Origin: Polyangium mundeleinium
GTDB taxonomy: Bacteria > Myxococcota_A > Polyangia > Polyangiales > Polyangiaceae
Reading direction: 5' to 3'
Assembly: GCF_028369105.1 (NCBI RefSeq)
Contig: NZ_JAQNDO010000001.1
Location: 9,952,501 to 10,016,500 of the forward strand
Length of the DNA stretch: 64,000 bases
The position numbers and the translations under genes were made by a program. Below, piece by piece: positions 1 through 64,000 of the stretch (position 1 is its first letter; the number at the start of each line of letters is the position of its first letter). The notes below the pieces were generated by a model. It did no database searches. It saw nothing but the letters and a program-made list of their open reading frames with translations, and was not told the DNA's origin.

Positions 1-2
1 CG

Positions 3-368
3 AAGAACGGCCAGACGTGCTCGCGGGAGATCCTGCGGCCGCGGCTCGGCGATTACGTGGTGCTCGGCGCCGATTTCAAGTTCGCGAACCAGGCGGGCAT
101 GTTCCGGCTGTTCACGATCCTCGACGCGACGCCGCTCGTGGAGGACACGTGGGACGACGAGCAAGGGAAACGCGTGCAGAGGAAGATCTCGCCGCTCAGC
201 GCCGAAGGGTTCTCGATGGTGATCTTCCCGGAGCTCGATTACAACTTCGGCAATGGGCTGGAGCTCGCGGCCGGGGCCCTGCTCCAGCTCGGCAAGCCCT
301 ACACGAAGTTCGGCTCCCCGGAGACGGGCGGGTCGACCGTGTTCACCCGCGCGAAATATAGCTTCTAG
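3..368 (+). CDS. C-terminal part of a probable outer-membrane protein (partial)
   Basis: The reading frame is open from the first bases of the window to a TAG at 366-368, so the gene starts upstream. About 121 residues are visible. They contain alternating short hydrophobic and polar stretches, and the protein ends ...AKYSF with a terminal Phe preceded by aromatic residues. A C-terminal aromatic is the usual signature of outer-membrane beta-barrels recognised by the BAM complex. No family could be named from this fragment. The next gene starts about 40 bases downstream on the same strand. The barrel call is an inference from the C-terminus only. Confidence 0.55.
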   Translation, partial: KNGQTCSREILRPRLGDYVVLGADFKFANQAGMFRLFTILDATPLVEDTWDDEQGKRVQRKISPLSAEGFSMVIFPELDYNFGNGLELAAGALLQLGKPYTKFGSPETGGSTVFTRAKYSF

Positions 369-408
369 GTTATTGCTTCCCGACTTTCCGCCGCGGTAAG
401 TGTCGGCC

Positions 409-2316
409 ATGCTGCGGCTTCGGGCCTTCTTCGTGCTCGCGGCGCTCGCCGGTTGTGGCGAGCCCGGTGGGCGCGCCTCGCCCCTCACGGCAGCCCGCGG
501 GCTCGCCGCGACGGCGCTGCCCGTGGCCTCGGCCGCGGCGTTCGTCCCGACGAACGATCCGCCTCCGGTGATCGATTCGTGTGCGGACACGCCCGCGTTC
601 GCGATCTTCGTCTCGCCGCGCAAGCCGCGCCCCGGGCAGCCGCTGCGGATCCTCGCGGTCGCCGACGAAGCAAGCGCGGGGGCGCTCGTCGTCCAGGACG
701 GGAACGGAAAAACGGTGGTTCGCGCAGACGAACGGCGCGGCGCAGGGCCGTACTTCTGGAACACGACCGTGCCCGCGCCCGAGGCGGGGACGCTGCGCGT
801 GGTGCTCGCCGAGGCGCAGACGGCGCGCGCGTGCAAGGACGTGACGATCGACGACGCGGAGGAGCCGCCCCGGGCCGCGCGCGGGATGTGGCCAGTCTCC
901 GGAGCATGGGGGAAGGCGACGGAGAACCTGTACGCGGCGTGGATCGAGGCGCTCTTCGAAGCGCCGCTCGGCGAGCCGCTCACGTTCCCGGCGTTGCACG
1001 AGGCGATCCGTGATCCGAAGCGGAATTTGCTGCACGACCACCTCGGCCGCGGCGAGGACGATGCAGGGCCCGATGCGCCGGTGATCGATCCGGACTGCGC
1101 GGATCTGCCGTACGCGCTCCGGGCTTATTTTGCGTTCAAAATGGAGCTCCCGTTCGCGTACTCGTCTTGCACGCGCGGCGGCGGCGGGCGCGCGCCGTTC
1201 TGCAAGCGGCCGCGGACGAGCCTCGAATGGCCGCAGCACGTGCGCACGGATCCGATGGCAGGCTTCGCGGAGTTCGTGCGCACGACGCTGGCGGACACGG
1301 TGCACTCGGGGACGGGTCGGACCGCAGGCGACGACGACGAGACCGATTTTTATCCGGTCCGTCTCGACGAACGATCGCTTCGGCCGGGGACGATCTACGC
1401 GGATCCGTACGGGCACGTGCTCGTCGTGGTGAAACGTGTGCCGCAGACGAACGAGCGGGCGGGGATGCTGCTCGCGGTGGACGGGCAGCCGGATGGAACG
1501 GTGGCGCGGCGGCGGTACTGGCGCGGGAACTTTCTCTTCGCGCTCGATCCTTCGCTCGGCGGCCCAGGCTTCAAGCGGTTCCGGCCGCTCGTGGTGGAGC
1601 GCGGGGTGCTGCGCGTGCTGTCGAACCAGGAGATCGCCGCGCACCCGGAGCACGGCGATCACGCGATGGAGCAGTACGAGCACGGCGTGGAGGGGTTTTA
1701 CGATCGGGTCGACGACGTGCTCTCGCCGCAACCGCTCGATCCGACACGCGCGCTGATCGAGACGATCGACGCGCTGGAAGAGCAGGTGAAGGGGCGCGTC
1801 GTGTCCGTGGAGAACGGGCGAAAATACCGGCAAGGCGGCGGCAAATCGGTGGAGATGCCCGACGAGGCGAGCATCTTCCAGACGGTGGGGCCGTGGGAGG
1901 ATTTCTCCACGCCGTCGAGGGATCTGCGGTTGCTCGTGGCGATCGACGTGGCCCGCGCGCTGCCGGCGCGCGTCGAGCGGAGGCCGGAGCGATACGCGAT
2001 GCCGCCGGGAAAGACGGCGGCGGAGGTGCGCGCGGAGCTCGACGCAACGCTCACGCGGGAACTCGAAGCGCGGCGGTTTTCGTACGTGCGGAGTGACGAG
2101 TCGTCATTTTCGCTTTCGCTCGCGGACGTGGTTTCGCGATCCGAGTCGCTGGAGGTCGGGTACAACCCGAACGACTGCCCCGAGGTGCGCTGGGGCGCGA
2201 AGGAAGGCACGGACGAGGCGTCGACGTGCAAGATGCGGGCGCCGTGGAAGCAGCTCTCGCGCATGCGCAAGGTGCGCGCGTGGTTCAAGGAGCGGCGGCG
2301 GCCGGCGCGCGGGTAG
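409..2316 (+). CDS. Large hypothetical lipoprotein
   Basis: This encodes about 635 residues. The ATG at 409 gives a good lipoprotein signal: charged start MLRLR, a hydrophobic core, then the lipobox LAGC. An in-frame GTG at 400 would add only three residues. After the signal there is a low-complexity Ala-rich stretch, then a long globular part with several Cys and many acidic residues. The C-terminus is basic. I do not recognise a family. The protein is expected to sit in the inner or outer membrane by its lipid anchor. The stop is followed by a GC-rich stretch that looks like a fragment of a repeat found near 56.38 kb. Confidence 0.8.
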   Translation: MLRLRAFFVLAALAGCGEPGGRASPLTAARGLAATALPVASAAAFVPTNDPPPVIDSCADTPAFAIFVSPRKPRPGQPLRILAVADEASAGALVVQDGNGKTVVRADERRGAGPYFWNTTVPAPEAGTLRVVLAEAQTARACKDVTIDDAEEPPRAARGMWPVSGAWGKATENLYAAWIEALFEAPLGEPLTFPALHEAIRDPKRNLLHDHLGRGEDDAGPDAPVIDPDCADLPYALRAYFAFKMELPFAYSSCTRGGGGRAPFCKRPRTSLEWPQHVRTDPMAGFAEFVRTTLADTVHSGTGRTAGDDDETDFYPVRLDERSLRPGTIYADPYGHVLVVVKRVPQTNERAGMLLAVDGQPDGTVARRRYWRGNFLFALDPSLGGPGFKRFRPLVVERGVLRVLSNQEIAAHPEHGDHAMEQYEHGVEGFYDRVDDVLSPQPLDPTRALIETIDALEEQVKGRVVSVENGRKYRQGGGKSVEMPDEASIFQTVGPWEDFSTPSRDLRLLVAIDVARALPARVERRPERYAMPPGKTAAEVRAELDATLTRELEARRFSYVRSDESSFSLSLADVVSRSESLEVGYNPNDCPEVRWGAKEGTDEASTCKMRAPWKQLSRMRKVRAWFKERRRPARG

Positions 2317-2343
2317 CAGGGGAGAGCAGCGTCCCCCTCGGGA

Positions 2344-3303
2344 CTAAAGCACGGCGGCGCGGCTCATGCGCAGGAGGAGCTTGAGCAGGAAGGGGCGGCC
2401 GGTGTCGGGCTCGCGAACGTAGGCGTCGCCGGACGCGAGGCGGCGCTCCGCCGCGGTGAAGGCGGGGACGTGGCGGAGCCGGGCGGGGATGCGGGGATAC
2501 GCGCGGCGAATCGCGAGGATCGAGGTGTCGACGCGCGCCTGCTCGCGAGGCCCGAACGAGAGGCCGAACCCTTCACGCAGCGGCTCGGGCAGGAGCGACG
2601 CCGTCACCAGGGTGTACCAGCGCCAGGCGAGGCCGAGCGCGGGGTGCGGCGGCGCGAGGAGATAATCCGAGAGCTCGCGCGCGGGCGGCGTGACGACGAT
2701 CACGCCCGAGCGGACCGTGTCCTCGAAGGAGCGTTCGAACGCGGCGAACGACGGCGGCAGGTCGTTCTCTTCGAGCCCGAAGAGGAGCGCGAAGCGCCGC
2801 GACTCGGCGTAATACTCGTCCTTCTCGTGCTCCTCGAGCGGATCGATGACGAGCTCGTAGGCGCGCACCGCGTTGATGATCAAGGTCGTGAAGACCCAGC
2901 GGAGCGCGCCCTTGTCGTTTGCGTGGTAACGCGCGCCTGCGGGCCACGAGCCGGCCTGCAAGGGCATCACACCGGTCACGCGCTCGTGGATCGTGTGGAC
3001 GGCCCGCGCCGAACGGACGGCGCGATCGAGCGGGCCGAAGATCATCGCGTAGACGTTCTCGAAGGTGCGCAGGAAGCGGCCGAAGGTGTCCTCGCGCGTG
3101 ACCGAATGCTCGGCGACGCCGTGCGCGACGAAGGGATGCGCGAGCTGCTGAAGCGCGGCCGCGCCGCCGGCGAGGAAGACAACACCTTCACGCGCGATGT
3201 GCCAGGTCCGGCTCGTGGGGCCGAACAGGCCCACGCGCGGCTCGACGACCGAGCCCTTCACGAGGTCGAGACAACGCTCGAGATCTGCCCTCGTCACCGT
3301 CAT
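2344..3303 (-). CDS. DUF2236 family protein (MpaB / latex-clearing oxygenase-like)
   Basis: The 319-residue protein matches the DUF2236 pattern: an early ...SRTWHIAREGVVFLAGG segment, then LAHPFVAHGVAEHS with clustered His, then FGRFLRTFENVYAMIFG. DUF2236 is the catalytic fold of MpaB-type and rubber (Lcp-type) oxygenases, some of which bind haem b. The length fits the family. The true substrate cannot be read from sequence. The ATG at 3303 is the natural start. The gene is convergent with the lipoprotein at 409-2316; the stops lie only about 27 bases apart. Family assignment is by remembered motif and should be good at domain level. Confidence 0.75.
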   Translation of the reverse strand: MTVTRADLERCLDLVKGSVVEPRVGLFGPTSRTWHIAREGVVFLAGGAAALQQLAHPFVAHGVAEHSVTREDTFGRFLRTFENVYAMIFGPLDRAVRSARAVHTIHERVTGVMPLQAGSWPAGARYHANDKGALRWVFTTLIINAVRAYELVIDPLEEHEKDEYYAESRRFALLFGLEENDLPPSFAAFERSFEDTVRSGVIVVTPPARELSDYLLAPPHPALGLAWRWYTLVTASLLPEPLREGFGLSFGPREQARVDTSILAIRRAYPRIPARLRHVPAFTAAERRLASGDAYVREPDTGRPFLLKLLLRMSRAAVL

Positions 3304-3362
3304 GGGTACCCTCGCCCACGTGATGCGGCCGGAAGCAGGCGGACGCTAGTATTTTCCGAGGG

Positions 3363-4160
3363 CTAACGTCGGTCTTCGAAAGGCTTGCAGCCGATGGCCG
3401 CCCCGGTCGCTCGCGCCTCCGTTCGCGCTGTATCCAGCGCATCGGTGAGCCGCTTGCGATTCACGGGCGGGAGGGAGGCGTCGGCAAGATCGGACCGGAG
3501 CCGCGCGGCGAGCTCGAGCTGGAGATCGTAGGTCTTCTGCAGCTCGCGCGCATGCTGATCCCGATCCTTGCCCCGCGTGCTCTCCGCCCTCCCCTTGCCG
3601 AGCGCGATCTCCGTGAAGAGCGCGGAGGTGTCGCGCGGCGGATGGTAGACGTAAAGGCCTTGGCATCGATCGGCGCGCGGGCCGATGAGCACGTGCGCCT
3701 GCCGGCCTCCGGCGCGCTTGCGGCGCTCGTCCTGATCGCCGAGGAACGCGAACTTGTAGTTGCGCACCGAGGCCCCGACGACGGAGCTGTAGCCGGGCCC
3801 GTCGGCGTCCGCCTTGCTCGGCAGCTCGATCCCGACGAAGGCCTTCTCCAGGCACGCGCGGAACGGGCCGGTGTCGTGCTCGCTTCGGCTCTCGCCCGTC
3901 GGATCGAGCGCGGTGATGCGCGCGCTCTTGATGACCTCCGAGCCCGAGATTTCGAGGTCGATCGTGGCCATGTACTCGCCCTGGAAGCCAGACACCTCGT
4001 ACTCCTGCTCCCAGCACGCCACGACGGGCCGGAGGTGCCCCGGGGTCGCCGCGGCGACGAGCTCCGCCGCGAGCTTCTGCGGCGAGGCGCAGCCGAGGAG
4101 CCCGCTCACGAGTGCAACAGACGCAGCCATGAAGGGGGTGCGCGCGAGCACGCGGCTCAC
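3363..4160 (-). CDS. Hypothetical lipoprotein, translationally coupled to upstream gene
   Basis: The product is about 265 residues. The start is taken as the GTG at 4160 because it overlaps the TGA of the upstream gene (GTGA) and gives a proper lipoprotein signal, MSRVLARTPF then a hydrophobic core and the lipobox LLGC. A later ATG at 4130 is a weaker choice since it removes the charged N-terminus. The mature part has a few Cys and a Lys/Arg-rich helical C-terminal third. A segment around residues 45-110 reads like a TonB/AgmX-type C-terminal fold (VACWEQEYEVSGFQGEYMAT), but that is only a suggestion. Function unknown. Confidence 0.75.
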   Translation of the reverse strand: MSRVLARTPFMAASVALVSGLLGCASPQKLAAELVAAATPGHLRPVVACWEQEYEVSGFQGEYMATIDLEISGSEVIKSARITALDPTGESRSEHDTGPFRACLEKAFVGIELPSKADADGPGYSSVVGASVRNYKFAFLGDQDERRKRAGGRQAHVLIGPRADRCQGLYVYHPPRDTSALFTEIALGKGRAESTRGKDRDQHARELQKTYDLQLELAARLRSDLADASLPPVNRKRLTDALDTARTEARATGAAIGCKPFEDRR

Positions 4161-4396
4161 GGGGCACGCCCTTCCTTCTTCGCGCCGCCGCCTTCCGCGA
4201 GAATCGTGCTTTGGATGACGCCGTAGTCGGGGTACTGCCGGGTCGCCTCGCGAACGCCGATGTAGCGGATCGTTGTGGCCGCGTTGCGATCGTCGTAATG
4301 CTTGGCCATGTCGAGCTCGCGCTGGCACCCGAGCAGGGCAAGCGAAAGAAGCCACGTGGGCCATGTCGATCGAGGAAAGCGACCACGCAGGCCCAT
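4157..4396 (-). CDS. Small lipoprotein, first gene of a two-gene operon
   Basis: A 79-residue protein with a basic N-terminus (MGLRGRFPR), a hydrophobic segment and the lipobox LALLGC, so about 55 residues remain after processing. It overlaps the following lipoprotein gene by four bases (GTGA), which argues that both are real and made together. No family recognised. The mature part is polar, with a run of Tyr-containing segments (KHYDD, YPDYG). It may be a partner of the larger lipoprotein downstream; that is inferred from the overlap alone. Confidence 0.7.
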   Translation of the reverse strand: MGLRGRFPRSTWPTWLLSLALLGCQRELDMAKHYDDRNAATTIRYIGVREATRQYPDYGVIQSTILAEGGGAKKEGRAP

Positions 4397-4484
4397 GACG
4401 CGGCGACCCTAGCAGATTTTCCCACGAGCGAACGAGCGTCGTCGTAGACGACGGGTCGCTCCGGCACCTAGGCTGAGGACTTCG

Positions 4485-6359
4485 GTGGAAACGCTTGCGG
4501 ATCGGATTGCACGTGACGGCCCGTTGAACGAGCTCGACGCCGTCGGCTGGACCATCCGGCTCACGAAGAAGCTCGAGGCGCTGCACTCGCGCGGGCAGGC
4601 GCACGGCGGCGTGTCGCCCGCGGCCGTCAAGACAGCAGCCGTGCCGCGCACCTCGCTCGGGATGCTCATCGCAGGCCCCTCCGCGCCGAGCCGAACCGAC
4701 TTCCACTCGCCGGAGCGGGTCCTCAAAGGAACCAAGGCGCTCGCCGACGACACATGGGCCGCCGCCGCGACGCTCTACACGCTTCTGACGGGCGCGAGCC
4801 CCTTCCACGCGAGCGACGAGGACGGCATCCGGCAGAAGATCGTGTCGACGTCCCCCGCGCCGCTCTCGTCGTTCGACGTCGGCGACGATGATCTGCAGCA
4901 CATCCTCGATGCCGCGTTCGAGCGCGATGCGAGCCGCCGCGCCTCGACGATCACCGCGCTCCGGCAAGCGCTCGAGTCGTGGCACCCGGATGCGACGGTG
5001 AAGGATCTGCCGGCGCTCGCCGACGATCAGCCGGAGGACGACGACGAGGACGACGCGCGCACGGTCATGCGGCAGATGCCCGCGATGCAGGCGGTGGCGC
5101 GCGCGGCGATGGCGAAACGCGAGGCGGGCCCGGCGTCGGCTCCGCGCGCGTCGGCGCAGACGGTGCCCAACATGCCGGCGGTCACCGCGCTCGCGGCCGC
5201 GACGGTGCCCGGCGCGCCGCTGCCGAAGGCGCACGATCTGCTGGAAGACGACGACGAGAACGCGAAGACGTCGCTCATGAAGGTGCCGATGGTGCCGGGG
5301 CGAAAGCCGGCGCCCGCCGGGGCGAACCTCGCGCCCGTCGCGCCCGCCGCGCCGGCCTCCACGAGGGGACCCGCGTCGGCCGGCGTGCGTCCGGTCGTAC
5401 CGCAGCCAGGCCCCGCGTTCGGCATGATGGGCCGCGCGGCCGGAGGCCCCGCCGCGCGCGCAGCCGTGCGCCCCGCCGTCGGCGCGCGCCCCGCGCAGCC
5501 CGCCCCCGCCGCGGCCCCCAAGACCCCGCTCGCGCCGCCGGTGAGCGGCATCTCCCGCGAGGCGGTCTTCGACGACGGCGACGATGACGACGCCACGGTG
5601 ATGCGCGAGGCGCCGCTCGAGCTGCTCATGCAGACGACGAACGACGGCGGCGGGGAGGCCGATCGCGCGACGCCCGTGAACCCGATCTCGGCCGAGGTCG
5701 CAGCGGCCGCCGCGGGTTCGGGTTTCCGCGACGAACCCACGCCACCCGCGCACCACGCCATCGACGACGAGGCGACGGTGATGCGCGACATGCCGGAGCC
5801 GCCGCCCCCACGGGAGTCCGCGCCCATGCCGGTGCCCATGCCGGCGCCCGAGGTGCGCGCGCCCGAGCCGACGATGGTGCTGCCGGAGGAGAGCTCGTCG
5901 ACGTCGCTGCCGGCGAACCTCGCGGATCTCGCGCCGCAGCCGCACGCGCTTCCGGATCTTTTCGGGAGCGTCGCGGACGAGCGGCCGCCGCTCTCGCCGG
6001 AGCAAGCGATGCGCGCCGCCGCGATGCCTCCGCCCGCGCAAGCGCCGTTCGCCATCGCGCGGGAGAGCGCGCCTTCGCCCCTCGCCATTGCGCGAGAAAG
6101 CGCGCCTTCGCCCCTCGCCATCGCGCGGGAGAGCGCGCCTTCGCCCCTCGCCATCGTGCGAGAAAGCGCGCCTTCGCCCCTCGCCATCGCACGAGAAAGC
6201 GCGCCTTCGCCGCGCGTCACGCCGCCCCCGCCGATCGCGATGCAGCCGGCGCAGCCCGCGCCGCCGAGCGCCGCAAAGGGCTTGCTCCTCGGCATGCTCT
6301 TCGCGCTCGTGCTGCTCCTCGCGGGCGTCGGCGTTTACTTCGCGTTCCTGAAGAAGTGA
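4485..6359 (+). CDS. Degenerate Ser/Thr kinase-like protein with C-terminal membrane anchor
   Basis: This is a 624-residue protein starting at GTG 4485. Residues 1-165 look like a kinase domain that lacks the glycine loop and ATP lysine; the HRD position reads HGGVSP and no DFG is seen, but the SPE (APE-like) motif and the C-lobe with ...YTLLTGASPFHA remain. So it is predicted to be catalytically dead. Residues 180-580 are low-complexity, Ala/Pro-rich, with three acidic motifs ending in TVMR (DDARTVMR, DDATVMRE, DDEATVMRD) and five 11-residue repeats. A single transmembrane segment near residues 600-620 ends in FLKK. The layout is a cytoplasmic pseudokinase plus tail anchored at the C-terminus. 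Confidence 0.75.
   Translation: METLADRIARDGPLNELDAVGWTIRLTKKLEALHSRGQAHGGVSPAAVKTAAVPRTSLGMLIAGPSAPSRTDFHSPERVLKGTKALADDTWAAAATLYTLLTGASPFHASDEDGIRQKIVSTSPAPLSSFDVGDDDLQHILDAAFERDASRRASTITALRQALESWHPDATVKDLPALADDQPEDDDEDDARTVMRQMPAMQAVARAAMAKREAGPASAPRASAQTVPNMPAVTALAAATVPGAPLPKAHDLLEDDDENAKTSLMKVPMVPGRKPAPAGANLAPVAPAAPASTRGPASAGVRPVVPQPGPAFGMMGRAAGGPAARAAVRPAVGARPAQPAPAAAPKTPLAPPVSGISREAVFDDGDDDDATVMREAPLELLMQTTNDGGGEADRATPVNPISAEVAAAAAGSGFRDEPTPPAHHAIDDEATVMRDMPEPPPPRESAPMPVPMPAPEVRAPEPTMVLPEESSSTSLPANLADLAPQPHALPDLFGSVADERPPLSPEQAMRAAAMPPPAQAPFAIARESAPSPLAIARESAPSPLAIARESAPSPLAIVRESAPSPLAIARESAPSPRVTPPPPIAMQPAQPAPPSAAKGLLLGMLFALVLLLAGVGVYFAFLKK
6051..6215 (+). repeat. Five tandem 33-bp in-frame repeats
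   Basis: Five consecutive 33-base units encode the peptide AIARESAPSPL, with small changes (one VRES unit, and the last unit ends SPR). They lie in the disordered part of the kinase-like protein just before its membrane anchor. The reading frame is kept through all copies, so they are probably translated. Copy number may vary between strains. Confidence 0.9.
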
Positions 6360-8069
6360 TCAGCGCCGGCCCGGAGCGCGGGGCCTTCCCCGGCGCTCCG
6401 GCTCGCGCGGCGCCCTCGGGCCACGGTCGAAATCGCGTTCGTTTCTCCGTCGCGTGTTGATCAGGAGCTGAAGCTCCGCGTCGAAGCCGCCCATGTCGAG
6501 GCGCTGCACGAACGCACGTTCGAGCCCGAGTTCCCGCGCGGCGCGCGCGCTCTGCGCGGGCAGCGGCGAGATCCACGCGATGCGGCCGCCCGGGACGAGG
6601 ACCTCCGCGACGTGCGCGAGGAACCGATCGAAAAACTCGTGCAGGTCGATCCCGCGCAGCACGCGCCGTCCCATCGGCGGGTTCGTCAGGACGACCGTCG
6701 GCGGCGCGCCGCGCGGCACGAACGAGAGCGCGTCGCCCCGCACGAGCACGGCGTCCTCGATGCCCACCGCCGCGAGGTTCTGGCGGGCCGCTTCGAGCGC
6801 GGCGGCGGCCATGTCCGTGCCGAGCAGGCGCGCGTACGGGCCGGCGAGTACGCGCTCGCAAAGCTCGGTGCCCGAACCGACGAAGGGATCCCACACGACG
6901 TCGTCTGCGTGGACGCCCGCGATCCGCACGAGCGCGGCGGCGATCGTCGGGTGCGAGGCCGCGGGCACGTCACGCTCGCGGTACGTGAAACGAGGATCCT
7001 CGACGCGCGGGCAGAGCTCGACCTCGATCGCCGGACGATCCGGCAGCTCGTGCACGAGCGCCTCCCACGTGCTCTCGGTCGGGTCGTTGACGAGCTTCGG
7101 GTTCGCCGCGGCGATCGCCTCGGCCGCGCGCCAGATGCTCGCACGGCGCTTGCCGCCGCCGGCCCAGGCGATCCGGAAGCGGATGGGGCCGGAGGTGAAA
7201 TGCTCGAGCAAACGGAGGGCCTCGGGCGACGTGAGCGAGCGCGCGACGGCCTCGGCGACGTCGCCCGAGGGATCGAGCGGCACGGGCGGGAGCGGGAAGC
7301 CGAAGAAGAGCATGGTCCGCGCATCGAAGAGGCGCTCGGGAGGGCCGACGAGCGTGGCGAGCACGCGGTCTTCGCGGCCGTCCGGCGCGAGGCGAGGCGC
7401 GAGCCGGACGTCGATCTCGTCGCGCAGGATCGGCGCGAGGCCCGCGCGGCAGTGGAGCGCGACGGGCACGGGCGAGGGCGCGGACTTGTGGACCTCGAAG
7501 GTCGAGGGGACCTCGCGGCCCGCGGTTCGTTGCGCCATGAGCGAGGCCTTTGCCGTCGCGCGCGCGAGGAGCTCGTCGCCGCTCGTGTCGATCTGCCGGA
7601 GCGCGCGGGCGGCTTCGTCGCCGCCCGTCTTGCCGAGCGCCGCGGCCATCGCGCGCCGCGCGGGAGCGTCGTTCTCCGCAGCGAGCGCGGCCGCGAGCGC
7701 GTTCGCCACCTCGGGGCCACGGAGCTTGCCGAGCGCGTTCGCGGCGAAGCGGCGCGCCCGCGGATCCGCATCACCGAGCGCGCCGATCAGGAACGCTGAC
7801 AGCTCGGGCTCGGCATGCTCGACTGCGACCTTCCCGACGAACGCGACGAGCCGCGCGCGTGGTTTCGTCTCGGCCGTGCGCGCGCGCTCCATCGCGACAC
7901 GCGCGGCCTCTGCACCGAGGCGCAGGAGCGATCGTTCCGCGTCGTCCGTGCGCTCGCCCTCCTCCGCGACGAGCTCGACCAGCGCGGCCGCGTCGCTCCT
8001 GCGCGGCGAGAAGCCGGGGTCGCAGACCGCCTCTTCCAGACGGAAATCCGGGGCTCTGCGCGCCGTCAT
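6360..8069 (-). CDS. HEAT-repeat protein fused to an RNA methyltransferase-like domain
   Basis: About 569 residues from the ATG at 8069. Residues 80-190 carry HEAT-like repeats (DADPRARRFAANALGKL, DAPARRAMAAALGKTG). The middle resembles the region before the catalytic domain in THUMP-type 23S rRNA or tRNA methylases. The C-terminal third is a class I SAM methyltransferase of the UPF0020/TRM11 type: DPFVGSGTELCER for SAM binding, GTDM for the acidic residue, and NPPMGRR as the (N/D)PP catalytic motif. It ends in an Arg-rich tail. The target is probably RNA, at N2-guanine by analogy. The gene is convergent with the kinase-like gene; the stops are adjacent. Start choice is uncertain because the frame stays open upstream. 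Confidence 0.75.
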   Translation of the reverse strand: MTARRAPDFRLEEAVCDPGFSPRRSDAAALVELVAEEGERTDDAERSLLRLGAEAARVAMERARTAETKPRARLVAFVGKVAVEHAEPELSAFLIGALGDADPRARRFAANALGKLRGPEVANALAAALAAENDAPARRAMAAALGKTGGDEAARALRQIDTSGDELLARATAKASLMAQRTAGREVPSTFEVHKSAPSPVPVALHCRAGLAPILRDEIDVRLAPRLAPDGREDRVLATLVGPPERLFDARTMLFFGFPLPPVPLDPSGDVAEAVARSLTSPEALRLLEHFTSGPIRFRIAWAGGGKRRASIWRAAEAIAAANPKLVNDPTESTWEALVHELPDRPAIEVELCPRVEDPRFTYRERDVPAASHPTIAAALVRIAGVHADDVVWDPFVGSGTELCERVLAGPYARLLGTDMAAAALEAARQNLAAVGIEDAVLVRGDALSFVPRGAPPTVVLTNPPMGRRVLRGIDLHEFFDRFLAHVAEVLVPGGRIAWISPLPAQSARAARELGLERAFVQRLDMGGFDAELQLLINTRRRNERDFDRGPRAPREPERRGRPRAPGRR

Positions 8070-8223
8070 GTCCTGGCCTCGCTCGCCCTGCGCGCGCCGC
8101 GCGCCACCTCGACTCGCCGTTCGTCCACGGCGCGAGGATACGGCGCGCGGGCTCTTTCGCCACTGCTTCGGGCGCGGGATGCCTTTCCCGCCCCCGGTTC
8201 CGCCGCTACACTCGGCGCATCCG

Positions 8224-9141
8224 GTGCTCGACGTATCCACGGTCATCCCTCGCACCGCGCCTCCCCCCGAGGTGCTGCGGGCCTCGCTCGATGCGCTCGA
8301 GCGAGGCGAACGTGTCGTCGTCGCCACGGTGATCGCCCGGCAAGGCTCCGCGCCTTGTACGCCCGGACAAAAGCTCGTGCTCTTCCAAACCGGCGCGGCG
8401 ATCGGGACCGTTGGAGGCGGCGCTGTCGAGCGCGCGGTCCTCGCTGCGATGGCCACGTCGCTCGACGCGGCCGCGCCTGCTCCGCGCGTCGACACCTTCC
8501 GCCTCGGGCCCTCGCTCGGCATGTGCTGCGGCGGCTCCGCCGAGATCCTGATCGAGCCCCTCTCCCCCGACCTCTCGGTGCTCGTCGTCGGCGCCGGGCA
8601 CGTCGGGGTCTACCTCGCGCCGCTGCTCGCCTCGCTCGGGTTCGGCGTGACGCTCTGCGATGCGCGCGAGATCGCGGCCGATCCTGCACGTTTGCCGCGA
8701 CCGGCCGCCGGCCCCGACGGCGCAGGCGCGCCTCGCTTGCGCCTCTTCCAGGCCGATCACGACGACCCCGAGGTCCGCGCCTCCCTCCCTGCGGACCTCA
8801 ACCGCTCCGCCGCGCTCGTCATGACGCACGATCATCAGCTCGATCAGGCGGCGATCGAGTGGGCCCTCGGCGCCGGCTTCGGGTTCGTCGGCGGCGTCGG
8901 CAGCCGCGCGAAGGCGGCTCGGACGCGCGCGCGGCTCGAAACCAAGGGCGTCGCGGCGGCGGACATCGCGCGCGTCCGTATGCCGCTCGGCGTGGACGTG
9001 GGCGCGCGTCTCCCGGCGGAGATCGGCGTCGCGATCGCGGCCGAGCTCGTGTCGTGGCGCGCGGGCCTCTCCGGCGCGCGCCGCGGCGCGCGGGGCCATG
9101 GGCACGGCGAGGCCGAGAAGGAAAAGGAAGAAGACGCATGA
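8224..9141 (+). CDS. xdhC: XdhC/CoxI family molybdenum-hydroxylase maturation protein
   Basis: About 305 residues from GTG 8224; an in-frame ATG at 8179 is possible but adds a Pro-rich leader unlike the family. The N-terminal XdhC/CoxI domain shows ARQGSAPCTPGQKLV and the conserved GMCCGGSAEILIEP. The C-terminal half is a Rossmann fold with LVVGAGHVGVYLAPL followed by TLCDAR. XdhC proteins bind molybdenum cofactor, help its sulfuration, and insert it into xanthine dehydrogenase-type enzymes. The gene overlaps the MocA-like gene by ATGA and lies 1.8 kb upstream of the molybdopterin subunit, so the partner enzyme is very likely the one encoded here. Confidence 0.9.
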   Translation: MLDVSTVIPRTAPPPEVLRASLDALERGERVVVATVIARQGSAPCTPGQKLVLFQTGAAIGTVGGGAVERAVLAAMATSLDAAAPAPRVDTFRLGPSLGMCCGGSAEILIEPLSPDLSVLVVGAGHVGVYLAPLLASLGFGVTLCDAREIAADPARLPRPAAGPDGAGAPRLRLFQADHDDPEVRASLPADLNRSAALVMTHDHQLDQAAIEWALGAGFGFVGGVGSRAKAARTRARLETKGVAAADIARVRMPLGVDVGARLPAEIGVAIAAELVSWRAGLSGARRGARGHGHGEAEKEKEEDA

Positions 9142-9773
9142 CGAACACCGTGTCGATCGTGCTCGCGGCCGGAAAAGGCATGCGCCTCGGCGGACCGAAG
9201 GCGCTGCTCCTCTGGCCCGGGCTGCCTGGGCAGAAACCGCGGCCGCTCGCGATCGCGCACGCCGAGGCCCGCCTCTCGGCCGAGTCGTCGCGGGTCGTCG
9301 TCGTCGCGCGCAAGCCCATCGTGCAGGCGCTCATCCCGTTCGTCCGTCCCGGCCTCGACCTGCTCGTCTCCGACGCGGACGACGAGCTCGGCCCCGCGGG
9401 CTCCATCGCCACGGCCGTCCAGCGCATCGCCGCGAACGACCGCGTGCTCGTCTGCCCCGTCGACACGTTGCCCGCGCGCGCGACGACGACCGCGGCCTTG
9501 CTCGGGGCCCTCGGCGCGGATGGCGCGCCTCCACTCGCGACGCGCCCGCGGCATGGCGGCCGCGCGGGGCACCCTGTCGCGCTGCAAGGCCACGCGCTCG
9601 ATCGGTATCGCCAGCCGAACCCGCCTCCGCTGCGGGATCACGTCCACGCGCTCGGCGGCGACCTTCGTGACGTCGACGTCGACGATGCCGACGTGCTCGT
9701 GGACATCAACACGCCCGCCGAGGCGATGCGGTACCTACGCGCGCCGCCCACGTTCCTCGGCGACGGCCCCTAG
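9138..9773 (+). CDS. MocA/PucB-like molybdenum cofactor nucleotidyltransferase
   Basis: A 211-residue NTP-transferase of the MobA/MocA type. The N-terminus has the nucleotide-binding loop LAAGKGMRLGGPKALL, then a conserved PVDTLPA (metal-binding Asp position), HGGRAGHPVAL, and a C-terminal VLVDINTPAEA as in MocA/PucB. Family members add CMP (or GMP) to molybdopterin to form the dinucleotide cofactor. The ATG overlaps the stop of xdhC (ATGA). A sulfuration/insertion protein next to a cofactor nucleotidyltransferase is the usual arrangement for bacterial molybdenum hydroxylases (pucAB-like). Confidence 0.88.
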   Translation: MTNTVSIVLAAGKGMRLGGPKALLLWPGLPGQKPRPLAIAHAEARLSAESSRVVVVARKPIVQALIPFVRPGLDLLVSDADDELGPAGSIATAVQRIAANDRVLVCPVDTLPARATTTAALLGALGADGAPPLATRPRHGGRAGHPVALQGHALDRYRQPNPPPLRDHVHALGGDLRDVDVDDADVLVDINTPAEAMRYLRAPPTFLGDGP

Positions 9774-9791
9774 ACCGGAGAGGAGCTCCTC

Positions 9792-10853
9792 GTGGACGAG
9801 ACACCGCTTGCATCTGGATCCCGGCGCGCGTGGGCGCGCGGCACCTTGCTCGGGCTCGCGGTGGGCGATGCGCTCGGCACCACGCTCGAGTTCACGAAAC
9901 GCGAGGCGCCCTCGTTTCCCGAGCTCGCCAAGGGCCCGCACACCGACGTCACGGGCGGCGGACCGTTCCGCGTCGCCCCTGGGCAGGTCACCGACGACAC
10001 GCAGATGGCCACGTGCCTCGCGCTCAGCCTGAAGGAACACGGCCGGTATCACGCGGCCGACGTGGCGGCGCGTTACGTCGCGTGGGTGGAGCACGCCTTC
10101 GACATCGGCAACCTCACGCACGCCTCGCTCTCCATGATCGCCCGCGGCGTCTCCCTCGGCGAAGCCTCGCGCCGCGCCTGGATCCACTCCGAGCGCAAGA
10201 CCGCGGGCAACGGCTCGCTCATGCGGATCGCGCCGATCGGCGTCGCGCTCGCAAGCGCCCCCGAGGCGCGCCGCATGGCTGCGCTCGCCGACAGCGCGAT
10301 CACCCACTACGACCCGCGTTGCCGCATCACGTGCGCCGCGCTCTGCGCCGCGATCGCCGCGGCCGGCGCGGGACAAACCTCCGCGACGGACCTGTTCGAG
10401 GTGGTCCGCGCCGAGGTCGAAGCGGCCGCCGCGACGCTCATCGACATCGTCCCCAGCGACGGCCGTGACGTCGAGGCTGCGCGCGCCGAGCTGCGCTGGG
10501 ATCTCGAGCTCGCCGTTCGGGACGATCCCGAGCTCTACGGCCCCGAGATTCACCTGCATCGCCAGCAAGGGTTCGTCCGCGTGGCATTCCGGCTCGTGCT
10601 CTGGGAGCTCCTGCACGCTCCGTCCTACGAGGCCGCGCTGATCGACGTCGTCAACCGCGGCGGCGACGCCGACACGAACGGCGCGATCACGGGCGCGCTC
10701 CTCGGCGCGCGCTTCGGCGAGGATGCGATCCCGGCGGCGTGGCGCGAGCGTGTCCTCGGTGCGCTCGCGGACCGCCCTCCGAGCGCGCTGCGTGACCTCT
10801 ACCATCCGCGCCGCCTGGTCGAGCTCGCCGACAGCATCAAAGGCGCCGAATAG
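9792..10853 (+). CDS. ADP-ribosylglycohydrolase (DraG/ARH family)
   Basis: A 353-residue protein starting at GTG 9792, with AGGAG at 9781-9785. The family signatures are all present: GLAVGDALGTTLEF at the N-terminus, GQVTDDTQM (the TDDT metal-binding motif), and RGGDADTNGAITGALLGA (the C-terminal DxDT metal motif). ARH enzymes use two Mg ions to remove ADP-ribose from proteins, nucleic acids or metabolites. The gene lies between the cofactor genes and the molybdopterin subunit gene, on the same strand with 18-45 base gaps, so it may be co-transcribed with them; why is unclear. Confidence 0.9.
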   Translation: MDETPLASGSRRAWARGTLLGLAVGDALGTTLEFTKREAPSFPELAKGPHTDVTGGGPFRVAPGQVTDDTQMATCLALSLKEHGRYHAADVAARYVAWVEHAFDIGNLTHASLSMIARGVSLGEASRRAWIHSERKTAGNGSLMRIAPIGVALASAPEARRMAALADSAITHYDPRCRITCAALCAAIAAAGAGQTSATDLFEVVRAEVEAAAATLIDIVPSDGRDVEAARAELRWDLELAVRDDPELYGPEIHLHRQQGFVRVAFRLVLWELLHAPSYEAALIDVVNRGGDADTNGAITGALLGARFGEDAIPAAWRERVLGALADRPPSALRDLYHPRRLVELADSIKGAE

Positions 10854-10897
10854 AAGCGTTCTCCATCGAGGCGATCCGCGGTATCGTGTCGCCCGCG

Positions 10898-13174
10898 ATG
10901 ACGACCGCCGCGCAAAACGCTTCGTCTGCCCGCCCTCCCTTCATCGGGACCAACGTGCCGCGCACCGATGGCGCGTCCAAGGTGACGGGGCGCGCCGCGT
11001 ACGTCGACGACCTCCCCCGCGAGCCCGGTGAGCTCTTCGGCGCCACCGTCCGCAGCCCCGTCCCGCGCGCTCGCCTCCGCGGCATCACCCTCGATCCCGC
11101 GTTCGACTGGAGCGACGTCACCGTCGTGCGCGCCTCGGATCTCGCGGTGAACGAGGTCCAGTGCATCTCGGCCGAACAGCCGATCCTCGCGGCCGATCAG
11201 ATCCGCCACGCCTACGAGCCCGTCGTCCTCCTCGCGTGCGCGGACAAACGCAAGCTCGCGCAGGCCGTGCGCGCCGTGAAGCTCGACCTCGAACCGCTCA
11301 CGCCCATCCTCGACCCCGAGCAGTCGCTCGCCAAGGCCGACGTCATCTGGGGCGAGGACAACGTCCACAAGCGCTTCTCCATCACCAAGGGCCGCGCCAA
11401 CCTCCCCGACGCGTCCGCCAGCACCGCTGCGATCGACGCTGCGATCGCGGGCTGCGAGGTCGTCGTCCGCGGCCGCTACACCACGCACCACCAGGAGCAG
11501 CTCTACATCGAGCCGCAGGGCGTGATCGCCCACTGGGACGAGAAGGGCGTCCACATCACCGGCTCCCTCCAGTGCCCTTATTACGTGCACAAAGCACTCG
11601 TCCACGGCTTCAAGCTCGCGGCCGATCACGTGCACGTCACGCAGGCCGTCACGGGCGGCGGGTTCGGGGGCAAGGAGGAGTATCCCTCGGTGATCGCCCT
11701 CCACGCCGCGCTGCTCGCGCAGAAGAGCGGCAAGCCCGTGCGCATGATCTACGACCGCAAGGAGGACATCGAGGCGACCACCAAGCGTCACCCGGCCATC
11801 TGCGAGATCGTCTCCGGCTGCGATCGTGATGGCACGCTCCGCGCGCTCTCCATCCGCATCCTCATGGACGGCGGCGCCTACATGACGCTCACGCCCGTCG
11901 TCCTCTCGCGCGGCGCCCTCCACGCCGCCGGCGTCTACCGCTGGGACGACGTGCGCATCGACGCCATCGCCGTCGCCACGAACACCCCGCCGAACGGCGC
12001 CTTCCGCGGCTTCGGCGCGCCCCAGACCATCTGGGCGATCGAACGACACCTCGACCGCGTCGCCGAGGAGCTCGGCCGCGACCCGATGGACCTCAAAGCG
12101 CAGAACATGTTGCGCGAGGGCGACACCACGGCGACGGGCCAGACCCTGCGTGGCTCCGTCGGCGTCGCCGAGTGCGTGGAAAAAGCCCTCGCGGCGAGCG
12201 GGTACCACGACAAACGGAAGCGCCCTCCGGCCGTCCGCGGCCGCGTCGCGCGCGGCATCGGCGCGAGCGTCTTCATGCACGGCGCGGGCTTCACCGGCTC
12301 GGGCGAGAAGTACCTCAAGGGCCGCGTCGCCGTGGATCTCCTGCCCGGCGGGCGCCTGCGCATCCGCACCGCCTCGACCGACATCGGCCAGGGCACCGAG
12401 ACCGTCTTCCGCCAGATCGTCGCCGACGCCGCGGGCGTTCGCCTCGAAGACGTCGACTTCGCCGTCCCTTCGACCTCGTACGTTCCCGACTCCGGCCCCA
12501 CGGTCGCGTCGCGCACCGTCATGGTCGTCGGCGGCATCGTCGAGCGCGCCGCGCGCGAGGTCGCCGCGCGTGTCCACGCCGAGCAGGCGTCGGGCGGCGG
12601 CGACTTCGTCACGGCCGCCGATCGTTTGCTCACCAAGGAACGCGAGGTCACGGCGCTCGTACAGTACGAGCATCCCGGCTGGGTCACCTGGGACGACGTC
12701 ACGTACAAGGGCGACGCGTACCCCGTGTACGGCTATGCGTGTGACGTGGCCGAGGTCGAGGTCGACCTCGACACGCTCGAGGTCACGGTCACGGGCTTCT
12801 GGTCCGCGACGGACGTCGGCAAGGCGATCCACCCCGTCATGTGCAAAGGCCAGATCGAGGGCGGCAGCCTCCAGGCGATCGGCTGGGCGCTCTGGGAGGA
12901 CGTCGTCTGGAAGAACGGCCTCATCCAGAACCCGCGCATGACGAACTACATCATCCCGACCGCGCTCGACGCGCCTCCCATGCACGTCGACCTCGTCGAA
13001 GCTCCGTACGCGTACGGCCCCGGCGGCGGCGCCAAGGGCGTCGGCGAGCTGCCCATGGACGGCGGCGCACCTGCGATCGCCGCGGCCGTCGCGCACGCGA
13101 CGGGAATTTTCGCGCGGGATCTTCCCCTCTTGCCGGAGCGCCTCCTCGAGCTTCAGAACAGCCGCAAGGGCTGA
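10898..13174 (+). CDS. Xanthine dehydrogenase-type molybdopterin-binding subunit
   Basis: About 758 residues from ATG 10898 (a GTG at 10886 is in frame). This is the large catalytic subunit of the xanthine oxidase family: N-terminal RVDG-like region ([19 protein letters not shown]), [20 protein letters not shown], a C-terminal [12 protein letters not shown]. Residues equivalent to bovine xanthine oxidase Glu802, Arg880 and Glu1261 are visible as Glu260, Arg370 and Glu717; aldehyde oxidases usually differ at the first two. That favours a purine or similar heterocycle as substrate, though this is inference. It forms the Mo-hydroxylase with the [2Fe-2S] and FAD subunits encoded downstream. Confidence 0.92.
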
Positions 13175-13212
13175 GGCGTCTGGCCCCGCGAACCGACGGA
13201 GACATTACGACC

Positions 13213-13605
13213 ATGCGAATCCTCCACACCATGCTCCGCGTCGGCGACCTCGACCGATCGCTCGCGTTTTACACGGACGTCCTCGGCATGAAGCTCATCC
13301 GCCGGCGCGACTATCCGGAGGGCCGGTTCACGCTCGCGTTCATCGGCTACGGCGACGAATCGGAGACCGCGGTCCTCGAGCTCACGCACAACTGGGACAC
13401 GAAGAGCTACGAGATCGGCACGGGCTACGGCCACATCGCGATCCAGGTCGACGACGCGTACAAGGCCTGCGAAGAGGCCAAGAAGCGCGGCGGCAAGGTC
13501 ACGCGCGAGGCGGGGCCGATGAAGCACGGCACCACCGTGATCGCGTTCGTCGAGGATCCGGACGGCTACAAGATCGAGTTCATCCAGCGCAAGGTGGAGG
13601 AATGA
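13213..13605 (+). CDS. gloA: Glyoxalase I (lactoylglutathione lyase)
   Basis: A 130-residue vicinal-oxygen-chelate protein closely resembling Glo[21 protein letters not shown] with the first metal His, [22 protein letters not shown] with Glu, [11 protein letters not shown] with His, and [11 protein letters not shown] with the last Glu. The four metal ligands (His, Glu, His, Glu) are all present. It converts the hemithioacetal of methylglyoxal and glutathione to lactoylglutathione. Unusually, it sits inside the molybdenum hydroxylase operon and overlaps the [2Fe-2S] subunit gene by ATGA. A glutathione-dependent formaldehyde dehydrogenase gene at 41.7 kb fits with glutathione use in this organism. 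Confidence 0.9.
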
Positions 13606-14087
13606 CCTTGAAGATCACGCTCACCCTCAACGGCCTTTCGCGCGAGGTCGACCTGCCGCCGCTCGTGCGGCTGCTCGACGCGCTCCGCGGCCCGCTCGGC
13701 CTTCCGGGGACCAAGGAGGGCTGCGGCGAGGGCGAGTGTGGCTCGTGCACGGTCCTGCTCGACGGCGAGCCCGTGAACGCATGCCTCGTCTCGATCGGCC
13801 AGTGCGAAGGCCGCGCCGTCACCACCGTCGAGGGCCTCTCGGACGCGACGCACCTCGCCCCGCTCGCGCGTTGCTTCGTCGATCACGGCGGCGCGCAGTG
13901 CGGCATCTGCACCCCCGGCATGCTCATCTCGGCCGAGGCGCTCCTCGCGCGCAGGGCCGACCCGAACGACGAGGAGATCCGCGAGGCCATCGCGGGCAAC
14001 CTCTGCCGCTGTACGGGCTACCAGCGCATCGTCGACAGCATCCGCGAGGCCGCGCGCGAGCGTCGGGAAGCGGGAGGGGCGTCGTGA
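13602..14087 (+). CDS. Molybdenum hydroxylase [2Fe-2S] subunit
   Basis: 161 residues with two [2Fe-2S] clusters. The plant-type ferredoxin cluster motif is [21 protein letters not shown] at about residues 43-65; the second cluster motif is CGICTPGM followed by CRCTGY near residues 103-142. The subunit passes electrons from the molybdenum centre to FAD. It overlaps both neighbours by four bases (ATGA upstream with gloA, GTGA downstream with the FAD subunit), so the three proteins should be made together. There is no export signal of the Tat type, so the enzyme is cytoplasmic. Confidence 0.93.
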
Positions 14088-14980
14088 GCCTCGCGGACCT
14101 TCCCCAGCACGACATGCGGCGCGCCGGCTCGCTCGACGCGCTCTGTGGCCTCGTCTCGGAGCGGCACACGCGCGGCGAGGCCACGGTCCTGCTCGCGGGC
14201 GGGACCGACTGGGTCGTCGAACAGGAGCTCAAGCCCCCGCGCCGCGACGCCGATCCGCTGCCCCTCGTCGTCGACGTCTCCCGCCTTTCGGAGCTCCGCG
14301 GCATCACGGCCACGCGGGGCCTCCTGCGCATCGGCGCGGCCACGACGTACCTCGAAATCCGCCGCCACCCCGTGGTCATCGAGCGCGCCCCGATGCTCGC
14401 GCACATGGCCCGCGAGCTCGGCGCGATCCAGATTCAGGCCCGCGGCACGCTCGGCGGCAACCTCGCGACGGCCTCGCCCGCGGCCGACGGCGTCGCGGCG
14501 CTCGCGGCCTACGACGCGTCGATCGTCGTGAAGAGCGTCCGCGGCGAACGCCGGATCCCCTTCTCCTCGCTGCAAACGGGGTACAAGCAAAGCACGCGCG
14601 CGCCGGACGAGGTCATCGTCGCCGTGGAGATCGCGCTCCCGCCCGAGGGATCACCCTGGATCTGGCGCAAGGTCGGCACGCGGCGGGCGCAGGCTATCTC
14701 CAAGGTCGCGCTCGCGGGCATCGCGGTGCGCTCCGAGGATCGGGTCGTACGTCTTGGCCTCGGCATGGCCTCCGTCGCCCCGGTCACCGCGACCCTCCTC
14801 CAGACGCGCGCCCTCGTCCTCGCGACGCCCCTCTCCGCGCTCACCGCCGACGCCCTCGACGCCGCCGTCCTCGCGGACATCGCGCCCATCGACGACGTCC
14901 GCTCGACGCGAGAGTACCGCATCCACGCCGCGAAGGCCGTCGTACGGGGATTCCTCCGCGACCTCGGCGCGCCGGTCTGA
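14084..14980 (+). CDS. Molybdenum hydroxylase FAD-binding subunit
   Basis: About 298 residues starting at a GTG that overlaps the preceding stop (GTGA). It has the PCMH-type FAD fold: ATVLLAGGTDWVVEQELK and the typical QIQARGTLGGNLATASPAAD, followed by a CO dehydrogenase flavoprotein C-terminal domain (GTRRAQAISKVALA). It would take electrons from the iron-sulfur subunit and deliver them to NAD or another acceptor. The size is normal for the separate medium subunit. It is the last gene of the operon; the next gene is a separate acetyltransferase 35 bases away. Confidence 0.92.
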   Translation: MSLADLPQHDMRRAGSLDALCGLVSERHTRGEATVLLAGGTDWVVEQELKPPRRDADPLPLVVDVSRLSELRGITATRGLLRIGAATTYLEIRRHPVVIERAPMLAHMARELGAIQIQARGTLGGNLATASPAADGVAALAAYDASIVVKSVRGERRIPFSSLQTGYKQSTRAPDEVIVAVEIALPPEGSPWIWRKVGTRRAQAISKVALAGIAVRSEDRVVRLGLGMASVAPVTATLLQTRALVLATPLSALTADALDAAVLADIAPIDDVRSTREYRIHAAKAVVRGFLRDLGAPV

Positions 14981-15015
14981 AAATCGGTTGACCCGCCAAA
15001 CCCGCTTCCCCTCCC

Positions 15016-15522
15016 ATGACTGACCCCTTCTCCTTTCGCCCCATCCGGCCCGAGGACGATCCTGCGATCGCCGCGATCATCCGCGCCGTGATGCCCGAGT
15101 TTGGCGCGGACGGGCCTGGGTTTGCCATTCACGACCCCGAGGTCTCGGCCATGAGCGTGGCGTATTCCGGGCCTCGCTCCGCCTATTTCGTCGTCGAAAT
15201 GGATGGCCGGGTCGTGGGCGGCGCGGGGATCGGCCCGCTCGAAGGCGGCGACGCGGATACGGCGGAGCTGCGCAAGATGTACTTTTTGCGCGAGGCGCGC
15301 GGCAAGGGAATGGGCGAGCGCCTGCTCCAGCACATCCTCGGGGTCGCGCGGGAGCGTGGTTTCGCTCGCGTCTACCTGGAGACGCTCACGGGCATGGATT
15401 CCGCGATGCGCCTCTACGAGCGCCTCGGCTTTCGCCGCCTCGATCGGCAGCTCGGATCCACCGGACACCACGGCTGCAATCGTTTCTACATGCGCGATCT
15501 GGTGCCCGCGGTGACCACCTGA
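15016..15522 (+). CDS. GNAT family N-acetyltransferase
   Basis: A 168-residue GNAT protein. The start region FSFRPIRPEDDPAIAAII is typical, as are the acetyl-CoA loop EARGKGMGERLLQ (R/QxxGxG/A) and the C-terminal MRLYERLGFRRL. The substrate is not predictable. The protein is similar in pattern to small GNATs such as YjdJ/PhnO-type enzymes. It follows the molybdenum hydroxylase operon but no functional link is evident. Confidence 0.85.
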   Translation: MTDPFSFRPIRPEDDPAIAAIIRAVMPEFGADGPGFAIHDPEVSAMSVAYSGPRSAYFVVEMDGRVVGGAGIGPLEGGDADTAELRKMYFLREARGKGMGERLLQHILGVARERGFARVYLETLTGMDSAMRLYERLGFRRLDRQLGSTGHHGCNRFYMRDLVPAVTT

Positions 15523-15583
15523 TCCATGGGACAACGCTGCTCCTGACTTGATTTTTGGGGGCGCGGATGGCTTTACTGCGCCC

Positions 15584-16507
15584 ATGAACGGTCTTCGAGC
15601 GTTTTCCCTCGTCTTCTTGCTCGCCACGAGCGCCGTCGCTTGCTCTGCCCCGAAGCCCGAGCCTGAAATCGCCTCCTCGGCGACGCAGCCCGGATACGCG
15701 CAGGACTATCCGACCGTCGTGCAGCAGATCGTCAAGGACTTCGGCCGCGACGACGACGATGCGCGGACGCTCACCTCGGGTTTTTCCGAGTACCCGAAGG
15801 GCCTCAAGGCGCCCGACTGGAGCGTCGTTGGCGACATTCACCGCACCGCGAACGACGCGGGCCGGAGCCACGCGTACGTCGAGCGCAACCGCGAGGTCCA
15901 GGGCGCGGCGGCGTTTTTCCTCGCCGAGCAGGACGAAATCGTCAAGAAGGTCGGCGGCTCGGCCACGTATGCGGCCAAGCAAAAGGGCTGCGAGGTCGAC
16001 CTCTCGGGGGTCGTCAGCAAATCGCTCACCGATTCCGTCGGCAAGCAGCTCGAAAAGCGGCTCCGCGAGCGGAACGAGGCCCACTCCATCATCGACCGGC
16101 ACCGGACCGAGCTCGGCAAGGAGGATGCGGCCACGCTCGAAGAGCAAGCCGATCAGATCAGCCGCGCGAGTTACCTCGTGCACATCGCGATGGTCGAGGA
16201 GAAGGTGCGCCTGCGCGCGCTCATCGAAGAAGCCGAGCAGGTGAAGAAGACGCTCGACGATTACATCGCCCGGGAGCGCGCCTCGCAGGGCAAGGGCAAA
16301 GAGGCGGACCAGAAGGCGAGCGAGGCGCGGATCACGCGTGCCCAGGAGAGCAAGGCGCAGATCGACGGCTCGCTGACCCAGGCCCGGGAGATGGAGAAGA
16401 AGATGGAGGAGCGCGTCACGGCCGCGCAGAAGCGGCACGCGGACGCGCTGAACGCGCTGCTCGCCGACGTGGACAAACGGGCGAAGGACGCCGGCCAGAA
16501 AAAATGA
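15584..16507 (+). CDS. Coiled-coil lipoprotein of unknown function
   Basis: About 307 residues from ATG 15584. The signal MNGLRAFSLVFLLATSAVAC ends in a lipobox-like AVAC. The mature part is strongly helical and charged: from about residue 140 to the end it is rich in Glu, Lys, Arg and Ala with heptad-like spacing, predicting long coiled coils. No domain recognised. An upstream in-frame start at 15548 would remove the lipoprotein signal and was rejected. A small gene may follow in overlap. Confidence 0.75.
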   Translation: MNGLRAFSLVFLLATSAVACSAPKPEPEIASSATQPGYAQDYPTVVQQIVKDFGRDDDDARTLTSGFSEYPKGLKAPDWSVVGDIHRTANDAGRSHAYVERNREVQGAAAFFLAEQDEIVKKVGGSATYAAKQKGCEVDLSGVVSKSLTDSVGKQLEKRLRERNEAHSIIDRHRTELGKEDAATLEEQADQISRASYLVHIAMVEEKVRLRALIEEAEQVKKTLDDYIARERASQGKGKEADQKASEARITRAQESKAQIDGSLTQAREMEKKMEERVTAAQKRHADALNALLADVDKRAKDAGQKK

Positions 16508-16578
16508 CGCAACTGCCGGGGGCCTCCGGTCGATGGAGCGAGGGTGAGGACAACCCCTCGCTCCCCTGGAGGTCTCCC

Positions 16579-16800
16579 GTGCCCTCGTTTTTCCCCTTCC
16601 CCGGTTCAGGACAAACGCATCCTCCGGCCCCCTCCGCCGACATTCCGGCGCCGCGGCCCGCGCAGGCCGATCCCACGCTCGAATCCGTGCCTCCGCCGAA
16701 CGGCGGCGACATGGACCTCGCGTGGGATGACACGCAGCCCATAAGTTTGATTCCGGTGGAGCGCCCCGGTGGGGCCGCTCAATCCGCAGCGAAGCAGTAG
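16579..16800 (+). CDS. Possible small Pro-rich protein
   Basis: About 73 residues from GTG 16579, preceded by GGAGG at 16568-16572, a good ribosome binding site. An earlier ATG at 16504 overlaps the preceding stop (ATGA) but lacks an obvious binding site of its own. The peptide is Pro-rich in the first half and has WDDTQPISLIPVE near its C-terminus. It overlaps the convergent lipoprotein gene by 22 bases at the 3' ends. No family known. It may not be a real gene. Confidence 0.4.
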   Translation: MPSFFPFPGSGQTHPPAPSADIPAPRPAQADPTLESVPPPNGGDMDLAWDDTQPISLIPVERPGGAAQSAAKQ

Positions 16801-17570
16801 ACGCGCCCATTGCCGCCCTTCGGGGCGGTATCGCCGCAATTGCCGTTGACGTGCACCGAATTCCACGGCCTGTACATCTCGGCATCACTCATGTTGGGAC
16901 CGAGCCCATCGCTATGACCCACCTGCGCGGTCATGGCGGGGTCTTCGGAGGTCCAGTCCGCGCAGGTTTGCCCGGGGACGAGCGTGCCGTCCCGCGCCGT
17001 GCCGGTGAGCACATCGTGCTGATTCGGCTGGGGGGAACCCTCCCACTGACCCGGCACCATCTCGCCCTTTTCGTCGAGGAACACGGTGTGATCGCCGTAC
17101 CTCTCGTGCAGCTCGGTCAGGTTCGCCGCCACGAGCGCGCCCTTCGCGTTGTACCAGGGGCCGGCGCCAATCCTGTCCTTGGCGTGCACGGGCTGGTTGT
17201 TCGGGCCATTCTCGACGCTGAGATAAGCGCGCCACGTCTTCGCCCCGGCGCCGACCGCGGTGGCCAGGTCCTGGCACCTCTTGTCCGCCCCGGCGAGCCC
17301 GCCCAGGTTGGCTGTCGTGCTCCCGGTGCTGGAGACGAAGAAGCTGAGCCCCTTCGCTTCGCTCCCACCAGCGCCGCCCATGCCGCCGGTGCCGCCCATG
17401 CCGCCGGCGCCACCATTGCCGCCGGTGCCGGAGCCTGTGCTGCTGGAGCTGGAGCCGCTCCCGACGGAGCTATCGCCCAGGCTCTCGCTGCACCCTACGG
17501 CGGCGAGCGTGAGGCCAAGACCGAGGAGGACGCCGAAGCTGCGAAGGTGATGCGTGCCGGATCGTTTCAT
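16779..17570 (-). CDS. Lipoprotein with Gly-rich linker and DUF1554/lectin-like domain
   Basis: 263 residues. A lipoprotein signal ends in AAVGC, then a Ser/Gly linker (GSSSSSTGSGTGGNGG...) of about 45 residues typical of surface lipoproteins of Polyangiales. The C-terminal domain starts SFFVSSTGSTTANLGGLAGADKRCQDLA and ends CGDTAPKGGNGRVYCFA; this pattern is seen in DUF1554 or collagen-NC10-like (C-type-lectin-like) domains. A ligand is unknown. The linker probably carries the domain away from the outer membrane. Confidence 0.78.
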   Translation of the reverse strand: MKRSGTHHLRSFGVLLGLGLTLAAVGCSESLGDSSVGSGSSSSSTGSGTGGNGGAGGMGGTGGMGGAGGSEAKGLSFFVSSTGSTTANLGGLAGADKRCQDLATAVGAGAKTWRAYLSVENGPNNQPVHAKDRIGAGPWYNAKGALVAANLTELHERYGDHTVFLDEKGEMVPGQWEGSPQPNQHDVLTGTARDGTLVPGQTCADWTSEDPAMTAQVGHSDGLGPNMSDAEMYRPWNSVHVNGNCGDTAPKGGNGRVYCFAAD

Positions 17571-17639
17571 GGAAGCCTCCTGAGGAAGTATCGAGTCGAG
17601 GCGGCAGAATCGCGTGTACGCGGCGGCGCGTCCAGCGTG

Positions 17640-18656
17640 TCACCCGCGGCTGGACGACTCCGAGGCTCCCGTGAGGTGCACGCGTGCGCTGGACGCCAGC
17701 TCGCGCTGACGATCCTCGGATGGGACCGGACAAACGTCGACGATCCACGGCATCACGTGCAGTTCGAGGTGTTCCGCGAAGCTCGCCTGGCAGGGCTCGC
17801 CGAGGCACGCGCCCATCGCGGCCGCGAGCAAGGCGCCATAAAAGAGCGCCGTCTCCGTCGTCGGGCCCTCGAATGGCGGGCGCAGCTCGCAACGCGCGCG
17901 CTTTTGCTCGGACCACACCGCCCCCTCGATGGCCACGCGACCGAGCCCGGCCCGCGCGAGCACCCCGTCGAGCGCGCCCGGCGCGAGCACCGCCACACGC
18001 CCTCCCTCGCGCGCTTGCGCGTCGGCCTCGGACGCGACGACCAGGGCCATCGCGCGCCCCACGTGCTCGCCGAGCTCGATCGCGCCGCGCGGTCCGAGCC
18101 GCTCGAGCAACGCCGGCAGCGCGTCGAGCAGCACCGGCAAGAGCCCGCCCAGCGTCCCCAGGCTCTTCTGCAAATCGTGGCCGGCCTGGCTCGCGCCCAC
18201 CTCGACCCCTGGACGTCGCACCACGGTCATGAAGATCCGCGCCTCCGCGCCTTCCTGCACGAGCGGCAATGTCACCACGGGCGGCGCCTTGACGAACTGC
18301 ACGGCCACATCCTGCACGCCGTGCATGAAAGAGAACCGAAAGCGAAAACTCTCCGAAAGGCGCGCCTCGTCCTGCACGAGCGCCCGGAAACGCCCGTAAA
18401 ACGCCTCCACCCGCGTGCAAGGCGCGACCTCCTTGAACCAGTTTTTCCCGACGACCCGCTCGGGCGGCAGGCGCGAAAGGGCAGATTCGTAGCGGTTGTA
18501 CAGCAGGATCGTGCCGACCTCGTCGAGGACCACGAACCCGTAGGGCAGATCGTCGACCTCCGCTTTCGACATGCCGGCGAGACGCTCAACAGCGTCGAGC
18601 GTGCCGTCCTCCGACACCATGGCGGCCTGCACGGCCTGGTAGAAGCCACTGCTCAA
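17640..18656 (-). CDS. PAS-domain protein with photoactive yellow protein chromophore-site residues
   Basis: 338 residues. Residues 35-145 form a PAS domain very close to photoactive yellow protein (PYP): LPYGFVVLDEVGTILLYN then GKNWFKEVAPCT and FYGRF. Tyr53, Glu57 and Cys80 match PYP Tyr42, Glu46 and Cys69 with exactly the same spacing; Thr50 is Ser and Arg52 is Leu. PYP binds p-coumaric acid through the Cys. The C-terminal 170 residues are a separate alpha/beta domain with several Cys, possibly V4R-like. The start overlaps the stop of the upstream DUF4388 gene (ATGA). Likely a cytoplasmic sensor; whether it binds a chromophore is not shown by sequence. Confidence 0.75.
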   Translation of the reverse strand: MSSGFYQAVQAAMVSEDGTLDAVERLAGMSKAEVDDLPYGFVVLDEVGTILLYNRYESALSRLPPERVVGKNWFKEVAPCTRVEAFYGRFRALVQDEARLSESFRFRFSFMHGVQDVAVQFVKAPPVVTLPLVQEGAEARIFMTVVRRPGVEVGASQAGHDLQKSLGTLGGLLPVLLDALPALLERLGPRGAIELGEHVGRAMALVVASEADAQAREGGRVAVLAPGALDGVLARAGLGRVAIEGAVWSEQKRARCELRPPFEGPTTETALFYGALLAAAMGACLGEPCQASFAEHLELHVMPWIVDVCPVPSEDRQRELASSARVHLTGASESSSRG

Positions 18657-19471
18657 CGAACACCTCCGTCTCGAATTCGGAACGCCTCACCCCATCCCCC
18701 CTTGTCGAGCAATCGCATCAGGCCCCCGAGCATCTCGGGGACGTAATACCGCTGAAAACGCGCCTCATGGAACATCGAGGCGGCCTCGAAGACGGAAAAA
18801 ACCCACGTGGCGACCGCCTTCGGGATCGCCGACCGCGCCCGCTCCACGCCCGCCACCGTTACCAGGCCGTCCGCCGAGATCCGGAACGCCTCCATCGCCG
18901 GATGCGACGCGGCCGTGCGGGTCCAGGCCGTTTGCATGATCGACGACGCGAGCTTTGGCCCCAGCCATTTGCGCGTGTACACCGAGCACGCATTCATCAC
19001 GGCCGCGGCCAGCGCCACCTCCGTCGCATGGCCTTCCAGCATCACCGGGCGCAGCGACACGGGCGGCGTCTCGGAGGGCGCCGGGCGCGGCGGCGGCGAC
19101 GACGAACCACGCTCGTCGAGCGCGATCACGTGGAACACCGCCTGGGAAAACCCTCGAATGGCGGCGAGCGTCGCCTCGACGTCGGCGTCCGGCGGCGCTC
19201 CATCGGCGCTGGCGCGCAGCACACGCCCTCGCTCCAGGACGATTTCGCCCCACCGCTTGACGGACCGCACCTCCACGACACACGTCCGCCCCCGAGAGCC
19301 CAGGGAGCCGAGCAGGTCGTCGAGCCCGACCTCGTCGAGTTGGCCTCGGAGGATGAGCCGACTTCGTGCGCGGTCCGAAGGGACGCCCGCCCGATCGCCC
19401 CGACCGGCGTCGCTGGCCGCCCCCCCGAACCACGCTCCTCCCCCCTCTCCGAGGGCGGCGTTGTCGAACAT
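18653..19471 (-). CDS. DUF4388 (PatA-like) signalling protein
   Basis: 272 residues from ATG 19471, which has a GGAAGGGAG-type binding site just upstream; alternative ATGs at 19498 and farther up lack one. Residues 38-120 match DUF4388: SRLILRGQLDEVGLDDLLGSLG, then VVEVRSVKRWGEIVLERGRVLRASADG. DUF4388 domains occur in PatA, PixG and gliding-motility regulators. The C-terminal half is helical and unrecognised. It is the first gene of an operon with the PYP-like protein, with which it shares an ATGA overlap, so the two probably act in one pathway. A palindrome lies about 20 bases upstream. Confidence 0.75.
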   Translation of the reverse strand: MFDNAALGEGGGAWFGGAASDAGRGDRAGVPSDRARSRLILRGQLDEVGLDDLLGSLGSRGRTCVVEVRSVKRWGEIVLERGRVLRASADGAPPDADVEATLAAIRGFSQAVFHVIALDERGSSSPPPRPAPSETPPVSLRPVMLEGHATEVALAAAVMNACSVYTRKWLGPKLASSIMQTAWTRTAASHPAMEAFRISADGLVTVAGVERARSAIPKAVATWVFSVFEAASMFHEARFQRYYVPEMLGGLMRLLDKGGWGEAFRIRDGGVR

Positions 19472-19490
19472 GAGCACTCCCTTCCCTTGC

Positions 19491-19509
19491 TTGTACATGG
19501 TTCGTACAA
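19491..19509. promoter_or_regulatory. Candidate operator TTGTAC-N7-GTACAA
   Basis: A 6-bp perfect inverted repeat with a 7-base spacer lies about 20 bases upstream of the DUF4388 start codon. The sequence GGTTCGTACAATGT overlapping it at 19499 recurs with one change at 19599, exactly 100 bases away. The position suits a repressor or activator site for the DUF4388/PYP-like operon. No regulator is identified. Confidence 0.45.
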
Positions 19510-19635
19510 TGTTAGGGAAAGGGTGTCCAGCAGGTTTTTCAGCTTCTCCAGGCAGAAGGAGCCGTACGGGGCTCGCCGACGCCGGCTTGGACGTAGAAGG
19601 TTCGTCCAATGTCGACGCGAGGAGGACGGGGAGGG

Positions 19636-20037
19636 CTACTCCTTCGTGTGTCCCGGCGTCGGGGCGAGGGCCTTCCGGATCTCCTCCTCGCGCGCGGCCC
19701 GCGCGTGCTTCCGGGCCTCCACGATCGACTCGATGGCGAGGTTCGCCTCGATGTCGTCCGCGAGCTCGTCCGCTGCGATCCGCGCGATCGCTTCGAGCCG
19801 CGACCCGAGCCGCGTCCGCAGCCGCTCCTTGATGGCTTCCTTGAGAAGCTCGCGCGCCGCCACGCGTGTCAGCGCCGCGGCCTCGCTGGAGAGAACCTTC
19901 GAGATTTCGAGGTCGAGGAACTCCGTGCCCTTGGGCCCCTCGGACCGCCGCTGCCCCTCGGACCGCCGCCCTTCACGGTGGTCCTCGCCTTGCCGCTCGC
20001 CCTGCCCTTCCGGCCCTTCCCTGCGATGATCGTGCAT
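19636..20037 (-). CDS. Hypothetical helical protein
   Basis: 133 residues. The first 40 are Arg/Glu/Gly-rich and disordered. Residues 42-115 are Ala-, Leu- and charge-rich and clearly helical (VLSSEAAALTRVAARELLKEA, IARIAADELADDIEANLA). No family recognised; the helical pattern could form a small bundle. An ATG at 20037 is used. The gene lies between the DUF4388 operon and the TerB-like gene, all on the minus strand, with a gap of 70 bases to the latter. Confidence 0.6.
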   Translation of the reverse strand: MHDHRREGPEGQGERQGEDHREGRRSEGQRRSEGPKGTEFLDLEISKVLSSEAAALTRVAARELLKEAIKERLRTRLGSRLEAIARIAADELADDIEANLAIESIVEARKHARAAREEEIRKALAPTPGHTKE

Positions 20038-20107
20038 GTCGCCTCCGATCGTAGCGGCGACGACGACGCGTTGGAAGGGCCACCCGAGGCAGTTCGATCG
20101 GGGCGGA

Positions 20108-20491
20108 TCAGAGCAGGTTCAGGTGCTTCTTCGCGCGGTGCTCGGCGGTCTCGACGATTTTCTTCGCCTCTTCCGGCTCGATCTCCAGCTTCCCGCAGAG
20201 ATCCTGCACGAACTTCTTTTCGGACTCGTGCTGCTCGCCGTCGACGTACGTGAGGAGCACGGCGTGCTGCAGGAGCACGCGGCGATCATTGAACGACATG
20301 TCCCACACGGGGATGTCGTCGAGGCTCTTCTTCTCGGCCGCGTACGCGCGGATCTCGCCGGCCTGCTCCTCGCTCGCCTCGAACGCGGAGATCAGCGCCT
20401 CGACCATCTCGCGCTCCTTCTCGTCGAAGTGGCCATCGGCCCAGGCAACGCTGACAAGCGACTTGACGATCCCCATGTCCTCTTCGCGCAT
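20108..20491 (-). CDS. TerB-like (DUF533-type) helical protein
   Basis: About 127 residues from ATG 20491; a GTG at 20512 would add seven residues. The sequence LVSVAWADGHFDEKEREMVE and a second LLTYVDGEQHESEKKFVQDL show the two-fold acidic pattern of TerB/DUF533 domains, where Asp and Glu may bind a metal. These proteins are linked to tellurite resistance and other stress functions, usually without known biochemical role. No other ter genes are in the window. Confidence 0.75.
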   Translation of the reverse strand: MREEDMGIVKSLVSVAWADGHFDEKEREMVEALISAFEASEEQAGEIRAYAAEKKSLDDIPVWDMSFNDRRVLLQHAVLLTYVDGEQHESEKKFVQDLCGKLEIEPEEAKKIVETAEHRAKKHLNLL

Positions 20492-20598
20492 GGCCGAAGC
20501 TTTTGCCGTCACCCGCGGGAGACGTCAAGCCCCTCGTCGATCCGACGGGCGTAATGCGCTCCTCCTGAGCCCGGCGATGCGATACCTTCCCCGCCCCG

Positions 20599-20988
20599 AT
20601 GGAGCCCCCCCTCGCCGTCCACCACGTCGCCGTCGTCGTCGCCGATCTCGACCGGGCCGAGCGTTTTTACGCGGGCGTGCTCGGCCTGCCCGTCCTTCGC
20701 CGCTGGGACGACGCGGCAGGGCAGCCCCGCTCGGTATGGCTCGCGCTCGGCGGCGCCTTTCTCGCCGTCGAGCGTGCAGGCTCGCCCAATGCCCCGCATC
20801 GCGACGACGCGGCCCCTGGCCTGCATTGCTTCGCGCTCGGCATTCGCCCGGACGCACGCGAGCGCTTCCGCGTCACCCTCACCGAGGCGGGTTTTCCCGT
20901 CGAGCGCGAGAGCCCGTATACCCTCTACACGCGCGACCCCGACGGGAACCTCGTCGGCCTCAGCCACTTTCCCGACCCGGCTCCCTGA
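20599..20988 (+). CDS. VOC family (glyoxalase/bleomycin-resistance-like) protein
   Basis: 129 residues with the vicinal oxygen chelate pattern: VHHVAVVVADLDRAERFYAGVLGL at the start with a metal His, a Glu in GGAFLAVE, His in GLHCFAL, and TRDPDGNLVGLSHF at the end. Ligands for one divalent metal are plausible. Activity cannot be told apart among lyases, dioxygenases and resistance proteins. The RluA-type gene begins 15 bases downstream, so the two may share a transcript. Confidence 0.85.
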   Translation: MEPPLAVHHVAVVVADLDRAERFYAGVLGLPVLRRWDDAAGQPRSVWLALGGAFLAVERAGSPNAPHRDDAAPGLHCFALGIRPDARERFRVTLTEAGFPVERESPYTLYTRDPDGNLVGLSHFPDPAP

Positions 20989-21003
20989 CCCACGACCCCC
21001 CCA

Positions 21004-21924
21004 ATGACAGGCCTGTCCCACCAGCGCTACCGCTTCGTCGCCCGCCCGGAGGACGCCGGGCAGAGGCTCGATCAGGTCCTCGCCGCGAACATCCCCGGCC
21101 TCTCGCGCCGCAAGGCCCGCGTCGCCATCGACCTCGGCGGCGTCTTCGTCGACGGCGCCCGCGTCAAGGTCGCCGGCCGCCCCATCCGGCCCGGACAAAC
21201 CATCCTCGCCCACCTCGGCGGCGCGCTCGACCGGGCGACCAAGGAGGTCGGCGCCGCGGCGCGCGCCAAAGACGAGGCCACCCTTCCGCCCTTCCGCGTG
21301 GTCTACAAGGACGACGACCTCGTGGTCGTGGACAAACCCTCGGGCCTCGTCACGGCACCGACCCCCGAGAGCGACCGCGGAAACCTCGCGGATCTGCTCG
21401 GCCGCACCCTCGGCGGCACCATCTACGTCGTGCACCGGCTCGACCTCGACACGAGCGGGCTCGTGGTCTTCGCGCGGACCGAAGCGGCGAACCGCGCCCT
21501 CTCCGATCGAATTCGCGCCCATGATTTCGATCGCGTCTACCTCGCGGCGCTCCTCGGCCTCGTCGCCTGGGACGAGCGCACCATCGAGGAGCCCGTCGCC
21601 GGAAAACGCGCCGTCTCCCACGCCGCGGTGCTCGAGCGCCTCTCCCCGCCGGGCACGCCCGGCGCGACGCTGACGCGATTCCGCCTCACGACCGGCCGCA
21701 CCCACCAGATTCGCCTGCACGCCCTCCACGAGGGCCACCCCGTGCTCGGGGATCGCAAGTACGGAAAGACGAGCCCGCTGGATCCGCCGCGCCTCGCGCT
21801 CCACGCGACCCGGCTCGGCTTCGTGCACCCGCGGACGGGCGAATCCCTCGCCTGGGAGAGCCCGTGGCCCGACGACCTCGCGCCCTGGCTCGAAGAATTG
21901 CGGAAGGGCACGCTCGCTCGTTGA
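21004..21924 (+). CDS. RluA-family RNA pseudouridine synthase
   Basis: 306 residues. The N-terminus has an S4 RNA-binding domain (residues 18-80, QRLDQVLAANIPGLSRRKARVAI). The catalytic domain has VVDKPSGLVTAP and the active-site motif HRLDLDTSGLVVFA, whose second Asp is the nucleophile, followed by GRTHQIRLH near residue 240. It isomerises uridine in rRNA or tRNA; the exact site (RluD-, RluC- or TruC-like) is not clear from sequence. Confidence 0.93.
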   Translation: MTGLSHQRYRFVARPEDAGQRLDQVLAANIPGLSRRKARVAIDLGGVFVDGARVKVAGRPIRPGQTILAHLGGALDRATKEVGAAARAKDEATLPPFRVVYKDDDLVVVDKPSGLVTAPTPESDRGNLADLLGRTLGGTIYVVHRLDLDTSGLVVFARTEAANRALSDRIRAHDFDRVYLAALLGLVAWDERTIEEPVAGKRAVSHAAVLERLSPPGTPGATLTRFRLTTGRTHQIRLHALHEGHPVLGDRKYGKTSPLDPPRLALHATRLGFVHPRTGESLAWESPWPDDLAPWLEELRKGTLAR

Positions 21925-21956
21925 CGCCTCCCGTCCGCCATTCTATCACGGTGAGG

Positions 21957-22490
21957 ATGCTTGCTCGACGCGCCCTCCCCCTCGCCCTCGCGTCCCTCAC
22001 CAGCCTGCTCGCGCTGTCCTGCACGAAATACGAGCTCGCCCTGCACGAAAACGCCCCGCCGAGCACGTTCGCCCCGCTGCCCTCGGACGCCGCGCGGATC
22101 TGCGTCCTCCGCCCGCACGGGGTCGCCTCGCTCGTGCCCGCCGTCGTGCGCGACAATGGCCGGCTCGTCGGCATGACGAAGGGCCCGTCGTATTTCTGTT
22201 ATCTCGCCGAACCAGGGTTTCACACGATCCTCACGCGGTACGGCGACGACGTCGACGCCAAGCTCGGCTCCGACGCGCTCGTCGACGCGACCCTCACCGC
22301 CGCGCCCGGGGGGCACTATTTCCTCCACCACGACGTCTCGGCGATCCTCACGCTCTCCGTCAGGTGGGTCGAGGCGACGAAGGCGAACGAGATGATCTCC
22401 GAATGCGACTACGCCGAGCTCGTCGCGGTCCCCTCGAACGAGTCCCTGCCCGCGCCCGACGAGATCGTGCAGGCGGCGCGGCCTCAATAA
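21957..22490 (+). CDS. Hypothetical lipoprotein
   Basis: About 177 residues from ATG 21957. The signal (MLARRALPLALASLTSLL) ends in the lipobox ALSC. The mature protein is small, with two Cys pairs possible. It resembles in layout DUF2846-type lipoproteins (GVASLVPAVVRDNGRLVGMTKGPSYFCYLAEPGFHTI reads like that domain in parts), but I am not certain. Its 3' end overlaps the convergent TonB receptor gene by 7 bases. Confidence 0.72.
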   Translation: MLARRALPLALASLTSLLALSCTKYELALHENAPPSTFAPLPSDAARICVLRPHGVASLVPAVVRDNGRLVGMTKGPSYFCYLAEPGFHTILTRYGDDVDAKLGSDALVDATLTAAPGGHYFLHHDVSAILTLSVRWVEATKANEMISECDYAELVAVPSNESLPAPDEIVQAARPQ

Positions 22491-25309
22491 TCGACGCGCA
22501 GCCCGAAACGCACCTGCCGCGGCGCCTGCCAGGCCACGGGTTTTCCGTACCGAGGGTTCTCGACGAGGTCCTCGGGCACATCGTCCGGCGTGCCGTCCGG
22601 GATGGCCGTCACGTTGTTGTACGTGTAATTCTGATCGACCGCCGTCTCCGTCTGGCTGCCTGCGAGGTTGTAAATCTCGACGCTCGCGCCGAGCCGGAGG
22701 TCCTTCCGGAGCATCGCCGACACGCCGAGCCGCGCGTCGATCCGGTTCACCCACGGCGTTCGCCCGGCTGCGCCGCGCGGCAGGATGTACACCTGCCCTT
22801 CCCCGTACACCGGATGCGCGCCGAGCATGCTGTACGGCGTCCCCGATCGCCCCGTATATCCGGCGCCGGCCTCCAGGATCACCCCGGCCGGCAGGACGAA
22901 CTCCTTGCCCGCGTACACCTTGATCGAATGCGTGTGATCCCCGGGCAAGAGCCCCGTCCGGTTCGGATCGAGCTCGGGTGTGTCGAAATCACTCGTCACG
23001 TTCGGATCGAGCTGCCCCGTCTCCGGCACGAAAAACCCGTTGGAATTGCCGTACAGCGACGAGAACGTATAACTCGCGATCCCGACGAACCCGCCCGCGA
23101 ACGGCCGCATCACCGTCAGCGAGAGCCCATTGTACACCCGCTCCGCCGGGGTCGCGAAGTCCACGGCCCCCACGCCGGGATTGCCGATCAACGCCCCGCC
23201 CGTCGACAAACGTACATCCTCGATCGCGCGGATGAGCTCGTCGCGCACGAACACGGCGCCGAGCCGCACGCCGAGCGGCGCCTCGATCTCCGCCCCCGCC
23301 GAGAATTGGTGCGACGCGGGCGCGGAGGTCTCGGGATCGACGGTACTCTGGCTGCTTTGCTTGGCGTACAGCGTGCTCGGTTGGGACGAACCCACGCCCG
23401 TCACGGCCGAATCCGACCCGCAACCGCCGTACAGATCCTCCGGCTCGTTGACGCTGCAGAGCTCCCTCCGGTGGAAGCTTGCGAGCCGTGACTCGTCGAC
23501 GAGCCCTCGCACCGAGACGTTGAGCGGCACGGCCTGATAACGCATCCCGTACGTCGCGAAGATCCGCGCCCGCCCCTTCTTCGTCGGATCCCACAGGACC
23601 GCCGCGCGCGGCGCGATCATGAACGGCAGGGCGAACGCCCCGGCGCCAAACGCCTGCGCGTCGTATCGCACGCTCGCCTCGACCACGAGCCCCTCCAGGA
23701 TGCGCCACGTATCCGCGACGAACGCGCCCGCCGTGAATGTCGTCACCCGCGTCGTCATGTTGTCGAACGTGAACGGCACATCGGGGCCGCGGAGCTCACC
23801 GTACCGTTCATTCTGCACGAAACCCGTGGCGAGGCTCTCGCGCATGAAGACGGCGCCGGAGTACCCTTGCACCCGCGTGGCCGTCGCGACCTCGAAATCG
23901 ATCCCGGCGCGGATCCGGTGCTCGCCGAGCCCACGCGCCCGCAGCGACACGACCGCGCGCCCCTCCACCCGATCCGCGGTGATCCGGGACAGGCGCCCGG
24001 GGCCCCCCATGGAATACTGGCTCGCAGCGCAGTTCATCGCGAAATCGACATTGTTTCCATCCGGGGAGCAGCGAGAAACCGCCTCGGTCGACAGATCCTC
24101 GAAATCGGTGATCGGGTGGGGCGAGTTTGAGGGTTCACGCCTCCACAGCATTCGCGGCACGTGCGCGAGCGTCCCCGGCGTCGCGATGTCGTCGACACCC
24201 GATCCATCCGCCGCCCCCGTCTCGTTCTCGTTCCGCACCCAGCCAAGCGCCACGTCGAGCCGCGCGTCGCCCCCGAACAAGCTCGTCCCGCGCAGCACGA
24301 CCGCATTCGTGAGCGTCGTCTCCCGCCGGCCGAGGGCCGTGAGCTCGCCGTCGAGGTTGTCCACGCCGATCGCCTCGCTCCGCGGATCGAACGCATACGC
24401 CGCGCCGCCCCCAGCGCGTGTATAGGTCCCGAACACGGACAACGAGACCTCCTGCGCCTTCGAAGGCCGATACGTGAGCTTGCCGAGCCATTGCCCGAGG
24501 TCCCCCTGGGCGAACTGCGTGCTCTCCGTCCCGGGGAGCCGTGTCTTTTTCTGCGCGCCCGTCTCCGGATCGAGGACCGGCACGAGCGAAACGCCTCCGA
24601 AATCGTCCGGCTCGAGCGACCACGACATCGCGTTCAGGCTGCGCTCCAGGCGATACCGCCGCCGGGCCAAGCTCCCGCCCGCGAAAAAGAAGAGCCGATC
24701 CTTCACGATCGGCCCGCCCACGGTCCCGCCGACATCCCGCACGCCGTCGAGGCGGGGCTCCGTGTGAATGACCGTGTTCTCGAAGACCCGCGACGGCCTG
24801 CCCCCTTCGAGCGCGCCCGGCGCGAGGCTGCCCCACGTCGACGCTTGCCATCGATCTCCGCCGCTCTTCGTGGTGACGTCGTACACCCCGCCCATGCCCC
24901 GGCCGAACGCAGGATCCGCCCCCGCGACCGTCATGTCGGCCCGCCCCACGAACTCCATCGAGAGCGGCATCTGGAGGAGGCCGAGCACTGGATTGCCGAC
25001 GCGAATCCCGTCCACGAAAAACGTATTCTCCGGCGAGCTCGTCCCGACGAACGACACGCCAACCATGTCTTCCCGCGTCCCCGGCAAGAGGAGCGCGAGG
25101 TTCTCGAACGAGCGCGCGGGCCCGCCCCGCAGCTCCGGCGCCATGAGCGGCAACAGACGCACGCCGGCCGGATCGATGGATTCGCCCCAGCGTGTCTGGC
25201 TCCCCTCCCCGAGGCCGCTCGGCAACGCCTCCTCGGCAAAAACGACGGGTGTGGCCAGAAAAACGCCCACGAGGGAAGCAAGACCGGTCATCCGGAACGG
25301 AAAAGCCAC
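22484..25309 (-). CDS. TonB-dependent outer-membrane receptor
   Basis: About 941 residues from GTG 25309, chosen because GGAGAA lies 7 bases upstream and because it gives a clean Sec signal ending near FAEE. A TTG at 25348 overlaps the upstream stop but lacks this. The plug domain follows the signal: PENTFFVDGIRVGNPVLGL and GGVYDVTTKSGGD. The rest is a long beta-barrel with many aromatic-rich strands and it ends VRFGLRVDY. There is no N-terminal carboxypeptidase-like domain. Substrate unknown; the nearby lipoprotein gene may encode a partner. Confidence 0.9.
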   Translation of the reverse strand: MAFPFRMTGLASLVGVFLATPVVFAEEALPSGLGEGSQTRWGESIDPAGVRLLPLMAPELRGGPARSFENLALLLPGTREDMVGVSFVGTSSPENTFFVDGIRVGNPVLGLLQMPLSMEFVGRADMTVAGADPAFGRGMGGVYDVTTKSGGDRWQASTWGSLAPGALEGGRPSRVFENTVIHTEPRLDGVRDVGGTVGGPIVKDRLFFFAGGSLARRRYRLERSLNAMSWSLEPDDFGGVSLVPVLDPETGAQKKTRLPGTESTQFAQGDLGQWLGKLTYRPSKAQEVSLSVFGTYTRAGGGAAYAFDPRSEAIGVDNLDGELTALGRRETTLTNAVVLRGTSLFGGDARLDVALGWVRNENETGAADGSGVDDIATPGTLAHVPRMLWRREPSNSPHPITDFEDLSTEAVSRCSPDGNNVDFAMNCAASQYSMGGPGRLSRITADRVEGRAVVSLRARGLGEHRIRAGIDFEVATATRVQGYSGAVFMRESLATGFVQNERYGELRGPDVPFTFDNMTTRVTTFTAGAFVADTWRILEGLVVEASVRYDAQAFGAGAFALPFMIAPRAAVLWDPTKKGRARIFATYGMRYQAVPLNVSVRGLVDESRLASFHRRELCSVNEPEDLYGGCGSDSAVTGVGSSQPSTLYAKQSSQSTVDPETSAPASHQFSAGAEIEAPLGVRLGAVFVRDELIRAIEDVRLSTGGALIGNPGVGAVDFATPAERVYNGLSLTVMRPFAGGFVGIASYTFSSLYGNSNGFFVPETGQLDPNVTSDFDTPELDPNRTGLLPGDHTHSIKVYAGKEFVLPAGVILEAGAGYTGRSGTPYSMLGAHPVYGEGQVYILPRGAAGRTPWVNRIDARLGVSAMLRKDLRLGASVEIYNLAGSQTETAVDQNYTYNNVTAIPDGTPDDVPEDLVENPRYGKPVAWQAPRQVRFGLRVDY

Positions 25310-25344
25310 GGTTCGTTCTCCAAACGTTCGTCGCGCCGAACGGA

Positions 25345-26106
25345 TCAAAGCGGATCCAGCGGGGAGCCTACGAGCACGCAGCGGAGCGTCGTCGTATCAC
25401 AACGCGTCGGAATGCGCGGATCGATCCCGGAGCCGGCCTGGTTCCCCGCGTTCGGATTCGGCTCGGGCGAGCAAAACACGTCGTTCGGCGCGGAGAACTC
25501 GAAGTCGAACCCGCCGCAGTAGACCGACGGCGAGAGCGCCGAGACCTCGTACGTCACCGAGCACCCCGCCGTGAGATCCTCCACCGTGAGCTCCGCGGCG
25601 AACCGCAGGCCCGGCATGCTGTGCGTGACGAGCATCCGGACGTCCTTCCAGGTCTCGCGCAGGTGCGCGCCCGGCACCTCGATGGCCATACCCTGCTCGT
25701 CGAAGATCAGCGTCGGGGGAAACTTGAACTCCGCCGGCGCGAGGTCCCCCGCGCGGCAGATCCCGTCCGCATCCGCGACCTCCGCGAAGGGCCCGATCGC
25801 ATACGACGGCGGCTGCCCCTCGTTCCCCCCGAACCCGATCGCTTCCAGCCGCGCGCGACCCAGGAAATCCGATTGCACGGCGATCATCGGCTGGCTCGGC
25901 TCCGACCCGTCCCGGTTTCCCGCGGGATACACCTCGAGCCCCACGTCCTCGCCGATGCGGGGGTAACAGGCGCCGCTCTGCGAGAGCACCCTGTACCGCG
26001 CGAAGTAAGGCGCGGAGGAGACGTGGCACGGCGCAGGCGGCTCTTCACAAGCCGCCGTCGTCGCGAGCAAAAGCACGGGCGTGATCCTGCGTAGAAGGAT
26101 AAGCAT
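25345..26106 (-). CDS. Cys-rich lipoprotein upstream of the TonB receptor
   Basis: About 253 residues from ATG 26106 (GTG 26118 is possible). A signal with MLILLRR and a hydrophobic core ends at the lipobox TTAAC. The mature part has eight or more Cys, and is otherwise beta-rich without a known domain. The stop at 25345 is only 35 bases from the receptor start on the same strand, so the two are likely co-transcribed. A surface lipoprotein paired with a TonB receptor often captures the substrate, but that is inference. Confidence 0.75.
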   Translation of the reverse strand: MLILLRRITPVLLLATTAACEEPPAPCHVSSAPYFARYRVLSQSGACYPRIGEDVGLEVYPAGNRDGSEPSQPMIAVQSDFLGRARLEAIGFGGNEGQPPSYAIGPFAEVADADGICRAGDLAPAEFKFPPTLIFDEQGMAIEVPGAHLRETWKDVRMLVTHSMPGLRFAAELTVEDLTAGCSVTYEVSALSPSVYCGGFDFEFSAPNDVFCSPEPNPNAGNQAGSGIDPRIPTRCDTTTLRCVLVGSPLDPL

Positions 26107-26163
26107 GTGGGACAGCACCCATGCTACAGGACGGGCGATCCTCCGACAATCGGGATGTTTCGC

Positions 26164-26706
26164 TCAGCCGCGTGGGCCCTTCACCGGGACCCCCGCTTCC
26201 CGCAGGAAAACCACGACGGGGCGGAGCGCGTGCGCCGGACCTTTGCCGAGCCGTAGCTCTTCGCCGTTTTTCATTGTAAGGACGAGCCAGCGCGGCTCGA
26301 AGCCGGGCTCGGTCGAATCTCCTTCGACGCCCGCCACCACGGGCGTCGCCGCGTGGACGAGCTCCCGCGCGTCGAGCGTCCGGGAAAAACCCCGGCCCTC
26401 CTGCACGATCTCGCCGCGCTCGAGGTCGATCCGGAAGCGGCCGTGCTTGCGCGCGCTCCGCCGCGCGATGCGATTGCCGATCGCGGCGGCGGTCGTCCAG
26501 AGGATCGCGACGAACAGGATGGGGAAAGGCGCCGCGCGGAGCCCGACGATGACGGAGACGAGGATCGAGGCGACGAGCGCGAACGGCGCGTACAGCTTCA
26601 CCAGCGTATCGGCGAAACCCCCGGGGCAGTCGCAGACGAGCACGAGCGGGCTCTCGGCCACGATCGTGCCCTCCTCGCTCCGCAACAATGTCTCCCGCTC
26701 CTCCAA
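26164..26706 (-). CDS. Two-TM membrane protein of unknown function
   Basis: 180 residues. A polar N-terminus of about 35 residues is followed by two adjoining transmembrane helices (around residues 40-60 and 63-78; LYAPFALVASILVSVIVGL, FPILFVAILWTTAAAIG). The C-terminal part is soluble with beta character and resembles a PH-like fold (FRIDLERGEIVQEGRGFSRTLDARELV). Many small bacterial proteins with this layout are unnamed. It lies between the lipoprotein 25345-26106 and another lipoprotein on the same strand. Confidence 0.7.
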   Translation of the reverse strand: MEERETLLRSEEGTIVAESPLVLVCDCPGGFADTLVKLYAPFALVASILVSVIVGLRAAPFPILFVAILWTTAAAIGNRIARRSARKHGRFRIDLERGEIVQEGRGFSRTLDARELVHAATPVVAGVEGDSTEPGFEPRWLVLTMKNGEELRLGKGPAHALRPVVVFLREAGVPVKGPRG

Positions 26707-26771
26707 CGAGGCCCTTGTTCCTCATCCCGCCCCACGTGGCAAGATCGAAGCGGGCGCGCGGCTTCGGGGGT

Positions 26772-27596
26772 TCAGTTCGTCGGACGCTTTCGCGAGCGCC
26801 ACTCGCGCACGAGCCGGATCCCGAGCAGCGCCGCCGCCAGGCCCACGGTGAACGCGATTCCGATCGGCAAGGGCTGGAACTCCCGCCGGAAGCCCTCGCT
26901 CGCCCCGCGCGCGGCCGAGCGGCTCAGCGAGGCCACGACGTCGTTCACGCAAGGCTCACCCGCCTTCGACGGACACTGCGCGAGCTCCTCCTTCGCCGCG
27001 GCGAGGGCGCCGCGCACCGCCGCCCCGGCCGCGCGCTCGGCTGCCGCGGCCATCGCGTCCGCGAGCGGTCCCTCGGCATCCGGGCCGAACCAGCCCGCCA
27101 TCTCGCTGCCCATGGCCCGCGTGAGCGACCGGCCCATCTCGCCCGAGACCTCGCCGACGAGCGACGTCGCCTCGTTTTCTCGGCTGTTCATGCCTCGCAC
27201 GAGCCCCATCGCCGCCTGCTCGCCGGCCCTCGCGGCCGCCCGGTTGATGGGACCGCGCTCATCCATCACGGTATCGACCGCCGTCCGCAAGGACTCCGAG
27301 ACGAGGTGCCGCACGATCCACCGTTGCTCCGGCACGGTCGCCGTGAGCCCTCGCATCGCCCCTTGCGTCACGTTCGCGGAGATCGCCTCGAGGCCCGGGG
27401 GCGGCCCGGCGGCGAGCGCATTCGTCAGGAAGCGATCGAGCAAGAGCCCCGCCTTGCGGGCGAGCTCGGCATCCTCGGGAGGCGTATCGAGCGCCGAAAT
27501 CGCGCCCAGCGTCGCCTCCCGGGCCGGCTGACGGACATTCATACTGCACCCGAGCATCACCAGCCCGAGCACGATCGCCAGCATGATCGCCTTCAT
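26772..27596 (-). CDS. Hypothetical lipoprotein with C-terminal transmembrane segment
   Basis: About 274 residues from ATG 27596. The signal ends in the lipobox VMLGC. The body is helical and Ala/Glu-rich; a hydrophobic segment of about 18 residues near the end (IGIAFTVGLAAALLGIRLV) is followed by a basic tail REWRSRKRPTN. An N-terminal lipid and a C-terminal membrane anchor with inside-positive tail would tether both ends to the inner membrane. A start at 27620 is also possible. No family recognised. Confidence 0.7.
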   Translation of the reverse strand: MKAIMLAIVLGLVMLGCSMNVRQPAREATLGAISALDTPPEDAELARKAGLLLDRFLTNALAAGPPPGLEAISANVTQGAMRGLTATVPEQRWIVRHLVSESLRTAVDTVMDERGPINRAAARAGEQAAMGLVRGMNSRENEATSLVGEVSGEMGRSLTRAMGSEMAGWFGPDAEGPLADAMAAAAERAAGAAVRGALAAAKEELAQCPSKAGEPCVNDVVASLSRSAARGASEGFRREFQPLPIGIAFTVGLAAALLGIRLVREWRSRKRPTN

Positions 27597-27730
27597 ATGG
27601 ATCCCCCGTGGCGAGCGCATGCGTGCACCTCCCGCGCCGGGCGCACGCTGCACGCGAATACGTCAGCGGCGAAACGTGTTTGACAGGGAGAACGGGTTCA
27701 CGAGGCGCCGAGCGCGCCGGCGATGTCCGC

Positions 27731-28159
27731 TCAGTTCGCGCCGTACCAGCGCTTCGTCTCGGGCTTCATCCAGACGACGAGCAGCGGGATCGTGATGGGC
27801 AAACAGCACGTATTCCACAGCATGTTCAGCCCGATCAGGACGATTCCCAGCGTGTAGGCCCACCGCGCCCTGCCGGCGAAGAGCACGATCGCGTGCGGGA
27901 TGATGACGAGAAAGGAGAGGCCCACCATGAAGAGCCCCATCACCCATTCCCCGGTCGCGGACGACCCGGACACACCCCGCATGAGCGGTCCGAGCATCAG
28001 GTAAAGCCCCGAGCCAAACACGCCGAAGAGCATGAGCAGCATCAGCACTGCATAGATGCGGAAATAATAAACCCCTTCCGGCGGACGCTCCTCCTCCATC
28101 AAAAGGGGCGTCCCGGGGGGAGCGCCGGAGGGGATGAAGTACGGGCCCTGATGGCTCAT
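27731..28159 (-). CDS. Hypothetical integral membrane protein
   Basis: 142 residues with three or four transmembrane segments (YYFRIYAVLMLLMLFGVFG; GLFMVGLSFLVIIPHAIVLF; TLGIVLIGLNMLWNTCCLPI). The N-terminus is Pro-rich. There is a Cys pair in the last membrane segment. Function unknown. About 135 bases separate it from the lipoprotein gene downstream on the same strand. Confidence 0.72.
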   Translation of the reverse strand: MSHQGPYFIPSGAPPGTPLLMEEERPPEGVYYFRIYAVLMLLMLFGVFGSGLYLMLGPLMRGVSGSSATGEWVMGLFMVGLSFLVIIPHAIVLFAGRARWAYTLGIVLIGLNMLWNTCCLPITIPLLVVWMKPETKRWYGAN

Positions 28160-28381
28160 GATGTCCTGCCATCATCACCCGAGTTCGCCGGGCCCGGCAA
28201 GCCCACGCTCGACGGCCGCCTGCGTGTGCCCTCCGATGCTCGGCCCGCTCGGCGCGCGGGGCGACGGCGACGAGGCTGCCTCGCCGCTTCTCCCCTGCAC
28301 GCTTCCTCCGTTGGCGTGATCGTCGCAAGCGTCGGCCGGCGCGGGCCTGTCGTCGTCGGACCAGGGCCCCGGGAGGAATCC

Positions 28382-28702
28382 ATGGATCAGTCGTTCGACG
28401 TCTCCACGCAGGGCATGACCTCGACCTTGAACAAGAACGAGGGCAAGACGACGCAGCTCATCGAGCGCCAGACCTCGCGCCTGCCCTCGATCGCGTACCT
28501 CGGCCTCGCGTTCGGGTCGATGTTGATCTCGGCCAGCCTCGCGGCCTCGGCGCACCCGCAGCGCCGCTTCGGTTACTCGAAGCGCCTCGAGCTCGCGAAC
28601 TTCGTCGGACAGTGGGTGCCGTCGCTGCTCCTGATCGGCGTCTACAACAAGCTCGTCAAGGTCGAGCACGAGATGCTCTCCTCGCGCAGCGTGGTGCGCT
28701 GA
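28382..28702 (+). CDS. Small membrane protein of unknown function
   Basis: About 106 residues from ATG 28382, with GGAGGAA just upstream, a strong binding site that fixes the start. Two hydrophobic segments are seen (SIAYLGLAFGSMLISASLAAS and FVGQWVPSLLLIGVYNKLV). The N-terminal 35 residues are polar with Thr/Gln. The family is not named, but similar short two-helix proteins occur widely. The gene is separated by 220 bases from the divergent membrane protein at 27731-28159. Confidence 0.72.
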   Translation: MDQSFDVSTQGMTSTLNKNEGKTTQLIERQTSRLPSIAYLGLAFGSMLISASLAASAHPQRRFGYSKRLELANFVGQWVPSLLLIGVYNKLVKVEHEMLSSRSVVR

Positions 28703-28846
28703 CGAGCGACGGCGAAATCCGTCGACGCGTGATTTCCCACGAGCCTCCGCGGAAAACGCGCCTCCCGTAGACATACGGAGAGGGCCTCGCGTATCGTGCC
28801 CGGCTCGGGAGGTCGCTCGGCTCGCGGCTTCCGTTCGGAGGTCGCC

Positions 28847-30802
28847 ATGGCAGAGGCCAAGCGCGTCGATTTCAATGCATTGCCGAGGGAGGTGCGGGAG
28901 CGGCTCATCAGCTGCATGCAGCACCAGTCGTACCCGTACCCCCTTTTGTCGAGCGTGCCCTCGCAAGGCGCGGCCATCGCGGGGTGGTTCGTCCTCGCGC
29001 TCCTCGGCTTCATCGTGGTGGTCGGCACGCTGCTCCACGAGTTCGGCCGGACGCTCCAGTCGATGCCGGTCATGTTCGTTTACTTCCTCGGCACAGCGAT
29101 CGTTCTCCTGTCGATCCTGTTCCTGGTTCGTCGCGTCCGCCTCGGCTCGGCGCTGCCGTACAAGCCCGGGCGTTTCCTTTTCCCGATGGACTTCATCAAC
29201 GCCGAGGATCGCGTCCTGCGCATCGTGCCGATGAGCTCGCTCGTGGATTTCCGCGGCGTCCATCAGCACACGAACGGCGTTTACAACGGCACGACGCTCA
29301 CCTTCACGTTCGAGGGTGGCATCACCGAGTCGTTCACGATTCACGGCAAGGAGCGCGCGGAGGAGGTCCTCCGGCAGCTCGGCGACTCGCAGCGCCAGAT
29401 CCGCGAGGCGGCGCAGGCGCGTGACCTCGAGACGCTGCTCAAGCTCGATCCGCTCTTCGAGGTGCGCGTCAAGGACACCTGGGCCGTGCAGGCGCCGCGA
29501 GACGAGGACGTGCAGCAGCCCGCCGCGCAATCGATCGGCGCGCTCTTCGCGAAGGGCACGATCCTCGGCGTCTCCGCGGCCGCCGCGGCCGTGCTCGCCC
29601 TGCCGACGTGGCACATGCGCAACGTCGCGAGCGACGAGGCGATGTTCACGAACGCGAAGCAGGTCGATGACGAGTACGAGTGGGAGCACTACGTCCGCGA
29701 GGGCAAGCGCCACCTCGACGAGGCGCGTGACGAGCACCTGCCGCGCGCGGCGCTGCTCGGGGCCAAGAAGAAGGGCTCGGTCACGGCGCTGCGCGACTTC
29801 CTCAAGAAATATCCGAAGTCGGTGGTCGAGCAGGAGGCGCGCGACGAGATCCACGCGCTCTTCACGAAGACGCTCGGCGAGTTCCGCGAGCAGGCCGCGA
29901 CCGACGATCCGAAGCTCCTGCCGTTCATGGAGAAGCTGCTCGGGTACCTCGAGAAAAACGACACGGCCCGCGTCGAGGCGCGCTTCGAGGCGCCGTCGAC
30001 GGAGAAGCTCGACAAGGTCGACGAGCTGCTCAAGAGCAAGCTCGGCGGCGAGATCGCGGGCGGCGGCAACATCGTCCCCGTCGCCCCGCATTTCGGCGAG
30101 AAGGTGGGCGTGCAGCGCGAGGCCGAGATCGTGCGCAGCCTGCAGCAAGGCTTCGAGAAGGTCTTCCCGGCGGACGTGATGGCGCTCAAGCAAGGCCCGC
30201 GCATCGGCCCCGACGGCAAGCCCCTCGCGGCGCAGCCGAAGGACGATCGTGACCCTTACGATCGGCTGCGTGACGCCGCCGGTAGCAAGAGCATCGCCGA
30301 CATGCGCGCGGCGCTCGACGCGATGGACGGCAAGATCGGGAAGGACCCCGAGGCGAGCAACGTCGAGGCGCCGACGATCGAGGTGCGTTACGAGGTTGGC
30401 TGGGCCGGTGATTTCTTCACGGAGGACAAGGGCGACCGCAAGTTCGTCGGCATCGTGGTCGACTTCCACGTGATCATGAAGATCCCGGGCGAGGCGGACA
30501 AACTCGAGTTCGACCTGCCCGTGCAGCCGCCGGATCACTTCACGGTCGACTACACGAACCCGATGTACGGCATCGGCGGCGGGCCGAGCGAGGGCCGCGT
30601 CTACGACGTCATGGCCGCGCGCGCGTTCGACCAGCTCAGCGACAAGATGCGCCGCGTCTTCTTCAAGATCGGCAGCAAGGCCTACGGCCCGCTCGACCCC
30701 GACGACCTGCAGGACATGGCCCCGACGCCGCCCGACAGCGTGCTCGGCGGCCCTGGCGGCAAGACCCCGCCGTCGGGGAAGAAGCCCGGAACGAAGCTGT
30801 AG
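28847..30802 (+). CDS. Large membrane-anchored hypothetical protein
   Basis: About 651 residues from ATG 28847, preceded by GGAGG. Two transmembrane segments lie near residues 43-64 and 75-93 (IAGWFVLALLGFIVVVGTLL; VMFVYFLGTAIVLLSILFLV), a third hydrophobic stretch near 230-248. A PH-like segment (LVDFRGVHQHTNGVYNGTTL) follows the first pair. The large C-terminal part, about 400 residues, is soluble with charged helices and a beta-rich end (VEAPTIEVRYEVGWAGDFF). No enzyme motif was found. Possibly a homologue of other DUF-type myxobacterial proteins. Confidence 0.75.
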   Translation: MAEAKRVDFNALPREVRERLISCMQHQSYPYPLLSSVPSQGAAIAGWFVLALLGFIVVVGTLLHEFGRTLQSMPVMFVYFLGTAIVLLSILFLVRRVRLGSALPYKPGRFLFPMDFINAEDRVLRIVPMSSLVDFRGVHQHTNGVYNGTTLTFTFEGGITESFTIHGKERAEEVLRQLGDSQRQIREAAQARDLETLLKLDPLFEVRVKDTWAVQAPRDEDVQQPAAQSIGALFAKGTILGVSAAAAAVLALPTWHMRNVASDEAMFTNAKQVDDEYEWEHYVREGKRHLDEARDEHLPRAALLGAKKKGSVTALRDFLKKYPKSVVEQEARDEIHALFTKTLGEFREQAATDDPKLLPFMEKLLGYLEKNDTARVEARFEAPSTEKLDKVDELLKSKLGGEIAGGGNIVPVAPHFGEKVGVQREAEIVRSLQQGFEKVFPADVMALKQGPRIGPDGKPLAAQPKDDRDPYDRLRDAAGSKSIADMRAALDAMDGKIGKDPEASNVEAPTIEVRYEVGWAGDFFTEDKGDRKFVGIVVDFHVIMKIPGEADKLEFDLPVQPPDHFTVDYTNPMYGIGGGPSEGRVYDVMAARAFDQLSDKMRRVFFKIGSKAYGPLDPDDLQDMAPTPPDSVLGGPGGKTPPSGKKPGTKL

Positions 30803-30805
30803 AGG

Positions 30806-33174
30806 CTAGATCTCCTTCGCCCGTCCCACCTTCGGATCTTCCGACGCGAGCACCGAGAGCGCGAGCGGATCCGATTTCCCGAGATCCTCCAGAAGCTGCA
30901 CGAGCCCCCGGCGCGAACCGTAGTAGTTCGAGGCGTCGTGGTCTGCCTCCGTGATGCACCCGCGGACGAGCGTCCTCGAGATCGGCGGGAATCGCAGGGC
31001 TTCGAGCGCCATGGCCCAGAGGCCGTCGACGAAGTTCTGGTCGGCGGGGAACTCGAGCAGCCCGGCCAGCATGAGCAGGACGGCGGCGCGCTTGCCCGCG
31101 GCCGTGTGCATGGGCGGGCCGTCGAGCAGGCCCGTGTCGAAGGCGCGCCACATCGCGTCGGCCGCGCAAAGCAAGCGCTTGATCTCCTTGCCCGCGTGGC
31201 TCAGGTGGGCGTGCATCATCACGTCCGCCTGCATGCCCGCAGGCCCTTCGGTCCCGCGCACGTACCGACAAACGGCCGGCAAGGCCCCGAGCCGCTCGCC
31301 GGGCAACCCCCCGGGCACGTCGGCCGGCGGCTCGCCGTGGTTGTAAAAGCCGCCCGCGTGGAAGACGTAAAAGAGCTCGCTCTGTCCGGGCAAACCTGCC
31401 CAGAGATCCGAGTATTGGGTGACGCGGTTCATGCTGCCCGCGGCCCAGCCGAGCCCGGTGGCCGCCTCGCCGCCGATCTGCGAGGGGGCGACGCCCGGAT
31501 CCCGGGGCGTGAGCGAGGCGCGCAGGTCCTCGGCGAGCTCGGCGATCGTGAGGTCGAGGAAGCCGTCGTAGAGGTCGGCGCGGCCGTCGCGGTTGACGTC
31601 CTGGAAGCGCGCGACGACGAGGGGATTGCCGGGCCCGATGAACTGCGAGAAGCCGGGGAAGCTCCCCTGCGCGTGGTGCCATTGCACACGCCGCATGCGG
31701 GCCTCGATCTCGGCGTGGGTCTCCTTCGCGCACATGCCGCGGAGGAGCTCGACGAAACAATCGACGCCCTCGGACGCGTTCATCTTGCCGCCGGGCCCGC
31801 CGGTGCGGAAATAGGTGCTGTCCCAGGACGAATAGATGTCGGCGTCGGGGAACGTGCGCGCGATGGCGAAGCGGGTTGTCAATCCAGCACATTGTGCGTT
31901 CAACATGATCTTGTAACCGACCTGGCGTGCGGTCGCCGTGGCGGCGCGCATGTCGTAGGCGCCAAGCTGGGCGTGCCGGTTGATGAAGACCCCGACGAAC
32001 GCGGCGTCGGCCATTTCGAGGTTCTCGTCGTCGGGCCGCGCGGCGCGGGCGTAGAGCCACACGGGATCACCATCCGGGGTGCGGAACGGTGCTTCGAGGA
32101 CACGATACGTCCCGTATTTGGGCGGCGCCGGCGAGCCCTCGGGCGCTGGGATTTCGCGGAAGTCGTAGCGGTCGATGAAGATGTCGACCTCGCCCTCGTG
32201 GAAATCGCGGGCCGAGCACATCGCAAAACGCCACGGGCCGGGGAGCGCGTCGTAGGGCGGCGCCTCGCGCACGAGGCTCCGGACGAGGCTCCGCGCGAGC
32301 TCCCGGTCGGCCGCCGCGAGTGCCGGCGCGCGCATCGAGAGGAGCTGAATCGCGTGCGCCCGGAGCGCGGGCACGGCCGCTGGCCCGGTCTCGCTGGCGA
32401 CGAGCGCGAACATCAGGGCCGCGGCCTGATCCGCAATTGCGCGGAAATCCGGATCCCGGAGCGCCGTGGCCACGAGGTGCGAGAGCACGGTGAGCGCGGC
32501 CGATCGAATCTGCGCCGCCGCGATCGGATCTTTTCGTGCATCTTCGGTGGTCGCCCCTGCGGCGGCGAGCGCGCTCCGGGCCTGGACGAGCAGCCCCGCG
32601 GCCTGCGTTGCGGTGAGCCGCTCGGGGCGCAAAGGTTCGTCGGGGTGAAACGCGCTCGGCGGGAAGAGGCGCTCCAAGGTCGTGGTGCGGCGGGACGAGA
32701 CCCAGCGCGCGGCGCGGACGAGCGCGGGGCCTGCGTCGAGGCCACGCGGCGGCGGCCCCGGCTCGGTGGCGAACGAACCATCGGGCAAGAGCCATAACGA
32801 CGGTGCGCCCTCGCGCCCGGCCGTCAAATCGAGCGCTGCCGCGGCGAGTGCGACGGGCCCGCTCTGCCTGAGCCTCGCCGCCGGCACGACGGCGACGTCG
32901 GCGATCCTGCGCCGCACGGGGGTTCGTCCCGGGAAGACGAGCTGCGCGCTTTTCTTCCGGTGTGCTTCCAGCATCTCGATCGTCGCCTCCGACACGGGGG
33001 CGCGAGGCTCACGACGTAATCACGATCCCCGGCGAGAAGGACGTGCACGCCCGGCGTGCGCCTCGCGTCCTTCCAGCTTTCGGCCGCCTCTTTTCCAGCA
33101 CCGGCGAGGACGACCGGCACGTCGACGTTTTCACCCGGAATCGCACGAAAGCGGAGGAGAAGGGGGTCGGGCAT
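30806..33174 (-). CDS. Large protein with a possible caspase-like His/Cys pair; frameshifted near 33.0 kb
   Basis: From GTG 32995 the frame encodes 729 residues, but an upstream ATG at 33174 in another frame encodes a matching N-terminus (MPDPLLLRFRAIPGENVDV through YVVSLAPP). Adding one base to the five-base run at 32996-33000 joins the two frames, giving about 788 residues. Two positions, numbered from 32995, suggest a caspase-type peptidase: a His in FVGVFINRHAQLG (His341) and a Cys in IMLNAQCAGLTT (Cys369). An EF-hand-like loop DVNRDGRADLYD follows. The family is not recognised. The frameshift could be real or a sequencing error. Confidence 0.6.
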
Positions 33175-33344
33175 GGGGATTTGCTCCGCGGGGAAGCGTC
33201 CTCCCATGGGGCGGGGTGATCAACGGAAAACCGCGCTGTGGGGACCGAGACGAGGTCCGCTCCTGCTGAAATCGACGCGAGGACGGATGTCCGGCGACAC
33301 GAAACGCACGGGCGCGGCGTCGATCTCGCTGGAATCGTCTCTTG

Positions 33345-33656
33345 CTACAGGTACCAGTCGACCTCGACCAGCAGGGACTCTTGCACGTCGAACTGTTTCT
33401 CCCCCTCGATCGAATCAATGTCCCACGGTTGCGTTGTATCGATGCGAACGACACCTTCGTGCCGCGTGACGACCTCGCAAGCGAGGATGCCCGGTTGTGG
33501 GTACTCGCTTTGCTGATCCAGCGCAGCTTCGGTGACGATTGGCACCTTCTGGAGAAACGACCAGCGGCGGCCGTGCGCGTCGATCAAGTGGCACTCGACC
33601 CAGCCGGGCTGCGCGTCGTCGGCATATCGCACGATCTGCACCTGGACGCCGATCAT
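33345..33656 (-). CDS. Small unknown protein
   Basis: About 103 residues from ATG 33656, seven bases after the stop of the DUF5713-like gene, so the two are probably co-transcribed. A longer start at 33707 overlaps that gene in another frame and was rejected. The sequence is beta-rich: MIGVQVQIVRYADDAQPGWVE, a central HGRRWSFLQKVPIV and a C-terminal ESLLVEVDWYL. I do not recognise the family, though it has the look of a widespread small cytosolic protein. The upstream 170-base gap to the 33174 gene end contains nothing clear. Confidence 0.65.
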   Translation of the reverse strand: MIGVQVQIVRYADDAQPGWVECHLIDAHGRRWSFLQKVPIVTEAALDQQSEYPQPGILACEVVTRHEGVVRIDTTQPWDIDSIEGEKQFDVQESLLVEVDWYL

Positions 33657-33663
33657 GAGCGCG

Positions 33664-33999
33664 TCACCAATCCCGCGGCGCGAGCGCCTCCTCGATGTCG
33701 AATTCATAGCCGTAGGCCTTGAGGATAAAGCCGATGTCCTCCGCGATGGCCTCGCGCGCCATTGTCTCGATCTCGCTCTCCGCTTCGAAAAACTCCTCCT
33801 GGAGATCGTTGAACGCCTCGGTCGTGGCGTGCGTGAGCGCGTAGACCGCGTTCCCCTTGGGCGCCTCCTTCTCGATGCGCTCCGCGAGCGCCACGAGGAG
33901 CCGCTGCCCCTTTTCGACGAGGTGCTTCGGGTAGTAGTTGTCGTCGATCATCGACTCCAGGAATTTTCGCTGCTTCACAGTGTCATTCTTGATGGTCAT
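33664..33999 (-). CDS. DUF5713-like protein
   Basis: 111 residues. The sequence matches the DUF5713 pattern as I remember it: an N-terminal YYPKHLVEKGQRLLVALAERIEKEAP, a central ALTHATTEAFNDLQEEFFEAESEIET, and a C-terminal GYEFDIEEALAPRDW. Function of the family is not established; the acidic, all-helical make-up is compatible with an immunity- or antitoxin-type role, which is only a guess. It lies between a broken HNH nuclease gene and the small unknown gene, on the same strand. Confidence 0.7.
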   Translation of the reverse strand: MTIKNDTVKQRKFLESMIDDNYYPKHLVEKGQRLLVALAERIEKEAPKGNAVYALTHATTEAFNDLQEEFFEAESEIETMAREAIAEDIGFILKAYGYEFDIEEALAPRDW

Positions 34000-34076
34000 C
34001 GATCGATTGTCCTGTGCCAGTGGCCATCATGATTCCTCGGAAGACTCCGCCCTCTTGGCCCAAGCGTCCCATCCGC

Positions 34077-34483
34077 TCAAGGACGCCATCCACGGCGCAA
34101 GAGCCATGCGCGCAGCCGAACGCGCCCCTCGTCGTTCATGTCCAGGAGCTGCACCGTCGCGCGCCCCTCGGCCGTCCCCCCTTCCACGGTTCCCTCCGAC
34201 CCCACGGAAAAGTGGTCCCCCACGAATGCCGCCTCGGGTGATAGAGCGGCACGATGGCGCTGGTCGCGGGGTCAATCGACGCGATGTTCGGCCCCTTCTT
34301 CAGGTTGCAGCGAATGCAGCAGAGACACAGGTTGTCCACGCCATCCGATCCCCGATGCTGTCGCCCGATGATGTGGTCGACCTGATGGGGCAGAATCGAC
34401 GCGCTCTCGGGAAACCGACAGTACTCGCACGCGCCCTGGGCACGCCGCTGGACCATCTCCCGCACGTCGCTGGGAAGCTTCAC
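34077..34483 (-). pseudogene. HNH endonuclease with a single-base frameshift
   Basis: The gene starts at GTG 34483, overlapping the preceding stop (GTGA). The first 75 residues form an HNH domain: CEYCR, HQVDHIIGRQHRG with the catalytic His pair, NLCLCCIRCNLKKGPNI. After the codons for HPRRHSWG, the family sequence continues in another frame (GDHFSVGSEGTVEGG ... RATVQLLDMNDEGRV, ending GWRP at 34077). One base is missing from the C5/G5 run at 34217-34221. HNH nucleases cut DNA with a metal ion. The C-terminal half is lost if the shift is real; if it is a read error the gene is intact. Confidence 0.7.
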
Positions 34484-34695
34484 GATGCTGCGCGCATCGT
34501 CCAGAACTCCTCGGCTTGTAGCTTGAGGAGGCTGAGCGTGTCGTTCAGGCGGACGACCTCGGCGTACTCCCGGTACTCTTCAGGCGTGAGGGCGCCCGCG
34601 GTGCTCTTCTGCGCGAGCTCTTCGACGCGCGGGGCCAGGTCCCTGCTGACCGCATCGAGCGCCGCTTCGAGCTGCTCCAAGGTTCGCTTTTCCAC
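34480..34695 (-). CDS. Small helical protein coupled to the HNH nuclease
   Basis: About 71 residues from GTG 34695. Two helices are predicted (LEQLEAALDAVSRDLAPRVEELAQ and LTPEEYREYAEVVRLNDTLSLLKLQAEEFW). The gene ends in overlap with the HNH start (GTGA), so production is coupled. Similar small proteins upstream of HNH genes occur in other bacteria, from memory. Its role is unknown; a regulatory or immunity function for the nuclease would be a guess. The next gene upstream is divergent, about 210 bases away. Confidence 0.65.
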   Translation of the reverse strand: MEKRTLEQLEAALDAVSRDLAPRVEELAQKSTAGALTPEEYREYAEVVRLNDTLSLLKLQAEEFWTMRAAS

Positions 34696-34902
34696 GCGTT
34701 TTTCCCTCGCCGACGTCTGGCTCGTAGCATGCCACCCCTCCGCCGCTGGCACAAGCTCGGCCTGGAATCGGAGACCGTTTGCCCAGGGATGCCACCCCAG
34801 CGTCCTCCCGCCGATACCGCCAATCTCCCTGTCCCTCACGCCACGCGCCCTCCCTTCGCCCACCCCCCGCACCCCCTCGAAATCCTGCTACGGTCCCGCC
34901 CC

Positions 34903-35637
34903 ATGGAACCCCGCACCTTCGGCCCCCTCCGCGTCCACGTTCGGGGCGGCGACGATCACCGCGGCGGCGGCGACGGCCCCGCGATTCTGCTCTGCCACGG
35001 CTTCGGCGCGCCCGGGGAAGACCTCGTCAGCCTCTGCCGCGTCATCGACGCCGGTCGCGGCGTCCGCTGGTTCTTCCCCGAAGCCCCCCTCGAAGTCGAG
35101 GTCGGCCCCGGCATGCGCGGACGTGCCTGGTGGGACATCGGCATGGATCGGCTGATGACGCTCCTCATGCGCGGCGACATCGACGGCGCCATGAAGCGCC
35201 TCGACGAGGTGCCCGAAGGACTCGCGCCGGCCCGGGATGCGCTCGCGGAGACCGTCGAGGTCCTCGGGAAGGAATACGGCGTGCGGCGGGATCAGCTCGT
35301 CGTGGGCGGGTTTTCCCAGGGCGCCATGGTCACGACCGAGCTCGTGACCCACCTCCGCGAGCCTTTCGCCGGCCTCGCCGTGCTCTCGGGGACCCGGCTC
35401 GGCGGCGAGCGCTGGCAGGCCGGGCTCGATGCCGTCGGGGAGCGGCTTGCGGCGTTCATCTCGCACGGACGGCGAGATCCGCTCCTGCCTTTCGGGCGCG
35501 CCGAGATCCTCCGGGACATGATGACCGCCGCGAAAGCGCGCGTGACGTGGGTGCCGCACGGTGGGGCGCACGAGATCCCCCCGGCCGTCGTGAGCGGGCT
35601 CGGGACGTTCGCGCAGGCCCGGCACGGCGGGGCGTAG
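34903..35637 (+). CDS. Carboxylesterase / lysophospholipase-type alpha/beta-hydrolase
   Basis: About 244 residues from ATG 34903. The alpha/beta-hydrolase fold of the phospholipase/carboxylesterase family is clear: oxyanion HGFGAPGEDLVSL, nucleophile elbow GGFSQGAMVTTEL (Ser), ISHGRRDPLLPF (Asp), and the C-terminal VPHGGAHEIPP with the catalytic His. The Ser-Asp-His triad is thus complete. There is no signal peptide, so it is cytoplasmic. Substrates are short esters or lysophospholipids by family analogy. Confidence 0.88.
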   Translation: MEPRTFGPLRVHVRGGDDHRGGGDGPAILLCHGFGAPGEDLVSLCRVIDAGRGVRWFFPEAPLEVEVGPGMRGRAWWDIGMDRLMTLLMRGDIDGAMKRLDEVPEGLAPARDALAETVEVLGKEYGVRRDQLVVGGFSQGAMVTTELVTHLREPFAGLAVLSGTRLGGERWQAGLDAVGERLAAFISHGRRDPLLPFGRAEILRDMMTAAKARVTWVPHGGAHEIPPAVVSGLGTFAQARHGGA

Positions 35638-35683
35638 CTCCCAGGGCTCCCCTTTTCGGGCCCACGGGCGTAGACTCGTTTCC

Positions 35684-36235
35684 ATGCTCCGCCGCTTCCA
35701 CATCGCCGAGCCTTGCAGCGAACGCTGGGAGTCGATGACGGGGTCGGAAGCGCGGCGACATTGCGGTTCGTGTGACAAACAGGTCGTCGCGCTCGCCGAG
35801 CTCACGCCCGACGAGGCCGATCGCCTGATCGCCTCGGCCCGGCCGCATTCGCTCTGCGTGCGGGTGGAGCACGACGAGGAGGGGAACGTCCTCTTCCGCC
35901 ATCCCGAGCCGAGCCCCCCACCTGCCCGGCGTTTGCCCCGGCTGCGCCTCGCCGTGGGCGCCTCGCTGATCGTCGCCGCCTGCGGCAAGAGCGAGCCCGC
36001 GCCCACCGCGACGACCGAGGCCGTGAAGCCCGAGGCCGCCGAGGCGCAAGCGCCGCCCACGCCGCCCCCCTCGCCCGAGGCCGAGGCGCTGCCGAAGACG
36101 CCGCCCGAGCCGCCGACCGGCCTGAACCCGCACAAGCACAAGCACGACACAGCCACGGTCCCGGGAAAACCGAACACACGGGTCACGACGGGCTGCGCGT
36201 GCGCGCTGGACGATCCGCTCTGTAGTTGCCTCTGA
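35684..36235 (+). CDS. Cys-rich hypothetical protein with one membrane segment
   Basis: 183 residues. The N-terminal 55 residues have a pattern of conserved Cys and Trp: AEPCSERWESM, RRHCGSCDKQVVALAEL, as seen in a family of small proteins often found N-terminal to carboxypeptidase-regulatory domains. This may bind a metal. A hydrophobic stretch near residues 88-101 (RLAVGASLIVAACGK) could be a membrane segment or lipobox-like. The rest is Pro/Ala-rich, then HKHKH and a terminal CACALDDPLCSCL. Function unknown. Confidence 0.65.
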   Translation: MLRRFHIAEPCSERWESMTGSEARRHCGSCDKQVVALAELTPDEADRLIASARPHSLCVRVEHDEEGNVLFRHPEPSPPPARRLPRLRLAVGASLIVAACGKSEPAPTATTEAVKPEAAEAQAPPTPPPSPEAEALPKTPPEPPTGLNPHKHKHDTATVPGKPNTRVTTGCACALDDPLCSCL

Positions 36236-36236
36236 T

Positions 36237-36728
36237 CTACGAGGGTTCGCGCGCGGGCGTTGCGTCCGCGGGCCAGAGCCTGCGGAAGCCGAGGCCGACG
36301 ATCGTCGCGTCACCGCGCTCGACCAGCGCGCCGAAGCGGCACTTCTCGACGAGCGTGCCCTCGTCCACCCGGCCCTCGTCGAGGTAACGGATCCGCTGGC
36401 CCTCGGTCAGCTTGGCGAAGACGCGCGCGTCGGCGGCGATCGCCACGAGGTCCCGCGGGAGCTCGGCGTCGAGCGGGGCCGCCACGGCGCGACGGGTCCG
36501 GCGGACCACGTTCTCGTCGACCCACACGTCGAGCTCGTCTCCCCGGACGAACAGGACCACGCCCGTGAGCCGAACGCCGCCCGGCGTGGTGAACGTGACC
36601 GCGTCGCCGGCCCCGGGCTCGGTCGAGGCGCGGCCGCCGAGGCGCTTGCGCATGGCGTCGACCGTCGGCGGCGGCGGCTTCGGCGTGAGGACGGGCAGCC
36701 CCAATTTCCGGACCATCGAGCCAAACAT
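36237..36728 (-). CDS. Hypothetical protein, small soluble
   Basis: 163 residues from ATG 36728. It has a central beta-rich region (VTFTTPGGVRLTGVVLFVRGDELDVWVDENVV) and an Arg-rich helix. No family recognised. It is convergent with the preceding Cys-rich gene; their stops are separated by about one base. About 180 bases separate its start from the GNAT gene at 36910, including an AT-rich patch (36808-36840) that may hold a promoter. Confidence 0.65.
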   Translation of the reverse strand: MFGSMVRKLGLPVLTPKPPPPTVDAMRKRLGGRASTEPGAGDAVTFTTPGGVRLTGVVLFVRGDELDVWVDENVVRRTRRAVAAPLDAELPRDLVAIAADARVFAKLTEGQRIRYLDEGRVDEGTLVEKCRFGALVERGDATIVGLGFRRLWPADATPAREPS

Positions 36729-36909
36729 AACGCGCCCCGCCCGCCGCCGCGATCCCTGTCGCGTGCATCCCCTCCACCGTGACCTCCCCTACGGTTTTCC
36801 CACGGAGCACGATTTATTTTACGTGGTCTCACTTTTTTTACGGACGAACGGGTCGTTCGACACATGGAGCTCATTGAGGGGCCTCTGCGGTCCGGTCCCG
36901 TAAAACCCC

Positions 36910-37464
36910 ATGCTCGACACGTACGTCCTTCCCGTCTCCCCCGACGAACCCACGACGGTGGCCGAGAGCCTGGCGCTGCTGGAGCACGAGCTCGACGAGG
37001 TGCCGGACGCCGTTTTTCCCGGTCTGTCAGGACAGCCACCGGAGCTCGACCCCTGGGAGGTAATCAACATCCTGGAAGTCGACATGCACGCCGGACGGCT
37101 CAAAGGTTTTGCCGGGTACGTCGGGGGTTTTCCCGCGGCGCTCTGCCTGGTCGGCGCCCTCGCGGCCTTCGGGCCGGGCGCCTCCACGACGGCGGGGCGG
37201 GTGCCCACGGTGGCCTGCCTGCTCGTGGCCCCCCGCTACCAGCGGCTCGGGCTCGGCCGGGTGCTGCTCGCCGAGGCCGAGCGCGCGCTCAGGGCCAAAG
37301 GGGTGACGTTCGTGGACGCGTACCCGCCGAAGCCGCGGCCCGGGAAGGAGGCGGGGCTGCTCGCCACGTTCCTGCAGGCGGGGTTCGTCCAGGTGGGGGA
37401 AGCTGGAGACCGGCTCCTCGTGCGAAAGACGCTGGGGACGACGCGGGCGCGGAAGGTGGGGTGA
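36910..37464 (+). CDS. GNAT family N-acetyltransferase
   Basis: 184 residues. The acetyl-CoA loop is in VPTVACLLVAPRYQRLGLGRVLLAEAERAL (RxxGxG around residue 110-130) and the C-terminal TFLQAGFVQVGE is the usual end-strand. The N-terminal 60 residues are less typical. Substrate unknown. The upstream promoter-like AT-rich patch suggests independent transcription. Confidence 0.8.
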   Translation: MLDTYVLPVSPDEPTTVAESLALLEHELDEVPDAVFPGLSGQPPELDPWEVINILEVDMHAGRLKGFAGYVGGFPAALCLVGALAAFGPGASTTAGRVPTVACLLVAPRYQRLGLGRVLLAEAERALRAKGVTFVDAYPPKPRPGKEAGLLATFLQAGFVQVGEAGDRLLVRKTLGTTRARKVG

Positions 37465-37474
37465 GCCGCGGGGG

Positions 37475-38347
37475 TCAGCGTCGCCGCGGCGGACGCCCCC
37501 GCGGCGGGCCCGCGGGCGGACGTGCAGGCGACGCCACGGGCGCCGGGGGCGCGGGCGACGCGGGGGACGGGTTTTTCCCGAGCAGGTTCTCCCGGACAAC
37601 CTCCGCCAGGAGCACGCTCGCCGCGATCGATACGTTCAGCGACCCGACCGACCCGGCCCCCGGGATCGCCACGAGCGCGTCGCATTGCGCCTTGGCGCGC
37701 TCGGACAGACCCTCGCGCTCGTGGCCGAGCACCAGGACCACCGGGCGCTTGAAGGCGAACCCGAACGCGTTCGCCGCGGCGTCGCTCTCGCCGCCCACGA
37801 TCGTGACGCCCCGGGTGCGCAGGCGCGCGAGGGTGTCGGGCAGGTCCGTGGTACGGGAGAAGTCGAGCTGCTCGGCGCCGCCCTCGGCCACGCGGACGGC
37901 GTCGGGCGGGAGGCCGGGGTGCGGGGCCGGCGCGCCGAGGAGCGCGGCGTCGAGGCCGAAAAACGCCGCGCTCCGGACGATCGCGCCAATGTTGTAGGGG
38001 TTCCGCACGCGCTCGAGCGCGATGGCCGCCCCGCGCGTGCGGACCAGCATGTCCGCGAGCTCGTTCGTTCCGAGCCACGCCCGCGGCCGCGTATGGAGAC
38101 AGAGCCCCTCGTGGTTTTTCGTGTGCGCGATCCGCTCGAGTTCGTCGTCGCGCAGCTCGTGGCAGGGGACACGGCGCGCCGCGGCCCAGCGAATCAGGGT
38201 CTCGAGGTCGCGGCGCGCCTCGCGGCCGTAGGAGACGGCGAGGACGTCGTCCGGGCGGCGGGCGAAGACGGCGAGGCAGGCGCGCAGGCCGTGGACGATC
38301 TCGGGGGCCTGGGCGCCGGGGGCTCGCGGGTCGGGCTTCTGCTTCAT
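37475..38347 (-). CDS. SpoU/TrmH-type RNA ribose methyltransferase
   Basis: 290 residues. The SPOUT fold signatures are clear: IALERVRNPYNIGAIVRSAAFFG (motif 1), VVLVLGHEREGLSERAKAQCDAL (motif 2), and IPGAGSVGSLNVSIAASVLLAEV (motif 3, the knot). An N-terminal substrate-binding segment precedes it. The Arg/Pro tail (PPRGRPPRRR) may bind RNA. It methylates the 2'-O of a tRNA or rRNA ribose; which one is unclear. It is convergent with the GNAT gene. Confidence 0.9.
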   Translation of the reverse strand: MKQKPDPRAPGAQAPEIVHGLRACLAVFARRPDDVLAVSYGREARRDLETLIRWAAARRVPCHELRDDELERIAHTKNHEGLCLHTRPRAWLGTNELADMLVRTRGAAIALERVRNPYNIGAIVRSAAFFGLDAALLGAPAPHPGLPPDAVRVAEGGAEQLDFSRTTDLPDTLARLRTRGVTIVGGESDAAANAFGFAFKRPVVLVLGHEREGLSERAKAQCDALVAIPGAGSVGSLNVSIAASVLLAEVVRENLLGKNPSPASPAPPAPVASPARPPAGPPRGRPPRRR

Positions 38348-38369
38348 GAACGGGATCGGACCTTCCGGA

Positions 38370-39566
38370 TCAGTTCGGCGTGGGCTCCTGGCACCCGAGG
38401 ACGATATCCAGGTCCATGACCACGCCGTTCTTCAAGCTATCGCACGCCGGGCCGTAGAAGACGACCTGGTTCTTGCCCGCATCGTAGGTCCACCCGTCCG
38501 TCTTCGTGTCGTCGCGGCTCACTTCGGTCGTGTTGTCGAAGAAGACGTAGATCTCGCTCGGGTTCGGCGGGACCGTGTCGAGCGTGTACGCGCAGGAGAG
38601 CGTCTTCTTGGCGATGGTCGCGAGCGCCATGTCGAGGCTCGCCTGGTCGGAGGCGTCGTAATACGGGTTCGCCCCCGCGGCCGGGACGCCGCCGGCGTTC
38701 GCGAACTTGTTCATCTGCGCCGGGTCGATGCCCGCCCCGAAGCCGATCACGAACGTCGGGATGCCGCGCATCTCGAAGAGATTCTTGATCTCCATTTCGG
38801 TCGTCGCGTCCGAGCCGCACGTCTCCTTGCCGTCCGTGATGAGCACGGCATAACTGTCGCGATCGGTGTCGTTGAACGCGGGCTCGGTCGTCGATTGCGT
38901 GACGGCCGTCTGGATGTTCGTGACGCAGGGCCCGTCCGGGAAGTATTTGTCCGCCTTCGCGAGCGCCGCCGTGAGCAGCTCTTGAATGGGCGTCTCGTTG
39001 TCGGGGCCAACCGGGATGGGAATCGCGGCCTGCTGGCAGTTCGGCGTCACGAGGTCGGGAAAAAGCGTGAGGCCGAAGCGGATCTTGCCGGTGTAATCGG
39101 TCGTCATCTTGTTGATGGCGGCGACGGCGATGTCCCACTTCGTCACGTTGCCGACGAGCGCCGTCATCGAGCACGATCGATCGAGCACGAGCAGCATGTT
39201 CGGCGGGATCGTCTCGACCTTGGCCTCCTGCGCGCCGCAGTCGCCGCCGGGGACACACGTCTTCGTGGCGCCGTCGCACTTCATGCCCGCCGAGCAGTCA
39301 CTGGCGACGGCGCACGTGCCGGGATCGATACACGTGCCCGCCGCGCTGCACTTCTGCGGCGCAACACAGGCCGGATTGCAGCCGAACGAGCCCGCGCCCG
39401 CGGAGCCCGCGCCCACGCCGCCCATCCCGCCCGCGCCATACGTGGCGCCGGCCGCGCCGCCCCCGGACGACGCGCTGGACCCAGCGTCCCCACACGCCGA
39501 CGCGATCACGAGGCCCATCACGCCCAGGAGGGCAGCCCAAGTCGAAGCGGAAGATCCTTGCAGCAT
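38370..39566 (-). CDS. VWA-domain lipoprotein
   Basis: 398 residues. A signal ending IASACG gives a lipoprotein anchor; a Gly/Ala-rich linker (GGGAAGATYGAGGMGG...) follows, then a Cys-rich region (CNPACVAPQKCSAAGTC...CAVASDC). Residues 120-330 form a von Willebrand A domain with the MIDAS start MLLVLDRSCSM (DxSxS) and AVLITDGKE with further metal-site residues. VWA domains bind ligands through a divalent metal. It is likely displayed on the outer membrane; the ligand is unknown. This architecture is common in Polyangiales. Confidence 0.83.
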   Translation of the reverse strand: MLQGSSASTWAALLGVMGLVIASACGDAGSSASSGGGAAGATYGAGGMGGVGAGSAGAGSFGCNPACVAPQKCSAAGTCIDPGTCAVASDCSAGMKCDGATKTCVPGGDCGAQEAKVETIPPNMLLVLDRSCSMTALVGNVTKWDIAVAAINKMTTDYTGKIRFGLTLFPDLVTPNCQQAAIPIPVGPDNETPIQELLTAALAKADKYFPDGPCVTNIQTAVTQSTTEPAFNDTDRDSYAVLITDGKETCGSDATTEMEIKNLFEMRGIPTFVIGFGAGIDPAQMNKFANAGGVPAAGANPYYDASDQASLDMALATIAKKTLSCAYTLDTVPPNPSEIYVFFDNTTEVSRDDTKTDGWTYDAGKNQVVFYGPACDSLKNGVVMDLDIVLGCQEPTPN

Positions 39567-39627
39567 GGATCGAGATTACCCGATCCGTCGCTCCGACGAT
39601 AGATGGCTCCCGCGCGCGAAGCCGCGA

Positions 39628-40668
39628 TCAGGGCGCGCGCAAGCTCACGCGCACGAATCGGGGGAAATAGAGCGAGGTGTCGGCGAGGAGCGTGGAGAAA
39701 TCGAGGCTGTTCGAGGCATACGTGACCACGAGATCGGCGCCTTCGAGCTCGGGGTGAGCCTTGCCGGCGTAGACGAGGGTATCCTCGCGGTCGGATTCGG
39801 GGGGATGGTAGAACGTTTCGAGGTCGGAAAAGGGGCCGCGGAGGTCGTTTGCCGTGCGAAGCGCGAGATCGGAGGCGCCGAAGCCCTCGGCCTGCACTTC
39901 GATCCACAGGTCGCGCACGCGGTCGTGGTGCACCGTCAGCTCGGTTTGCCCGTCCTCGAAGGCGAGGCCGAGCGATTCGGGCTTGGTGAAATCGATCTCG
40001 CCCGACGCAGGCAGGGGAAACCGCGTCAGGTGGATGTCGTGCCCCTCGGACTCCTGCGCGCCAAAGGCGTAAAGGTGATCGTCGTGCACGAGCACGCTCG
40101 CGGAGCCGACGATGACGCCCGCGTCGTTCGAGGGCATTTCGAGCTCCTTCATCACCCATACGGGCGGCGCGTCGTCGGGGTTCTCGACGACGAAGACGTC
40201 AGCATCGAACACCTCGAAGCCGAGGCCGCCGCTCGCCGCGCGGACAGCCATCATGAACAGATAGAGTTTGTCGCCGATGCGCTCGCCGTCGCCGGGCCAA
40301 TACCAGATGTCGTCTTTTTCGGAGAAAAAGGAGGCCGGCTCGGCCTCCGGGCCCTTCCAGAAAAATTCGATCGAGGCCTCGCTCGGGTCGTACCCATTCT
40401 GGATGGCGACGCTGTTTCGCACGAGACGCGATTCGCCGCGGACATGCGCATCACTCGTAGCAATGAAGCTGTCGCCGAAGAGCCAGAGCACACGGCCGCC
40501 GCCGAGGTCGACCGAATAGGCGTCGTCGGCGCCGAGCCAGCGGGGCTCGACGTGGAACAGAGCGTCGGCCTCGGGCCAGGCCGTCGCAGTCGCCTCGATC
40601 GCCGGCGCTTCGCCACAACCGACGAAAAGCGCGCCAGCGAGGAAGATTGCACCCCGACGGTTCCCCAT
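39628..40668 (-). CDS. Lipoprotein with DUF4185/DUF5005-like beta-propeller
   Basis: About 346 residues from ATG 40668. The signal MGNRRGAIFLAGALFVGC ends in the lipobox FVGC. The body is beta-rich with repeated aromatic strands such as GRVLWLFGDSFIATSDAHV and KDDIWYWPGDGERIGDKLYLF; such patterns occur in DUF4185- or DUF5005-type propellers related to glycoside hydrolases. Catalytic residues are not identified. It is divergent from the next gene, with start regions 65 bases apart. Confidence 0.72.
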   Translation of the reverse strand: MGNRRGAIFLAGALFVGCGEAPAIEATATAWPEADALFHVEPRWLGADDAYSVDLGGGRVLWLFGDSFIATSDAHVRGESRLVRNSVAIQNGYDPSEASIEFFWKGPEAEPASFFSEKDDIWYWPGDGERIGDKLYLFMMAVRAASGGLGFEVFDADVFVVENPDDAPPVWVMKELEMPSNDAGVIVGSASVLVHDDHLYAFGAQESEGHDIHLTRFPLPASGEIDFTKPESLGLAFEDGQTELTVHHDRVRDLWIEVQAEGFGASDLALRTANDLRGPFSDLETFYHPPESDREDTLVYAGKAHPELEGADLVVTYASNSLDFSTLLADTSLYFPRFVRVSLRAP

Positions 40669-40732
40669 GCCACCCATCCTCTACATTTACCAGCGTTGTA
40701 TGGGCCTTGCACAGGTGGTAGCGTGGCGTACC

Positions 40733-41176
40733 GTGGATCCCTTCGATCGTCCGACGCCGAGCTGGGACGTGGGAATGAACTCGGTCCGACTGGAGCGGCC
40801 GGATCTCATCCATGTCGTCTTCCGTGGGCCAAACGAGCTGCAGGACATCCTGGAGATGCAGCGGATCCTGTTCGCGGTCGGCGACCGGTTCGGCCCCGTC
40901 GATTTGCTCCTCGGTCTCGGCGAGCTCGAATCGCTCGGCGCAGGCGCGCGCGGGGCCTGGGCGCGGGTAAGCCGAGCCTATCCCTTTCGGAATGGCTTCG
41001 CCTACGGCGCGAACTTCGGCATTCGCACGCTCGTGCACACCACGCACCGGGCAGGGCGCATCATCTCGCCTGCGTTTTTCCGGTGGGATATCTCTTTCTT
41101 CCCGACCGAGGCCGCCGCCCGCGCCCATATCGAGGCGAAGCGCGTCCCGGCAGAGGGCCCCGGCCTCAACCCCTGA
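40733..41176 (+). CDS. STAS-like (SpoIIAA-related) protein
   Basis: About 147 residues from GTG 40733; an ATG at 40775 is a competing start, and one at 40700 is also in frame. The sequence fits the SpoIIAA-like/STAS fold used by small myxobacterial proteins: LERPDLIHVVFRGPNELQDIL, GPVDLLLGLGELESLG, YPFRNGFAYGANFG, and a final FFPTEAAARAHIEAK. STAS proteins bind nucleotides or act as anti-anti-sigma factors; the usual phosphorylated Ser is not evident. Function unknown. Confidence 0.6.
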   Translation: MDPFDRPTPSWDVGMNSVRLERPDLIHVVFRGPNELQDILEMQRILFAVGDRFGPVDLLLGLGELESLGAGARGAWARVSRAYPFRNGFAYGANFGIRTLVHTTHRAGRIISPAFFRWDISFFPTEAAARAHIEAKRVPAEGPGLNP

Positions 41177-41179
41177 GCC

Positions 41180-41632
41180 TCACCCCGAGGAGGGCGTGAA
41201 TTCGAGCGTCTCGACGACGACGCGGCCGGGGGCGCGCAGGTCCATCGCGGTGACGGGTTGTTTTTGCGAGACGAGGTCGCTGATCTGGCGCGCGATGGGG
41301 TCGGATTCGAGGGCGCGATCCGAGAAGACGACGAAGATCTTCACTTTGCCTTCGCGGGGTGGAATTCGAAAGACGTTGGCTGCGATGGGCTCGCCGGCCG
41401 GGCAATCGGGCGAGAGCTTGTCCTCGAGCATCGTGAGGTGACGGATGGGCCCGCCTTCGGCGATGGTGAAGACGAGGCAATAAGGGGGCTGCCCCGCGGT
41501 CGGCAGGAGCTCGATCTGGGCCGGGCCTTTCTGGACGAGCGTCACGCGCTGGGACGGCGGTTGTGGCGGCGCCGCTTTCTCGCAACCGGCGAGGGCGAGC
41601 AGCGAGGCCAGGGCGAGGATGGGTCCCCTCAT
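41180..41632 (-). CDS. Hypothetical lipoprotein
   Basis: About 150 residues from ATG 41632, where MRGPILALASLLALAGC is a clean lipoprotein signal; a start at 41668 would add twelve residues. The mature domain is beta-rich with Cys in YCLVF and DCPAG that may form a disulfide. No family recognised. It sits between the STAS-like gene and the alcohol dehydrogenase gene on the minus strand, 40 bases after the latter. Confidence 0.7.
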   Translation of the reverse strand: MRGPILALASLLALAGCEKAAPPQPPSQRVTLVQKGPAQIELLPTAGQPPYCLVFTIAEGGPIRHLTMLEDKLSPDCPAGEPIAANVFRIPPREGKVKIFVVFSDRALESDPIARQISDLVSQKQPVTAMDLRAPGRVVVETLEFTPSSG

Positions 41633-41671
41633 GCGCGAGGGTTTACCCCGCCCCGGCTGCGGACGCAAAGA

Positions 41672-42781
<1,110 letters not shown>

Positions 42782-42889
42782 GGTCTCGTCCTCCGGCCTC
42801 GAACAACGCGGGCTTCCCGGCGCCCGCGCGCGCATCGTAGCGACGGGGCCTTTCGCCGTCACACGAAAAATTGTCGCGGATACCCCCGC

Positions 42890-46564
<3,675 letters not shown>

Positions 46565-46627
46565 GGACGGCAGCCTACCGCTTCAATCCAGGGCGCGTAA
46601 AGCGGGCCCCCTGTGGAAGGCGTCGCG

Positions 46628-46964
46628 CCGGGGTTTCACCCCGGGCCCCGACCAGGGGTTGTCCACCCCTGGACCCGGACCAGCGCAAGCGCTGGACGCG
46701 GGGTCGATGAACTGCGCGATGCGCAGTTCATCGAATAGCCAGGTCAAGACCAGCGACGCCCCTGCCGACCAAGACCGCGGCGCTGACGGTTCCACCGGCG
46801 ACCAGCGACGTACCCGCCGCCAGCTTGAGACGCACCTCCATGGTCTTGCCACCGGCCCGTTGGAAGAACTGCGCACCGCGCAGTTCTTCCACCTTCGGTC
46901 CAGGCCGTCCCTGGTTCGGGCCTTTGGGCGAACAGCCCCCGCGGGGTCCGGGGCAGCGCCCCGG
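46628..46964. repeat. Hairpin-rich intergenic element
   Basis: The 414-base gap between the kinase gene and the CnrX/Spy-like gene contains no gene. It holds a series of perfect short hairpins: 46628-46644, 46652-46672, 46680-46695, 46705-46733 (13-bp stem CGATGAACTGCGC, loop GAT), 46861-46891 (14-bp stem TGGAAGAACTGCGC, loop ACC), 46948-46964. The two long ones share the core GAACTGCGC. Similar blocks are scattered in Polyangiales genomes, from memory. It may be a palindromic repeat family, a structured RNA, or a terminator set. Confidence 0.8.
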
Positions 46965-46978
46965 CGCAACGGCCTGGG

Positions 46979-47404
46979 TCATTCTGGCGGCGGACCTGGC
47001 GGCGGGCCTGGCGGGGGTGGGAAGCCGCCGTGGGGCCTTCGCTTGCGCTTCTCGTTGAATTCCTGGAAGCGCACGCGCTGCGAGGCGTCGAGGACTTCGA
47101 GGATTCGACCGTCGGTGCTCTTGTGAAGCGCTTCGAGTCCGTCGCGACAAGGCTTCATCGTGCGGTCGAGCTCGCCGTCGGTGTCGCGGAAGATGTCTTC
47201 GACCTTGGTGACTTGATCGGCTGTGAGGTCGAGGTGCCGGCGCATGGACTCGACACGCAGGTGCGTCCGGACCTCGCCGGGGGGGCCGCCGAAGCGCGAG
47301 CGGAGGTCCTGGAGCATGTAGGCGCGCATTGCGCCCGCGCCGGCGACGCCGCCGAGCACGAACACGCCCGCGAGCACGAAGGCGGGGAGCAGGCGGGATT
47401 TCAT
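46979..47404 (-). CDS. CnrX/Spy-like periplasmic metal- or stress-sensor
   Basis: About 141 residues from ATG 47404, which overlaps the preceding stop (ATGA). A membrane segment near the N-terminus (LLPAFVLAGVFVLGGVAGAGAM) is followed by a helical hairpin with MRRHLDLTADQVTKVEDIF (an LTxxQ-like motif) and VLDASQRVRFQEFNEKRKRRP, and a Pro-rich end. This is the layout of CnrX/NccX and the heavy-metal-resistance (Spy/CpxP/ZraP-related) group. In the Cnr system such a protein restrains the anti-sigma factor. It is last in an operon with a sigma factor. Confidence 0.7.
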   Translation of the reverse strand: MKSRLLPAFVLAGVFVLGGVAGAGAMRAYMLQDLRSRFGGPPGEVRTHLRVESMRRHLDLTADQVTKVEDIFRDTDGELDRTMKPCRDGLEALHKSTDGRILEVLDASQRVRFQEFNEKRKRRPHGGFPPPPGPPPGPPPE

Positions 47405-47787
47405 TCGTATACCTCGATGGAGGCCACGGACTCGAGGACGGCCGAGTCGTAGCCTGTCTCGGCCGTCCGCGACAGCCAGAGACCGAGGACTGCAGCCGCT
47501 GCGGCGCCGATCAGCGCGAACCGACCGAAGCGGACCACGCCGGACGACCATGGCGGTTCGGCTGGACGCGTGCTGCTTGCGGCTCCGATCGCGCTCATCA
47601 CGGACGAGACGAAATCGTCGCTCGGAGCGAGGTCCGACGTCTCGCGTGTGATGCGCGCCAGACGATCGTCGGGCGGGACGATCGCGCGGAGCAGGGCGTC
47701 GGTCAGCTCGTCCGTTGGACGCAGATCGTCCGTGGCGCGGGCGAGTGCTGCGAGATGCGAAAGCGGATCTTGTTCACGCTCGACCAT
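47401..47787 (-). CDS. Candidate anti-sigma factor with one TM segment
   Basis: 128 residues. The N-terminal 85 residues are soluble and acidic; a transmembrane segment lies near residues 88-106 (FALIGAAAAAVLGLWL) with a short outside tail. The size, location between a sigma gene and a CnrX-like gene, and the overlaps on both sides (14 bases with the sigma gene and ATGA with the next) make an anti-sigma role likely. No zinc-binding HxxxCxxC motif is present, so it is not a classical ZAS type. The role is inferred from position. Confidence 0.65.
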   Translation of the reverse strand: MVEREQDPLSHLAALARATDDLRPTDELTDALLRAIVPPDDRLARITRETSDLAPSDDFVSSVMSAIGAASSTRPAEPPWSSGVVRFGRFALIGAAAAAVLGLWLSRTAETGYDSAVLESVASIEVYE

Positions 47788-48322
47788 CGGACACCTCCCC
47801 CGCCTCGGTCTTCGTGCGGAGCGCGGCCCTCGCTCGCACGAGGCGCTGTTCGAGCGCCCCCTCGCTGCATCCGAGTGCCTCGGCGGCCTCCTTCGCCGAG
47901 AGCCCCTCCACGGTCACGAGCACGAGGGCCGCTCGATCTTGTGGTTGCAGGGCCTTGAGCATCACATCGAGCTCGTTCAGGGCGACGCGCGCCTCGGCGC
48001 GTACGAGCCCGTCGAAGCGGGGCTCGCCTGTCTCCTCGGCGGGACGCTCGCGCCGCTTGCGGAGCAGGTCGACACATGCGTTCGTCACGATCCGGTAGAG
48101 CCAGGTCTCGATCTTGGCGCGGCCGTCGTAACGACCTTCCGAGAGGGCGCGGAAGGCGCTGGAGTAGGCGTCCTGCAGCGCGTCCTCGGCGTCGGCGAGG
48201 TTGCCGACGAGGCGCGCCGCGAGCCGGTAGAGCGGCACGCGCGTGTGGTCGACGATCGGCCGGAAGGCGGCCACGTCTCCACCGGCCACGCGCGCTGCGA
48301 CGAGCCTCAGATCGACGGACAT
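47774..48322 (-). CDS. ECF-family RNA polymerase sigma factor
   Basis: 182 residues. Region 2 includes LVGNLADAEDALQDAYSSAFRAL (the -10 binding helix), and region 4 includes LKALQPQDRAALVLVTVEGLSAKEAAEALGCSEGALEQRL, a helix-turn-helix. The two are separated by a short linker, as in ECF sigma factors. The ATG at 48322 lies 12 bases after the stop of a Spy-like lipoprotein gene. It probably directs transcription of its own operon; no target promoter was seen with confidence. Confidence 0.92.
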   Translation of the reverse strand: MSVDLRLVAARVAGGDVAAFRPIVDHTRVPLYRLAARLVGNLADAEDALQDAYSSAFRALSEGRYDGRAKIETWLYRIVTNACVDLLRKRRERPAEETGEPRFDGLVRAEARVALNELDVMLKALQPQDRAALVLVTVEGLSAKEAAEALGCSEGALEQRLVRARAALRTKTEAGEVSDGRA

Positions 48323-48334
48323 GCGCGCTGGACT

Positions 48335-49405
48335 TTACCGCGAGGACGGCGCCTGCGTCTCGCCGTGTTCGCGCGGGCCCCGCTTGCCGCGGAAATGCGG
48401 GGGCATTTGGGGGCCTTCCTCGATGCGCTGCGCGAGCGTGCTCCGCTGCTCGGCGTCGAGCACCGGCACGATGGCCCCGAGCGCCTTCACGAGGTGATCA
48501 CCACCCATCGGCGGCTGCGCGCCCTTCGGGGGCAGGAGCGCCTCGGCGTCGAACTTCTCGCCGCGGAACGAATCGAACCCTGCCTTCACGCGGGCGCGCA
48601 TCTCCTCGTGCTTCTTCGCCCACGCCTCCCGATCCATCCCCTCGGGCTTCTCGGCCTTCTCGGGCCGCGAGGCTTCGAGTGCCGACTTGATCGCTGCGCG
48701 TTGCTCGTCGCGAAGCTCGAGCCCGTGCAGGAAGAAGCCCATCGGCCCGTGCTCCCCGCGCGGCCCGTGCATCGCGCCCTCGGGGCCGCGCGGCCCGCGC
48801 TCGCCGTCCTCCGGCCCACGCGGCCCGCGCATCGCGCCCTCGGGTCCACGCGGCCCGCGCTCGCCGCCCTCGGGACCTTCGCGCCGCGCGTGCTTCATGC
48901 CTTCGGGCCCGTGCTTCGCCATCCGCTCCTCGACGTGCGCCACGAGCGCTGCGCGCTGGGCCGGGGTGAGCGTCGCGTGCAGCGTGCCGAGGGCCTTCAC
49001 GACGGCTGCGCGGCGCTCGCTCGCGATCTTGTCCACGTCGCCGAGCTTCGCCTTCACGGCGGCCTCGTCGATCTTGCCGGCGCGCACGCCGTCGGCGAGC
49101 GCCTTGTGGAACGCCTTCCGGTCGGCTTCGTGCGTGTCGCCGAGGGAGGAAAGCGCGCCTTCGATCGTCTTGCGCTGCTCGGGCGTCAGGTCGTCGAGCT
49201 CGTGGAGCGCCGTGGCGAGCAGCTCGCCGCCGCCGTGGTGCCGACCGAACTTCCCGCCGTGTCCCTGCGGGCCGGCCTGGGTCTCTTGCGAGGCCTCCGA
49301 GGCCGAAGCGACCTCTTCGTCCGGGCTCGCCGACGCGCAACCGCCCAGGGCGAGGGCAAGGGCGAAGGTAAGGGGCGCGAAGCTCTTCAGGGTACGGGTG
49401 AACAT
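48335..49405 (-). CDS. Spy-like lipoprotein with repetitive Gly-Pro segment
   Basis: About 356 residues from ATG 49405, with GAGGAGAG upstream. The signal ends in the lipobox LGGC. The mature part has four LTxxQ-like helices (DDLTPEQRKTIEGAL, ATLTPAQRAALVAHVEERM, LELRDEQRAAIKSALEA, VLDAEQRSTLAQRIEEG), the motif of Spy/CpxP periplasmic chaperones and sensors. Between the second and third is a 45-residue repeat segment rich in GPRGPE. The gene is first in the sigma-factor operon, so its product may be an envelope-stress or metal-stress target or sensor. Confidence 0.75.
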   Translation of the reverse strand: MFTRTLKSFAPLTFALALALGGCASASPDEEVASASEASQETQAGPQGHGGKFGRHHGGGELLATALHELDDLTPEQRKTIEGALSSLGDTHEADRKAFHKALADGVRAGKIDEAAVKAKLGDVDKIASERRAAVVKALGTLHATLTPAQRAALVAHVEERMAKHGPEGMKHARREGPEGGERGPRGPEGAMRGPRGPEDGERGPRGPEGAMHGPRGEHGPMGFFLHGLELRDEQRAAIKSALEASRPEKAEKPEGMDREAWAKKHEEMRARVKAGFDSFRGEKFDAEALLPPKGAQPPMGGDHLVKALGAIVPVLDAEQRSTLAQRIEEGPQMPPHFRGKRGPREHGETQAPSSR

Positions 49406-49510
49406 GATGGTCTCTCCTCGGCCTCGCTCGTGTTGCATCAGCGAGGTCTCGATCCAACTGACGGGGTGAGCCGGGCGATCCCTACGCGGGGACGATCTTT
49501 TTCGCTTGTG

Positions 49511-50125
49511 GTGGCGAGGGCGGGGTCGTGTTCCGCAGGGACGGGATCGTATTCCACAAGGGCGGGGTCGCTCGCGCCAAGGGCGGGGTCGTGTTCCGCA
49601 GGGACGGGATCGTATTCCACAAGGGCGGGGTCGCTCGCGCCAAGGGCGGGGTCGTGTTCCGCAAGGGCGGAGCTGTGTTCCGCGAGGGCGGGGGCGTGTT
49701 CCGCGAGGGCGGGTCGTGTTCCGCAAGGGCGGGGGCGTGTTCCGCGAGGGCGGAGCTGTGTTCCGCAAGGGCGGGGTCGCTCGCGCCAAGGGCACAACCT
49801 CTCGCGCCAAGGGCACAGCCTCTCGCGCCAAGGGCACAGCCTCTCGCGCCAAGGGCACAGCCTCTCGCGCCAAGGGCACAGCCTCTCGCGCCAAGGGCAC
49901 AGCCTCTCGCGCCAAGGGCACAACCTCTCGCGCCAAGGGCACAGCCTCTCGCGCCAAGGGCACAGCCTCTCGCGCCAAGGGCACAGCCTCTCGCGCCAAG
50001 GGCACCGTGCCTCGCAAAAAGGACACCGTGGCTCGCAACGAAGGCACCATGACTCGCAACGAAAGCACCATGCCTCGCGCCAAGGACACGACCTCTCGCG
50101 TCAAGGACACCATGCCTCACCGCGA
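49511..50125. repeat. Minisatellite: about 29 copies of a 21-bp unit
   Basis: The 750-base divergent gap between the Spy-like lipoprotein gene and the AraC gene is mostly a tandem array. Early units follow AAGGGCGGGGTCGTGTTCCGC; a three-unit block is repeated twice. Ten units at about 49786-49995 are nearly identical (AAGGGCACAGCCTCTCGCGCC type); later units degrade. One unit near 49700-49725 is 20 bases, which shifts the frame. Because of this shift and its multi-frame openness it is probably not coding, although it is open in several frames. The region from 49406 to 49510 holds only the upstream part of the lipoprotein gene. Confidence 0.9.
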
Positions 50126-50159
50126 GGGCAGGGCGGGTCCGGTTATAGTCGGCGCAGCG

Positions 50160-51197
50160 ATGCCTGCGCGTGCCCTCCTACGACCCATGCGCTCCCAGAT
50201 CGTCGGCCCGATCTTGGCGTATCTCCGTAGCCTCGGCGTCGATCCATCCCCGCTCGTCGAGGCGTTTGGCCTGCCGCCCGACGCCGAGACCACGCCCGAC
50301 GTCGTCCTGCCGCTCGCGAAGCTCTACGCGTTCCTCGACGAGGCCGGGCGCCTCTCGAACGATCCGTTCCTCGGCGTGCACGTCGCCGCGCAGCTCGAGC
50401 GCGGCACCTACGACCTCCTGGAGTTCAGTTGCCTGAGCGCGCCGACCGTGCGCGAGGCCCTCGTCCGCGTCGCTCGTTACACGGCGCTGCTCAACGATCT
50501 CGTCGTGGCGACCTTCGAGGAGCGAGGCGGCATGGGGCTCCTCCAGCAGCGCATCCCCGGCGCGCCCTTGTGCCTCGGGCGCCACGCGAACGAGTGCTTC
50601 GTGGTCCTCGTCCTCCTCCGGACCCGCGCCCTTTCGGGCGTCTCCGTCGTGCCGGAACGCGCGTGGTTCGGCCACCCCGCCCCGCGGGATACCTCGGCGC
50701 TCGCCGACGCGCTGGGGACGCATCGGCTGGAGTTCGACGCGGGCGCGACGGGGCTCGCGTTGCCCGGCGCGGCGCTCGATCTCCCGCTGGCGACGTCGGA
50801 TCCGCGGCTGTTATCGGTCCTCGATCGCCACGCCGAGCGCTCCCGCGTGGCGCGCGAGCGGCCGCACGACTTTTTCGGCGAGGTGCGGCAACGCGTGTTC
50901 GAGAAGCTGCGCGGCGGCGCGCCCGATCTCGAGGAGGTGGCGCGCGCGCTCTCCATGAGCCCGCGCACGCTGCAGCGCCGCTTGACGGAGGAGGGCACGA
51001 CGTTCCAGGAGCTCGTCGACGGGCTGCGGCGGGAGCTCGGCGGCGCGTACGTCCGTGATACGGAGCTGCCGCTCGCGGAGATCGCGGAAGCGCTGGGGTA
51101 CCAGGAGACGGGCGCGTTCCTGCGTGCATTCAAGCGCTGGTACGGCGTCGCGGCGAGCCAGATGCGCGGCGCGCGCGCTCGCTCTGGCGCGCCCTGA
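50160..51197 (+). CDS. AraC-family transcriptional regulator
   Basis: About 345 residues from ATG 50160. The N-terminal part is the arabinose-binding-like domain seen in the OruR/ArgR-type AraC regulators (SLGVDPSPLVEAFGLPPDAE, LGVHVAAQLERGTYDLLEF). The C-terminal HTH is at about residues 255-335: LEEVARALSMSPRTLQRRLTEEGTTFQEL and LAEIAEALGYQETGAFLRAFKRWYGVAASQ. Upstream open reading through the minisatellite was rejected because it is a repeat with a frame change. Target genes are unknown. Confidence 0.88.
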   Translation: MPARALLRPMRSQIVGPILAYLRSLGVDPSPLVEAFGLPPDAETTPDVVLPLAKLYAFLDEAGRLSNDPFLGVHVAAQLERGTYDLLEFSCLSAPTVREALVRVARYTALLNDLVVATFEERGGMGLLQQRIPGAPLCLGRHANECFVVLVLLRTRALSGVSVVPERAWFGHPAPRDTSALADALGTHRLEFDAGATGLALPGAALDLPLATSDPRLLSVLDRHAERSRVARERPHDFFGEVRQRVFEKLRGGAPDLEEVARALSMSPRTLQRRLTEEGTTFQELVDGLRRELGGAYVRDTELPLAEIAEALGYQETGAFLRAFKRWYGVAASQMRGARARSGAP

Positions 51198-51282
51198 TCT
51201 CATTTCTGGCGCCCGCGGATCTCGCGTGAATCGCAGGGGCAATGGGAGGATCCCCCCGTCACCCCTTTTCACGAGGAGCATC

Positions 51283-53628
51283 ATGCAGAACCGCGTTGCG
51301 ATCTTCCTTTTCACCGTCGCGAGCCTCGCGGGCGGCGCCGGATGTGACGGCGACGCGTCCACGCCGAGCGGGAGCGCCGGCGGGGGAACAGGCGGACAGG
51401 GCGCACAAGGCGGCATGGGCCCCGGCGGCATGGGCCCCGGTGGCATGGGCCCCGGTGGCGCTGGCGGCGAGGGCGGCATGGGCGCCGGCGGCGCCGGCGG
51501 CGAGGGCGGCATGGGCCCTGGCGGCGCTGGCGGAATGGGCGGTGAGGGCGGCGCGGGCGGAAGCGGAAGCGGAGGCGCGGGCGGGAGCGGAGGCGCGGGC
51601 GGAAGCGGAAGCGGAGGCGCGGGCGGGAGCGGAGGCGCGGGCGGAAGCGGAAGCGGAGGCGCGGGCGGCTCCGGTGGAATGGGCGGTGCCGGCGGCTCGG
51701 GCGGCGGCGTCCCGATGTGCGTGACCTCGGCCGATTGCCCCTCGCCCGGCACCCCCTGCGCCGTGGCCACCTGCGAGGCCGGCGCGTGCGGCATTTCCTT
51801 CGTGGCCGCGGGGACGCCCCTCCCGGCACAGCAGGCCGGCGATTGCCGCGTCGAGCAATGCGACGGCGCGGGCCATACGACGAGCGCCGTCGACGGGAAC
51901 GACACGCCAAACGACGGGAACGTCTGCACGAGCGACCAGTGTGACGCGGGCGTCCCCGCGCACCCGCCCCTGCCCATGGACACGGCCTGCAACCAGAATG
52001 GCGGAAAGCTCTGCGACGGCGGCGGGGCGTGCGTCGAATGCAACACCGGCGCGCAATGCACGAGCGGCGTGTGCATGGGCCACGTCTGCCAGCCGGCGAG
52101 CTGCGGCGACGGCGTGAAGAACGGATCGGAGACGGACGTCGATTGCGGCGGCGGAACCTGCTTGCCCTGCGCCTCGGGGAAGGCTTGCCTCACGGCGGCC
52201 GATTGCCAGACCGCCGCGTGCATCGACGGCCTTTGCCAGGCGCCCTCGGTCCTGAGCACCACGCCGGCCGACGCCGCGACGGGCGTGGCCGCGGGCGCGA
52301 CGCTGGCCGTGACGTTCAGCACGCCCATGAACCCGGCGACGCTCGGCGCGCAGACGGACATCGGCCCCTGCACAGGCGCGATCCAGCTCTCGACCGACGA
52401 TTTCGCCACATGCCTCAGCTTCGCCGCCGCGACGCCCACGATGTCGGGCAGCGGCACGGTCGCGACGCTCGTCCCGGCGCCGGCGCTCTCGTACGGCACG
52501 ACGTACAAGCTGCGCGTGACCACGGCGGCCCAGGATCCGTATGGGAATGCCCTCGGCGCGGTGTACACGCAGATGGCGGGCTTTTCGACGGGCGCGCCGC
52601 CGCCTTCGTGCATCGGCTCTGTCGTGATCAGCCAGGTCTACGGGTATGGGGGCGAGTTCGGTGCGACGTATTTGAACGATTACATCGAGCTACACAACCG
52701 CGGCAAAACGCCGGTGCCCCTGACCAACTGGTCGCTGTATTTCGCGTCCCACAACGGGCTCTTCAACACGGCGTCGTACCTGAGCACTACCATTCCGCCC
52801 GGCGGCTATTTCCTGATCCAGGAGGGATCCGGCATCGGGAGTTATGGCACCTGGCTCCCGGTGCCGCCGGACATCGTGAACTACGCCTCGGTCTACGGCG
52901 GCCAGGGCAAGGTGGCGCTCATGAGCAGCTACACGCCGGTGAGCGGCGATTGCCCCCTCGGCAACGCGTCGCTCATCGATTTCATCGGCTATGGGAGCTC
53001 CGTGGGTTGCTACGAGTACGAGGACGAGGACGACTATACGCCCGGGCCCTACACGCCCGATCCGAAGAAAGCGCTCTTCCGCGTCGACGACGGTTGCAAG
53101 GACACGAACAACAACGAGGCCGACTTCGTGGTCGGCACCGCCGCCCCGCGGAGCAGCCTCGGCAGCCCGGCCCACATCTGCGATTGCGGCGCCGAAGACG
53201 CGACCGTCAACGAGTCGGACCTGCCCGCCGAGATCGACGATTGCAATCTGCAATTCCCGACGTCGCTCACCGTGGCCGCCGGCCAGACGACGCCCCTCGT
53301 CTACGGCCGCGTGTACGAGGCAGACATCACGAACCTGGCCGGCGCCCATGCCACGGTGAAGGCGGAGATCGGGTACGGCCCGGCCCACGTCAACCCGACG
53401 AGCCAGAGCGGCTGGCAGTGGTTCCCGGCCTCGTTCAACCAGCAATACGGCAACGACGACGAGTACAAGGGCTCGTTCACCGCCCCGGCCGCGGGCACCT
53501 ACCGCTACACGTATCGCGTGAGCCTCGACGGCGGGCGCTGGACGTACTGCGACACGGACGGCGCGGGCTCCAATCCGGGCCTCACGTTCAACCCGGCCAC
53601 GCTGCCGGTCCTCACCGTCACGCCTTGA
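51283..53628 (+). CDS. Large surface lipoprotein with lamin-tail domain
   Basis: About 781 residues from ATG 51283, with GAGGAG upstream. The signal ends in GGAGC. A 110-residue linker is almost all Gly, Ala, Met and Ser (GGMGPGG, GGSGSGG units). Then come Cys-rich segments, a Big_5-type Ig domain (PADAATGVAAGATLAVTFS), and at about residues 445-620 a lamin-tail (LTD) domain (VVISQVYGYGG, NDYIELHNRGKTPVPLTNWSLYF). A C-terminal beta domain follows. LTD domains in bacteria occur on secreted or surface proteins. It is probably a cell-surface adhesive or structural lipoprotein. Confidence 0.82.
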   Translation: MQNRVAIFLFTVASLAGGAGCDGDASTPSGSAGGGTGGQGAQGGMGPGGMGPGGMGPGGAGGEGGMGAGGAGGEGGMGPGGAGGMGGEGGAGGSGSGGAGGSGGAGGSGSGGAGGSGGAGGSGSGGAGGSGGMGGAGGSGGGVPMCVTSADCPSPGTPCAVATCEAGACGISFVAAGTPLPAQQAGDCRVEQCDGAGHTTSAVDGNDTPNDGNVCTSDQCDAGVPAHPPLPMDTACNQNGGKLCDGGGACVECNTGAQCTSGVCMGHVCQPASCGDGVKNGSETDVDCGGGTCLPCASGKACLTAADCQTAACIDGLCQAPSVLSTTPADAATGVAAGATLAVTFSTPMNPATLGAQTDIGPCTGAIQLSTDDFATCLSFAAATPTMSGSGTVATLVPAPALSYGTTYKLRVTTAAQDPYGNALGAVYTQMAGFSTGAPPPSCIGSVVISQVYGYGGEFGATYLNDYIELHNRGKTPVPLTNWSLYFASHNGLFNTASYLSTTIPPGGYFLIQEGSGIGSYGTWLPVPPDIVNYASVYGGQGKVALMSSYTPVSGDCPLGNASLIDFIGYGSSVGCYEYEDEDDYTPGPYTPDPKKALFRVDDGCKDTNNNEADFVVGTAAPRSSLGSPAHICDCGAEDATVNESDLPAEIDDCNLQFPTSLTVAAGQTTPLVYGRVYEADITNLAGAHATVKAEIGYGPAHVNPTSQSGWQWFPASFNQQYGNDDEYKGSFTAPAAGTYRYTYRVSLDGGRWTYCDTDGAGSNPGLTFNPATLPVLTVTP

Positions 53629-53669
53629 GACGGTTGACATCTCGAACGACTTGACCCTCCCTCGGGCCC

Positions 53670-54257
53670 ATGAGCCCCTTCTCCCACGTCATCGGCGTCG
53701 ACGACGCGCCCTTCCCGCGCGCGCACCGCGGCGACGTGCCGATCGTGGGCGTCGCGTTCGCCGGGACCCGCCTGGAAGGCGTGCTCTCCTCGAAGGTGCG
53801 GCGCGACGGCGCGAACGCCACGGACGCCCTCGTCTCCATGATCAGTCGCTCGCGGTTCGCCGCGCATACCCGGCTCGTGATGATGGAAGGCATCGCGCTC
53901 GCGGGGTTCAACGTGGTTGACGTGCACGATCTCGCCGAGCGGCTCGGCATGGCCGTGCTGGTCGTGTCGAAGCGAGAGCCGAACATCCCGGCCGTGCGGC
54001 ACGCGCTGCTCGAAAAGGTCCCGGGCGGCGCTCGCAAATGGAAGCTCATCGAGAAGGCCGGGGCCATGGATCCGTGCGCCGACCTCTTCATCCAGCGCGC
54101 GGGGCTCAGCATGGAAGAGGCCACCGCGGTGATCCGACGGCTCGCCGTCCACGGGCGCCTCCCCGAGCCCGTCCGGGTCGCGCACCTCGTCGCCAGCGCG
54201 CTCGCGGTCCCCGGCGCGACCCTCTCGTCCCGAGGGGAACTCCGCCGGCCTGGGTGA
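53670..54257 (+). CDS. DUF99 family protein (endonuclease V-like fold)
   Basis: 195 residues. DUF99 is recognised by VIGVDDAPF at the start, IVGVAFAGTRLEGVLSSKVRRDGANATDAL, and MEGIALAGFNVVDVHDLAERLGMAVLVVSKREPN. This family shares the endonuclease V fold; the early Asp in IGVDD matches the metal-binding position. DUF99 is found mainly in archaea, with few bacterial members, from memory. Its substrate is not known. The gene is free-standing; the next gene starts about 180 bases later with nothing clear in between. Confidence 0.8.
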   Translation: MSPFSHVIGVDDAPFPRAHRGDVPIVGVAFAGTRLEGVLSSKVRRDGANATDALVSMISRSRFAAHTRLVMMEGIALAGFNVVDVHDLAERLGMAVLVVSKREPNIPAVRHALLEKVPGGARKWKLIEKAGAMDPCADLFIQRAGLSMEEATAVIRRLAVHGRLPEPVRVAHLVASALAVPGATLSSRGELRRPG

Positions 54258-54439
54258 CCCGCCGCCATACGGCTCCGCACCATCGCTTGGGCGCCCGCGA
54301 GCCGGTTGCAGACCACGCCGCACCATTGCAGATGCGTGTTCCGACGGCTGCGTGCATTCCGGCACGAGATCGGGCAGCCTGTCCTCATGCACCGCCTGTC
54401 CGACGCGCTGAAGACGTACCTGGAAGGAGGACGCGGATC

Positions 54440-54814
54440 ATGATCCTGGCACCCGAACCCACGCCGCTGCAGGCGCTCCCTCGACCTGCTCGGCAGAAAC
54501 ACGAAGAGCTGCGAGCTGCCGCCGCGACGTTCGCCGACCTCGGGCTGAGCGAGCGCGACCGGAAGATCCTCGCGCTGGCGCGTCGCCATCTCGAAGGTGC
54601 GCCCGCCGATTTCGATGAAGTCCTGCGCGCGGTCCAAGCGTCGGTCGAGGAGCTGATCCCCGCGGGGCGCGTGTATCTCATCGGCGCCACGAAGACAGGG
54701 CCGATCCTGGGATCGATCATCTCGGGCGTCGGCATCGTCCCGGCCGAGGCGGGCGCCCTCGTGGTCCGGGCCCGGCACGGGGAGATCACGACGCTGGGGA
54801 GCTTCTTTTCATGA
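54440..54814 (+). CDS. Unknown protein, first of a coupled pair
   Basis: About 124 residues from ATG 54440 with GGAGG upstream. The N-terminal half is helical (HEELRAAAATFADLGLSERDRKILALARRHLEGAP); the C-terminal half is more beta-like (GRVYLIGATKTGPILGSIISGVGIV). It shares an ATGA overlap with the following gene, so the two products are probably made in fixed ratio. I do not recognise the family and cannot assign a function. Confidence 0.65.
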   Translation: MILAPEPTPLQALPRPARQKHEELRAAAATFADLGLSERDRKILALARRHLEGAPADFDEVLRAVQASVEELIPAGRVYLIGATKTGPILGSIISGVGIVPAEAGALVVRARHGEITTLGSFFS

Positions 54815-55503
54815 AGTCGACGTTTCCTTATTTCGATCCCGCGCAATGCGACTACGGCCCTGCTACCCGCGGGCTCTTGCGCATCATCGAGACGTGGGAG
54901 TCCATCGATTGGTTCGAGCCTCCGCGGCGCGACTCGTATGTCCAGCACGCCGCGAAGCTGCTTCATGAGCATCACAGGCTTGCCGAGACGTACATGCGGG
55001 GTCGGCGCGCCGAAACGTGCGACGTGCAGGTGTCGGTCGGCGGCGGCTCCGTGTTCTCGACATTGTACGAACGTGCCCGAAAGTGCCCGAATAGCTGGGA
55101 CTGGAAGTACGGCTCACTCAAGCTCCTCTCGCTCCGGCACAAGGAGGTGATGGGCTGGAACCGCGGCGATCATGCGCGGACGATCTCCTGGAACGGCGAC
55201 GAGCCTCGACCCCGCACGGGCCACATCATCGTGAAGTATGGCCGCGGCGATTGCTGGAACCTGCACGCCGAGGCCGACCTGCGCGCGGCGCTGCCCCCCG
55301 AACTCGTCGAGCCCGCCAGTTGGTATTTCCATTATGCGCAGGTGGACCTCAACGATTGCATCGAATGGCAGCTCGCCGAGCCCCACGGCAAGCTCGAAGC
55401 CAATCCTTTCTTTCCCCTCCTGCAATGTTATGCCGCCGGCGGCCACCCGTTCAGCATGAGCCCCCACCTGTACGTGCTCCACGCATTCGCCCGAGCCGCC
55501 TGA
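54811..55503 (+). CDS. Unknown protein, second of a coupled pair
   Basis: 230 residues. It is rich in aromatic residues and His (YVQHAAKLLHEHHRL, GDCWNLHAEADLR, SWYFHYAQVDLNDCIEW) and is likely a compact globular protein. No signal peptide or membrane segment. No catalytic motif was recognised. The partner gene upstream overlaps by ATGA. A toxin-immunity or enzyme-accessory pair is imaginable but not supported by any motif. Confidence 0.65.
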   Translation: MKSTFPYFDPAQCDYGPATRGLLRIIETWESIDWFEPPRRDSYVQHAAKLLHEHHRLAETYMRGRRAETCDVQVSVGGGSVFSTLYERARKCPNSWDWKYGSLKLLSLRHKEVMGWNRGDHARTISWNGDEPRPRTGHIIVKYGRGDCWNLHAEADLRAALPPELVEPASWYFHYAQVDLNDCIEWQLAEPHGKLEANPFFPLLQCYAAGGHPFSMSPHLYVLHAFARAA

Positions 55504-55673
55504 CGTTCGTCGACGCGAGGCGCACTTTCCAGAGGCGCCGCCGCCCTGCCGGTCGAACCAGCGTTCCTGCCGAGCGGACGCTCGGGACGATCGACGCAGC
55601 GTCCCCGACGCGTTCTTGCCGTTCGTGGGGTGCGAGGCGATCCCGCTGAACGGGCGTCGACTCATCACACGCC

Positions 55674-55723
55674 GCGAGCTCGCTTTGCGATCTCGCAGAG
55701 CATCGAACGGTTCGATGCTCTAG
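55674..55723. repeat. Left arm of a 50-bp inverted repeat
   Basis: This 50-base segment is the inverted match (43 of 50 bases) of 56279-56328. It ends ten bases before the ACT-domain gene start. It includes a 25-base palindrome at 55697-55721. It begins GCGAGCTCGCTTTGCGATCT. The same type of sequence follows the gene, so the gene is enclosed. Confidence 0.9.
55697..55721. promoter_or_regulatory. Perfect 25-bp palindrome upstream of the GcvR-like gene
   Basis: AGAGCATCGAAC, a single G, then GTTCGATGCTCT: 12-bp perfect arms with a one-base centre, about 13 bases before the ATG at 55734. It can be a protein operator or, if transcribed, a strong hairpin. It is part of the left inverted-repeat arm. 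Confidence 0.6.
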
Positions 55724-55733
55724 GATGCGCCGC

Positions 55734-56282
55734 ATGACGCAACAAGACGTGTACGTGGTCCTGTCCTGCCTGGGACCCGATCGGCCGGGCCTCGTCGCGG
55801 AGGTGACGGAGTACCTCACCAAGCACGGGGGCAACGTGGAGGACAGCCGCATGGCCATCCTCGGCGCCGAGTTCGGCATCCTCCTGCTCGCCTCGGGCCC
55901 CCCGGAGACCGTGGACGCCATCGAGAAGGACCTCGGCGACCTCCAGAAGAACACCGGCCTCACGGTGGTCGCGCGCCGGACGAAGGCCCCCGAGGAGCAC
56001 CGCCGCGCCCCCACGATCCCCTGCGCCGTGACGGCCGAGGCGCTCGATCACGAAGGCATCGTGCGCGCCGTCGCCCGGGCCCTCGCCCACGCGGGCGTGA
56101 ACATCGTCTCGCTCGAGGCCTCCGCGTACGCCGCGCCCGTCACCGGATCGCAGCTCTTCCGCATGGAAGCGCGCATCGACGTGCCCCAGTCGGTCGGCAT
56201 CAGCAAGGTGCGCAAGGCCATGGACGCGGTCGCCGAGGAGCAAAACCTGGAGATCGAGGTGCGCTCGCTCATCAAGTCCTAG
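55734..56282 (+). CDS. GcvR-like two-ACT-domain protein
   Basis: About 182 residues from ATG 55734 (ATG 55725 would add three residues). Two ACT domains fill the protein: residues 4-80 (YVVLSCLGPDRPGLVAEVTEYLTKHGGNVEDSRM) and 90-175 (CAVTAEALDHEGIVRAVARALAHAGVNIVSLEAS). This is the architecture of GcvR, the glycine cleavage repressor partner, and related ACT-ACT regulators. It probably binds an amino acid such as glycine. The stop codon TAG lies inside the right arm of an inverted repeat that encloses the gene. Confidence 0.85.
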   Translation: MTQQDVYVVLSCLGPDRPGLVAEVTEYLTKHGGNVEDSRMAILGAEFGILLLASGPPETVDAIEKDLGDLQKNTGLTVVARRTKAPEEHRRAPTIPCAVTAEALDHEGIVRAVARALAHAGVNIVSLEASAYAAPVTGSQLFRMEARIDVPQSVGISKVRKAMDAVAEEQNLEIEVRSLIKS

Positions 56283-56328
56283 AGCGACGAAACATTCGGC
56301 GCTCTGCGAGATCGCGAAGCGAGCTCGC
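56279..56328. repeat. Right arm of a 50-bp inverted repeat
   Basis: Inverted match to 55674-55723 with seven mismatches in 50. It begins CTAGAGCGACGAAACATTCG; its TAG supplies the stop codon of the GcvR-like gene. An imperfect palindrome (AGAGCGACGAA ... TTCGGCGCTCT) is at 56281-56305. Confidence 0.9.
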
Positions 56329-56343
56329 CTTCGGGGGGTGAAT

Positions 56344-56390
56344 CGGCCGGGCTCCGCCTGGCCGAGAGGGGGACGCGAGGCGTCCCCCTC
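56344..56390. repeat. Two hairpins after the inverted repeat
   Basis: 56344-56364 pairs CGGCCGGG with CCTGGCCG around CTCCG (7 of 8). 56366-56390 is a perfect 11-bp hairpin, GAGGGGGACGC, loop GAG. A matching fragment of the second hairpin (GCGTCCCCCTCGGGAC) occurs at 2329-2344 after another gene. They may be part of a dispersed repeat or act as transcription terminators. Confidence 0.75.
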
Positions 56391-56435
56391 GGGACGGTTG
56401 CTCTCCGGGGCGTGGGTGGAGTAAGGCACGGAGGC

Positions 56436-56933
56436 ATGGAGCCGCTCTCCGGACAGGACGATCCGCCGCAGCGCGTGGAGGCCTCGGGCGCACAGGCCGG
56501 GCATCGGCCCACGGAGATCAACGCCCTGCTCGGGCGTGGCACCCGCTTCGAGGGCAAGCTCTACTTCGAGGGCCGCGTGCGCCTCGACGGTGACTTCCAG
56601 GGCGAGATCCGCGGCGACGACGTGCTCGTCATCGGCGACGGCGCCCACGTCTCGGGCGACATCCTCGTCGGCGCCTGCATCGTCACGGGGGGCGAGGTCT
56701 CCGCGAGCATCCGCGCCCGCACCGCCATCGAGCTCTACGCCCCGTCCAAGGTCACGGGCGCGCTGCACGCGCCGGCGATCTTCATCGATCGCGGCGTCCA
56801 GTTCGACGGTACTTGCAAGATGGCGCCTCTCGACGAGGCCGACACGCGCACGAGCAAAGAAGCGGCGCCGCCCCCCTCGACGCCGGCACCGCCGACGCCC
56901 GCCTCCCCGGCACCGCCGGCAGGCGGGGCGTGA
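56436..56933 (+). CDS. Bactofilin
   Basis: About 165 residues from ATG 56436, with GGAGG close by. The central region (about residues 28-125) has the short beta-strand repeats of bactofilins: EINALLGRGTRFEGKLYFEGRVRLDGDFQGEIRGDDVLVIGDGAHVSGDI and SKVTGALHAPAIFIDRGVQFDGTCKM. The N-terminal leader and the Pro/Ala-rich C-terminal tail are as usual. Bactofilins polymerise into cytoplasmic filaments, used in myxobacteria for chromosome and cell-shape organisation. Confidence 0.92.
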   Translation: MEPLSGQDDPPQRVEASGAQAGHRPTEINALLGRGTRFEGKLYFEGRVRLDGDFQGEIRGDDVLVIGDGAHVSGDILVGACIVTGGEVSASIRARTAIELYAPSKVTGALHAPAIFIDRGVQFDGTCKMAPLDEADTRTSKEAAPPPSTPAPPTPASPAPPAGGA

Positions 56934-57103
56934 ACGAACTGTCACGCCTCCGCAGGATTCACACGCCGCACAGCGGCATGACCGCCTGAGATCCTGCGGA
57001 GTTGGTGGGATTCCCCGATCCTCGGGGGAGAGCGGCATGGCTCCTGCACTTCGGGATGTCGACGACGACAAGGAATCCCCCTTGTCGTTTTCCGGAGACA
57101 CCC

Positions 57104-57769
57104 ATGACGCTTCGCCTGCGCCACCTCGCCTTCGCGCTGCTCACGACTCTGACCACCCTCAGCGCCGCGCCGAACGTCGCGCGCGCGGGTGACGAGGAAG
57201 CCGCGCGGCTCGAGGCCCGCGGCAAGGCGCAGCGGTACACGCAGAAGACGACGGAGCCGGAGAACTCGATCGACACGGGCGGCGCGGCGATCCTGGTGCA
57301 CGCGCCGATCGACGAGGTGCGGCGGCTCGTCACGGATTACCGGCACTACGAGAAGGTCATCAAGCCCTTCAAGCAGAGCAAGCTGCTCTCGCGCACGAAG
57401 GGCGTGAGCGAGGTGTACCTGGAAGTGCCGATCCTGCACGGCGCCGCGACAGTGTGGGTCGTCACGAAGATCGGACAGCCTGTCAAAGTCGGGAACGAGG
57501 AGCGCATCACGGCGCGGATGGAGCGCGGAAACGTCGACGATTTCCGCGCCACGTGGAAGCTCCGCGCGGTGGACGGGGAGCGGACGATCGTGAAGCTGGA
57601 GATCCTCGTCGACCCGAAGATGCCCGTGCCCTCGGCGGTGGTGACGCCGGAGCTCTGCACGGCCGCGGACAAGGCCGTGACGGGGGTGCGTGATCAAGCC
57701 GAGAAGAACCACTCGACCGCCTCGGCCTCGCGCGCCGAGCCCCAAAGCGTGCCCGCCGAGGGCTCCTGA
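57104..57769 (+). CDS. Periplasmic SRPBCC/START-like protein
   Basis: About 221 residues from ATG 57104, with CCGGAGA upstream. A Sec signal (MTLRLRHLAFALLTTL...) is cleaved near ARAGD. The domain GGAAILVHAPIDEVRRLVTDYRHYEKVIKPFKQSKLLS and GAATVWVVTKIGQPV fits the polyketide-cyclase/START (SRPBCC) fold, a lipid-binding cavity. Ligand unknown. It is convergent with the DUF2169 gene; the stops are adjacent. Confidence 0.78.
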   Translation: MTLRLRHLAFALLTTLTTLSAAPNVARAGDEEAARLEARGKAQRYTQKTTEPENSIDTGGAAILVHAPIDEVRRLVTDYRHYEKVIKPFKQSKLLSRTKGVSEVYLEVPILHGAATVWVVTKIGQPVKVGNEERITARMERGNVDDFRATWKLRAVDGERTIVKLEILVDPKMPVPSAVVTPELCTAADKAVTGVRDQAEKNHSTASASRAEPQSVPAEGS

Positions 57770-59638
57770 TCAGGAAGCGCGCGCCGCGCCGATCGCGGCG
57801 GCGAGCTTCGACATGAGGCGGGGGTCGTCGACCAACCGCTGCGTCCACACTCTCCCGAGCCGCGCCTGATCCGAAGCCTCGAGCCCGAGCTCGGCGAGGA
57901 CGTCCGCCGTCGTCCCGCGCTCGGCGGCGACCTGGAGCCGCGCATGCTCGACGAGCCCGACGCGCAAGCCGAGCCGCTCCTGCGTGGCGTGGTAGGCCGC
58001 GTCGTACGCGAGCAGGAGCTTGCGTTGGCCCTGCGCGGCTTCCTGGTCCATCGCGTCGGCCCAGTGTCGCTCGACGGAGGCCCACGACGCGCTGGAGAGA
58101 GCGTTCAGCGCGAGGAGCGCGTCGCGGCCGTCGGGGCGATGGCGCAGCTCGGCGGCGATCGTGGCGCACCGTTCGATGGGGATGGAGGCGGGATCAAAGG
58201 GGGCGGGAGAGCTCGGCGGCGGAGGGTCCGCGGGAGCGGAAGCGGGTGCGGGCGCGGGCGCGGCGGCGGACACGCGCGCAGACACGGCGGCGGGCGCGGC
58301 GACCTTTCCCCCCTGCACCGGCCCCGGGCGCGGCGGTGAGGGCCGCGGAGGGCCGGCGCTCGGGGCCGCGGGTTTGCCGAGGCGCGGGCCGAGGGGCGCG
58401 GGCGGCTTGATCGGCGGCTTGATCGCCGGCGTGGCAGGCGTTCGGGTCGAAGGCGGCGGCGCGGGCGCGTTCGGGAGTGGTTCGACCCGGCGGCCGATCT
58501 CGCGCGAAGACGGCGGCGCTGCGGCCTTCGGCATGTCGAGCGTCGTGTCCTCGGTGAGCGGCTCCGCGATGAGCTTCGGCGACGGCGGCGACACGGGCGG
58601 CGGCGGAAGCGGCGGCGCCGCGATGGGATCCTCGGGACGACGGAACGGCAAGGCGGCCGCCGGGTTCGACAGGCCCACCTCGTCGCGATCCGTGGGCAAC
58701 GGGAGGGTGCGCGTGCGTTGTCGTTGCGAGACGTCGGGCGGCGCGGGATCGATGAACGTGATCGGCGGCGCCTCCACCCGCTCCGGCAGCACCATCGTGT
58801 CGCCGCTCTTCGGGGCGATGAGGACGGCGTCGTGCCGCATCTCCAGCAGGTTCAAGCCCGCCTCGACGTCTTCCTCCAGCGACTCACCGAGGCGAAGGAA
58901 CCGATCGATCCGCTCGGCGCGGATCCGCTTCCCTTCCGGATGCGCGGCGACCACGATCTTGCCGACGTCGGCCTCGGCGCCGCTCTTCAGATCGGCCACG
59001 CCGCGGAACGTGAGGACCATCGTCTTCGCTGCGGCGTCGATGCAGAGCGTGTCGCAGCGGAGCACGATCTCGGTGACGCGCCCGCCCTTTGGATCGACGC
59101 GGAAGGCGTGGGGGCGGCGCTGCGGCAGGCGCGTCTCGATCCGGCCGGGCGTGGGCAGGATGCGGTCCATGCCGATGGAGGCGGCGATGCGGAGCAGGTC
59201 GATCCGCTGCTCGCGCGGGGCGCACTGGAAGAACGCAAAGTCGAACCCCTCGGGCGGGGGGCCCGCGGTCCGCGCCTCGCCGCCGAGCACGCCCTGCGCC
59301 CAGGCGTACGCCTCGTCGCCGAGGAGCAGCCGGCGCGACGGCGCTTGCGGGGGCACGGGGCCGCCGGCAGGGAGGCTTCCGCCTTCGACGGCGACGCGCG
59401 CCTCGGGGTCGGTGGCGCCTTGGACGAGGACGTCCACGCGGGGCTTGAGCGGCGAGAGATCCTCGACGCCGCCCTCGGCGAGGGTCGTCACGGGCACCTG
59501 CGTCTCGGCGACGGTCGCCTCTCCGCCGGGCACGATGGTGAACGTCGCCTTGACGATCACCGTGAGCGAATAAGCGCCCGGCGCAGCCTGCCAGATCAAG
59601 GCCCCGGCGCGAAAGGGGCAGAGCGAAAGGACCTCCAC
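57770..59638 (-). CDS. DUF2169 domain protein
   Basis: About 622 residues from GTG 59638; upstream is a TACACT-like promoter element (59647-59652 on the opposite strand) after the TetR stop. The N-terminal 290 residues are DUF2169: RAGALIWQAAPGAYSLTVIVKATF, and FFQCAPREQRIDLLR, VLTFRGVADLKSG. The middle is Pro-rich and disordered and contains GDTMVLPERVE. The C-terminal 110 residues are helical (CATIAAELRHRPDGRDALLALNAL). DUF2169 proteins often accompany type VI secretion effectors, but no other such genes are in the window. Confidence 0.8.
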   Translation of the reverse strand: MEVLSLCPFRAGALIWQAAPGAYSLTVIVKATFTIVPGGEATVAETQVPVTTLAEGGVEDLSPLKPRVDVLVQGATDPEARVAVEGGSLPAGGPVPPQAPSRRLLLGDEAYAWAQGVLGGEARTAGPPPEGFDFAFFQCAPREQRIDLLRIAASIGMDRILPTPGRIETRLPQRRPHAFRVDPKGGRVTEIVLRCDTLCIDAAAKTMVLTFRGVADLKSGAEADVGKIVVAAHPEGKRIRAERIDRFLRLGESLEEDVEAGLNLLEMRHDAVLIAPKSGDTMVLPERVEAPPITFIDPAPPDVSQRQRTRTLPLPTDRDEVGLSNPAAALPFRRPEDPIAAPPLPPPPVSPPSPKLIAEPLTEDTTLDMPKAAAPPSSREIGRRVEPLPNAPAPPPSTRTPATPAIKPPIKPPAPLGPRLGKPAAPSAGPPRPSPPRPGPVQGGKVAAPAAVSARVSAAAPAPAPASAPADPPPPSSPAPFDPASIPIERCATIAAELRHRPDGRDALLALNALSSASWASVERHWADAMDQEAAQGQRKLLLAYDAAYHATQERLGLRVGLVEHARLQVAAERGTTADVLAELGLEASDQARLGRVWTQRLVDDPRLMSKLAAAIGAARAS

Positions 59639-59697
59639 GCGGCGCGCAGTGTACGAAGAGCGCGCGAAAGGGGCGAGCGCTTCTTCGTGGATCCCGA

Positions 59698-60345
59698 TCA
59701 GGGGCGCTTGCGCCGGGTCTTTTGCCGCAAGCCCGCCGGCCGGCGCCGGGGCGGGCGACGCAGGGCTTGCCAGATGCGCTCGGGCAGCTCCCGCGCCGCC
59801 TCGTCGAGGTCGATCTCGGGCGCGCCGGCGAGCCAGCGCCGGGCCGTCTCCGCGACCGGGCCGATGACCAGCATCTCGATCAAGGGCTCGGGCAACGGCA
59901 CGATGCGCCCGGCTTTCACGTGCGGCCGGAGCCATTCCAGGATGGCGGCGAGGCGGCTCTGCTTGGAGGCGAGGATCATCGCCGCGTGGGCGGGCAGGAA
60001 GCTCGCATACGCCGAGGCATGCACGAACCGCGCGGACGCCGGCTGCGCGGCGGTATGCCGGAGGTAGGCCTGCACGAGGGCCGCGACGCCGGCGCGCGCC
60101 CCGCGGACGCCTTCGAGCGAGGCCACGAGGTCATCGAGCAGCGCGCCCATGCAGCGGGCATAAAGCGCGGCGGCGAGGCCGTCGGCATTGCCGAAATGGT
60201 GATACAGGCTCCCGAGGCTCACCCCGCTCGCGGCCACGACGGCGTGCACGGTGAAGGCCTCGTGTCCGCCTTTCTCGAAGACGTCGAGCGCCGCGTCGAG
60301 CAAGCGCTTCGTCGTGTCCTCGCCGCGCTTCTGCTTCGACGCCAT
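59698..60345 (-). CDS. TetR family transcriptional regulator
   Basis: 215 residues from ATG 60345, which overlaps the preceding SDR stop by one base (TGATG). The N-terminal HTH is clear: TTKRLLDAALDVFEKGGHEAFTVHAVVAASGVSLGSLYHHFGNADGLAAALY. The C-terminal ligand domain is helical; the tail is Arg/Lys/Pro-rich. It is the second gene of an SDR-TetR operon, and the 32-bp palindrome upstream of the operon is a probable binding site for autoregulation. Confidence 0.9.
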   Translation of the reverse strand: MASKQKRGEDTTKRLLDAALDVFEKGGHEAFTVHAVVAASGVSLGSLYHHFGNADGLAAALYARCMGALLDDLVASLEGVRGARAGVAALVQAYLRHTAAQPASARFVHASAYASFLPAHAAMILASKQSRLAAILEWLRPHVKAGRIVPLPEPLIEMLVIGPVAETARRWLAGAPEIDLDEAARELPERIWQALRRPPRRRPAGLRQKTRRKRP

Positions 60346-61178
60346 CAGCTCGCCTCGCCCACCCCGGAGAGCGTTTGCGCCTGCGCCCAGAGCCCCGCCG
60401 CGAGCGCTTCCTTCTGCGCGACGGGGTGGAGCGCCGTCTCCACATCGAGGTGATGATATTTGCCCGTCACGCCTTCGAACGCCGGATCGAGCGCGAGCTT
60501 CACGACGGGCCGCGCGCCCTCCTCGGGGGATTTCCAGAGCCGCTTCACCACGCGCAGCAATCGGCCGAGCATCCCCTTCCGATCGCCGAGCCCCGTGCGA
60601 ATGACGCCGGGATGCAGCGCGAGGATCGTCGGCCCGCGCTCTCTCCACCGCGCGGCGAACCGCGGGACCAGGAGCAGGTTGCAGAGCTTCGTCGTGGGAT
60701 AGGTCCCGAGCGGATGAAAGTCTTCTCCGGTGGGTGTCTTTTCGAGATCGGGGCGACCCTTCACGGAAAGGCCGGCGCTCACCTGCACGACGCGGCTCCG
60801 GCCCTCGACGAGCCGCGCTTCGAGCAGGTGGTTCAGCATGAAGGGCGCGAGGTGATTCACGACGAAGGCCATCTCGAGGCCATCCTCGTTCAGGATCCGC
60901 TCGCTCGGCCAGAGTCCCGCGTTGTGGATCAGGACGTCGATGCGCGGACACGCCGCGAGGATCGCATCCGCCGTCGCTCGAATGCCACGTTTCGTGGAGA
61001 GGTCCCCCGTGACGAGCGAGACCTCCCCAGGCCCCGCGCCGCGCAGCTCGTCGAGTGCGCGCTCGCCGCGCTCCCGGTCCCGCGCATGCAGCACCACGCG
61101 GCACCCACGCAGGGCAAGCTCCCGCGCCACGGCGTGCCCGATGCCCCGGTTTCCCCCCGTGACGACGACGGTCTTCAT
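60345..61178 (-). CDS. Short-chain dehydrogenase/reductase (retinol dehydrogenase-like)
   Basis: 277 residues. The NAD(P) site is TGGNRGIGHAVARELALRGCRVVLHARD at the start, an NxAG motif (HNAGLWPSE), VSAGLSV (Ser), and YPTTKLCN (YxxxK catalytic Tyr and Lys). Arg-Asp after the second strand favours NADP. The layout is similar to the RDH-like SDR group. The substrate is unknown; the TetR partner suggests induction by a small hydrophobic ligand. Confidence 0.9.
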   Translation of the reverse strand: MKTVVVTGGNRGIGHAVARELALRGCRVVLHARDRERGERALDELRGAGPGEVSLVTGDLSTKRGIRATADAILAACPRIDVLIHNAGLWPSERILNEDGLEMAFVVNHLAPFMLNHLLEARLVEGRSRVVQVSAGLSVKGRPDLEKTPTGEDFHPLGTYPTTKLCNLLLVPRFAARWRERGPTILALHPGVIRTGLGDRKGMLGRLLRVVKRLWKSPEEGARPVVKLALDPAFEGVTGKYHHLDVETALHPVAQKEALAAGLWAQAQTLSGVGEAS

Positions 61179-61197
61179 GGACGGAAGGTAGCCGAGG

Positions 61198-61229
61198 ACT
61201 GGAACAACATTCTAGAACATTGTTCCAGT
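61198..61229. promoter_or_regulatory. TetR-type operator, 32-bp palindrome
   Basis: The sequence ACTGGAACAACATTCT (61198-61213) pairs with AGAACATTGTTCCAGT (61214-61229) at 14 of 16 positions. It lies about 20 bases upstream of the SDR start codon, where a repressor would block transcription of the SDR-TetR operon. Such length and symmetry fit a TetR-family dimer pair. Confidence 0.7.
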
Positions 61230-61243
61230 CTCCGGCTCGCCGT

Positions 61244-61891
61244 TCAGAGCAGGAGCCCGAGCACCCCGGCGAGGATCAGGGCGCCGGCCCAGACCCGATC
61301 GAGGTCGAACCACGCGCGCCGGAGCATCGCCAGCCCGACCTTGTAGTAGACGACCAGCGCCACGAGCGCCGAGACCGCCAGCATCGCCAGGGTGTGCAGC
61401 GAGATCGCTGCCAGGTAGCCGCTGGGGCTCGACAGCGAGATCCCCGCGGCGTCATGGCAGGAGGGGCCGTGGCAAGGCGCGGGGTTGTCCTCGCCGAGCA
61501 CGAAGACCGGCAGGAGCATGAGCCCCGCGCCGTGCGCCGTGGCCATCAGGAACGACCACACGACGAGGTCGCGTGCATTCACGCGCATGCCCACCCAGCG
61601 CGGGTGGCGCGGGCGCACGAGCTTGAAGATGCCGAAGGCCACGAGCACGCCGCCGGTGATCCACGGCAGGATGCCCGTCGGAATGCTCGCCTTGCCCGCC
61701 GCGAGCAGCCCCACCGCGAGCCCGACGCTCGCGGCGTGGCCGATGGCGATGGGCAAGAGCGCGCGCAGCACCGCTTTGCCGCTCTTCTCTTGCAGCCCGA
61801 GCGCCACCGCGAAGAGCCAGCCCATGCCGGGGCTCAAGCCGTGGTAGGCGCCGAGGAGCGCGAGCGTGATCCAGGGCCAGGCGCTCGTCAC
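61244..61891 (-). CDS. Multipass membrane protein coupled to the selenium-binding protein
   Basis: 215 residues from GTG 61891, overlapping the preceding stop (GTGA). Five to six transmembrane helices are predicted. The motifs YHGLSPGMGWLFAVAL, LPIAIGHAASVGLAVGLL and ATAHGAGLMLLPVF contain conserved His and Gly within membrane helices, loosely like NicO/HupE-type metal transporters; the loop CHGPSCHDAAG has two Cys and His that could bind a metal. The overlap with the selenium-binding-protein gene suggests a common role, perhaps metal supply. The transporter call is tentative. Confidence 0.65.
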   Translation of the reverse strand: MTSAWPWITLALLGAYHGLSPGMGWLFAVALGLQEKSGKAVLRALLPIAIGHAASVGLAVGLLAAGKASIPTGILPWITGGVLVAFGIFKLVRPRHPRWVGMRVNARDLVVWSFLMATAHGAGLMLLPVFVLGEDNPAPCHGPSCHDAAGISLSSPSGYLAAISLHTLAMLAVSALVALVVYYKVGLAMLRRAWFDLDRVWAGALILAGVLGLLL

Positions 61892-63291
61892 GGGTAGCAG
61901 AACGAATCCGAGGAAGCGTCGCCGCCTTCGAGCCGGACCTGGTGGGCCCGGCGCGGCCCGAAGTCCACGTAGAAGTCAGGATCCAGCGCGATCCCGCCGC
62001 CTTCCTTCACGTCGACCTTGACCATCCAGCCCTTGAGCCCGTCCGGATAGAACTGCTCGTCCCAGGTCGTGTAGAGCCCGCTCGTGAAATAGATGCGCTT
62101 GCCGTCGCGGCTCACCTCGACCATCTGCGGCGCGCCCGTGAGCGGCCCGCCCGAGCGCGGGTGCGGCGTGCGCCGCGCGATGCCGCCGATGTGCACCGAG
62201 CCCACGTGCTTCGGCTCGTGCGGGTTCGACACGTCGTACTGGCGCAGCTCGCCCGTGCCCCAGCAGGAGACGTAGAGGTACTTGTCGTCGAGCGAGAGGT
62301 TGATGTCCGTCACGAGCGGCGGCACCGCGCCAAAGCCCTTGAGCAGCGGCGGCAACTGGTCCGCGGACGCAGGCTCGGCCGGGATCGTGATCACCTTCTT
62401 GATCGCCCAGCGCTCGCCTTCGCGGTACCAGAGCCAGACCGAGGCCGAGAGGTCCGCGACGCTGATGACCACGCCCATGAAGCCCCAGGCCTTCGTGGGA
62501 TCGTGCGCGGGGCGCAGCTCGAGGGCCATCTGGTGCTCGTCGCCGATATCGAGCGCCTGGACGTGCTTGCGGCGGCGCAGATCCCACACGTGCAGCCGGT
62601 GGCCGTACTTCTTGCCGAGGAGCAGTTCGGGGACGACGCCGTCCTCGATCATCTTCGGCGTGCCCCACTCGCTCGAAATCAGGGTGTCGTGGCCGAGGTG
62701 CCACCAGAAATCGTAGTGCAGGTACTGCGGGCCGCGGTCGATCTCCCAGCGGCCGAGCACGTCGAAGCTCTCGCAGTCGAGCATGAAGATGCCGCCAGGG
62801 CCCTCGCCCGCGGGATTGCCGAGCGCCGAGACGTAGATGCCGTCCGGCCCGCAGTGCAGCGTGTGCGGGCGCGAGTAGCCGGTGCGCGAGGCGATCTCGT
62901 CGGCCTCGATCGTGCGGACGAGCTTGGGCCTGCGCGGATCGAGCTTCGTGTCGAAGATGTAGATGCGCGACGAACGCAGGGCCGGGAGCATCAGGTAACG
63001 GCGCTCGACGTGGGGGTGCGGCGCGTAAGGGCAAAGCGCGGCGCTGCACGCGTTCCAGCCGGAGTGGTGCAGCTCGTCGCCGAAGTTCGGCACCTCGGCG
63101 AGCGCGATGATCTGGCTGTAGGTGGGCGACCGCGGATCGAGGTCGACCGTGGCGAGGCCGTCGCGGAGCGGGTTCGGGCGTCCGAGCACGGCGTTCGCGT
63201 CCGGGGCGGCGACGTAGGCGAACCGCTCGCGCGGCGCGTCCATGGCCATACGCGGCGACGGATAAAACGTAGGATCGGGTCGGAAGGGCAT
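61888..63291 (-). CDS. mtoX: Selenium-binding protein / methanethiol oxidase (SBP56 family)
   Basis: About 467 residues from ATG 63291, with CCGGAGAA upstream. The family is clear: MLPALRSSRIYIFD, SGWNACSAALCP, SRPHTLHCGPDGIYVSALGN, YDFWWHLGHDTLISSEWG, TDINLSLDDKYLYVSCWGTGELRQYD. The many His in these strands match the copper sites of bacterial methanethiol oxidase, which turns methanethiol into formaldehyde, H2S and H2O2. No signal peptide is apparent in the part kept. Formaldehyde made here could be used by the class III alcohol dehydrogenase at 41.7 kb. Confidence 0.9.
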   Translation of the reverse strand: MPFRPDPTFYPSPRMAMDAPRERFAYVAAPDANAVLGRPNPLRDGLATVDLDPRSPTYSQIIALAEVPNFGDELHHSGWNACSAALCPYAPHPHVERRYLMLPALRSSRIYIFDTKLDPRRPKLVRTIEADEIASRTGYSRPHTLHCGPDGIYVSALGNPAGEGPGGIFMLDCESFDVLGRWEIDRGPQYLHYDFWWHLGHDTLISSEWGTPKMIEDGVVPELLLGKKYGHRLHVWDLRRRKHVQALDIGDEHQMALELRPAHDPTKAWGFMGVVISVADLSASVWLWYREGERWAIKKVITIPAEPASADQLPPLLKGFGAVPPLVTDINLSLDDKYLYVSCWGTGELRQYDVSNPHEPKHVGSVHIGGIARRTPHPRSGGPLTGAPQMVEVSRDGKRIYFTSGLYTTWDEQFYPDGLKGWMVKVDVKEGGGIALDPDFYVDFGPRRAHQVRLEGGDASSDSFCYP

Positions 63292-63349
63292 GGCTTCTCC
63301 GGGGAGACGGCCCGAGGATAAGGCCATGTCGTACTTCCTTGAAAGACAA

Positions 63350-64000
63350 ATGATACGCGAAACCCTGCTGGTCCTATCGCTGATTGGCGCGGCGGGCTGC
63401 GGGCCGAGCGTCGCCGTCGATTCGTCAGCGCACGTCACGCCGCCGATCGAGCACATTCCAGATCCGGCCGAGGAGGACACCTGCGCGCAGGGGGAGGTGG
63501 TCACGATCGCCACGATTCACGACCCCGCGGGCCTCGCGCTGGGCGAGGGAAACCTCTTTTTCACGGATGGGGGCGATCTCTACGGTTGCGACGGGGCCGT
63601 GGTTGCGGTCTCGCTCGCAGGCGGCGAGCCCGTGGCCCTCGCCAGCGAGCTCTGCGCGCCGAATCGAATCGTGTACGCGGATCGGGCGCTCTACTGGGCC
63701 AGCCATTCGGGGTACGTCGCGCCGAACGGCCGCGTCACACGTTTCTCGCTCGAAGATGGCACCAGGGAGGACCTCCTCGTGGGGCTCGTCTCCCCGAACG
63801 CGATCGCGGTCGACGGGAAGTACGTTTACGTGGGCGAGCTCGTCACGTACGAAAAACTCCAGAGCCCGGGGCGGTTGCTCCGGCTCGATCGCGCGACTCA
63901 CGAGACCGTCGTGCTCGGTGAAGCCCCCGGCGGCGTGGCTGGCATCACCTTCGACGCTAAATATGTGTACTGGACCGGATCCGTCGGATTCTTGAACGGC
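63350..64000 (+). CDS. Lipoprotein with beta-propeller-like repeats (partial)
   Basis: The frame opens at ATG 63350 (MIRETLLVLSLIGAAGC, a clean lipoprotein signal) and runs off the end of the window with 217 codons visible. The mature part repeats a pattern of Tyr- and Trp-rich strands (ADRALYWASHSGYV, VDGKYVYVGELVTYEKL, AKYVYWTGSVGFL) typical of the YVTN/NHL- or TolB-like propeller lipoproteins of this group. The rest of the gene lies beyond the window. The start is 58 bases from the divergent selenium-binding-protein start, so the two may share a control region. Confidence 0.8.
   Translation, partial: MIRETLLVLSLIGAAGCGPSVAVDSSAHVTPPIEHIPDPAEEDTCAQGEVVTIATIHDPAGLALGEGNLFFTDGGDLYGCDGAVVAVSLAGGEPVALASELCAPNRIVYADRALYWASHSGYVAPNGRVTRFSLEDGTREDLLVGLVSPNAIAVDGKYVYVGELVTYEKLQSPGRLLRLDRATHETVVLGEAPGGVAGITFDAKYVYWTGSVGFLNG

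Follow-up and report, generated by a model that had tools for sequence, protein, structure and literature searches.

Does a member of the Myxococcota carry a true photoactive yellow protein (PYP), and if so, which partner would receive its signal? The question is raised by a gene on the minus strand of a 64,000-nucleotide stretch (hereafter, the window) of the 13.25 Mb genome of the soil myxobacterium Polyangium mundeleinium. This gene (17640..18656) encodes a protein of 338 residues with an N-terminal PYP domain and a C-terminal V4R-fold-like domain. A sequence-only reading of the DNA had recognized a PYP-like chromophore pocket and, regarding PYPs as known mainly from phototrophs, proposed that a copy fused to a second domain and paired with a DUF4388 gene would be a new kind of light or redox sensor. 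As checks it named a search against PYP entries, a structural model, and a search for tyrosine ammonia-lyase (TAL) elsewhere in the genome, and as counter-evidence better matches to generic PAS domains.

A PYP-family domain with a conserved pocket

The N-terminal domain, delimited as residues 22-148 (18213..18593, minus strand) by its match to the PYP profile TIGR02373 and by predicted fold, is confirmed as a member of the PYP family. Residues 18-123 align to Halorhodospira PYP, ungapped through Cys80, such that Tyr53 (codon 18498..18500), Glu57 (18486..18488), and Cys80 (18417..18419), all read on the minus strand, have exactly the spacing first noticed, that of PYP Tyr42, Glu46, and the chromophore attachment residue Cys69. 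The surrounding segment was likewise found to be nearly identical—VGKNWFKEVAPCT in the window protein matches the PYP motif IGKNFFKDVAPCT. By the definition given in PMC9664959, PYPs are PAS-family proteins with Cys69 in which Tyr42 and Glu46 are well conserved; the window domain has all three residues, together with PYP-type sequence and predicted fold. It shares these features and most of the pocket with the PYP of Halorhodospira halophila and the Ppr-PYP of Rhodospirillum centenum, but differs from both in having Trp at the position of Phe62, Ser at position 50, Leu at position 52, and His at position 100, as well as in its C-terminal extension, its PATAN partner, and the lack of a TAL among the lyases found. 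The replacements of Thr50 by Ser (Ser61) and of Arg52 by Leu (Leu63) are real, as first read, and Leu52 and Ser or Ala at position 50 are ordinary for the family, the published consensus being Leu52 and Ala50 (PMC12826048). The two published PYPs with Ser50 absorb near 434 nm (PMC12826048).

Pfam matches above cut-off in this region are to PAS and PAS_4 only, as would be expected of an ordinary PAS domain carrying a Cys by chance; however, these are the families in which Pfam mostly places PYPs anyway (PMC9664959), and several lines of evidence make such an explanation extremely improbable. No solved structures other than PYP chains match the region by sequence: 33 of the 34 PDB sequences found at E<=1 are PYP, Ppr, or PYP-derived FAST/nanoFAST chains (best 1mzu, 2.3e-17), and the sole exception (E 0.73) matches in the C-terminal part of the protein. 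TIGR02373 attains 85.5 bits over residues 18-121, against 24.4 bits for Pfam PAS, the reverse of a better generic match; when the genome was scanned with the same profile, the window PYP reached 87.7 bits and the next-best of the 18 matches 16.0 bits. Because the PDB matches are almost all PYPs, and because Tyr, Glu, and Cys fell at the three pocket positions in only 3 of 200,000 shuffled domain sequences, we do not attribute the pocket residues to chance. The proposed modelling agreed with this—the predicted structure, built from six sequences with a mean pLDDT of 66.9, matches 1mzu_C with Z 16.5 (rmsd 1.4, 106 aligned). The score of 85.5 bits misses the curated TIGR02373 equivalog cut-off of 143.05, and the protein is not filed under that equivalog; this profile takes in roughly 20% of PYP homologs (PMC9664959).

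Within the PYP domain Cys80 is the only cysteine (the others are at 256, 284, 289, and 309), whereas the proposed redox-type PYPs carry Y42C and S50C and no longer have Cys69 (PMC9664959). The redox half of the earlier proposal is thus unsupported.

Searching 377 Myxococcota genomes, the window's included, with the window protein (E<=1e-6) recovered PYP matches at 58 places in 42 genomes. Glu46 and Cys69 are present in all 58 domains, and position 42 is Tyr in 50 and Phe in 8; since these domains are related and the window protein itself was the query that recovered them, the counts describe conservation rather than 58 independent events. The window's PYP domain is itself under strong purifying selection (dN/dS 0.11-0.24 in four comparisons). 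As for the host, many published PYPs belong to taxa that are not known as phototrophs, Leptospira and Myxococcota among them (PMC9664959), which runs against both the presumed phototroph bias and the novelty claimed for such an organism. A myxobacterial origin of PYP has in fact been proposed, with the share of PYP-bearing genomes highest in Myxococcota (PMC9664959), and the phylum holds 9.7% of 984 PYPs in PMC12826048. The fusion to a second domain, likely V4R-like in nature, is no novelty either, as 20 fusions with PYP N-terminal to V4R are published (PMC12826048). The window protein is a true PYP, in a phylum already known as a host and in a fusion of known kind; what appears new, judged by the main texts searched, is the PATAN partner.

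A conserved, overlapping DUF4388 (PATAN) gene

The pairing with a DUF4388 gene proved to be real and conserved across related loci. The partner gene lies upstream (18653..19609, minus strand), with a likely ATG start at 19471 that is conserved as MFD in Polyangium loci, and combines DUF4388/PATAN with a conserved C-terminus that is helical in predicted secondary structure. Its PF14332 match (residues 88-193 of P0002; 19031..19348, minus strand) scores 32.6 bits against a Pfam cut-off of 25. We take DUF4388 to be the Pfam name of the PATAN domain, with indirect support from an above-cut-off PF14332 match in the control genome of Synechococcus elongatus (the family was found in 3 of 14 control genomes) and from a protein of the window genome that joins MshEN, HD, receiver, and DUF4388 (L127:1174-3381), a possible link between PATAN and pilus-motor-type modules. 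Altogether the window genome has 14 DUF4388 matches, of which 13 exceed the cut-off, two of these in one frame.

The two genes share four bases, TTGA (18653..18656, minus strand), formed by the partner's TGA stop and the TTG start of the 338-codon PYP frame. A Shine-Dalgarno-like GGAGGTG (18661..18667, minus strand) lies within the partner's last codons and ends 4 bases before this TTG; both it and the TTG/TGA overlap are conserved in all five Polyangium-genus loci compared. Translation of the PYP could alternatively begin at codon 13, an in-frame ATG. Among named loci the closest is that of P. fumosum DSM 14668, at 93% identity. Just 6 of the 377 Myxococcota genomes, the window's included, contain relatives of the partner (E<=1e-8), and in every one they adjoin a window-type PYP gene with the 4-bp overlap, which takes the form NTGA in five related loci and in G292, a further Polyangium. 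The Byssovorax and G295 partners score below the DUF4388 cut-off (12.5 and 17.9 bits). Against three genus-mates the partner has dN/dS of 0.14-0.29; against the very close P. fumosum, where changes are few, the values for its two parts are 0.40 and 0.07. A profile made from nine DUF4388 domains of the window genome found no DUF4388 gene beside the PYPs in the other 49 of 54 myxobacterial regions searched, several of which are short because contigs end.

Pfam recognizes no receiver domain in the window partner. For its predicted model, Foldseek and VIA gave no informative PDB match (best Foldseek E 0.31, best Z 5.2), which is compatible with a known fold. The two partners from outside Polyangium (L063:4910-5941 and L064:4886-6016) have about 100 more N-terminal residues than those of Polyangium. 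By eye the extension in Byssovorax and G295 looks receiver-like; Pfam gave no receiver match there at E<=1, and we set this candidate aside.

A PYP-PATAN pairing was not found in the main texts of the literature searched, and the supplements of PMC9664959 and PMC12826048 may list some such operons. The word DUF4388 is absent from the main texts of both surveys and PATAN from that of PMC12826048; PYP and PATAN are both mentioned in PMC5812497 and PMC11943482. The search for the word DUF4388 turned up a single paper, which deals with nitrite reductases of Chloroflexi. The 2025 survey (PMC12826048) singles out the way in which PYPs transmit their signal as an important gap, and a conserved, overlapping partner gene offers a specific and testable PYP pair.

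A fast-evolving and probably dispensable second domain

For the C-terminal domain (residues ~155-319; 17700..18194, minus strand), the predicted fold resembles MopR/PoxR phenol-sensor domains and a V4R protein: 2oso (Z 11.5, rmsd 3.2, 125 aligned), 5frw (Z 11.2, rmsd 3.9, 153 aligned), and 5kbg (Z 12.8, rmsd 3.7, 149 aligned, over a range that begins inside the PYP domain). These matches are moderate, with Z below 13 for a helix-rich domain with a long helix, modelled from the same six sequences at pLDDT 66.9, and CesD chains that are not named V4R score alike (3aj2, Z 11.4, rmsd 5.1, 135 aligned). Pfam V4R (PF02830) gives no match at E<=1 in the window protein, which is accordingly not filed as a V4R member. 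In hhalign comparisons with the V4R modules of PYP-V4R fusions the domain reached probabilities of 37% and 32%, the former aligning equivalent places. A diverged V4R/phenol-sensor fold is therefore suggestive rather than firm. The window protein is like the PYP-V4R fusions (20 published; eight rows of a clade in our tree) in its N-terminal PYP and predicted V4R-like C-terminal fold, but unlike them its C-terminus falls below Pfam V4R recognition, does not have the Cys pair found near the C-terminus of the five V4R relatives compared, and is probably dispensable.

This bears on an alternative in which the protein is a two-input receptor, with PYP sensing light and the V4R-like domain sensing a phenolic compound. 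The predicted likeness to the phenol sensors (Z 11.2-12.8) would fit such a role, as would the published reading of PYP-V4R fusions as joining light and small-molecule inputs (PMC12826048). The evolutionary record points the other way, and we regard the idea as improbable. The C-terminus evolves faster than the PYP domain in all three comparisons—0.355 versus 0.128 in dN/dS against 15x6 (2.8 times), 0.441 versus 0.143 against y55x31 (3.1 times), and 1.128 versus 0.108 against P. fumosum (about 10 times, on few changes). No Cys of this domain is invariant in the six-sequence alignment. In the Polyangium genome G292, moreover, the PYP protein is only 175 residues long and has no C-terminal domain, and the DUF4388 gene still adjoins it. 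Because the domain evolves fast and is absent from one Polyangium, it is probably dispensable, and a PYP-V4R-type fusion seems to be decaying in this lineage; the same two observations indicate that the conserved unit is the PYP domain plus its partner.

Chromophore supply

The search for TAL came out against the simplest expectation. Only one aromatic amino acid lyase is encoded in the window genome (648.6 bits), and it passes the HutH equivalog cut-off (670.5 versus 539.15); no TAL-type lyase was found there. The other five genomes with the gene pair also have one aromatic lyase each (627-652 bits), the HutH class being assigned for the window's only. Of the 41 further genomes with a PYP, 34 were covered; 10 of these 34 have two matches (both partial in G254) and one has none. 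Since no TAL was found, p-coumarate in Polyangium would need import or another route of synthesis, and this raises the question of which chromophore serves a PYP where TAL is not found.

One answer is that the domain works without p-coumaric acid, as an apo, ligand-binding, or docking PAS whose pocket is kept for another ligand. That all six pair genomes have a single lyase, of HutH type where it was classified, would fit, as would the contrast with G023, in which a PYP of a different type is adjoined by a lyase that falls below the HutH cut-off and has 2o6y as its best PDB match. We take 2o6y to be the TAL of R. sphaeroides (PDB title: putative histidine ammonia-lyase). Against this stand the retention of Cys69 and Glu46 in 58 of 58 myxobacterial domains and the strong purifying selection on the PYP domain, and we consider it a doubtful though not negligible explanation. 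Among published pyp operons, moreover, just 5% include TAL, and it has been suggested that p-coumarate is taken up (PMC12826048).

Near PYPs joined to cyclase-like domains, a TAL-like lyase stands alongside the L109 locus, and the L108 locus has a lyase with, by eye, the same His-Leu letters and an AMP-forming ligase nearby. The His-Leu pair is a mark of TAL.

A candidate route from light to the type IV pilus

How would the conserved pair work? The account we favor, at slightly better than an even chance, is that the PYP photoreceptor and its PATAN partner form a working unit, with the type IV pilus motor or the polarity system as the most plausible effector and the V4R-like domain as a leftover. 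p-Coumaric acid would bind at Cys80, Tyr53 and Glu57 would hold the phenolate, and blue light would be absorbed. The PYP protein, translated together with the upstream DUF4388 (PATAN) protein, would signal to it, and the latter would act in turn on that effector; the C-terminal domain would be the remnant of an ancestral PYP-V4R fusion, becoming dispensable. The computations show PYP-family membership, a conserved pocket, a conserved pair of overlapping genes, and a C-terminus that evolves faster; for the window pair we infer chromophore binding, the response to light, direct PYP-PATAN contact, and the motility output. Counting against the favored account are, above all, the failure to find a TAL, and also the TIGR02373 score below the equivalog cut-off, Trp in place of Phe62 in the pocket, the lack of a motility gene beside the pair among the ORFs examined, the low DUF4388 scores of two other partners, the weak placement of G295 in the PYP tree, and the uninformative PDB comparison of the partner model.

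A route from light to the pilus is, by family analogy, the reading that attracts us most: cyanobacterial PATAN regulators are described as acting downstream of light receptors and contacting PilB (PMC7690835, PMC5812497, PMC10519157), and two PATAN proteins of M. xanthus show co-occurrence with SgmX, a pilus regulator (PMC11580455). PilB is encoded in the window genome (TIGR02538, 791.8 bits, cut-off 675.65), and no motility gene stands beside the pair among the ORFs examined. PATAN domains are also part of regulators of cell differentiation, PatA for one. That occurrence, and the lack of an adjoining pilus gene, would fit an output of the same pair not in pilus motility but in gene expression or development, which we rate a serious possibility, if short of an even chance, given that the cyanobacterial ties to the pilus motor and the co-occurrence with SgmX argue, by analogy, for motility.

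The nearest comparison for the favored PYP-PATAN route is cyanobacterial PixD-PixE, a BLUF receptor and a PATAN response regulator (PMC7690835, PMC5812497). Both systems pair a type of blue-light receptor with a PATAN protein, a likeness in presumed working only. The window receptor is a PYP rather than a BLUF protein, its partner has no recognized receiver domain, and, unlike the PixD-PixE host, the window genome has no photosynthetic reaction centre gene (PF00124 search).

PYP groups and their neighbors across the Myxococcota

When the 58 PYP domains were placed in a tree with portions of two PYPs from the PDB, 28 of the domains formed a supported clade (98/97) that contains three groups. 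The window type forms the first, with five rows (97/96) comprising four of the genus and a Byssovorax MAG; G295, the most distant pair, joins it weakly (79/36). The second comprises the PYP-V4R proteins (8 rows, 100/99), whose C-termini pass the Pfam V4R cut-off in all six that were scanned, the other two matching a profile made from five group members. Instead of the window type's upstream PATAN gene, 7 of these 8 have a Ser/Thr kinase-like frame that terminates 35-73 bases ahead of the PYP domain, recognized by similarity to two Pfam-confirmed Ser/Thr kinases (L050, L079, L084, L086, L089, L094, and L098); it was not found at L081. In the third group (14 rows, 99/94) PYP is C-terminal, and 13 of 14 have a Roadblock/LC7 gene within 2.5 kb on the same strand (L052:8954-11138, L072, L080, L075, and nine more; exception L053), four of them Pfam-confirmed. 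The polarity protein MglB belongs to the Roadblock/LC7 fold family.

The PATAN, Roadblock/LC7, and Ser/Thr kinase genes beside these three groups represent three candidate signaling routes outside Table 2 of PMC12826048, whose operon entries are GGDEF, EAL, histidine kinase parts, pCL, TAL, and BLUF. In the fullest version of the scenario, which we put forward as speculation and think unlikely in its entirety, a PYP-PATAN switch would steer the type IV pili of a non-phototrophic myxobacterium as an independent counterpart of PixD-PixE, p-coumaric acid would come from plant matter, and the same PYP stock would have been rewired to Roadblock/LC7 or Ser/Thr kinases in relatives.

Other arrangements were also seen. 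PYP is fused to a domain resembling class III nucleotide cyclases at L108:5850-6884, L109:5797-6843, and L106:1851-2924 (19.6, 18.1, and 21.3 bits, all just below the Pfam cut-off of 21.9), in which the second metal-binding motif looks degenerate by eye. At L095:3286-6354 and L097:2946-6236 PYP lies N-terminal to PAS_2-GAF, histidine kinase, and receiver domains, with PHY also in L095, and at L053, L102, L111, and L113 a PYP-like domain is followed by HisKA and HATPase_c. Finally, a cluster of V4R matches (L038, L042, L043, and L003) has a very weak PAS/PYP-like match alongside, at G000:C1:3252312-3253747.
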